From a virus: 34,359 nucleotides of DNA. Location of the stretch: positions 1 to 34,359 of IMG/VR virus record IMGVR_UViG_3300025137_000134, one strand, 5' to 3'. A program made the translations under genes and the position numbers. The notes under the pieces are model-generated. The model made no database searches and was not told the DNA's origin. It saw only the letters and a program-made list of their open reading frames with translations. Shown in pieces: positions 1-34,359 of the stretch (position 1 is the stretch's first letter; every line of letters begins with the position of its first letter).

Positions 1-3000
1 GTGATTTTAAAAAATTTGTTTTTGATACTATTTCCCAAGGGAGTATTGAATTAAATTCTGAATTTGGATCCGGATAATAATCTTCAATATCCATTTCAGC
101 AATTCCATTTGGAACTATTTTATAAAATGTCATATCAAATTTAGCATTTTCATCTTCATCAAGCCACTTTTGATATAATCCGTTTTTTATATTATTGTTA
201 AATATTTCTTGTTTATCAGAAGCATATTTATAAAATGTAGTAAGTTCTTTATTTTTATTATATAATTCATAATTATTTGATTCTTTTGAACCTTTTATAT
301 AACCTTCAAACTTACTATTAACATTATTTGCGTTATTTAGTGATGAATTTAAAACAAGTGAATCAGTATCTAATGATCTAATTTCCCTAAGTCCTTGTTT
401 GTTTTTTGGTAATTTATAAATTAAATTATCTGTTGGTTGGTCCATGCGGTCCCACCATTGATTATTAGCCTTAAAAGCTAATAGCTTACCATCTTTAAAA
501 GCTATTTCTTTACCACTTCCATAGCTTTTCCAATACTTAAATGCTTCATCTAAATTTCCATCTATACTAGCAGCAATACACCAAGGATTAGCTTTTTCAC
601 CCCAATTAGAATCAATTATTTTTCTAACATCTAGTTGAGCTTGTTTAGTATTTATAACTTCATAAACATCTATTCCATCTTTAAATCTTCTTTTATCTAA
701 AAAAGTTTTGTTTAAAAATTTATCTGGATTAATTCTTTTAGGTTTAATTACTCCTGAAAACTTTTCTAATAATTCATTAGGATTTTTAAAACTAAAAGGA
801 TCTAATTTTTTATTAGCAGCAATTTTAATAGCATCTTCAACTTTATATCCATCTTCAGGTAAAATTAAATAACCATTACCCATGTAAAATAAAGCTAGTT
901 TTTCATATTTACTTTTTTTGTTTTTGGGTACATCTAGTTTATTAACCCAATCAAATAAATTATCAACTTGTTTAGGTATATCTTTTAATTCTGGTCTTTT
1001 AGCTTTTAATATATTTTCGTAATTTTTTCTAGAAGTTTTAGAATATTTAATAGACAATAATGAATCATGATTACCAATAATACTAAGGCCATTATTTAAT
1101 GATTTAGAAAATTTAAAATCTATTGGTCTATCAATAATTCTACTAACTTCTTCAGTTTTTTGTTCTTTATCTAAAAATTCTCTTTTTTCTGCAACTTCAG
1201 GTTTTTGTATAACCTCCATTGTAGCATCTAAAGCTATTTCATCTGCAAGTAATTGTGATAACGATGTTTTACGTGAGTTTGCTAAATTAGCATATACGCT
1301 AGGCCCAGTAAAGTAATCAATAAACTCTTGTTTAGTTATTTCAGATTTTGGTTTAAATACTTTTTTACCTATTTGTGTTTTTTCTCTTAATTGTTTACCT
1401 TCTTCATTTATAACTTCTTCAGTAAATAAACCAGAAAACTTTTTATTAAGTGTTTGTTGAGGAATAGCTTTAAATATTTTTTCAAAATTATCATCTAAGT
1501 ATTGCTTATATGCAACACCAGTACCTAATAAATTTTTAAATGTTTTAGTTAAATCATTTCTAAAACTTTTTGTTAAAGCTGCTTTAAATTTTTTACTATC
1601 AACAGGCGGTAATTTAGTACCAAATGTTTTCTTAACTGAATCACGTACTTCCTGTACTGCTGCTTCATTTAAATTTATTTCTCTTCTTAAACTTTTACGT
1701 GCATCTTTAGATTCTTTATCTTGTGACTGTGTTACAATATCATCTGTAACTTCTGTTGCTGCAACACCTCTAGCTTCTGTAACATCTTCTGTAAACTTTT
1801 CACCTAATATACGACGTGAAGCTTCTATAGCTCTAGCTGGTAAATATTTGTTTATATAAGCGGCTAATGGCACACCTGAATCTGGTTTATATGCTCTAAT
1901 TAAATCTAATATTCCTCTTTGACCTATTTCAATTTCACTTTCTAAAAGTTCTTTATCAAAATTAGGAGCATCTCTTCTTTTTTGTACTATTTTATTTGTT
2001 ATAGGTTTGAATAAATTAATTATTTCAAGAGCACTATCTACACCTTTTGCATCGTATAATTCTTGAACTTTGTCAGATGCAATATCAGCTTTAGATTCTT
2101 TTACAATACTTTCAGCTTCTTTTATTGCTTTAAGCAAATCAAACAGACCACGTTCACCTGTTTCATCTTCTTTAACAGTTTGTGGTTCAATTTCATTAAC
2201 AGTTTCTGCTTCTGTTTCTGTTAACTTACCTGTTGCTTTTGTTTCTGTTAATGCTATTTGAGATTTACTTAATTTACCTTCTGAAATATTTTTATTGTAA
2301 TCCTTAACAAAATTATATACATCTCTACCAGTATTAAATTTAACTTTAACACCAGCAGCTTGAAGAGTTCTTCTTATTACATCACCTATTTTAGTAAATA
2401 TATTTTCATTAAAAGTAATATCACCCGTAGCTAATGCATCAGAAAATAAAGTTATAGCTTCTTCTGCTTGTTCTTCAGCAGATTTGTTTTTATATTGATT
2501 TAATCTTTGAGCGTATTTACTATCCTTAACTTGATTAACATCAATTTTATTTAAATATTTACTAAGAGCATTTCCTAAATTAAGCTGAGCTTCGGGATTA
2601 CCTTTAACGGTTTTGTAAAGCAACGCATGTAAAACTTCATGGAAAGGAGCTGTAACTGCTTGGTCTTTTTTAGCTATTTCTTTATTTATTACAATAGTTT
2701 GTTTACCTGTATTACGATTTTGTATAATAAATGCTTGCTGTTCAGAAGCTTTTTGACTTACTTTGCCTGGTATGTTTTGCTGTAAAAATTCATTTATAGC
2801 TGCAGCATTTTCAAAAGATTCAACATTTATATCAGATATTTCTGAAACAGCTTGTGTTGCTTTTTCAATGTTTTTTTCAAGCATAATATTATTAATCCTA
2901 TTTTGAGAATCTTCATATGCTGTTTTAAATCCTTTTAAAGCTGTATTATATTGTTTTCTATTAATCTTACCTTCATCAAATTCTTCATTTAACTTTTGAA

Positions 3001-4309
3001 CTTTTGAAATTTGTGTATTAGCTAAATCTCCTAAATTATTTATTTCATCAATTTGTGTATCAGATAGTTTATTTATTTTATCATTATTTTCTGTTACACG
3101 AGTAGTTATTTTAGCTTTAACTTCGTCTATTTGATTTTGTATACCTTCTTTTACTGTTGGTGATCTTGAAAGATTATATTGTTTATTTAAAACAGTAAGT
3201 TCTTCAAGTTCTTGATTTATTGCTTTAACGTCCGAAGGTGGTCTTGAATTACTACTAGCTAACAATCTAGCTCCTTTCATACCTGCACCTCCAAAAGCTC
3301 CTTGTAATCCGCTTTCAAATCCTTGTTGTGAAAATACAGCATTAACAAATTCTCCAGCAGCCTCTTTTTGACTACCAGTTTCACCTAATTTTTTATTATA
3401 TTCTTCAGCACCATATTGGAACATTTCAGTTCCAGCTTCAACTCTTGCGGCTCCTAAAACCGCTAATCCTTTAGCACCAAATTGTCTTCCAATAATAGTT
3501 TTAGATATTGATTTAGCAGCTTCTTTTTTTAACGGAGCAATCATTTTACCAAGACCAGTATTTTCAGCAAAAGCTTGGAAGTATGCAATACCCATAGGTT
3601 TAGCTGTATCTGCTTCGTCATCTTGTATAAGTTGTTCTAATGATTTTCCTTTTCTTTTAGCTAATCCTTTATTGTATTCTATATAATTATCTGCTGCATA
3701 GTCCATGAAATATCCAGCCCCTGCAGTTAAAACACCATAAGCTGCTGATCCTACTGTATTTAAAAAAGCACTTGCTATTGCAGCTCCTCCTTTTAAAAAC
3801 TCACCTTCTTTAAAGCTTTCAATAATTTCAAGAGTAGGTTTACGTAATTGTTTTTCTTTTTCTCTTTCTGGTATTTTTTCTAAAATTTCTTCAGTACCTA
3901 ATCCTTCTGTAATAAATTTATTGTCTTTATTTTCTTTAATAAATTCTTCTACATTTTCTTCACCAAAAACAGAGTTAGCTATAGCAGCACTTGCAATATC
4001 TAAAGCAGCTGAATCTCCTGTCCAAAAATCAGCAACTCTTCCAAAGTCTGTTCCAATATTATATAATGAATTTTTTATAGATTCAAAACCAGATACTTCA
4101 GCTGACGGTAAATCCGAAGAAACGGTTTCCGAAACTAATTCCGTATCTGCGCTTACGGGTGCTACAGTTTCCTCCACAACCGCACCCGGTGCTGTGGGAG
4201 TTTGCTTTCCCAATTCTTGGGATTCATAATATTTTATAACAGCTGCAATATTTTCTTCAGATTCACCTGCATCAATCATGCGCTGAACAATAGCTTCTAT
4301 TTCATTCAT
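1..4309 (-). CDS. Giant multidomain internal virion (polyvalent-type) protein, 3' end outside window
   Basis: An open frame starts at ATG 4309 (NEIEAIVQRMIDAGES) and runs 1436 codons without a stop to the window edge, so the C-terminus is missing. Residues about 70-400 contain Gly/Ala-rich hydrophobic stretches followed by Lys/Glu-rich helical sequence. A zinc-protease-type HEVLH motif lies at residues 557-561, with an acidic EEQAEEA stretch about 50 residues later as a possible third ligand. Residues about 793-836 (GILDLIRAYKPDSG, then AAYINKYLPARAIE) resemble sigma-70 region 2. A distinctive module at about 1243-1295 contains NPWCIAAS, YWKSYGSGKEIAF and WWDRMDQP; I do not recognise it by name. 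The gene is last in the visible late operon, after two ejection-type proteins, which suggests an internal protein injected with the DNA, like the cargo proteins of crAss-like phages. Enzymatic activity is not shown. Confidence 0.8.
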   Translation of the reverse strand, partial: MNEIEAIVQRMIDAGESEENIAAVIKYYESQELGKQTPTAPGAVVEETVAPVSADTELVSETVSSDLPSAEVSGFESIKNSLYNIGTDFGRVADFWTGDSAALDIASAAIANSVFGEENVEEFIKENKDNKFITEGLGTEEILEKIPEREKEKQLRKPTLEIIESFKEGEFLKGGAAIASAFLNTVGSAAYGVLTAGAGYFMDYAADNYIEYNKGLAKRKGKSLEQLIQDDEADTAKPMGIAYFQAFAENTGLGKMIAPLKKEAAKSISKTIIGRQFGAKGLAVLGAARVEAGTEMFQYGAEEYNKKLGETGSQKEAAGEFVNAVFSQQGFESGLQGAFGGAGMKGARLLASSNSRPPSDVKAINQELEELTVLNKQYNLSRSPTVKEGIQNQIDEVKAKITTRVTENNDKINKLSDTQIDEINNLGDLANTQISKVQKLNEEFDEGKINRKQYNTALKGFKTAYEDSQNRINNIMLEKNIEKATQAVSEISDINVESFENAAAINEFLQQNIPGKVSQKASEQQAFIIQNRNTGKQTIVINKEIAKKDQAVTAPFHEVLHALLYKTVKGNPEAQLNLGNALSKYLNKIDVNQVKDSKYAQRLNQYKNKSAEEQAEEAITLFSDALATGDITFNENIFTKIGDVIRRTLQAAGVKVKFNTGRDVYNFVKDYNKNISEGKLSKSQIALTETKATGKLTETEAETVNEIEPQTVKEDETGERGLFDLLKAIKEAESIVKESKADIASDKVQELYDAKGVDSALEIINLFKPITNKIVQKRRDAPNFDKELLESEIEIGQRGILDLIRAYKPDSGVPLAAYINKYLPARAIEASRRILGEKFTEDVTEARGVAATEVTDDIVTQSQDKESKDARKSLRREINLNEAAVQEVRDSVKKTFGTKLPPVDSKKFKAALTKSFRNDLTKTFKNLLGTGVAYKQYLDDNFEKIFKAIPQQTLNKKFSGLFTEEVINEEGKQLREKTQIGKKVFKPKSEITKQEFIDYFTGPSVYANLANSRKTSLSQLLADEIALDATMEVIQKPEVAEKREFLDKEQKTEEVSRIIDRPIDFKFSKSLNNGLSIIGNHDSLLSIKYSKTSRKNYENILKAKRPELKDIPKQVDNLFDWVNKLDVPKNKKSKYEKLALFYMGNGYLILPEDGYKVEDAIKIAANKKLDPFSFKNPNELLEKFSGVIKPKRINPDKFLNKTFLDKRRFKDGIDVYEVINTKQAQLDVRKIIDSNWGEKANPWCIAASIDGNLDEAFKYWKSYGSGKEIAFKDGKLLAFKANNQWWDRMDQPTDNLIYKLPKNKQGLREIRSLDTDSLVLNSSLNNANNVNSKFEGYIKGSKESNNYELYNKNKELTTFYKYASDKQEIFNNNIKNGLYQKWLDEDENAKFDMTFYKIVPNGIAEMDIEDYYPDPNSEFNSILPWEIVSKTNFLKS

Positions 4310-4320
4310 ATTAAACTATT

Positions 4321-5886
4321 TTATTTTGTTGTATATTTTTGTAATAAATCAGCTGCATTCATTTCATCTTGAGTTGGCGGAGTAAAGCCGCCTTGTATTG
4401 TTAATGCGTTTAATAAATCATCTGCAACGCTTTTAGCGGTTGGCACATCATAACCAGAAGCAATTAATAATTCTCTATAAAAATCTTTTTTACTAATTGG
4501 TTTATTAATATCTAATTCTATTCTTGAAGTTTTTGGAGCTCCTTTTAAATTAATATCATAACCTACAAATTTATCGTCTTCGTCTCTAGCTGTTTTAACA
4601 TTAAAGCCCATGCGATTTAAAGTTGATTCAAGAGCAGTATCATTTTCTTTAATTTCTAAATTGCCTATAGTTTGTATTACATTACTTTGAGGTGCTCTAG
4701 GAAAATTAAATACATTACCTTCTGCTAATATATCATTAGCCATTTTGCCGGCAGTTATTTCTTTTTTACTAGGTTTAGATGCTTTTGTAGGCTTTGGTGG
4801 AACAATTAATTGTCTTTTAGTAGTTGCAAGAGCAAAATCACCTTCAATTTGAATTACATCTTTTTGAGATGCAATATCATTTAATAAAAGTTCAGTATAA
4901 GCTTTTCTTACACCTTCTTCATTATCTGTTAACGGAACTTCAGTTGATTGATTTAATTGATTTTTCCAAACATTTCTTTTTTGTTGATTGTCTAAACCAT
5001 AATAAGCAGCAACTTGTCCATCTAATGTTGCAGATGAAGCATCAACAATAGCCTCTTTATTTATTGTTTTATATAGTTGTTTATATTTATCTCCACCAAT
5101 TGTTGTTGTAATACTTTCTTCTGTATTTAAAAATTGTTCTTTATAACCACCTTGATCATTAAGTATTTGTTTGTCTACGTCTTTTAAAAACTCTGTTTTA
5201 GTATCAGGTATATCGTATAATAAACTATTGCCAGATTGCAAATATTTTACTGAATTTAAACTTCGTATTAAGGATCCATCTTCACGGTAAGCCATCATGT
5301 CCATAGAACCATCTTCTAATTGGATCATTCTAACTGTTCCTCCGGGTTGTCTACCACTTGCTACTTGTATAAATTCTTGATTTATTAATCTTTCTTGCTC
5401 ATTTTCTCCAGCAATACCTTTAGTATATCCTAACTCGTTTTTGTTTTGTATACTTAAATAATTTTGGCCATCAGCTTGCATAGAACCTACGAAAGCTTCT
5501 GCATCTATTAGTGTTGTATAAGAATTTTGTAATAATTTATTATAATATGCTCTGTTTTGAGGATTTGTTTCAGTAAGCAAAGCTATTTTAGCATCTCCAT
5601 ATTGTTTTATAGCGTTATCAGCTATTGGTCGTAATTCATCTGATAGTTGGTATTTTTTTGTTTGCTGTTGAAAATTAGCATTCATTTTAGCTTTTTCAAG
5701 ATCAACTCTATTAAATAAATCTTGTTCTTTTTTTAAAGCTGCTTCTTGCTCTTTAAGTAATTTTTCTTGTTTTTTAGCATACATTTCAATGCCTCTAGCC
5801 GCTTGCTTCCCAACTTGTTCTAAACCTGCTGCATATATCTGACCTGCTTTACTAGGCTGTACTATTTGTGGATTTCTATAACTCAT
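4321..5886 (-). CDS. Probable internal virion / ejection protein, coiled coil
   Basis: A 521-residue protein starting MSYRNPQIVQPSKAG. Residues about 20-75 are Lys/Glu/Gln-rich (KKQEKLLKEQEAALKKEQ) and should form a coiled coil. The rest is polar, mostly helical at first, with no signal peptide or catalytic motif that I recognise; the C-terminal 60 residues look globular. It sits between the 255-residue Ala/Gln-rich protein and the giant internal protein, with an 11-bp gap to the latter. Such Gln- and Ala-rich helical proteins downstream of tail genes are usually ejected core proteins in podoviruses. The role is inferred from position and composition; an alternative is a non-ejected tail-associated protein. 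Confidence 0.65.
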   Translation of the reverse strand: MSYRNPQIVQPSKAGQIYAAGLEQVGKQAARGIEMYAKKQEKLLKEQEAALKKEQDLFNRVDLEKAKMNANFQQQTKKYQLSDELRPIADNAIKQYGDAKIALLTETNPQNRAYYNKLLQNSYTTLIDAEAFVGSMQADGQNYLSIQNKNELGYTKGIAGENEQERLINQEFIQVASGRQPGGTVRMIQLEDGSMDMMAYREDGSLIRSLNSVKYLQSGNSLLYDIPDTKTEFLKDVDKQILNDQGGYKEQFLNTEESITTTIGGDKYKQLYKTINKEAIVDASSATLDGQVAAYYGLDNQQKRNVWKNQLNQSTEVPLTDNEEGVRKAYTELLLNDIASQKDVIQIEGDFALATTKRQLIVPPKPTKASKPSKKEITAGKMANDILAEGNVFNFPRAPQSNVIQTIGNLEIKENDTALESTLNRMGFNVKTARDEDDKFVGYDINLKGAPKTSRIELDINKPISKKDFYRELLIASGYDVPTAKSVADDLLNALTIQGGFTPPTQDEMNAADLLQKYTTK

Positions 5887-5904
5887 AATTTATTTTTTAT
5901 AATC

Positions 5905-6672
5905 TTAACTTGGTTTACCACTTCCACCAGGACCAGGAACAGATCCGCCTTGGTAATTACCCGCAACTGAAGCTCCTATATTTCCTAAAGAACTCATACC
6001 ACCAGATATTATAGAAGCTTGATCTGCTCTTGCTTGATTAATATTTGCTTGGCTTTGAGCTTGTTGGCCTGCTAGTCTATCTAATTGTGTTTGTTCTCTT
6101 ATTTCTTTTTGACCAAACATAAATTGTTGCCCAGCAACATCAGCTGATTGCATTCTTTGAGCTTCACTTAATTGAGCACCTTGAACTCTTCGAGCTTCAC
6201 TTAATTTAACTTGTTGTAATTGTGCTTCTCCTTGTGCTTTTAATCTTTCATTACTTAATTCTTGTTTTTCAATATCTGCAGAAACTTGTTTTTTACTTTG
6301 TAATGCCGCTTGAGCTAAAGCAGTTGCACCACCAGCACTAGCACCAGTTGCCCTTAAAGTATCTAATGTATTAGCTAATGCTAAATCTGATTGCTCCATT
6401 TGTATTTCAGCAGCACCAGTAGCAACACCTAAATCACCATAAGGATTAGACATCATTCCACTAAGATCGGTAGCCATTGAACTAAGATCTTTTACATTAG
6501 CATAAGGATTAATAATAGGTTGCCTTTTACTTTCTAAAGCATTCATTTTTCTACCTATTCTTTCTTTTTCTTTTTCTTCTGCTTTACGCTGTTTTTTAGC
6601 TCCAACAGCGCCAATAATAGTACCACCTAATGAAACTGCCGCTGAAGCGATGCCAACTATTAACATACTCAT
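5905..6672 (-). CDS. Probable internal virion protein with N-terminal membrane helix
   Basis: A 255-residue protein. Residues 3-25 are a Gly/Ala-rich hydrophobic segment (LIVGIASAAVSLGGTIIGAV), followed by a basic turn (KKQRKAEEKEKER). Residues about 85-225 are a long Ala/Gln/Ser-rich helical region (LANTLDTLRATGASAGGA, then many AQ, SEARR and QAQSQ repeats). The C-terminus is Gly/Pro/Ser-rich. This composition matches DNA-ejection or internal core proteins of podoviruses (in the manner of T7 gp14), which insert into the host membrane after release. The start codon shares an ATGA overlap with the stop of the upstream cupin-like gene, indicating translational coupling. No homologue search was possible, so the family assignment rests on composition and position. 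Confidence 0.65.
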   Translation of the reverse strand: MSMLIVGIASAAVSLGGTIIGAVGAKKQRKAEEKEKERIGRKMNALESKRQPIINPYANVKDLSSMATDLSGMMSNPYGDLGVATGAAEIQMEQSDLALANTLDTLRATGASAGGATALAQAALQSKKQVSADIEKQELSNERLKAQGEAQLQQVKLSEARRVQGAQLSEAQRMQSADVAGQQFMFGQKEIREQTQLDRLAGQQAQSQANINQARADQASIISGGMSSLGNIGASVAGNYQGGSVPGPGGSGKPS

Positions 6673-7079
6673 AATTTACTTGTTTTAAATTTAAATTCTT
6701 CATAACTAGATGAAGCTAATATTTTTTCTAATTCCTCAATGTTTTTAATATTATTAGGATTTTTATGTACCGTTACAAATGTGCTATTAGTATGGGCATA
6801 TATTACTCTTTGATCACCAGCTTTAGATTTTTTATAAAAAGGTGCTGAATATTTTATTATTTTATCATTTGTTTTAATAGATACAGTGCCTTCAGTTAAA
6901 AACCATGCATGATCAAATGTGTGTATTGCACCTAGTACAATGCCTCCAGCGTGCATTTTCATTTCTCTTAAATAAATTTGATCTGCAAAAGTATGTTTAA
7001 CAGGAAAAGCATCATGAGTTGCTATTTTACCATTATTATGTACTAAAACAATATCGTCATTTAATTTTTCTATTTCCAT
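6669..7079 (-). CDS. Cupin-like protein in the virion gene cluster
   Basis: A 136-residue protein whose central region (residues 35-108) has the alternating short beta strands of a cupin barrel. Histidines and an acid sit in cupin-like places: H53, H57 and E63 in GAIHTFDHAWFLTEGTV, then H96 and H105 in AHTNSTFVTVHKNP. This pattern could bind a metal. There is no signal peptide. It lies between the tail-hub-like gene (TAATG overlap at 7079) and the internal virion protein gene (ATGA overlap at 6669), so it is co-translated with structural genes and may be a small virion component rather than an enzyme. The cupin call comes from motif spacing alone and is moderately sure. Confidence 0.6.
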   Translation of the reverse strand: MEIEKLNDDIVLVHNNGKIATHDAFPVKHTFADQIYLREMKMHAGGIVLGAIHTFDHAWFLTEGTVSIKTNDKIIKYSAPFYKKSKAGDQRVIYAHTNSTFVTVHKNPNNIKNIEELEKILASSSYEEFKFKTSKL

Positions 7080-8509
7080 TAATAAGATGATTCTATATAA
7101 TCCGAAGATACAGCAAATAATTCTTTTGCACCTCCAGGATCAGTAACAGAATCAGTAGATACTTTAACTGTTGCAAAATAGCCTTTAATACCTGTAACGG
7201 CATTTCCAAATATTACTTCACCTGCTGCAGCTACACTATTGTTTACTAAATTAGCTTTGTATTTGTTTTCCATACGTACAAATCCGGCATAATTAATTGG
7301 CGGAGTTAATACATTAGGAAATTGATTGCCATAATTATCATAAGCACCCTCATTATAACTATATACTTTTGTAGTTACATCTTGATTTATAGCAGATACA
7401 GCTATAGGATTACCAACTTTTTGTAAATCTGATTTAAAACTATCAACTTGCCATCCATTATCACCTTCATAATTAACTGTTTTAAAGACTTTTGATAAGC
7501 TTACTTGAGGATTAAATACAAACTCTATAGAAGATGAGCTGGTAGCACCATAAAACGTTCCATGGCTTACATCAGGGCTGTAATGAATATATAATGCTGC
7601 ATCGTTAAAAGTATAAAAGTTATTTTTTAAACTTGTTCCTAATGTTGGCTTATATGTATAAAAACTTTCCCATCCTTTTACATCTTCATTAAATGATAAT
7701 GTATGATATGTAGGGTTAGGTGCTGGTGCCTTATTCATATCTGGTTGTAATGATAATACATATTGTTTATTGTAAATATCCCACATACCCATTGCTTTAC
7801 CACTTGTAGTTGTACTATTTAATGAGCTTAAGTTATCTCTAAAAAAATCATACATCCCATATTTAGATATTTCTGATATACCATCAACTGACAATCTTAG
7901 TACAGCATTTCTTTCTTTATCAGTAAAATATTTTCTATAGCCATATACTGCAAAACTTTCTGGGTTTTTACTTATACCAAAGTTTCCAGCAAAAGCTTGT
8001 ATTTGACCAATTACATTAGGCCCAGTAGTTACAGTAGCATTACCTTCAGCTGAATAGATTGCATCTTTATCAATTAAAGCTCTATTAACTTTATTTTCTT
8101 GAAATATAACAAGATTTGTATCTTCTGCATATAACTTTTGTATTGAACCATTAGCTGGATCAACAGACTTAGTAATGTCTTCACCAACTGAAAATACATT
8201 TGTATCATTAATACCTGTTCTTGAATTAAATATTCCTGAATATATTAATGAATTTTGTTTGTGTATAGCATTTGGTTCAGATTCAACTAAATAGGCACGT
8301 ACTCCATAGTCTACATTAGTATTATTATAACCACCACGTATTCTAGCTTCTTCAATAAACCATGATTTTGATTGATTTGCTGTAGCATCTTGTGGTATAG
8401 CTTTAGCTGAACCATTAATACCATTCCAAATAACATTATCGCCGCTTGCATCTACAACTTTTCTTAATATAAAGCTGTTAAAATATTTAACTTCTACTAC
8501 TGCTGCCAT
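7079..8509 (-). CDS. Tail hub/stabilisation-like protein (second part)
   Basis: A 476-residue beta-rich protein starting MAAVVEVKYFNSFILRKV. Its middle carries the sequence NLVIFQENKVNRALI, then GISKNPESFAVYGYRKYF and RLSVDGISEISKYGMYDFFR, a block I associate with the C-terminal part of large tail stabilisation or hub proteins of crAss-like and related marine phages. It follows the 1434-residue hub gene by a 29-bp AT-rich gap with its own ATG. In related phages as I recall them, the two parts may be one polypeptide, which would make this a split hub; that is inference. No catalytic motif or signal peptide is seen. Its stop overlaps the next start as TAATG. Confidence 0.6.
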   Translation of the reverse strand: MAAVVEVKYFNSFILRKVVDASGDNVIWNGINGSAKAIPQDATANQSKSWFIEEARIRGGYNNTNVDYGVRAYLVESEPNAIHKQNSLIYSGIFNSRTGINDTNVFSVGEDITKSVDPANGSIQKLYAEDTNLVIFQENKVNRALIDKDAIYSAEGNATVTTGPNVIGQIQAFAGNFGISKNPESFAVYGYRKYFTDKERNAVLRLSVDGISEISKYGMYDFFRDNLSSLNSTTTSGKAMGMWDIYNKQYVLSLQPDMNKAPAPNPTYHTLSFNEDVKGWESFYTYKPTLGTSLKNNFYTFNDAALYIHYSPDVSHGTFYGATSSSSIEFVFNPQVSLSKVFKTVNYEGDNGWQVDSFKSDLQKVGNPIAVSAINQDVTTKVYSYNEGAYDNYGNQFPNVLTPPINYAGFVRMENKYKANLVNNSVAAAGEVIFGNAVTGIKGYFATVKVSTDSVTDPGGAKELFAVSSDYIESSY

Positions 8510-8538
8510 ATTTTATTATTACTTATTTATTATATTAA

Positions 8539-11500
8539 TTACTGACCAGTTTCTGAAGGTGTTGCAGTCCTAGTTAATTTTTCTCCAGTAGCATTAAATT
8601 GTGCCGCCCATCTTCTATCTTGATCAGTATAAGCAAAATTATTTGTAATTGGTTGGCCTTCTCCTTTTACCCATGAATTCCATGTTCCATCTCTACCTGT
8701 TTTAGTATTACTAAATGCAGGAATATAAGTATGCCATTTGCCTGATGATTGACTAGTTGGTGTCCATTTTGTTGATAATGCTGAATCTGTATAAAATTGA
8801 GTAACATATTTACAATGCCATTCTTTTGCAAATACTGACACTGATGGAGTTGAATTTTTTAATGAGTTAATACTTGCACTATCGCCACTTGATGAAACTT
8901 TATATTCAAAAAATGTTGGTGATGATGAAGAGCAAGTAGGATAATCTTTAGGATAATAAAAATCTCCATATTTTACTGTTATTTTATAACGATTACCATT
9001 ATAAAAAACAGATGTTGTTTCAGGGCATCTTACGTTTGTTGAAGATGGATTTAAAATATTTAAATTTACGGTAACTACCCCTTCAGCAGCATTTTGACCA
9101 ACATAATTTCCATTATAATATTGAGCTTGTCCCCAAGGATAACCAACTATAAGTCTATAATCTCCAAATTTATCTGATTCTTGTTTATATCCTTGATCTT
9201 TACCAATTGCAAAAGTTCTATTTGCTTTTCCAAATAATCTAGTATAATTAGGAGTGGGAGATCCAGCTGCATAGTATTGGGTCATAACTGACATTACATC
9301 CGTAGTGTCAATTCCATTTACAAAATTATTTCCTAAAACAGGAGTTGCAGTTGTAGATTGATTTATAACACCTTCTTTATTTATTGTATTAGAACTTGTA
9401 TCTGAAGAAAATATATTAAAACCAGAATTTACAGAACTAGCTTCATAATTTACTTCTTGAGCACCTCCAAAAAATATTTGTTTATTTTCTATATCAGTTG
9501 CTCTTACCCAAGGACTTGCAGCATTAGGGCGATATTGTAAATAGCAAGGCCAAGTTACATAAGGACCTTGTGACCAATCTGTTCCGGATGCAGGTAAACC
9601 AATATTATTTCCAGATAATTGAAAAGCACTATATTGTTCTAATTGAAAATCAACACTTATATATGCAGTACCTTGTGTTAGATTACTTGCAGATTGATTA
9701 CTATTATAAATAATATTATTATTTTTATTAGTTATAACGGGTGGTTGAGATTGTAATGTATGACAATTAGAATTTGTTACAGTAACAGCAACTTCTGTTG
9801 GTGAAGCTAAATTATCATTTAATTGTAATGCAGTTATAGGTTGTCTTAAATTATCTATTATAGGACTTTGTTGAGCTGCATTGGTTACATCAGATACCCA
9901 ATAAAAACCTTGACTTATTGCCCCTAAACCGCCCGTAATACTTTTGCAATCAGCAAAAGCTCCATTAGCAGGCTCAGCTCCAACTGTGGTATTTATTGCA
10001 CATGTTGTACTTAACGCACCATTAGCTGATCCTCCATCTGCATCAGTTAATGTAACTGTTCCAGAAAAAGATCCTGTAGCAGTTCCTGTTAAATCTTGTA
10101 ATACACCCGTAGATGAATCAATTGTTATAGGTGACGTTGCGTCATCATTAACTAAGCTCCATACTAAACCTTGACTTGTGTAACTTCCACTTGTATTTGA
10201 GCCATTATTTCCTGTAAATGTAAATATGTTTTGTGTTCCTGGAACAACAGCTATAGTTGAAGGGCAGTTAGTTATTTGAGGTGTAGCATTTGCTAAGCTA
10301 GCTTGGTAATCTATTATTGTAGAAGAAGCATTACCTAAATCTTGAACATTAAAATTAAATGTAAAATTATTTTGATTAGGATCCGAGTTAAAAAAGAAAT
10401 ATGCCGAAGTTTGTAACACATAAGAATCTTGCGAATATGTTGCTCCATTTGGAGTTGTAGCTCCTCCAGCTGTTTTAATTATTATTATTCCAGTTCTATT
10501 AGCCCCAGTTCCGTCTACTATAGTATTTATATCAACTTGAGAAGTTGGTATAGGGTTATCAGTTAAATCTAATGGCCAAAAATCATTTGTAATTGTTGTA
10601 CCTATTGCATTTGCTTCAGATTGAGCATAAGTAATAATGCTAAATCCTGTTGGATTTTGATTACCTGTATTAATTGCTAAATTTAAATCAGATATAAGAC
10701 CTGTTGTAGATGTTTCCCAATAAATATCTAACAGTGATAACACAGGACTTGTTTCGTATATACCTAAAAGTATATTATAATTGCCTGAAGCATGTATATC
10801 CGCGCCTATAGGGTTAATAGAATTTCCTTGTGTTGATCTTGCTAATAAAGGATTAGATTTAGATTGATAAATATCTGAATAATCTGTTGTTGTTCCTAAT
10901 ATATCATTTTGTTCTCCAATAGTTGATACTGTATCAGATGATTGACCAGGATAATATTGTTCATTAAAAGCTGGAATATTAGTTGAAGCATCAGGAGTAA
11001 CTCTTCCAAACAACTGTACAGAACTTCTAAATTGTTTTTGTTCTGGCCCAACTTCGCTTAAATCACGTGGTACTTTATTTATATTATCATTTAAAAGAGT
11101 TATATAAGAAACAGTATTTTTAGGATCATCTAATAAACCTCCAGGATCTTGATTTAAAATACCAGGTAAATAAACATTATAATAATCTTGTTCTGTTTGT
11201 TTTACAACAATTTTATATGAATACCATCCAAGTGGATTATAACTAGCTGATCCAGTATTTCCATTATATAATCCCGCACCACCACCAGTAATTTCGCTTG
11301 TAAATAAAACTTTTAATGAATCCCCTGGCCAAGTAGCAGGTAAATTATTACTTGATGTTTTATAAGGATGGTAATATGTAGATCCTTTAAATACGCTACC
11401 GCTTTCAGTAACGTCGTCTGCTGTTACAGAAGATAAAATTACAGAAGATGTTCTTCCAAATTTATCAGATAAAACAATACCAATTTGATAATTTCTATTT

Positions 11501-12843
11501 TGTTTTAAAGTATGCATAGGATATTCAGTAATACTTGTATCCCATTGTGTTTCATTCGTTCCTGAAACATTAAATGCGGATTTATTAGATGCATTTACTG
11601 AATACTCTATATTAGCAGGTGGAGTATGTTTATCTTGAAAATTACTATATACAACTCTATTGCTAATAATTTCTTGACCAAAAGCTTTTACAGGTACTTT
11701 ATCATATACTCTGATTAAATCTGCATTTGGTAATGTTTTAAAAGGTTTTCTGGCTTGATAATTATATTGAACAATGTCTGTAGTATTAGACACAAAATCT
11801 GCAGTTTGTATATCAATAGTATCTATAACTTTTATTGTAGTTCCATCGGATTCTTTATATAAAATTTCAATTTCATTTACTTTAAAGCTATCGTTTAATT
11901 GATTTGCATTAGAAGGTAGTGGAATTTGTAACAAAATATTATCTGCTTTATTTTCCATAAAATCTACTATTGTACTTCTATAAGCTGAATTTTCATCTTT
12001 AGAATTACCAGTAGGGGTAGTATTATTTAAAAAATATCCATCTTGATCTGGTATAAAAGCAGGTTGAGTAAACGGTGCAATTAATGAATATTCATTATCA
12101 TCAAATTTAAATCTATAACTAAATCTTACAAATTTATCATTTAAATAATTTGGATCTCCAGGATAATTAGCTGCATAATATGGATTTGGTGTGCCATTTG
12201 GTAAATTTTGGCTAGTTCTATCATACATAGCTGTTTCATAAATGCCTGTATTTGCACCTGTTTCTTTGTAAAGTTGTATAGGCTCAAATGGATTATATTT
12301 AGCAACTGATATTTGTTCTTCTTTAGTGTAATAAGTAGGTGTTGTGGCTGGAGGTATAGGTGCTGCAGAAGCAATATTTATTTTACGGGGTTGATTTCTA
12401 TTATCTGTAAAAAATAAAAAGTTTTCTAAAACATTTACACCAATAATTAAATTAGTTGTAGCAAAATTTAAAAATGCACCTTGTAATAAAGGAGTAGCTG
12501 TATTTGAATTTACATTATAAGAATAAACAAAATTACTTGCGGTAGGATTAAAAGCATTAGGATTAGTTGAAGGTGGAACATAATTTGTTAAAAAAACATA
12601 AATTACCTCATTAGTAACATCCGTAAATTGTCCTATAGTAGTCAGATTAGGTGCGCCTGTTAATGCTGCAAAATCTAAAAGTAATTTATTACCTCTTACA
12701 TTTTGTAAGGCCCCAACGTCAGCTCCTTCGGATCTACTAACTTGTATATTAATTCCTTCTCTATATTCACCTGATGGTAGCAATCTAGCATCAAGATCTT
12801 TATTCATTTTGGATTTAATAAAAGCATTTTTTACTTCAGCCAT
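8539..12843 (-). CDS. Giant tail hub / tail stabilisation protein with Ig/cadherin-like insertion
   Basis: A 1434-residue protein. The N-terminus (residues 8-50: FIKSKMNKDLDARLLPSGEY, then NIQVSRSEGADVGALQN) is a signature that I recognise from large structural proteins of marine tailed phages and crAss-like tail hubs. Most of the chain is Asn/Thr/Ser/Tyr-rich and beta-rich. Residues about 850-955 form an Ig- or cadherin-like unit (TPQITNCPSTIAVVPGTQ; SSTGVLQDL; GTVTLTDADGGSANG), often used for weak host-surface binding. It sits between the ring-like protein (6-bp gap) and a second hub-like protein, so it probably forms the tail tube or hub beneath the neck. Its length is large for the role, partly because of the insertion. 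Confidence is high that it is a tail protein and moderate on the exact position. Confidence 0.7.
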   Translation of the reverse strand: MAEVKNAFIKSKMNKDLDARLLPSGEYREGINIQVSRSEGADVGALQNVRGNKLLLDFAALTGAPNLTTIGQFTDVTNEVIYVFLTNYVPPSTNPNAFNPTASNFVYSYNVNSNTATPLLQGAFLNFATTNLIIGVNVLENFLFFTDNRNQPRKINIASAAPIPPATTPTYYTKEEQISVAKYNPFEPIQLYKETGANTGIYETAMYDRTSQNLPNGTPNPYYAANYPGDPNYLNDKFVRFSYRFKFDDNEYSLIAPFTQPAFIPDQDGYFLNNTTPTGNSKDENSAYRSTIVDFMENKADNILLQIPLPSNANQLNDSFKVNEIEILYKESDGTTIKVIDTIDIQTADFVSNTTDIVQYNYQARKPFKTLPNADLIRVYDKVPVKAFGQEIISNRVVYSNFQDKHTPPANIEYSVNASNKSAFNVSGTNETQWDTSITEYPMHTLKQNRNYQIGIVLSDKFGRTSSVILSSVTADDVTESGSVFKGSTYYHPYKTSSNNLPATWPGDSLKVLFTSEITGGGAGLYNGNTGSASYNPLGWYSYKIVVKQTEQDYYNVYLPGILNQDPGGLLDDPKNTVSYITLLNDNINKVPRDLSEVGPEQKQFRSSVQLFGRVTPDASTNIPAFNEQYYPGQSSDTVSTIGEQNDILGTTTDYSDIYQSKSNPLLARSTQGNSINPIGADIHASGNYNILLGIYETSPVLSLLDIYWETSTTGLISDLNLAINTGNQNPTGFSIITYAQSEANAIGTTITNDFWPLDLTDNPIPTSQVDINTIVDGTGANRTGIIIIKTAGGATTPNGATYSQDSYVLQTSAYFFFNSDPNQNNFTFNFNVQDLGNASSTIIDYQASLANATPQITNCPSTIAVVPGTQNIFTFTGNNGSNTSGSYTSQGLVWSLVNDDATSPITIDSSTGVLQDLTGTATGSFSGTVTLTDADGGSANGALSTTCAINTTVGAEPANGAFADCKSITGGLGAISQGFYWVSDVTNAAQQSPIIDNLRQPITALQLNDNLASPTEVAVTVTNSNCHTLQSQPPVITNKNNNIIYNSNQSASNLTQGTAYISVDFQLEQYSAFQLSGNNIGLPASGTDWSQGPYVTWPCYLQYRPNAASPWVRATDIENKQIFFGGAQEVNYEASSVNSGFNIFSSDTSSNTINKEGVINQSTTATPVLGNNFVNGIDTTDVMSVMTQYYAAGSPTPNYTRLFGKANRTFAIGKDQGYKQESDKFGDYRLIVGYPWGQAQYYNGNYVGQNAAEGVVTVNLNILNPSSTNVRCPETTSVFYNGNRYKITVKYGDFYYPKDYPTCSSSSPTFFEYKVSSSGDSASINSLKNSTPSVSVFAKEWHCKYVTQFYTDSALSTKWTPTSQSSGKWHTYIPAFSNTKTGRDGTWNSWVKGEGQPITNNFAYTDQDRRWAAQFNATGEKLTRTATPSETGQ

Positions 12844-12849
12844 TTAATT

Positions 12850-14082
12850 TTAGTGTTTAATCCACTTGGATTTATTAGTCATTACTTGAGTAAATTCTTC
12901 TAATTTAATATTAGATAATCTAATTTTAGCATTTCTTAATTTAGCGCTTCGTTCACGCTTTAATCTGTTAATTACATATTCAGGTATATTAATGCGGCTA
13001 GCTAATATAGCATGACTAATATGAGCATATAATGCTTCTTCAGCCATTTTAGGTACTTTCATTGTCGCATCATAAGCAACACCATCTGATATATACTCTA
13101 AAATTATTAATGCTCCATTTAAATCACTTGAAAAAGACATCTTACCCATTCTTTCGTCTATTGTAAACCATCCATTAACTTGCGTTAATTCTGGGTCTAA
13201 CCCATAACGTTGTCCATAAAATCCTCCATAACCCCAATCAAAATTCCATATATCTAATGGTGCTAATCCATTATTAATATCTTCAGTTGTAATACCTCCA
13301 CTTAATAATCTTGGGTTTGCTTTATCCCATCTTTCATTAGTTTGAGATGAACCCTCAAGTCCTTGATCATAAGAACCAGAGGTTTGTATACCATCATTGT
13401 CTTGTAAAGGTGTACTATAAGGTCTTGTTGTTAAAGTTGTAGGATATATAGGATGTTTAACTCCTAATCTATCAATCCATGAACAACCCACATAATTAAT
13501 ATAATCTTGTGGCAAAGGAACTGAAAGGGTAGGCGGAACTGTCATTTCTGAAGAATGAATACTTTTTAAAGTATCATAGCTAAATTCTTGTAATCCTCTT
13601 TTAGCATGAAACAATACATCTGTTCTTTTAACACTTGGTATTAACTTTCCAGCACCTACATATGCAATCATAAAATTATTAATTACATCATTCATAGATG
13701 TATATTGATAACTTCCATAATTTTCTTGAGTTGTTTTTCCAAAAGCATCTCTATTGCCATATTCGCCACCGGTTTGAGTTTTTAATTGTACAACAATAAA
13801 ACTACCAGTTACTAAAGCATTTGCAAAAGTTATTGTATTTTGAAAAATACTATATTCTTGTATATACTCTACAAAACTACCGGGCAACCCAGTTAAACTT
13901 GTATAAAGAACAAAATTATTTAATCCAAATTTTGAATCTGTAGGTGAAAAATTACCATATACTAAATTAGTATTAAAAGTTGTAGTAAAAGATAATTGAT
14001 TAGCTGCAACCTTAAAGCTTTGAGCACCTTCGTAATATTGTCTATTTGTTTCGGTTATTAAACCACCGTCAACTTCTGCCAT
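12850..14082 (-). CDS. Neck/tail ring-like structural protein
   Basis: A 410-residue protein. The N-terminal 120 residues are beta-rich and low in charge. Residues about 125-200 carry a conserved-looking block: DVINNFMIAYVGAGKLI, then FHAKRGLQEFSYDTLKSI, and LPQDYINYVGCSWIDRLG. I associate this block with ring or tail-tube-adjacent proteins of crAss-like and marine phages. The C-terminal 70 residues are basic and helical, ending KSKWIKH, which may contact DNA or the neighbouring ring. The gene lies between the 252-residue neck candidate and the giant hub, with only 6-bp gaps, consistent with successive layers of the neck. No enzyme motif is seen. Confidence 0.65.
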   Translation of the reverse strand: MAEVDGGLITETNRQYYEGAQSFKVAANQLSFTTTFNTNLVYGNFSPTDSKFGLNNFVLYTSLTGLPGSFVEYIQEYSIFQNTITFANALVTGSFIVVQLKTQTGGEYGNRDAFGKTTQENYGSYQYTSMNDVINNFMIAYVGAGKLIPSVKRTDVLFHAKRGLQEFSYDTLKSIHSSEMTVPPTLSVPLPQDYINYVGCSWIDRLGVKHPIYPTTLTTRPYSTPLQDNDGIQTSGSYDQGLEGSSQTNERWDKANPRLLSGGITTEDINNGLAPLDIWNFDWGYGGFYGQRYGLDPELTQVNGWFTIDERMGKMSFSSDLNGALIILEYISDGVAYDATMKVPKMAEEALYAHISHAILASRINIPEYVINRLKRERSAKLRNAKIRLSNIKLEEFTQVMTNKSKWIKH

Positions 14083-14088
14083 AATTTA

Positions 14089-14847
14089 TTAGCTTTTTTT
14101 ATTTATTTCGTCCATTTGAACTTGTTGAGTTGCTGCTTGAATAATTTGTGGATCTCTAATAACTATTCCTGCATATATTAATATTCTTAATATCACTTCT
14201 GTTTGCTCAGAATCTTGCAATTCAAAATTTATTGATCCAGTTGGTTGTGTTGCCGCATTAAAAGGAGTTGAATTATATATATATTGGCCTAAACCTCCTA
14301 CATCAAATCCCCATATAACGTCTTTAGGCTTTCTTATAAAATCAACAGTTATTTTAGAAACTATTTCAGTTGGTTTTACAAAAAGTTTATTATTTTCATA
14401 TAAATAAACAGGCCAAGAAGTAGACGGCTTTGTTAATTGTGATTTATTAATATAATAAAAATCACCTCTTTGAAGTCTTTGAAGTTCAACTTCATCATTA
14501 TATAATACAGTGCCTAATCTATAAAATGTTATGGTGTCACCAAAACCATCAGTTGTAGGTAATGTAAAATATGGAGTTGCTGGATTCGTTGTTGAATCAT
14601 ACGTAGCATTTCCAAATGTTTTAAAAATAGATATTTTTTCATCTAAATTTGTTATTCTATCTGAATAATCTGTATCGGCTTGTGGAACACGTATTTGCTG
14701 ATTTAAATCTTCAAAATACTTTTCAAATATTTCAAGCTGAACCTGATTACCAATATTGTTAAATTCTTGAGGTGTCATATAACCTCTTTGTTCTTTATTT
14801 AATATTAATAAAACGGTTTGATATACGGTGTTTACGTTTATAGCCAT
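14089..14847 (-). CDS. Neck/adaptor (tail-tubular type) protein
   Basis: A 252-residue protein. The N-terminal half is helical (VYQTVLLILNKEQRGYMTPQ; EFNNIGNQVQLEIFEKYFED), then a beta-rich middle (ITFYRLGTVLYNDEVELQRL; WPVYLYENNKLFVKPTE; VDFIRKPKDVIWGF), then a helical C-terminus (QDSEQTEVILRILIYAGIVI). A helical bundle with a beta middle after the capsid gene is typical of head-completion adaptors or tail-tubular-A-like ring proteins. The word order is one I recall from phages of marine Bacteroidota and crAss-like phages. The gene begins ATG 14847 after a large hairpin and ends 6 bp before the ring-like gene. The family is inferred without a search. Confidence 0.65.
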   Translation of the reverse strand: MAINVNTVYQTVLLILNKEQRGYMTPQEFNNIGNQVQLEIFEKYFEDLNQQIRVPQADTDYSDRITNLDEKISIFKTFGNATYDSTTNPATPYFTLPTTDGFGDTITFYRLGTVLYNDEVELQRLQRGDFYYINKSQLTKPSTSWPVYLYENNKLFVKPTEIVSKITVDFIRKPKDVIWGFDVGGLGQYIYNSTPFNAATQPTGSINFELQDSEQTEVILRILIYAGIVIRDPQIIQAATQQVQMDEINKKS

Positions 14848-14862
14848 TATTTTTTATTATTT

Positions 14863-14900
14863 TAATATAGGAGGATAATTTTTATATCCCCCTTATATTA
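14863..14900 (-). terminator. Long hairpin between the 274-residue gene and the neck gene
   Basis: The arms are 14863-14877 and 14885-14900, with a 7-base AT loop. The arms match along about 15 pairs, with one bulged A and one G-U pair in the minus-strand RNA. It lies 11 bases after the stop of the 274-residue gene. There is no long T run after the stem in the minus direction, so it may act as an attenuator, an RNA-processing site or an mRNA stabiliser rather than a full terminator. Confidence 0.5.
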
Positions 14901-14910
14901 ATATTACATG

Positions 14911-15735
14911 TTATTTTAATTTTTTCTCAATAGATTTAAATACCTCAGTACCCTCATCTGTTTTGAAAAAAGCCGCCATTGCTGAATATGGATTTTCATC
15001 AAATGGAACGGTCATTAATTTTTTATCGTTTGAAGCCCAAGAAAATGTTCTTTGATCTTGTGATAATTTTATAATACCTGATTCCTGTGCTACAATTGCA
15101 ATATTACGTAGCTCAACATTATCATCAGCAGCTAAATCTAAAAATAAATCTGGTTTACGTTTAGCAAACAATAATAGATCTCTTCTTATTTCTTTTGAGC
15201 TCATTGTGGTTACTTGAGAACCTACTTCAACTCTTAAGATTGCTTCTGCATGATCTATATCAATATTCTTAGCAGCATTTAACGCATCAATTTGCATTTC
15301 TAAATCATCTAATTCATCTTTAGCTTCTTCTATTGCATCAAATTCTGTATATGCAACATTTAACTTTGGATGATATAATGACAATAATTTTTGCAAATTT
15401 TGTTTTTCTTTTGAAACTGTTAATGTTCCGTCTTTAAAAATAATATGCCCTAATGTTGCTTCACCTTTTTGCTCCGCAGCAAATGGAGAAGTTTGATTAG
15501 TTGCATATCTTAGTTCCTTTTGTTCATTAGTTTTAGAATCAAACCATAGTAATGGAACTTTAGTTGTATGACGAGAAGGTATTGTTAATGTTAAAGGACT
15601 TTTATTTCCTGTTAAATAATAATTTCTGTCTTTAATTTCCCACTGTGGTTTAGTGGATTTTTTAATTGTTTCTTTTACCACTGGTGCTTCCTGTTCAATT
15701 ACTGGAGCATCAATATTTTTAGCTTTTTTAGCCAT
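14911..15735 (-). CDS. Hypothetical structural protein after the capsid gene
   Basis: A 274-residue protein, not assigned to a named family. Residues 1-30 are Lys-rich and disordered (MAKKAKNIDAPVIEQEAP). Residues 35-115 are beta-rich (WEIKDRNYYLTGNKSPLTLT; GHIIFKDGTLTVSKEKQNLQ; LLSLYHPKLN). Residues 125-165 are acidic and helical (FDAIEEAKDELDDLEMQIDA), followed by a predicted helical bundle. The pattern of a beta barrel with FxDGxLxV and HPxxN resembles a protein that I recall as common in marine phages, of unknown function. It is placed between the capsid gene, from which it is separated by a terminator-like hairpin, and the neck gene; a capsid-decoration or head-completion role is a guess. 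Confidence 0.6.
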   Translation of the reverse strand: MAKKAKNIDAPVIEQEAPVVKETIKKSTKPQWEIKDRNYYLTGNKSPLTLTIPSRHTTKVPLLWFDSKTNEQKELRYATNQTSPFAAEQKGEATLGHIIFKDGTLTVSKEKQNLQKLLSLYHPKLNVAYTEFDAIEEAKDELDDLEMQIDALNAAKNIDIDHAEAILRVEVGSQVTTMSSKEIRRDLLLFAKRKPDLFLDLAADDNVELRNIAIVAQESGIIKLSQDQRTFSWASNDKKLMTVPFDENPYSAMAAFFKTDEGTEVFKSIEKKLK

Positions 15736-15762
15736 GATATAATATAATTTAAAAGTTAATAT

Positions 15763-15790
15763 AAAAAATTACCCAAGGGGCTTGCGCCCC
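15763..15790 (-). terminator. Probable terminator or attenuator after the major capsid gene
   Basis: Read on the minus strand, a GGGGC stem, a GCAA tetraloop (GNRA type) and GCCCC (15790-15777) are followed 8 bases later by six T residues (15768-15763). The stem stands out from the AT-rich surroundings and lies 24 bases after the capsid stop codon. The distance between stem and T run is longer than in a standard intrinsic terminator, so it may give partial termination or protect the capsid mRNA end. Confidence 0.6.
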
Positions 15791-15814
15791 CTGAATAATA
15801 ATATGTATAATCTA

Positions 15815-17251
15815 CTATTTAGTAAATAATACGAAGTTGTTTGCAGCCTGAACTACTAAACATCTTTCAGATAGGAAATGAACTTCCATCGCATCTAATG
15901 AAGATGTATATGCACCTCCAACAGATCCTGTTAACCAAGACTTCATTCTTCTATCATCCGCTTCAGATGCACGGTAACGTACATGTAAGAAAGGTCGTCT
16001 GATATTAGTTCCTAAGATTTGGTCATATACAGTTGATGTACCAGCTGGAACAAGGACACCATCAATAGGATTGTCTGCCATTGCACCTCTAGTAGAAGCA
16101 TCATTTAAGTATTTCCAATCAGTTTTATAGAAATCATAAGAACCTCTACGGAAACCAGTAAATCCAAGATTTAATGCCATCTCTTCAGAGTTTTCAAATA
16201 ATCCATAAGCTGTTCCTCCATTTGCACCAGCAGAAAGAGTAGCTAACATATCATCAAAATCTAAAGACGTAGAACGATTTAAGAAAAGCATGTTTTCTTC
16301 AATAGCTCCTTGAGTATCTAAATTTTTAAGGATATTGTCAAATGTACCTAATCCACCAGCAGCAACGAAGCCACTTACTACATTACCTCTATCTTGAATA
16401 GCTGCAAATAAACCTTGAGTACCACCATAAGCAATACCTGCAATTCCTGCAACACCAGAACCAGCTGCTGCTAATTCTCCTTCAACTACAGCCATTTCTA
16501 AGTAATCTTCAAAACGTAAACGAGTTTCTGATTCAGCTTTTAAATACCATAAGAATCCAGATGTTCCATCTTCAGTTGCTACTTCAACCCATCCTATTTG
16601 AGCAGTATCAGATCCATTGATCGCATACTTTTCTTTAATAATGATAGGAGAATTTTGAAACTGTGTAAAACTTGGAGTTACACTTTTAATATCATTGTCT
16701 GTAGTTCCTTTTCTATATTCAGAACCATAAACAAATATTTTTAATCCTGCTGTAGCCTGTGCAATCGTAGGAGCAACATTAGCTGATGTATACGATTTAA
16801 CAGAAATACTAGCCACACCACCTGCTGTTACGCTTGCAACTACAAGAGCTTTAACTTCTGCTCCATTAGCTGGATTCATAATAACGATAGTTTGATTTAC
16901 AGAAATAACATTTTCAACAAATGCTGCACCTGCACCACCTACAGCAAATGTAATATCATCTGCTACTGCAGCTGAGTGAGTACATCCATCATAAGCAATA
17001 TGTAAACGGTTTTGCTCAGACCATACGATTTGGTCAGAAGTCATGGGCATTTCTGCACCAACCATTCTTAAGAAGCCAGATAATGTTCTGTTTCCATAAC
17101 GCTCTACTTCTTGTTCATAAATTTCAGGAAGGTATTGTTGCGCGAAGTCATTGTTACCATCGGTGAAACTTAAATAATTTGTCTCTAAAAGCTGTTGCTT
17201 TTGAGACGGTTTAATTGACCCAAATACTGGGGCCACTGGAACTGTTGCCAT
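15815..17251 (-). CDS. Major capsid protein
   Basis: A 478-residue protein whose position (portal, scaffold candidate, then this gene) and size match an HK97-fold capsid protein. The N-terminus contains KQQLLETNYLSFTDGNNDFA, QYLPEIYEQEVERYGNRTLS and GFLRMVGAEMPMTSDQIVW, which I recall from capsid proteins of crAss-like and marine Bacteroidota phages. The central part is Ala/Gly-rich (AAGSGVAGIAGIAYGG), and the C-terminus has HVRYRASEADDRRMKSWL. Codons include more G and C than in neighbours, as expected for a highly expressed gene. It has an unusual A-rich tandem-repeat leader directly before the ATG and a GC-rich hairpin after the stop, both consistent with high expression. No maturation cleavage site is evident. 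Confidence 0.85.
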   Translation of the reverse strand: MATVPVAPVFGSIKPSQKQQLLETNYLSFTDGNNDFAQQYLPEIYEQEVERYGNRTLSGFLRMVGAEMPMTSDQIVWSEQNRLHIAYDGCTHSAAVADDITFAVGGAGAAFVENVISVNQTIVIMNPANGAEVKALVVASVTAGGVASISVKSYTSANVAPTIAQATAGLKIFVYGSEYRKGTTDNDIKSVTPSFTQFQNSPIIIKEKYAINGSDTAQIGWVEVATEDGTSGFLWYLKAESETRLRFEDYLEMAVVEGELAAAGSGVAGIAGIAYGGTQGLFAAIQDRGNVVSGFVAAGGLGTFDNILKNLDTQGAIEENMLFLNRSTSLDFDDMLATLSAGANGGTAYGLFENSEEMALNLGFTGFRRGSYDFYKTDWKYLNDASTRGAMADNPIDGVLVPAGTSTVYDQILGTNIRRPFLHVRYRASEADDRRMKSWLTGSVGGAYTSSLDAMEVHFLSERCLVVQAANNFVLFTK

Positions 17252-17276
17252 AATTTTTAATTTTTAATTTTTAATT
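17252..17276 (-). promoter_or_regulatory. A-rich tandem-repeat leader before the capsid gene
   Basis: About 3.6 copies of a 7-bp unit (AATTTTT on the plus strand, AAAAATT on the minus strand) end right at the capsid start codon. There is no Shine-Dalgarno site. An unstructured A-rich leader favours initiation in Bacteroidota, so this probably acts as a strong ribosome-loading region. The repeat overlaps the stop of the upstream gene. Confidence 0.5.
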
Positions 17277-18479
17277 GAATCTTTTTTTCTTAATTGTTAA
17301 TTTTGAAGAATCAAGTCCACTTATAGCTCTGACCTTAAGACCATTAACAAATACATTTCCGTCAGCAGTAGCTCTAGGCTCTGTGCTAACATTTTTGGAT
17401 TTATCAATAACGTTCTTAACTGCATCAGCTTTTCCTTGTTCATAAAAATGATTTGCAATTTTATCTACATTAGATGCTGCATACATAGCTTTATGATAAC
17501 CTTTAGTATCCACAACTTCACCTTTATCATTTAGGAACTTCCCAATAATATTGTTGATATTAGATTGATTATCAGCAACTTGATCTGTATTTTGAACTTT
17601 ATATCTAAACTTTTTATCACCTACATTGAAATCAAAACCTTTGAAATCATTATTAAATAATTGTTTAGTATTAGATTTAAATTGTTCATGCTGCTGTTTA
17701 GCGACATCTTGTTCTTCATTATATCTGTTAAAAAAGTCTAAAGCTTTTTGTTGCTCTTGAGTAGCACCAGGTTTCAACTTGATTTCCTGATAGTATTTAC
17801 TTTTAAGCTCATCCAAATAACTTTTGGCTTTTGCAACCTCTTCTTTGTACGCTAATTTCTTTTTACGTACATCTCGCTCATCATCTACGTCTTGATCATA
17901 TTCAAATTCATCTTCCATAAGAAAGCTAATTTCTTCAAAATCTAAATGAGGACGAGTATTTTTATAATATTCTCTTAAAAGCGTTTTATCATTAACATTA
18001 TTATAATCTGCATTTAGTCGAACATAATCTTCAATATTTCCACCAGTTTCTTTCATAAATGAAACTAAGCTTTCAATATTTTCGGGTAAAATTCTTTCGT
18101 CTTTTACCGCTTCTTTAATTTCTTCTTTAATTGTTTCTTGCTTGGTTTCTTCTTTGTCCCCAATTTCAACAATTTCTTCTAAGACTGTTTCTTCTTTAGA
18201 ATCTTTGGCAGTAGTTTCGGGTTCATTGTTTCCTTCAACCACTTTTTTGCCATTTTCGGATGATTTGCGAACATCCACTTCATTTGTGCTTTGCTCCTGA
18301 ACGGCATCTTCTTCTTTTTTTTCGTTAGGTACAATTACTTTTGTAACTGTTTCTTCTTTTTCAACTTTAGGTTCAACCAAATTTACTTTTGTAATTTCGT
18401 TTTTTTTCCCAAGCTTTTTCATTTTAGGTTTTTTCTTTATTTTGAAATCCCCCTCTTTAATTTCTGGTGTTGTTGACAT
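17271..18479 (-). CDS. Probable scaffolding protein
   Basis: A 402-residue, highly charged protein. Residues 1-110 are low-complexity Lys/Glu-rich (KKKPKMKKLGKKNEITK, KEETVTKVIV, EETKQETIKEEIKEAVK). Residues 130-260 are acidic helices and a likely coiled coil (EEISFLMEDEFEYDQDVDDE; DVRKKKLAYKEEVAKAKSYL). The last 80 residues are more basic and end LTIKKKRFN, as expected for a scaffold domain that binds the capsid inner face. The place between portal and capsid genes is the classic one for a scaffold. A protease domain is not seen. The start ATG at 18479 follows an AT-rich 32-bp gap after the portal stop. Confidence 0.7.
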   Translation of the reverse strand: MSTTPEIKEGDFKIKKKPKMKKLGKKNEITKVNLVEPKVEKEETVTKVIVPNEKKEEDAVQEQSTNEVDVRKSSENGKKVVEGNNEPETTAKDSKEETVLEEIVEIGDKEETKQETIKEEIKEAVKDERILPENIESLVSFMKETGGNIEDYVRLNADYNNVNDKTLLREYYKNTRPHLDFEEISFLMEDEFEYDQDVDDERDVRKKKLAYKEEVAKAKSYLDELKSKYYQEIKLKPGATQEQQKALDFFNRYNEEQDVAKQQHEQFKSNTKQLFNNDFKGFDFNVGDKKFRYKVQNTDQVADNQSNINNIIGKFLNDKGEVVDTKGYHKAMYAASNVDKIANHFYEQGKADAVKNVIDKSKNVSTEPRATADGNVFVNGLKVRAISGLDSSKLTIKKKRFN

Positions 18480-18511
18480 AATATAATAGTATAAAATTGA
18501 TTAATAAAAAA

Positions 18512-20923
18512 TTATCTAGGATTAAATTGTTCTAATCCAAATCCGTCTAAGTTGTCATTTCCAGCGGATTCAAAATTCTTAGGTAATAAATCATTTTGTC
18601 TTTGATCTATTAACTCAGATTGTTGTGTTCCTTGTATTCGAACACGTTGATCTTTACGATCTTCAATTTCTTTTTCTTTATTTGTTTCAGATTTACCTTT
18701 AGCTTGAGCTAATTGAACCTGATAATTAAATTCCTCTGCCATAAGTTCTCTTTTAATTTGAGACTCTGTACGCATTCTTTCAATTTCAAATTGTGACTTA
18801 GCTTGTTCAATGCTAACTTTTTCAGCTGTAATAGCCTGCTGCTTTTGTACTTCTGCTAATGCGGCTGCTTCAGAAGCTTTTGCATTTGCGGCAGCTTGAG
18901 CATTTATATTAGCTAATTGCTGTGCTTCAACTGCTTCTTGTTTTTTCTTACGTTTAAATTTAAGAGTTTGATTAGCAAGCTTTAAATTTTTAATTTGTCT
19001 TATGTCAATTGCATCTTCTAAATCAATTCCACCTGATTGTAATGCAACTTGAATATTTTGTTCTAATTGGGCTTGTTCTTCTGCTTCTGGTTCTAATTCT
19101 AAATATATACCAAAATCATATAAATTTAAATCTTTTATTTCATTTAATGTTTTAACATTAAATTTTGAAATACTTTGTTTTAATGATTCATTAGTTAATG
19201 GATTTTCTAAACAATCAGCAATTCTTAATGATATATTTTCACATATTCTTAATGTTAAAAATAAACTAGATTTTAAAATATGTTTAGTTGCAATATTAGA
19301 TTGATTTGCTGCTATTTTTTGTAATCCAACTAATGCATTTTTATCAGGGGTGCTTGCATCTCTTGCTTCATTTAATCCGGTAACATCTCTTATCATTTGC
19401 AAATAATATTGATATGTACCAATTAATGAATTTATTTTTGCTTGGCCCGCAGAGGAAGTTAGTTCTTGTACAGGAACTTTACCTCTATTTAATTCGCCAT
19501 CTTGTGTTAAAGATCTTCCTACAATACTACCTGTTTGAAAATACATATTTAAAGCTTCGGCTGGATTATAATTTGTACCATTACCTAAATCCACTTCTGC
19601 TAATCCATCCATATCTAAAAATACTCCATCAGGAACTATTCTAGACATTACTTGTTGTAATTTTAAATGAGTTAATTGAATCATATCAGCAAATCCCGTA
19701 ATTCTACTTACTAGCGATTCTACACGACCTTTATACATTCTAGGTGCCGTAACAGCATAATTCATTTTAACTTTAGTAGTATCTGCGTAAGGCCTAGTCA
19801 TGTTTTCACATAACTCCCACCTTAACATTGTATTATTACCTAATACTTTAACTCCATCATATAATACTTCAATTGTTCTTGAAACTCTTTCAAAATTATC
19901 ATTTGGGGGAGGATTAAAAGTGTCTGGTTTTTCAATTACTTTTTCTAATCCACTTTCTGTTTGCTTTATTTTAAATACTTGATTCATGTAAGTTTTATAC
20001 TCGAAGTATAATACTTGAACTGTATTTTCATCATAATTACCCCAGCCTGAAACGTATTGCTTATTACCTGGCATATTTTGTATATCTTTTAATTCTTCTT
20101 CAGAAATATACGGAAATTGCTTTTTTAATTCTGGTATTGTTATTGATTTTACTTCACCAGCATAATATATATCTTCAAAATCAGGATCTTCGGTATATGA
20201 ATAAACTAAATAAGCTGGATCAACATAATCAACAACAATTCCGTTTGTTACATTAAATGATGTTTTTGAAGCACCAATACCTAATACAGCTAAATCATAT
20301 ACACATCTTTTTTTAATGTTATCATATTTATTATTAGCAAGCACATTATTTATAGCTTCTTCTTCAGCTATTTCTACAGATTGTTTATAGCTAGTTTGCA
20401 TCATAACTTCTAACTCCTCTGGAGTTTCTGGCAATTGTTCTGCAGCTATAGGTGAATTAGAAAAATCCTCACCTAATAATTTATTAGCCATCCCCTGCAA
20501 TTCTTGTGTATACATATCTCTTAATACACTTCTTGCATATTCTGTTTTTTCTTGTAATGATGCTGGATCTTGTGCAAAAGCTTTTATTTCAAAATCTTTA
20601 TCTGAAATACCATTTACTACAATGTCTATAAACTTTGGTATAACCGGTACAGGTTTCCAATCTAAATTTAAATAAGACAAATCACCATTAATAGATAATT
20701 CATCTTTATATTTTTGAATTGATTGTTCACCTCTGGCATACAATCTTAATTGGTGGTAATTATTCCAAGAAGTTTGGTATCTATTCCAATTACTTCTACC
20801 TTGATTAAACCACTCTCTTTCTATAGCATGAGCAACTTGTCTACCATAATCTATACTGGCTTTTTCTTCATTGCTTACTACTTGACTTGGAAATGAGCTA
20901 TTAGGGTTTGTATATACATTCAT
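18512..20923 (-). CDS. Portal protein
   Basis: An 803-residue protein directly after the large terminase gene (its ATG begins on the base following the terminase stop). The N-terminal part includes DYGRQVAHAIEREWFNQGRS and a basic, aromatic region. The core, with KPVPVIPKFIDIVVNGISD, DLAVLGIGASKTSF, VDYVDPAYLVYSYTEDPDFE and the long helix region TGFADMIQLTHLKLQQVMSR, fits the wing, stem and crown pattern of portals. The QYYLQMIRDVTGLNEARDAS segment is also portal-like. The last ~150 residues are a Gln/Ala/Glu-rich coiled coil (AQQLANINAQAAANAKASEA; FEIERMRTESQIKRELMAEE), giving an unusually long C-terminal barrel as in crAss-like portals. It forms the dodecameric DNA gate at one capsid vertex. 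Confidence 0.85.
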   Translation of the reverse strand: MNVYTNPNSSFPSQVVSNEEKASIDYGRQVAHAIEREWFNQGRSNWNRYQTSWNNYHQLRLYARGEQSIQKYKDELSINGDLSYLNLDWKPVPVIPKFIDIVVNGISDKDFEIKAFAQDPASLQEKTEYARSVLRDMYTQELQGMANKLLGEDFSNSPIAAEQLPETPEELEVMMQTSYKQSVEIAEEEAINNVLANNKYDNIKKRCVYDLAVLGIGASKTSFNVTNGIVVDYVDPAYLVYSYTEDPDFEDIYYAGEVKSITIPELKKQFPYISEEELKDIQNMPGNKQYVSGWGNYDENTVQVLYFEYKTYMNQVFKIKQTESGLEKVIEKPDTFNPPPNDNFERVSRTIEVLYDGVKVLGNNTMLRWELCENMTRPYADTTKVKMNYAVTAPRMYKGRVESLVSRITGFADMIQLTHLKLQQVMSRIVPDGVFLDMDGLAEVDLGNGTNYNPAEALNMYFQTGSIVGRSLTQDGELNRGKVPVQELTSSAGQAKINSLIGTYQYYLQMIRDVTGLNEARDASTPDKNALVGLQKIAANQSNIATKHILKSSLFLTLRICENISLRIADCLENPLTNESLKQSISKFNVKTLNEIKDLNLYDFGIYLELEPEAEEQAQLEQNIQVALQSGGIDLEDAIDIRQIKNLKLANQTLKFKRKKKQEAVEAQQLANINAQAAANAKASEAAALAEVQKQQAITAEKVSIEQAKSQFEIERMRTESQIKRELMAEEFNYQVQLAQAKGKSETNKEKEIEDRKDQRVRIQGTQQSELIDQRQNDLLPKNFESAGNDNLDGFGLEQFNPR

Positions 20924-23131
20924 TTATTTTATAATTTTTGAGGTACTACCATCATTATTGTACTTTTTTATACCTAAATTTATTGTGGTTTTAATTCTTT
21001 TACTCACAGGTGCATATCTATTTTTATTACAAGCCATTATTGCAAGTCCTGAACTAATTGATGCATCATGAGCAGTTCTATTGTTAATATTAAACTTTGC
21101 CCAATCTTCTAACGTTCTTTGAAAATACATATCGCCATATCCTTCTCCTAAAAAACCCACTTTAGTTTCTATATAAGATTCTATAGCAGCTGCATGAGCC
21201 TGCTTTATATCTTCACTTGAATTAGGTATTCCACCAATTTCTTTTTCTGTTACAGATAATTTACTAAATTTTTTATCAGGTCTATTCATTGAAAAGCCTC
21301 TGTAACCTCTTCTTTTAAAATGATATAATAATCTTGGTTTATTATTTTCTGCAAGTATTGGCATTCCATAAAAAACACATGCCATTAATACATCTTCAAA
21401 AAATATTTCTGCTGTTTGTGGTCTGGCTATATATTCTAAAAAAAATTGATCTAATGGAGCTTCTTCCATTGAAAACTTTGTTAGCCCATGAAGTGATCCA
21501 TTCGAACCCCTCCTATCAACCGTACCAGAAATATCATAACTATCACAACCAAAAGCACCCAGGTGCTCGTTTCCGGGGTATTTAATTCCATTTTTTTCTA
21601 TTGTTCTATTTTGAAGATTATATGGTGGTATCCAACTTATTTTAAATCTTCCTTGTTTATTTGGAGTAAAGATAACTCTTGTATCTACAATTCCATTATA
21701 CCATTGAAAATTACCTTGACTTATTACATTTGTATTACGCAAATCATTGTTATAATCTATTTGCTCGTAAATTTTACTTAAATTAAATAAAGCTTGTTTA
21801 GCTTCATCTCTAAAAGCATGATCTTCTGTTCTTGGAAATTGCCGATATAATTCATTTAAACTATCTTGATCATCTTTTAAACCATCAACTTCGTTTTCCC
21901 AATGTTGTATTACTCCTATATCAATTTCTTCGTTGTCGATACCTTGAACAATTTGTTCGGGTGTTTCGAATACAGGAAATCCATAAGTATTAATGAATCC
22001 TTCGTAGTTCCATTCCATAGGTATGAACAAACTATATAATCCTGAGCTAGTCTGTCCATTGCGGTTTCTTTTTGTAACATCAGATTCGTAATATAATTTT
22101 TTAAAATTTTTTCCGCCTTTATCAAGTGAATTAGATGTTGATCCCATCATACACTTACCTATAATTTTACTACCTAATCTTAATGTAGTTTTTGTTACTC
22201 GCCAATTATTAAGAATATTGTCAGGTCTTTCCCATTTGCCTGATTCATCGTGTACTAATAATTTTAATTTTTCACCATCATAACTATTGTCTCCAGTGTT
22301 TTTCCAATCAATAGTTGTATCTAATCCTTCTAATATTTGTTTTTCACTGGTTTCAGTAATACTCTTTTTAGTAAACTTTGATGCTGGAACCCTGTATGCA
22401 AGCTCTGACTTGGGTCGATCCATTCCGTCTTGTATTGGTTTGAAAAAAAACGGGTAGTTAACTGATATGGGTACAACTTTATCTGTGAACATTTTCTTAG
22501 CATCAGAACCTGATTTGGACAATATCCCAAACCGTGCGTCTGAAGTAATTGTAGCTTGATGGACGGTTTCTGCTGAAGACATAAAGCTAAAACCGGATCT
22601 ACGGTTTTTAAGATAGCACATTCCATAACATCGTTTATCGGCTTTGCAGGCTTCCCAAAAAATGAAGAAGAATCTATTAGCCTCTCTGAAGTCTGGCTTC
22701 CCAACATCAATTTTGGTGTGTTGCAGGTACATATAATGAGAGCCAGTAATATAAGTAGGAATTTTATTATTAATAAACCAATAACCTTCTTCACGCCTTG
22801 TAAATTCTCTATTGATATAATCATACCATTTATCTTTAAAATTACTTGGGTATGTTTCCCATTCAAATATGCTTTTAATTTGAGATAATTCTTTTGGAAA
22901 AATATGAGGTTCCCAAATATTGTTATTGTTTTCAACAACTTTAGGTTCTTTTGGCAAGGCTACTACTAAATTTTGTATTTTAACAATATTCCCAATAGTA
23001 CCGTTTCTGCTTATTACAATTATATTGTGTTCTTTATTATAACCATACTCCCATTTTTTATACCTATTATTTTTTTTTATTATATTAGGTTTTATTGGGG
23101 AAACATTTTGAGCTAATGTTTGAGCGTACAT
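20924..23131 (-). CDS. terL: Terminase large subunit
   Basis: A 735-residue DNA-packaging motor. The N-terminal ATPase half carries a deviant Walker A (K175-N-R-R-S-G-F-S182, no GKS/T), Walker B LKLLVHDE with D295 and E296, and a coupling-type motif GSTSNSL at 330-336. The C-terminal RNase H-like nuclease is marked by GCDSYD (D530, D533), acidic residues in EIFFED (575-580) and THDA-like RTAHDASISS (D689). The first ~90 residues are an extra N-terminal region that I do not recognise. It starts at 23131 in a TAATG overlap with the small-terminase candidate and is followed at once by the portal. The assignment is strong from motifs plus context; the packaging mechanism (cos, pac or direct repeats) cannot be told here. 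Confidence 0.9.
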   Translation of the reverse strand: MYAQTLAQNVSPIKPNIIKKNNRYKKWEYGYNKEHNIIVISRNGTIGNIVKIQNLVVALPKEPKVVENNNNIWEPHIFPKELSQIKSIFEWETYPSNFKDKWYDYINREFTRREEGYWFINNKIPTYITGSHYMYLQHTKIDVGKPDFREANRFFFIFWEACKADKRCYGMCYLKNRRSGFSFMSSAETVHQATITSDARFGILSKSGSDAKKMFTDKVVPISVNYPFFFKPIQDGMDRPKSELAYRVPASKFTKKSITETSEKQILEGLDTTIDWKNTGDNSYDGEKLKLLVHDESGKWERPDNILNNWRVTKTTLRLGSKIIGKCMMGSTSNSLDKGGKNFKKLYYESDVTKRNRNGQTSSGLYSLFIPMEWNYEGFINTYGFPVFETPEQIVQGIDNEEIDIGVIQHWENEVDGLKDDQDSLNELYRQFPRTEDHAFRDEAKQALFNLSKIYEQIDYNNDLRNTNVISQGNFQWYNGIVDTRVIFTPNKQGRFKISWIPPYNLQNRTIEKNGIKYPGNEHLGAFGCDSYDISGTVDRRGSNGSLHGLTKFSMEEAPLDQFFLEYIARPQTAEIFFEDVLMACVFYGMPILAENNKPRLLYHFKRRGYRGFSMNRPDKKFSKLSVTEKEIGGIPNSSEDIKQAHAAAIESYIETKVGFLGEGYGDMYFQRTLEDWAKFNINNRTAHDASISSGLAIMACNKNRYAPVSKRIKTTINLGIKKYNNDGSTSKIIK

Positions 23132-23403
23132 TATTTTGATCTTCGTTCAGCAAATCCACCAAATGATTCTTTTTTATCTAATGGCTTGTTTTCTAATAAA
23201 TTTTTTTCAGCTTCAATACGTGTAAGTATTTCAAATGCATCAAATATTGCTAATTTTTTTGTTGCTGCTGCATTTTTTAATCTATCTGCAGATATATCAT
23301 CGTCTCCTCCTGTAACAATTTTTTCTTCAGCTACTTTAATTAATTCTTTAACTGCTTTTTGCCCAGCTTGGATTATATTCAACTTCGTTTCCTTCGTATT
23401 CAT
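23131..23403 (-). CDS. Small terminase candidate
   Basis: A 90-residue acidic-to-neutral helical protein: AGQKAVKELIKVAEEK, then GGDDDISADRLKNAAATKKL and AIFDAFEILTRIEAEKNLLE, ending GGFAERRSK. Its place just before terL (TAATG overlap) and its helical, oligomer-like makeup suggest a DNA-recognition or motor-regulating subunit, but no helix-turn-helix can be identified with confidence. The start chosen overlaps the previous gene by 56 bp; no later ATG exists, so a shorter version would need a rare start codon. It could also be an unrelated packaging-block protein. Confidence 0.55.
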   Translation of the reverse strand: MNTKETKLNIIQAGQKAVKELIKVAEEKIVTGGDDDISADRLKNAAATKKLAIFDAFEILTRIEAEKNLLENKPLDKKESFGGFAERRSK

Positions 23404-23953
23404 ATTTGATTACTATATCATTAGATTGCATACAATAAAGTCTTTCATTATCAATAATAAAATCCCATTCACTATTTGGTGTAAATCCTACTAAGTCTCC
23501 TGGATTAATTCCAGTAGCTTTTAAGGACTTATTACCGTATTTTAATATACCAACAAGCTTTTTTTCTTTATCAAGCGTTAAAGTGTTTGTATCAAGTATT
23601 GGTTTTACAAAACAACGTTCAGAAATTGTATTCCATTTATTATTTTGTTTATATAAATACATTTGGCTTATATCACAAAAATATTGATTTTCTTTAAACC
23701 ACGATCGGCTATTTTGTTGTTTACCTTTCATGTTATAGAACTTTCTAAAAACATTTTGATGAACAACTACTAAATCGTTTTTTTTTACTTTAGTTGAATA
23801 TGCAATGGGTGTTTCAATTACTAAAGCAATTCTATTTATTGCTTTCCAGTTTTCAATAGATGTATTTAAAATTAATTTTTTATTTTTAATTTTAATTTCA
23901 TTATTGTATCGTTCCCCTGCAGGTTCTATAATAAAATCGTATATACTTTTCAT
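23348..23953 (-). CDS. Double GroES-like domain protein
   Basis: A 201-residue protein that appears to hold two GroES (Cpn10)-like beta barrels. Domain 1 (about 10-105) reads EIKIKNKKLILNTSIENW, INRIALVIETPIAYSTKVKK, NDLVVVHQNVFRKFY, FCDISQMYLYK. Domain 2 (about 112-185) reads FVKPIL, KLVGILKYGN, ATGINPGDLVGFTPNSEW, DFIIDNERLYCMQSNDIVIK. Domain 2 lines up by eye with the GroES of this same window (VISVGDEV, KQKDKIYF, HIIEINKTAYHVIKSSDIVV). The GGLLL-type mobile loop seen in the true GroES is not obvious in either domain, so binding to GroEL is uncertain. It sits two genes upstream of terL. It may be a structural or assembly factor using the barrel fold. The fold call rests on pattern, not on a search. 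Confidence 0.6.
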   Translation of the reverse strand: MKSIYDFIIEPAGERYNNEIKIKNKKLILNTSIENWKAINRIALVIETPIAYSTKVKKNDLVVVHQNVFRKFYNMKGKQQNSRSWFKENQYFCDISQMYLYKQNNKWNTISERCFVKPILDTNTLTLDKEKKLVGILKYGNKSLKATGINPGDLVGFTPNSEWDFIIDNERLYCMQSNDIVIKYEYEGNEVEYNPSWAKSS

Positions 23954-24181
23954 TTAATACTGTAGATCGTATTCTACTGAAATTGCCATATTAGAATTAA
24001 ATTTTTTCCAGGGCATTATTTCATTATTTTTTTTAATATGAATATTATATGAACTATCTTGATCTTCAAATAAAATATAAGCTATTTCATGGCCCCCATA
24101 AACTTGTTGCCCTATAGCATAATGCATAGCTTCATTTTTGTAATCAGCTCCAATACTTATTTTTCTAATAATAGAAGACAT
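23954..24181 (-). CDS. Small hypothetical protein
   Basis: A 75-residue protein, beta-rich: IIRKISIGADYKNEAMHYAI, GQQVYGGHEIAYILFED, SYNIHIKKN, MPWKKFNSNMAISVEYDL. I recall similar short proteins next to packaging genes in marine phages but know no function for them. There is no membrane segment, signal or metal motif. It abuts the double GroES-like gene (stop at 23954, next start at 23953) and follows a coiled-coil protein by 2 bp, so it is part of the packaging transcript. Confidence 0.6.
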   Translation of the reverse strand: MSSIIRKISIGADYKNEAMHYAIGQQVYGGHEIAYILFEDQDSSYNIHIKKNNEIMPWKKFNSNMAISVEYDLQY

Positions 24182-24183
24182 TA

Positions 24184-24441
24184 TTATTCTTTGTTTTCTT
24201 CTTCAGGTATTTCAGTATAAGAACCATCTTCAATATTAATTCTTATTCTGCCGTACTTAGTTTCAAGTTCTTGTTTAAATTCTTCAATTTCTTGACTAAG
24301 TCCAGCTTGCTGATGCAGTAATGCATGCTTTTGAGATTCTAATTGACCTATAGCTTTTATGGTATCGCTTAAAGTTTCTTGCTGTTTTTGAATCTTTTCT
24401 AATTCCTCAGAAGAAATAGATGTAGTTTCCACTTTTTTCAT
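24184..24441 (-). CDS. Small coiled-coil protein
   Basis: An 85-residue protein. Residues 10-60 are heptad-like and rich in Glu, Gln and Leu (SSEELEKIQKQQETLSDTIK; QLESQKHALLHQQAGLSQEI), and the tail is RIRINIEDGSYTEIPEEE, a short beta-like end. No enzyme or DNA-binding motif is seen. It lies just downstream of the holin gene, separated by a 38-bp AT-rich gap. It is probably an oligomeric phage accessory protein of unknown role; a packaging or virion-associated role is as likely as a regulatory one. Confidence 0.6.
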   Translation of the reverse strand: MKKVETTSISSEELEKIQKQQETLSDTIKAIGQLESQKHALLHQQAGLSQEIEEFKQELETKYGRIRINIEDGSYTEIPEEENKE

Positions 24442-24479
24442 TTTATTAAATTTAATTGTTATTTGTAAATATAATTATT

Positions 24480-24860
24480 TTATTTTGTTTTGTCTTTTAT
24501 TTTTTCAAAAGTTCGTAGGCCACCAAGACCAAGCATACCTAATAATACTGTCATTAAATGTTCCATTTGTAAAGCTGGTGGAATATCAATAGGTTTTAAT
24601 ATCCATATAAATAAATCGCGTATAATAAAATTATAAGCTAAAGCAATTCCGCAAATCCATCCAATAAACGGTCTCCAACCAGCAACAAATATACTTCTAT
24701 GACCAGCTTCAATTTCATTTATTTTAGTTTGTAAAGATATTAATTCATTAGGATCTAATTCTTTGCCTTTTATTGCTTCCCGTATATCCCAGGCTAAATT
24801 ACCTATTGGTGTTTTACCTCCACGACCACCTTTTAATAACCCAAGTAATACCTGCCACAT
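24480..24860 (-). CDS. Holin, three-transmembrane type
   Basis: A 126-residue protein. After a basic, helical N-terminal 50 residues (GKTPIGNLAWDIREAIKGKE; ISLQTKINEIEAGHRS) come three hydrophobic segments: about 58-80 (AGWRPFIGWICGIALAYNFI), 80-95 (RDLFIWILKPIDIPP) and 100-118 (HLMTVLLGMLGLGGLRTFEK). The WRPFxGWxCGxALxYNF and LLGLGGLRTxEK motifs are the hallmark of the 3TM holin family found in gene-transfer agents and marine phages. It should form inner-membrane holes that release the endolysin or trigger lysis. It lies 2.7 kb downstream of the endolysin gene, separated by small basic-protein genes, an unusual spacing for a lysis cassette. Confidence 0.88.
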   Translation of the reverse strand: MWQVLLGLLKGGRGGKTPIGNLAWDIREAIKGKELDPNELISLQTKINEIEAGHRSIFVAGWRPFIGWICGIALAYNFIIRDLFIWILKPIDIPPALQMEHLMTVLLGMLGLGGLRTFEKIKDKTK

Positions 24861-24863
24861 GAT

Positions 24864-25349
24864 TTAATTTTTCTTAACAGAACTTTTAGCATTCATTCTT
24901 TGTATTTTTAATTCTTGTAATCTTTTCATTTTTGAAAGATCACCCGGTTGTATACCTCTTTGTTTAGCAATACTTGAAATTCTTTTTGCTTGATTTGGGT
25001 CTGTTCTACTTAATCTTCCATAAGCATCAGCGGACTTTTGAGCTTGAAATTGAGTTAATCTATCTGGTCCTTTAACTGAGGGAGTTGATTGCCTACCACT
25101 CATTTTTGTTTCAAATTCTTTTTCTAAAGATCCTAATGTGCGAGCAGATCCACCCACTTCTTTTTTATTAGAGCCTGTTCTTGAATCTTCAAAACCTTTT
25201 GGTGCTGGTCCAAATGGATCTTTTTTATGACCATCTATATGATTAAATAATGCACTAGATTCCATTTTTTTAATTGCATTATTTCTAAAAGGGCTTCCAT
25301 CAGAAGTAGCTCTGTTGTCAATAGGCATATATTTTAAATCTTTATTCAT
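24864..25349 (-). CDS. Basic motif-sharing protein A
   Basis: A 161-residue Ser/Lys/Arg-rich, probably disordered protein. The N-terminus carries DLKYMPIDNR (residues 4-13) and SSALFNHIDGHKKDP (31-45). Both motifs recur in nearby gene products (26593-26862 and 25851-26591). The rest includes KEVGGSARTLGSLEKEFETK, a KGPDRLTQFQAQKSADAYGR helix and a strongly basic end (LQELKIQRMNAKSSVKKN). There is no membrane segment. It is followed 3 bp later by the holin gene. The function is unknown; the motifs suggest a shared partner, for instance capsid, scaffold or DNA. Confidence 0.6.
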   Translation of the reverse strand: MNKDLKYMPIDNRATSDGSPFRNNAIKKMESSALFNHIDGHKKDPFGPAPKGFEDSRTGSNKKEVGGSARTLGSLEKEFETKMSGRQSTPSVKGPDRLTQFQAQKSADAYGRLSRTDPNQAKRISSIAKQRGIQPGDLSKMKRLQELKIQRMNAKSSVKKN

Positions 25350-25359
25350 TTTGTTTATA

Positions 25360-25674
25360 TTAAGTTGTTTTATTGTACGCTTCTTTTTCCCACGGTAAAT
25401 TTAAAGCACCTTCTTTCATTGTTGCGCGCGGATATGTTTTACCTTTCCAAAATACTGCAGAATCATTATAATCTAAATCACCACGACGCATTTGATCTAA
25501 ATGAACTTGCTCGTGGTTTATAACATTTCTTAACTGATCTTTATCAGTAATATCTTTATTAACTAAGATGCTACCATTTCGATTAGCCTTACCTAAAACA
25601 CCGTCACCTAAATCTACATTATAGATAGGAGTGTTATCAATAGTATATGGGGGGTTAGTCAAACTGAATGCCAC
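25360..25674 (-). CDS. Small HExxH metallopeptidase-like protein
   Basis: A 104-residue protein with a zincin-type active-site motif: HEQVH in VINHEQVHLDQMRRGDLDYN, followed by PWEKEAYNK near the C-terminus, where a Glu could be the third zinc ligand. The N-terminal part is beta-rich (IYNVDLGDGVLGKANRNGSI). The start is GTG at 25674, overlapping the upstream 60-residue gene by 20 bp; no earlier in-frame ATG fits. Protein length is near the minimum for a peptidase, so it may be a degenerate or non-enzymatic zincin fold. The substrate is unknown; virion-protein processing or an anti-host role would be guesses. Confidence 0.6.
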   Translation of the reverse strand: MAFSLTNPPYTIDNTPIYNVDLGDGVLGKANRNGSILVNKDITDKDQLRNVINHEQVHLDQMRRGDLDYNDSAVFWKGKTYPRATMKEGALNLPWEKEAYNKTT

Positions 25675-25837
25675 TTTTTTGTTGTTGTTTATATGGGAAC
25701 ATTTTATTTAATGCTTCTTTACGATGACTGCATCCACAGGGAATGTTTAATCCTTCTGAAACTCTATCTACAATTGTTTTAATTCCTGTAGCAGTAGTAA
25801 TTTTTTCTACTGTATCACCTAATCCTCTTGATTTCAT
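25655..25837 (-). CDS. Small Cys/His-containing conserved phage protein
   Basis: A 60-residue protein: MKSRGLGDTVEKITTATGIK, then VDRVSEGLNIPCGCSHRKEA and LNKMFPYKQQ. The CGCxHR cluster could hold a metal together with a partner chain. I recall close relatives (GLGDTxxKITxATGI and CGCxxRKExLN) in many phages of Bacteroidota and marine hosts, without a known function. It overlaps the HExxH gene by 20 bp and follows the 246-residue basic gene by 13 bp. No membrane segment is present. Confidence 0.65.
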   Translation of the reverse strand: MKSRGLGDTVEKITTATGIKTIVDRVSEGLNIPCGCSHRKEALNKMFPYKQQQKSGIQFD

Positions 25838-25850
25838 TTAATTATTTTTA

Positions 25851-26591
25851 TTACATTCTTTTTCCAATACGTTCTGCTCTTTTAGCCATTCTATCATATT
25901 TTCTTCTTTGCTTAAGTGCTTTTGATTGATTTTTAGCAATATCAGATGTACTACTTGAAGACTTAATATTTTTAATAGCTTTTTCACCTTTAGCTCTTGC
26001 TTGACTAGCTTTTGCAATAGTCTTTTTTAATCTTCTACTTTTTCTAGAATTTGTTGCATCTTTAACAATAGGCATAATTTTTAAATCAGCTTTTGCTTCT
26101 GCAGATTTAACTTTTGGTCCATCAGTTTTAATTTTTTGTGCATAAGTGTTAGTAGTTTTTACAGCTTTAACTTTCTTTCTTGCTTTTACTTTTGGTTTTG
26201 TTTTTACCGCCGGCTTTGTTTTAGCTGAAGAGCCTATACCAAATCCTTCATTTCCGGATCCATCATTTTGCACACCACTTGTTCCAATAGATTTTATTTG
26301 AGTTGGTGGTTTTAACTGATTAGATGCATAGTTAGCTTGTTTTTCAGTCATAGGACCAAAATCATTTTTTGCAGATCCAACAGGACCTAAATTGGCTTTA
26401 TTGGATGTAGACGTTTTTTTAGCAGCTAATTCAGCCATAGTAAGATTACCAGAAGCTCTTCTTCTTTGTTGCACTTTATCTGCAACTTCTTTAGTACCTA
26501 TACTTCTTAAAGCTTTTATAATTAATCCGTCAACTTCTAAGGGAGTTTTATAACCTTTATTAAGATTAAAAAGAGCTGAATTTTTTTTCAT
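25851..26591 (-). CDS. Large basic motif-sharing protein B
   Basis: A 246-residue protein, very rich in Lys, Arg, Ala and Ser. I chose ATG 26591 because it comes 2 bp after the upstream stop and gives MKKNSALFNLNKGYKTP, whose SALFNLNKGY motif matches the neighbour SALANLNKGY; the longer open frame to 26675 overlaps that gene. The middle is a Lys/Ala tract (KPAVKTKPKVKARKKVKAVK), then ADLKIMPIVKDATNSRKSRR, and the end is SKALKQRRKYDRMAKRAERI. The makeup recalls histone-H1-like or nucic-acid-binding tails. It may coat or condense phage DNA, or be packaged with it; this is inference from charge alone. Confidence 0.6.
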   Translation of the reverse strand: MKKNSALFNLNKGYKTPLEVDGLIIKALRSIGTKEVADKVQQRRRASGNLTMAELAAKKTSTSNKANLGPVGSAKNDFGPMTEKQANYASNQLKPPTQIKSIGTSGVQNDGSGNEGFGIGSSAKTKPAVKTKPKVKARKKVKAVKTTNTYAQKIKTDGPKVKSAEAKADLKIMPIVKDATNSRKSRRLKKTIAKASQARAKGEKAIKNIKSSSSTSDIAKNQSKALKQRRKYDRMAKRAERIGKRM

Positions 26592-26592
26592 G

Positions 26593-26862
26593 TTATTTTT
26601 TTGAATTAGCAGGTTTACCCATTTTTGATCCGTAACCTTTGTTAAGATTTGCAAGCGCAGAACCTCTATTATCAACAGGCATGTCTTTTAAATCTGCCGC
26701 AGCTTGTTTAGCAGCAGCTTCTTTGCTCATTCCTTTTGCTTTATATTCAGCCATTTTTCCTCCAAAGGCATTACCATTTAAAGGTGCTCCAAATTTATTA
26801 TTATCTGTTACGCCCTTCATGCTTAAAGGGTGTTTGCTTTGATTGTATCCCATTTTTTTCAT
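26593..26862 (-). CDS. Basic motif-sharing protein C
   Basis: An 89-residue Lys/Ala/Gly-rich protein: MKKMGYNQSKHPLSMKG, NKFGAPLNGNAFGGKMAEYK, a short Ala-rich helix MSKEAAAKQAAADLKDMP, then VDNRGSALANLNKGYGSKMG. DLKDMPVDNR (57-66) matches DLKYMPIDNR of the 161-residue gene, and SALANLNKGY (68-77) matches SALFNLNKGY of the gene just downstream. It ends 1 bp before that gene. No membrane segment or enzyme motif is seen. It is probably a virion-associated or assembly accessory of unknown role. Confidence 0.6.
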   Translation of the reverse strand: MKKMGYNQSKHPLSMKGVTDNNKFGAPLNGNAFGGKMAEYKAKGMSKEAAAKQAAADLKDMPVDNRGSALANLNKGYGSKMGKPANSKK

Positions 26863-26866
26863 AATA

Positions 26867-27079
26867 TTAGTGTTTCATGTGTTTACTTAAAAAAGATCCA
26901 TCACTCTTGATGTCCCCTGCTAGTTTTGAAATATGTTTTTCATCAGCTGTTTGATTAATATCTTTATATTTACCACCCTTACGCTGATCATCAAGTACAT
27001 CTCTCTTTAAATAATCAATGTGAGCTTTATCATCTCTCATTGCGGCACGTACATTGCCTTTAGTTATTTTAGTTCCCAT
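26867..27079 (-). CDS. Small charged hypothetical protein
   Basis: A 70-residue protein with many Lys, Asp and His residues: GNVRAAMRDDKAHIDYLKRD, LDDQRKGGKYKDINQTADEK, ISKLAGDIKSDGSFLSKHMK. It is predicted to be helical and soluble. I do not recognise the family. It lies within the run of small basic genes, 4 bp before protein C and 21 bp after the 59-residue gene, in the same transcript. It does not carry the DLKxMP or SALxN motifs. Confidence 0.55.
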   Translation of the reverse strand: MGTKITKGNVRAAMRDDKAHIDYLKRDVLDDQRKGGKYKDINQTADEKHISKLAGDIKSDGSFLSKHMKH

Positions 27080-27100
27080 TTGTTTAATTTTAATTATTAA

Positions 27101-27280
27101 TTATTTTTTGCAACCAAAGTTATTTGCATAGTTTGCCATTTCTCTAACGTCTTTACTATACTTACCTTTTTTTGCTTTCATCACTGCTGAAGCTGCAGAA
27201 CAAGCATCTTTAAAACCATTAGCTTTTGCCCATGTTGTAAATTTACCTCTGTTTGCTTTTTTAATTTGTGGAAATTTTTT
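27101..27280 (-). CDS. Small basic Cys-containing conserved phage protein
   Basis: A 59-residue protein. I chose ATG 27280 (MKKFPQIKKANRGKFTTWAK), 13 bp after the upstream stop; a longer frame to 27358 would overlap that gene by 65 bp. The sequence continues NGFKDACSAASAVMKAKKGK and REMANYANNFGCKK. Two cysteines (one central, one near the end) could pair or bind metal. I recall similar proteins next to the 106-residue basic family below in marine phages; the function is unknown. The composition is strongly basic, and nucleic-acid or virion binding is possible. Confidence 0.6.
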   Translation of the reverse strand, partial: KKFPQIKKANRGKFTTWAKANGFKDACSAASAVMKAKKGKYSKDVREMANYANNFGCKK

Positions 27281-27293
27281 CATAATTTTTATT

Positions 27294-27614
27294 TTAGCAG
27301 TTCCATCGACGTCGTGCAGCTCTACCTCTTTTAGATTTCCATCCTTTAGATCGAGCACAAAATGATTTACGTCTTTTCCAAGCTTTACTTCCTTTTTTAA
27401 TTTTCTTAGGATCTTTAGTAACTGCCGTTTGCAGTTTGCTACCTGGATTATCTCTTTTATATTTTTTAACGCCTTTTTCAGACATTCCTCCCCCAGCCGC
27501 AGCTCCTGTACCTGTAGACTTAGCTTTATTATAATAGCCTAATGACTTCTTTTTTGAAGGAGCAGGGGGCTTTGATTTTTTAAGGAATGGTGAATTTGTT
27601 TGTACGTACGGCAT
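27294..27614 (-). CDS. Basic conserved phage protein with KRRKSFCAR...RRRWNC end
   Basis: A 106-residue protein, extremely Lys/Arg-rich. The N-terminal 45 residues are a Pro/Lys/Gly linker (PPAPSKKKSLGYYNK; GTGAAAGGGMSEKGVKKYKR), followed by NPGSKLQTAVTKDPKKIKKG and SKAWKRRKSFCARSKGW, ending RAARRRWNC. The KRRKSFCAR plus RRRWNC pair is a hallmark of a small family of unknown function that I recall in many marine phages (possibly DUF6321, number not certain). It is positively charged enough to bind nucleic acid. The start ATG at 27614 abuts the end of the endolysin gene. Confidence 0.75.
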   Translation of the reverse strand: MPYVQTNSPFLKKSKPPAPSKKKSLGYYNKAKSTGTGAAAGGGMSEKGVKKYKRDNPGSKLQTAVTKDPKKIKKGSKAWKRRKSFCARSKGWKSKRGRAARRRWNC

Positions 27615-28081
27615 TATATTATTTTATATTGTGTTTTACCATCTATTCTAAAAGCTTGGAGTATTCTTTTTCTATTTTCCATTTCTGATATAAAACTAAA
27701 ATGTACCCAGTCGGGATTATGAGAATCTCCATATTCCCATATTAATTGATCAAAATCTAAATTGTCTTTTATAAAATGAAACATTTCAGCATTAGATTTA
27801 TAATTATATATATCATCTACATCAATTGCTCTTCCTTCACAATGTTGTGACCGGGAACTCCCTCCTATTGCTTTATTTAATTTTTCACAGCGAAAAAACG
27901 AAGTTACTTTAATTGGTCCTCCAACCCATTCGCGTAGTGGTTCAAATACTTTATCAGCTACTTGGCTCATGTTTTGCATTTGATATTCTGTTGGTATATT
28001 TTCAATACCTTTTCGTATTGCGGTTGAGGATTTTATAGATTCACTGTAAGTTATATGTTCACTAATATACTTACTTTTCAT
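27614..28081 (-). CDS. Endolysin: peptidase M15A-type zinc peptidase
   Basis: A 155-residue protein with the M15A active-site pattern: SQHCEGRAIDVDD with H80 and D87 as zinc ligands, and DWVHFSF with H127 as the third ligand. An upstream PIKVTSFFRCEKLNKAIGG segment matches the family's VTSGYRxxxLNxAVGG block. The family cleaves peptide bonds in peptidoglycan cross-bridges or stem peptides. No signal peptide or transmembrane helix is present, so export must depend on a holin; a holin gene lies 2.7 kb downstream. The gene lies after a 50-residue membrane-protein gene and before a basic-protein gene. It starts at ATG 28081, 5 bp after the upstream stop. Confidence 0.9.
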   Translation of the reverse strand: MKSKYISEHITYSESIKSSTAIRKGIENIPTEYQMQNMSQVADKVFEPLREWVGGPIKVTSFFRCEKLNKAIGGSSRSQHCEGRAIDVDDIYNYKSNAEMFHFIKDNLDFDQLIWEYGDSHNPDWVHFSFISEMENRKRILQAFRIDGKTQYKII

Positions 28082-28086
28082 ATTAC

Positions 28087-28239
28087 TTATTTTTTAGCGC
28101 TTTTACTCAAAATATACCACTTATGAATAGTATAACCAATTGTTAAAAGCAATAAAGTTATTTTTAAATATGCGTCGATGCTCATTAATGAAACCATCAG
28201 CGATGCACCATTTATAATGTAAAGCTTCAAATCCGTCAT
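28087..28239 (-). CDS. Small membrane protein beside the endolysin
   Basis: A 50-residue open frame with start ATG 28239, 7 bp after the upstream stop, and stop TAA 5 bp before the endolysin start. It reads MTDLKLYIINGASLMVSLMS, IDAYLKITLLLLTIGYTIHK, WYILSKSAKK. It has one or two hydrophobic stretches (about 6-19 and 25-38) and a positively charged end, a typical small phage membrane protein. Its position directly ahead of the endolysin fits a holin, antiholin or lysis accessory, but the three-helix holin elsewhere in the window is the better holin candidate. The gene is short; it is supported by tight packing between neighbours. Confidence 0.7.
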   Translation of the reverse strand: MTDLKLYIINGASLMVSLMSIDAYLKITLLLLTIGYTIHKWYILSKSAKK

Positions 28240-28246
28240 TGTCGAT

Positions 28247-28519
28247 TTAAAATTTAGCATTACCTGTATATCTTTTTACAGACTTAAGGGCATTTGCATC
28301 TCCTCCTTTATTAGCTTGAGCTATTGAAGTAATAGGTGTACCTGCAGGATATGCTTTTGTAGGATATTTAGAAACTTCCATTCCATTAATACCACTACTA
28401 GAACCTGGTGCGTGCTGACGATTGTCTTGACTTAAAGGCCCGTCCCATATATGTGATTCACCTACTATTCCTACTTTTTTATTTTTTGATGCTGCATTGT
28501 ATGCTTTATCTTCTTTCAT
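28247..28519 (-). CDS. Small hypothetical protein
   Basis: A 90-residue Gly/Ser/Lys-rich polar protein: AYNAASKNKKVGIVGESHIW, then DGPLSQDNRQHAPGSSSGIN, then PAGTPITSIAQANKGG and KSVKRYTGNAKF. I do not recognise a family or motif; it is probably extended or disordered and soluble. It starts in an ATGA overlap with the stop of the upstream 80-residue gene and ends 7 bp before the small membrane protein. A virion-accessory role would fit neighbours, but there is no direct evidence. Confidence 0.55.
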   Translation of the reverse strand: MKEDKAYNAASKNKKVGIVGESHIWDGPLSQDNRQHAPGSSSGINGMEVSKYPTKAYPAGTPITSIAQANKGGDANALKSVKRYTGNAKF

Positions 28520-28758
28520 TGTGTATTATTTAAATTTGTTGTTGGTATTTCTCTATCAAATGAATTAGGTATGGGTTGTCCAAATATTTGTGCTCCAGTT
28601 TGCATTTCTCTAGGAGTAAATGGTGAGGGAGACATAGCAGGACCCCTACTTGCTTGTCCTGGAATTGGCATAATTCCTTGTAAGTCAGCAGAAGGTAATG
28701 TTGTTCCCATAGGATCAACAGCTCCTAAATAACTAAATGCTGATTCTTCTTTTTTCAT
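28516..28758 (-). CDS. Small Pro/Gly/Ser-rich hypothetical protein
   Basis: An 80-residue protein. I chose ATG 28758, the second base after the upstream stop, giving MKKEESAFSYLGAVDPMG; an earlier ATG at 28776 overlaps the previous gene. The sequence is Pro/Gly/Ser-rich (PSADLQGIMPIPGQASRGPA; SPSPFTPREMQTGAQIFGQP) and likely disordered. The N-terminal ESAFSYLG...DP is a weak version of the SALFN...DP motif of the basic proteins downstream. No enzyme motif is seen. The stop overlaps the next start as ATGA. Confidence 0.55.
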   Translation of the reverse strand: MKKEESAFSYLGAVDPMGTTLPSADLQGIMPIPGQASRGPAMSPSPFTPREMQTGAQIFGQPIPNSFDREIPTTNLNNTQ

Positions 28759-28759
28759 A

Positions 28760-29206
28760 TTATCTATTTTTATCATTATTTACATTTTTTATTGCAGTTT
28801 GCAAAACAATATCAGTGTAAGTTTTACCCCTCATAATTGAATTTCTTTTTTCACTACTAGGAATATCTTCTTCACCAAGCATAATACGGTACATTCTACT
28901 TATTAGCTGTTTACACTTAAATGAAACTTTGTATATGTTATACTTTTGAGTAGTTTGATTCCGACGTCTCCATACTTCAATCCAACTCTCTTTCAATAAT
29001 CTGTTCCAGCGCTTATTATCCCAGCTGTAAGCGTACGTACCTATCTTATAATCTTGTTTTGTAAATAATTTAGTGCAATCAAAATAAATTAAAAGCTCTA
29101 AATCAGCATCATTTAAATTGTTATTACGACAAGCCCACTTTCGAATTATTCTATAATGTTTTAGCAAGTTTATATCTCTTAATTCACTTGCCTCAAGCTT
29201 TTTCAT
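28760..29206 (-). CDS. Possible winged-helix regulator or DNA-binding protein
   Basis: A 148-residue basic protein. Residues 10-110 have the order expected of a winged helix: helices (RDINLLKHYRIIRKWACRNN; NDADLELLIYFDC), a recognition-like helix with Trp and Arg (SWDNKRWNRLLKESWIEVW), then a hairpin (RRNQTTQKYNIYKVSFKCKQ). The C-terminal 40 residues are polar (LGEEDIPSSEKRNSIMRGKT). This is a pattern call, not a family hit. It is placed directly after groES (ATGA overlap at 29206) and before small accessory genes, which would suit a late-gene regulator or a DNA-binding packaging factor. Confidence 0.5.
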   Translation of the reverse strand: MKKLEASELRDINLLKHYRIIRKWACRNNNLNDADLELLIYFDCTKLFTKQDYKIGTYAYSWDNKRWNRLLKESWIEVWRRRNQTTQKYNIYKVSFKCKQLISRMYRIMLGEEDIPSSEKRNSIMRGKTYTDIVLQTAIKNVNNDKNR

Positions 29207-29466
29207 AACACTACAACTATATCAGAAGATTTTATAACATGATAAGCTGTTTTGTTTATTTCTATAATATGTCCAGCATGTTTATCAAAATATATTTTAT
29301 CTTTTTGTTTTATGCCTTCAACTTCATCACCTACTGATATTACTTCTGCTTCTATATATCTTACATCATCTTTATGAGCATCCGCTAAAAGCAATCCTCC
29401 TTCTGTTTTAGATATTTCTTTAGCTGTCTTATTTATTATTAAATTTCTACCTATTGCCTTCATCAA
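29203..29466 (-). CDS. groES: Phage co-chaperonin GroES
   Basis: An 87-residue protein matching Cpn10: AIGRNLIINKTA at the N-terminus, a mobile-loop-like KTEGGLLLADAHKDDVR, then AEVISVGDEVEGIKQKDKIY and HVIKSSDIVVVL at the end. The mobile loop GGLLL carries the hydrophobic tripeptide that docks on GroEL. The length is near that of bacterial GroES (about 97 residues). Its start overlaps the end of groEL by 20 bp, so the order is groEL then groES, opposite to the bacterial operon. Phage co-chaperonins of this kind help fold capsid or other late proteins, as gp31 does in T4. Confidence 0.85.
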   Translation of the reverse strand: MMKAIGRNLIINKTAKEISKTEGGLLLADAHKDDVRYIEAEVISVGDEVEGIKQKDKIYFDKHAGHIIEINKTAYHVIKSSDIVVVL

Positions 29467-31000
29467 CTCTTAAATTATTGATTACACAATCTGTAGATAA
29501 TATTGTAGTTGCAACAGATACTGCATTTGATAATGCACTTTTTGTAACTAGCAGTGGATCTATAATACCACTTTTAATAAGATTACAACTTTTACCTGTT
29601 ATTACATTAATACCAGTACCTTCACCTAAAAATGGTCCATATGTAATACCCGCATTACTTAATATTGTTTTATATGGATATTTAATTGCATTTATAAGTA
29701 TTTTTTCAGATGTTGATGGATTTTTAATTGAATCAGCCGCGTTATGTAATGCTATACCTCCACCTGGAACAATACCTTCTTTTATTGCAGCTTTAGTTGC
29801 ACATATTGCATCTTCAACCCTATCTGATTTTTCTTTTAATTCTATATCTGAATTAGCACCTACTTTTACTATTGCTATTTTAGCCGATAAACGAGCTAAA
29901 CGTTTTTCTAATCTAATGATTTCAGCGGGAGGTTTATTTTTATTTAAATCTTTTTTTATTTGTTTTATAGATTTTAAAACTTCTCCTGAAGGTTCAGAAA
30001 CTTGAATTATAGTTTCTTCATCTGTTGTAATACTTTTTAAGCATGTCCCTAAAAATTCTGGTTTAATAAAATCTAAATCATCACCTAAATCTTCATTAAT
30101 TATTGTTGCTCCCGTTAACATAGCTAAATCAGTTAACATTTCTTTTTTAGTTATTCCATATGTAGGAGCATTTATAACATTAACTTTTATATTACCCTTT
30201 ACTTTATTCATGGCTAAAGCAGCTATAACTGGTTGCTCAATATCTGCTACTATTAATAAAGGTTTATTGTTTTTTATAACGTATTCTAATATACTTTGTA
30301 TTTGTCTTACATTTTCTACTGGTGATTCAATTAATAAAACTTCCGGATTTTCTAATTCAGCTGTTCTATTTTCTTTACTTGTTATAAAATGAGAGTTTAT
30401 TAATCCCTTTTCATATTGAACACCATCTACAATTTCAATTTCTGTTTCTGCAAGTGATGACATTTCCATCATAACTACACCTGTTTCATCTACTGCTCTA
30501 AAAGCATCACCAATTATTTTACCAAGATCAGAATCATTATTAGTTGATATTGTAGCTATTTGATCAATCATATTTCCTTTAACAGGAACTTTAATTTTAT
30601 CTAAATATTTTAAAGTCTTTTTAAGAGCTGAATCAATTCCAAATTTAACATCTCTTACACTTACACTTTTATGTATTTTAGAGGCTTCATGAAGTATTGC
30701 ATGAGCTAATACGGTAGCTGTAGTAGTTCCATCTCCGGCTTCTTTAACTGTTTTGCGAGCTGCTTCTTTTAAAAGTGTTGCTCCCATGTTTTCAACTGGG
30801 TCTAATAGTATAATACTATCTGCTACAGTTACTCCATCTTTTGTAATAACAGGTTTACCTGATCCATCTTCCAGCATTACGCACTTACCACCAGCTCCTA
30901 ATGTAGAGCTGACAGCATTAGTGAGTTTATTTATACCTTCAAATACTTTTTCCCTAGCTTCATTTCCAAAGCTAAGGTTTTTGACGATTGCGTCTGACAT
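29447..31000 (-). CDS. groEL: Phage chaperonin GroEL
   Basis: A 517-residue Hsp60/GroEL with conserved ATPase residues: ITKDG (D55), the GDGTTTATV phosphate loop (89-97), RVEDAI with D397 (equivalent of E. coli D398), IVPGGGIAL (410-418) and GIIDP with D481. The middle has the apical-domain pattern (IEIVDGVQYEKGLINSHFIT; ENPEVLLIESPVENVRQIQS). It is shorter than bacterial GroEL (about 548), with a deletion near 440-470 and no Gly-Gly-Met tail; it ends NNLRVDEGNR. The ATP-binding residues suggest an active folding chamber. It lies upstream of groES and downstream of a 96-residue gene. Some giant phages also encode GroEL; here it is likely needed for late-protein folding. Confidence 0.93.
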   Translation of the reverse strand: MSDAIVKNLSFGNEAREKVFEGINKLTNAVSSTLGAGGKCVMLEDGSGKPVITKDGVTVADSIILLDPVENMGATLLKEAARKTVKEAGDGTTTATVLAHAILHEASKIHKSVSVRDVKFGIDSALKKTLKYLDKIKVPVKGNMIDQIATISTNNDSDLGKIIGDAFRAVDETGVVMMEMSSLAETEIEIVDGVQYEKGLINSHFITSKENRTAELENPEVLLIESPVENVRQIQSILEYVIKNNKPLLIVADIEQPVIAALAMNKVKGNIKVNVINAPTYGITKKEMLTDLAMLTGATIINEDLGDDLDFIKPEFLGTCLKSITTDEETIIQVSEPSGEVLKSIKQIKKDLNKNKPPAEIIRLEKRLARLSAKIAIVKVGANSDIELKEKSDRVEDAICATKAAIKEGIVPGGGIALHNAADSIKNPSTSEKILINAIKYPYKTILSNAGITYGPFLGEGTGINVITGKSCNLIKSGIIDPLLVTKSALSNAVSVATTILSTDCVINNLRVDEGNR

Positions 31001-31027
31001 AATTTAATTAAATTTGATTAGTAATAT

Positions 31028-31318
31028 TTATTTGAAAGTTTTTACAACTTTAGGTCCTTCAAGATAACCAATTTTCTTTTTGTAATATTCAATTGAAGCA
31101 TCAATAGCAGCCTCAGCTCCTTCTAATGTTTCTCTTCTAGTTACATCATTCCAATCAGTATCTATTTTAAAATCTTGATATTCAGTTTGAAAAAATCCGT
31201 TTGGTAATTGGGTTATACGCCAATTTTCTTTATCAGCGATGTGCTTCCAAAGGTTTTTGGTTTCTTCTGAAATTTGTGGTTGACTATTCCACGTACTAGT
31301 CCGGTAATATAGTGTCAT
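31028..31318 (-). CDS. Small hypothetical protein upstream of groEL
   Basis: A 96-residue acidic, Trp-rich soluble protein: WNSQPQISEETKNLWKHIAD, KENWRITQLPNGFFQTEYQD, WNDVTRRETLEGAEAAIDAS and SIEYYKKKIGYLEG. I recall similar sequences in marine phages but no function. There is no membrane or catalytic motif. It is first after the 103-bp intergenic region with the inverted repeat and lies 27 bp before groEL, so it may share its promoter. A role as a chaperonin-linked accessory is only a positional guess. Confidence 0.6.
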   Translation of the reverse strand: MTLYYRTSTWNSQPQISEETKNLWKHIADKENWRITQLPNGFFQTEYQDFKIDTDWNDVTRRETLEGAEAAIDASIEYYKKKIGYLEGPKVVKTFK

Positions 31319-31335
31319 TTTGGTATTGGTTTTTT

Positions 31336-31371
31336 AGCTTACACAAATTATTATAATGCCAAAGGTAAGCT
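31336..31371. repeat. Inverted repeat in the adhesin-groEL intergenic region
   Basis: Seven-base perfect arms AGCTTAC (31336-31342) and GTAAGCT (31365-31371) flank a 22-base AT-rich loop that holds a TATAAT sequence on the minus strand. The 103-bp region 31319-31421 is the only longer intergenic gap between the adhesin and groEL blocks and otherwise shows only AT-rich sequence. The repeat could be an operator, a weak terminator or a promoter region; no -35 match or T run settles this. Confidence 0.4.
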
Positions 31372-31421
31372 TTCTTTAGCATATTGGTTTATAATATATT
31401 ATTACTTGTTTTTTTTATTTT

Positions 31422-32288
31422 TTAGTAATATAAAATTACTGATCCGGCACCGCCACCATGATTTGCAAATGCCGTTGACGTGCTACAAGCTCCACCAGAG
31501 CCATAACCTTGAGGAAAACCGGGTCCCACACCTCCTACATCATATATATTATTACCAGCTCCTCCTCCCATTCCGTAGCCATTAACTCCTTGAAAACCTT
31601 CAGCTAAACGCCACGAACTGTTACCATATCCATCTGTTCGAAATGCTCCTTTTCCAAAAGGAAATCCAGAAGTTGAAAGTGTAGTGCTTCCATAAACAAT
31701 TGTAGAATTACCTTCACTAAGAGATCTTCCACCACCATTACCACATGTTAGTACTAAATTTGTTGATGCTGTAGCTATAGTTAATGTCCCACTTGTAAAT
31801 CTTCCTCCATTACCTCCTCCTCCAGCACTTCCTGATTGATTGGTAGGATCATATCCGTTTGCTCCTCCTCCAATTATAAAATAACCAATTGAAGCGCCAT
31901 CTACTAAACCTAAATCTGTAGCTGGATTAACTGCTATATCTGTATTAATATTACAAATAGTAACAGTATTATTATTATGTGTGGTACTCGGTGGAGTACT
32001 CACAAAATCAAAATTGTTGTAATTTCCTCCAGAACTACCTGTTTTTTGTATAATATAAGGCCCATCTGTAATAGGATAACCAAACCAAAGAGTACATTTA
32101 GTTCCATTAGCTAAAGCGGTTGTATTAGCTTGATCAATAGTAATAGCTGTATTGCCACCTGTATATCCAAAAGGATAAACTCGACCTTGTGCAATATTAC
32201 CTCTTAAATTATATTCTTTTGTAAAGCCACCACCGCCGCCTCCACCGCCGCCGGTTGATAATTCTGTTGCTCCTAAATATATTGCCAT
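31422..32288 (-). CDS. Glycine-rich tail adhesin II
   Basis: A 288-residue Gly/Ser/Thr/Asn-rich protein. Near the N-terminus is a run of nine Gly residues (about 13-21), coded by short GGC/GGT/GGA repeats. Beta-rich segments follow (YNLRGNIAQGRVYPFGYTGG; KCTLWFGYPITDGPYIIQKT), then a Gly-rich domain: DGASIGYFIIGGGANGYDP, SAGGGGNGGRFTSGTLTIAT, LTCGNGGGRSLSEG, GGGAGSVILYY at the end. Such C-terminal polyglycine folds are used as receptor-binding tips in other tailed phages. The gene lies downstream of the other fibre genes. The host receptor is unknown. Repeat slippage in the poly-Gly codons could change the frame and so alter expression. Confidence 0.75.
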   Translation of the reverse strand: MAIYLGATELSTGGGGGGGGGFTKEYNLRGNIAQGRVYPFGYTGGNTAITIDQANTTALANGTKCTLWFGYPITDGPYIIQKTGSSGGNYNNFDFVSTPPSTTHNNNTVTICNINTDIAVNPATDLGLVDGASIGYFIIGGGANGYDPTNQSGSAGGGGNGGRFTSGTLTIATASTNLVLTCGNGGGRSLSEGNSTIVYGSTTLSTSGFPFGKGAFRTDGYGNSSWRLAEGFQGVNGYGMGGGAGNNIYDVGGVGPGFPQGYGSGGACSTSTAFANHGGGAGSVILYY

Positions 32289-32298
32289 TATTTATATT

Positions 32299-32424
32299 TT
32301 ATGTTGTTATATATATTGTACTTGCACTATACGATCCTAATGCATCATATGCTGCTTGTGTTAATGTTATTGTTTTTATAATTGATGAATCTACATTTGT
32401 TGATTCTACTACTGTTCCTGCCAT
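32299..32424 (-). CDS. Very small tail-fibre-linked protein
   Basis: A 41-residue open frame, ATG 32424 to TAA, preceded by AT-rich sequence and ending 10 bp before the next start: MAGTVVESTNVDSSIIKTIT, LTQAAYDALGSYSASTIYIT, T. LTQAxYDAL is a phrase I recall from short structural proteins and fibre segments in phages. It fits exactly between the fibre-associated protein and adhesin II. No motif gives a function. The codon use resembles the neighbours. Confidence 0.6.
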   Translation of the reverse strand: MAGTVVESTNVDSSIIKTITLTQAAYDALGSYSASTIYITT

Positions 32425-32434
32425 TTTATTGTTT

Positions 32435-32533
32435 TTAGCTAAATTTTATTGTTCCTGTTCCAGTTGTAAAGATTAATACTGAGTCTGTGCCTACTATACT
32501 AGGTGTAGGTGCTATTTGTTTGTATGTATTCCA
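32435..32533 (-). pseudogene. In-frame remnant or readthrough extension after the 118-residue gene
   Basis: Directly after the TAA of the 118-residue gene, the same frame stays open for 32 codons: WNTYKQIAPTPSIVGTDSVL, IFTTGTGTIKFS, then TAA. The segment has coding-like composition (APTPSIVGTDS, TGTGTIKF) but no ATG in frame. It could be a C-terminal extension cut off by a nonsense change, a stop-readthrough tail, or a small gene that lost its start through a one-base change near TAATGG. Confidence 0.5.
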
Positions 32534-32890
32534 TTAGATTGAATCCCAAGATTGATTGTCTTCATTCCATTTATACAATTCCCCGTCTGTTGGATAAGGT
32601 GTAGGCGGTTGCCAATCGTGATTTAAATCAAGTGTCCAACTTGCAAAAGGTTGTGGAACAATAAAAACATCATTTGTTGAATCATATTTAAAACCAATTG
32701 CCGCAAATTGTTTTCTTATGTTTCCATTATAAGAAGTTTGTATCCAAGTTGCGTTTCCAAATAATGAATTTAAAAATACCTTTCCTTTGTATTCGCTTTC
32801 AGTATTATCAGCATTTAAAAGAACATCGTTGTTTACTACTAAAACTTGTGTAACAATATTGTTTAAATCTAATTTTGCAAAATGTGCCAT
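32534..32890 (-). CDS. Tail-fibre-associated protein
   Basis: A 118-residue protein: MAHFAKLDLNNIVTQVLVVN, then NADNTESEYKGKVFLNSLFG, WIQTSYNGNIRKQFAAIGFK, NDVFIVPQPFASWTLDLNHD and WQPPTPYPTDGELYKWNEDN. I recall this family as common beside fibre genes in marine phages, function unknown. The fold looks beta-rich with no signal or enzyme motif. It starts 1 bp after the large adhesin stop and ends in a TAA followed by an in-frame open stretch (see the adjacent remnant). Confidence 0.7.
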   Translation of the reverse strand: MAHFAKLDLNNIVTQVLVVNNDVLLNADNTESEYKGKVFLNSLFGNATWIQTSYNGNIRKQFAAIGFKYDSTNDVFIVPQPFASWTLDLNHDWQPPTPYPTDGELYKWNEDNQSWDSI

Positions 32891-32891
32891 A

Positions 32892-33821
32892 TTAATGTGT
32901 ATAAGAACCGCTTCCTGTAAATTTTAAAATTGTATCAGATCCATCCGTAGTTACTGTAGGACTTCCTGTCGTAGTTCCGGAATATTCTGCGGTTGGTACC
33001 CTTAAAATAACAATACCCGATCCGCCACCGGAATGAAAATCGCTATCAAAAGCACCACCGCCACCGCTTCCGGTGTTGACGCTACCATTTCCGACGCCAT
33101 TCATATTTTGGTATCGGATGTTAGAACCATCGCCACCGCCTCCGTTTCCACCAAGACCACGAGTTCCGCCGGTTGATGCTCTTCCCCCACCGCCACCTGC
33201 AGCGTAAAATATTGACGACCCAGTAATTGAAACTGCTAAACCATCCCCGCCGTCTCCGGACGCATAACTTCCGGCATTTTCTCCAACTTGACCGGCTCCA
33301 CCACCTCCACCGGATGCAGCATTAGCGTTACCATTTCCACCGGCAAATCCTTGAGTTGGACTTGATGTTGCCGCGCCTCCGGTTATTTGATTATAACCAC
33401 CACCACCACCGGAACCACCTGTTCCCGCTGGTGAAGAACTGAAGGTTGGTGTCTTAGCACCACAACCACCACCAGTTGAAGTGATTGTTGTTATATCTGA
33501 ACCGGATATTAATGTATTATTTCCATTGATTGGTCCGGGGGAAGAACCACCCGCACCACCCGCACCGACTGTGATTGTGTATGTTGTTCCTGATGAAAAT
33601 TCAAGTTGTGATTCCGCCGACGCACCACCTCCAGATGTTGACCCGTATGATGTTCGTAAACCACCGGCTCCACCTCCTCCGGCGGAAACGCCAACGGCTG
33701 AAAACGATGAGTATTGACTATGTCCTGAACCACCTGTACCCGCACCGGCAACAACAAGAAAATCAACTAAAGTCGATGCAGCACCGGCAATTCCTCCAAA
33801 AACTAAACCTTGTCCAAACAT
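32892..33821 (-). CDS. Glycine-rich tail adhesin I, GC-shifted
   Basis: A 309-residue protein dominated by Gly, Ser, Ala and Thr: VDFLVVAGAGTGGSGHSQYS, SAGGGGAGGLRTSYGS, GTTYTITVGAGGAGG, SGGGGAGQVG, YAAGGGGGRAS, GLGGNGGGGDGSN, then SGIVILRVPTAEYSGTT and ILKFTGSGSYTH. LVVAGAG...GGGGAGGLR and GIVILR are typical of phage glycine-rich receptor-binding domains, built of packed polyglycine helices. Its codons use clearly more C and G (CCG, GGC on the coding or opposite strand) than the rest of the AT-rich window, a sign of recent acquisition or special selection. It presumably sets host range. It starts 1 bp after the stop of the upstream fibre gene. Confidence 0.8.
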   Translation of the reverse strand: MFGQGLVFGGIAGAASTLVDFLVVAGAGTGGSGHSQYSSFSAVGVSAGGGGAGGLRTSYGSTSGGGASAESQLEFSSGTTYTITVGAGGAGGSSPGPINGNNTLISGSDITTITSTGGGCGAKTPTFSSSPAGTGGSGGGGGYNQITGGAATSSPTQGFAGGNGNANAASGGGGGAGQVGENAGSYASGDGGDGLAVSITGSSIFYAAGGGGGRASTGGTRGLGGNGGGGDGSNIRYQNMNGVGNGSVNTGSGGGGAFDSDFHSGGGSGIVILRVPTAEYSGTTTGSPTVTTDGSDTILKFTGSGSYTH

Positions 33822-33822
33822 A

Positions 33823-34209
33823 TTAAACTGCTATTTGTGAAATTGAATACCAAAATTCAGTAGCACTTACACACGTTATTTGTATAAAATTCTTTTTTGC
33901 TGAAGTGTCATCATATTCTCCTGCAATTAAATTAAATGTACCCGCAGCACCACCAACTGTATATGCTACTGTATAAGTTCCACCTGCACCAGTTACAATT
34001 ATTGTTTTAGCTACTCCAATAACGGGGTTTGTAATATTTAATGTTGTATTAGCGTTAGGTGTTAATGTAAATACTTGAGCTGTTGTATAATCCACATTTA
34101 TAGTAGCAGCTGCTGTCAAAGCAGATGCTGTTGTAAACTCAGTACCAACCTTAACACTAGTGACAGCATCATCAGCTATTACTCCTGTGTTTACTTTAGT
34201 TAATGCCAT
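33823..34209 (-). CDS. Short tail-fibre protein
   Basis: A 128-residue Thr/Ala/Val-rich beta protein beginning MALTKVNTGVIADDAVTSVK, a sequence typical of phage fibre segments and virion-attached proteins. It continues YTTAQVFTLTPNANTTLNIT, VIGVAKTIIVTGAGGTYTVA and YDDTSAKKNFIQITCVSATE. There is no catalytic motif. It lies just upstream of the large glycine-rich adhesin and may form its shaft or a linker between tail and adhesin. The gene starts 2 bp after the partial gene at the window end. Confidence 0.7.
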   Translation of the reverse strand: MALTKVNTGVIADDAVTSVKVGTEFTTASALTAAATINVDYTTAQVFTLTPNANTTLNITNPVIGVAKTIIVTGAGGTYTVAYTVGGAAGTFNLIAGEYDDTSAKKNFIQITCVSATEFWYSISQIAV

Positions 34210-34211
34210 AA

Positions 34212-34359
34212 TTAAGGTTTTATAGGTTTAGTGTCTGGAAAGGCATCTGTAGATGGCCAGTCTCTTAATTCTTGTCTATATGTTATAGTTGCTGCATGAT
34301 CAGGATGGTCAGTTAATGGAACTATATAATCAGATCCTTTTAATTCACTATCTCTCCAA
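34212..34359 (-). CDS. C-terminal part of a tail-fibre-associated protein (5' end outside window)
   Basis: An open frame entering from the window edge gives 48 residues before TAA: WRDSELKGSDYIVPLTDHPD, HAATITYRQELRDWPSTDAF, PDTKPIKP. The WRDxELKxSDxIVPLTDHP and YRQELRDWP phrases are typical of the C-terminal domain of phage tail-fibre-associated or fibre-assembly proteins in marine phages. It is followed 2 bp later by the short fibre gene. The N-terminal part is absent, so the full function cannot be read. Confidence 0.65.
   Translation of the reverse strand, partial: WRDSELKGSDYIVPLTDHPDHAATITYRQELRDWPSTDAFPDTKPIKP

Follow-up and report, generated by a model that had tools for sequence, protein, structure and literature searches.

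Portable short motifs on small basic proteins of podovirus-like Bacteroidetes phages as a candidate signal for loading into the virion

In phage T4, the capsid targeting sequence (CTS), a short conserved signal, is carried by very diverse small packaged proteins (PMC3012670). The motif-bearing (tagged) proteins that we describe here resemble the T4 system of CTS, IPI-III and Alt in that a short, swappable signal is found on otherwise unrelated, basic (here putative) cargos. The differences are that, by eye, the leaders have no recognisable sequence similarity to the CTS and that there are several motif types, located N-terminally, internally or C-terminally, unlike a classical single leader. 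The phage is also of another kind, a podovirus with a crassvirus-like tail in which no T4-type prohead protease was identified; since its head genes and leader sequences are unrelated to those of T4, we do not regard the system as a member of the T4 family. There is a further likeness to the cargo protein C1 (gp45) of PhicrAss001, which is located in the capsid and tail (PMC10172136): a basic GKFTA domain is common to C1 homologues and small tagged proteins, and the phage also has a crassvirus muzzle domain. C1, however, is an 840-residue protein, whereas here the GKFTA domain is a separate protein of 60-70 residues with an SPF leader or none. Virion proteins of T4-like cyanophages (S-SCSM1 gp029, S-B43, and S-CREM2 ORF137) contain DUF6321 and a CYHKVKSRYxxWPSAYASG domain in common with tagged proteins (up to 89% identical), but fused in one protein of 430-520 residues that lacks an SPF leader. 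In the syntenic region of the Pervagoviridae phage phi38:1, gp069 and gp080 are likewise small, basic (Lys-rich), encoded before the packaging genes and annotated as structural, but they have no motifs, and a remark in the annotation points to their likeness to another phage.

The window, by which we mean the whole stretch of 34,359 nucleotides that was analysed, represents part of the genome of a podovirus-like Bacteroidetes phage. Its terminase, portal and capsid match the PHROGs phrog_6681, phrog_6547 and phrog_13704. The same terminase is found in isolates (Flavobacterium elemo phages, Cellulophaga phages of the phi38:1, Calle and phi13:2 groups, and Tenacibaculum and Maribacter phages), the relatives of the portal are mostly in Bacteroidetes MAGs, and the relatives of the phage as a whole are phages of Bacteroidetes with crassvirus-type tail genes. 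A structural protein of the window (7079-8509, minus strand) has the crassvirus muzzle C-terminal domain (Pfam PF25729, 39.2 bits against a cut-off of 27), here in a marine phage that is not one of the named Crassvirales, and this suggests that a tail gatekeeper may be common to both phage groups. The 255-residue protein, which with a 521-residue one is located where C1 and C2 would be, has no match in the PDB. The genes of the tagged proteins sit between GroEL and terminase, with GroEL, GroES and a second GroES-like gene flanking the cluster. One phage thus carries GroEL plus two GroES-like genes (23348-23953 and 29203-29466), and the gene for the 201-residue GroES-like protein adjoins terminase in many relatives. 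A 61.6-kb contig with an identical cluster has five motif genes among its ~91 ORFs, all within one 2.75-kb stretch; the single further regex match is in a fibre-like gene.

The sequence-only reading had described two short motifs in proteins of 161, 89 and 246 residues, and all of these are present as it described them, on the minus strand, to which every coordinate in this paragraph refers. The 161-residue protein (24864-25349, net charge +16) consists of a 42-residue leader that is found in relatives (MNKDLKYMPIDNRATSDGSPFRNNAIKKMESSALFNHIDGHK, 25224-25349) and a variable body; within the leader, GSPF at residues 18-21 lies between DLKYMPIDNR (residues 4-13, 25311-25340) and SALFN (residues 32-36, 25242-25256). 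The 246-residue protein (25851-26591, +43), whose length is correct and whose start is the ATG at 26591 and not an upstream TTG, has a SALFNLNKGYK leader (SALFNLNKGY at residues 5-14, 26550-26579) and the variant DLKIMPIVKD internally (residues 169-178, 26058-26087). The 89-residue protein (26593-26862, +11) is conserved in two related loci, L192 and L193, and gives dN/dS values of 0.07-0.16 by codon comparison. It has a DLKDMPVDNR-GSALANLNKGYG tail, with DLKDMPVDNR at residues 57-66 and SALANLNKGYG at 68-78; the double motif DLKDMPVDNRGSALANLNKGYG (26629-26694) has a close match in L013, where KNLLKDNPIDSRASKGSPAMNLNKGYG and, further on, KMKGSFISKHM are encoded between GroEL and terminase. 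None of the three proteins matches anything significantly in Pfam, PHROGs or NCBIfam. Their description as otherwise dissimilar was mostly right, but the 89- and 246-residue proteins are two halves of one fused 313-residue protein in L197. The motif set reaches past 26862, where the earlier reading had ended it, into two neighbours that it missed: a 70-residue protein with GSFLSKHMKH at its end (26867-27079; two predicted helices at low confidence, AF2 pLDDT 61) and a 106-residue DUF6321 protein (27294-27614, +30) with the leader MPYVQTNSPFLKKSK and an NSPFLKK start. An untagged 60-residue GKFTA domain (27101-27283, ATG at 27283) is encoded between them, and the same domain has an SPF leader in L098, L102, L122 and L127. 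A conserved small protein of 60 residues (25655-25837) has no motifs. The weaker ESAFSYLG form noted in the 86-residue protein (28516-28776) is real, but it is kept only in the closest relatives (L083 and L206) and degrades in L193, which makes it a weak case; the syntenic genes elsewhere often start with SPL or SPN leaders.

Conservation was evaluated in 160 viral loci (80 anchored on GroEL and 80 on TerL), the contigs of which are fragments. At least one regex-positive gene is present in 56 of the 77 complete GroEL-terminase spans, and none by these regexes in the other 21; one span, that of L032, encodes GSFMSKHAKNLLNYMPIDDR. Among 1017 non-redundant small ORF proteins of the relatives, the observed counts far exceed those in residue shuffles, which keep composition and ignore relatedness (L..[MN]P[IV]: 14 and 0.7, NLNKG: 8 and 0.2, GS[FWY][LIMV][SA]KH: 16 and 0.0, SP[FL] within the first 20 residues: 47 and 4.8, SPxxM: 39 and 2.7), the patterns having been partly chosen and refined on the same data as were counted. 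The leader/body swaps, the codon-level constraint and the collection-wide pattern scans serve as independent checks. Two exact degenerate DNA patterns gave 44 stretches over 2.9 million viral contigs, and of the 42 scan loci whose context was inspected (L170-L211), 41 have two or more of the landmark genes that characterise this phage lineage; the exception, L203, covers just a short part of a longer contig, which also has an SPLF-tagged protein. The motif search thus found the motifs conserved across relatives, far above shuffled controls, and this rules out a lack of conservation as an objection to the sequence-only reading. The motifs are absent from the genes read in the cultured or reference relatives (elemo, phi38:1, phi13:2, and MW202828), so the virion data for those phages are not directly transferable, and a motif-rich 83-residue protein had no match when searched against cultured phages. 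No prior description of the motifs was found in the literature searched, which left out most subscription papers.

The 42-residue leader of the 161-residue protein is common to L082, L083, L210, L197 and L193, and L203 has the initial 14 residues. In L193, L197 and L203, the bodies behind it are unrelated to that of the window, such that this leader precedes three or four bodies with no relation to one another. Conversely, L001 and L085 have proteins with ~50% identity to the L197 body, and these start with a MAFKLPQSPF leader instead. Codon comparison with the three closest orthologues (L082, L083, and L210) gives dN/dS values for the leader of 0.01, 0.04 and 0.11 against 0.50, 0.26 and 0.57 for the body; in the more distant pairs (L197 and L193) the leader value is 0.28, and the body values there are meaningless because the bodies are non-homologous. 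As synonymous sites in the leader have changed about as much as elsewhere, the constraint acts on the peptide, and the leader is under strong purifying selection. In a general search, similarity was limited to the first 50 residues in 246 protein pairs, some of which are tail-fibre leaders and form a separate case, and to the body in another 42 pairs, which have recognisable leaders. The type-I leader (M[AP][YF]xQ..SP[FL]) occurs in 37 distinct proteins against 0.2 in shuffles; the bodies that it precedes are of about six unrelated kinds, apart from one reverse-strand ORF that is spurious. We considered the capsid N-termini, which read SPLFG in some phages, as a source of the SPF tag, but dropped this idea as the residues vary (APVFG, APEYG, and DPQFG).

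The body of the 106-residue protein is a DUF6321 domain (PF19846, 40.3 bits against the Pfam gathering cut-off of 28.5), which forms the C-terminus of the cyanophage virion proteins S-CREM2 ORF137 and S-SCSM1 gp029. ORF137 was detected in virions by mass spectrometry (PMC10665884, Table 3); gp029 is annotated as a virion protein in its record, and the S-SCSM1 virion proteome was determined from CsCl-purified phage (PMC9602691). A 51-residue protein of a related locus (L183, 5846-6001) starts with the leader MAYTQNNSPFAK, and the rest of it is a domain with ~89% identity to an internal segment of the T4-like cyanophage protein gp029, which itself is without such a leader; a recent transfer of this domain between phages of very different hosts seems likely. 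The GKFTA domain of L122 matches crassvirus C1 homologues (tblastn; cr127_1: 5e-7, cr128_1: 6e-4), and the cr128_1 protein matches gp45 (PDB 7qog_M, E=1.5e-148). A GKFTA-domain profile did not reach gp45 in the PDB and the window member had no direct gp45 match either, so the link to C1 rests on cr127_1 and cr128_1; the domain also weakly matches a cr50_1 gene with a non-virion annotation. Of course, a small tagged protein need not be packaged just because its domain occurs in virion proteins of other phages.

On balance, we favour an explanation in which portable docking leaders and tails would load small basic proteins into the virion. The proposed tags (MNKDLKxMPxDNRAS..SPF..SALFN, MAYxQxxSPFLxK, MSSPFQKxFxxKSPL, GSFMSKH, and NLNKGYG) are found on late proteins that are small, basic and mostly disordered and have their genes between GroEL and terminase. 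During assembly, the tags would most likely bind a common partner, be it the capsid, the scaffold, the portal or the tail interior; such binding would load unrelated cargo domains into the particle, and the loaded cargo would then probably be delivered with the DNA. The median net charge per 100 residues is +8.6 for tagged proteins against +2.3 for the other genes of the span (p=3e-9), and the fraction of order-promoting residues is 0.179 against 0.287 (p=3e-18); large virion proteins and GroEL have hardly any of the motifs. The strong positive charge that had been ascribed to the proteins is confirmed by the values given above, and that of the bodies is compatible with putative binding of DNA or the capsid lumen. 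What is observed is that the motifs are conserved, under selection and swapped as modules, the charge and genomic setting of the proteins, and the homology of three tagged domains to virion-protein domains elsewhere; virion presence, the partner, delivery and what each cargo does are inferred. As far as sequence evidence reaches, there is good support for the original suggestion of a common docking or encapsidation signal, as the leaders are conserved, portable, under selection and found on virion-protein domains of other phages. More tentatively, a set of short motifs that can stand in for one another and bear no relation to the T4 signal might constitute a lineage-wide 'zip code' for virion loading, by which packaged proteins, including cyanophage-virion domains, would be freely swapped among uncultured marine Bacteroidetes phages.

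Proteins that are compositionally biased and mostly disordered could resemble one another by chance or through low complexity in Lys/Ser/Pro-rich sequence. Such an origin of the motifs is contradicted by the data and is barely credible: shuffles that keep composition yield far fewer matches, the leader dN/dS is 0.01-0.11 at a pS of about 0.4-0.6, and in 2.9 million contigs the exact patterns occur in a single lineage. The charge, together with the SPAKM, SPMKM and SPFLKK forms, would also suit DNA-condensing, histone-like proteins in which SPxK is a minor-groove motif like the SPKK of histone H1. However, the motifs under the strongest constraint (DLKxMPIDNR and GSFMSKH) are in part acidic and hydrophobic, many SPF/SPL leaders lack a Lys at +3, and DNA binding leaves the swapping of bodies behind one 42-residue leader unexplained; we consider a histone-like function quite improbable. 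Inside the infected cell, the tags might instead attach the proteins to a partner that is not part of the virion, such as the phage GroEL, RNA polymerase or a host factor. The chaperonin genes that flank the cluster are in keeping with this, and hydrophobic cores of the SWM/SFM type are plausible chaperonin ligands from GroEL peptide work, although our literature check for strong-binding GroEL peptides found nothing. Since the elemo and MW202828 phages encode GroEL without having the motifs, and tagged bodies match virion proteins elsewhere, we judge a non-virion partner to be unlikely.

The motifs could also be recognition or cleavage sites of a maturation protease, possibly the mini zinc peptidase-like protein of 104 residues encoded within the cluster (25360-25674, minus strand, GTG start); the T4 prohead protease acts on internal proteins. 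In the 104-residue protein, HExxH and a W-E near the end are invariant across 24 homologues, and the AF2 model has a pLDDT of 86. The nearest solved folds are the mini zinc peptidases abylysin and selecase, a weak match (E 0.26-0.4), and there are SprT-like viral relatives (E about 1e-4). The predicted peptidase is present in nearly every motif-bearing locus, its N-terminus itself resembles an SPF leader (relatives begin MAFKLxxPPF), and processing is compatible with a docking role, so both could hold. Nevertheless, the usual substrates (capsid, portal, and putative scaffold) are almost without motifs, there is no conserved residue that would indicate a single cut site, the position of the motif within the protein varies, and the neighbourhood of the peptidase gene alone accounts for the co-occurrence. 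We think it improbable that the motifs are protease sites, although the predicted HExxH protein could be a processor of tagged proteins. A relative of it is found inside a 301-residue viral protein (A0A218MLK9, 45% identity).

If virion loading by docking leaders and tails is correct, a simple leader pattern would predict which of the many small proteins without annotation in this common group of marine phages enter host cells, and the function of many 'hypothetical' genes would become directly testable. It would also mean that crassvirus-like podoviruses evolved capsid targeting in the style of T4 on their own, and it would provide a new tool to load proteins into phage particles.

Two other N-terminal modules were noted in the relatives. 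Upstream of GroEL, a separate 45-residue MAIIP leader, probably a tail-fibre anchor, is found on otherwise different proteins (L115: 2178-3528, L141: 3220-5922, L129: 2112-2849). A swappable helix module, KEAYNKxLxxxARLHYLENARHD, precedes different tails (L109: 10448-10873, L140: 10354-10611, L103: 10527-10781, L020: 2532-3275, L161: 4963-5328).
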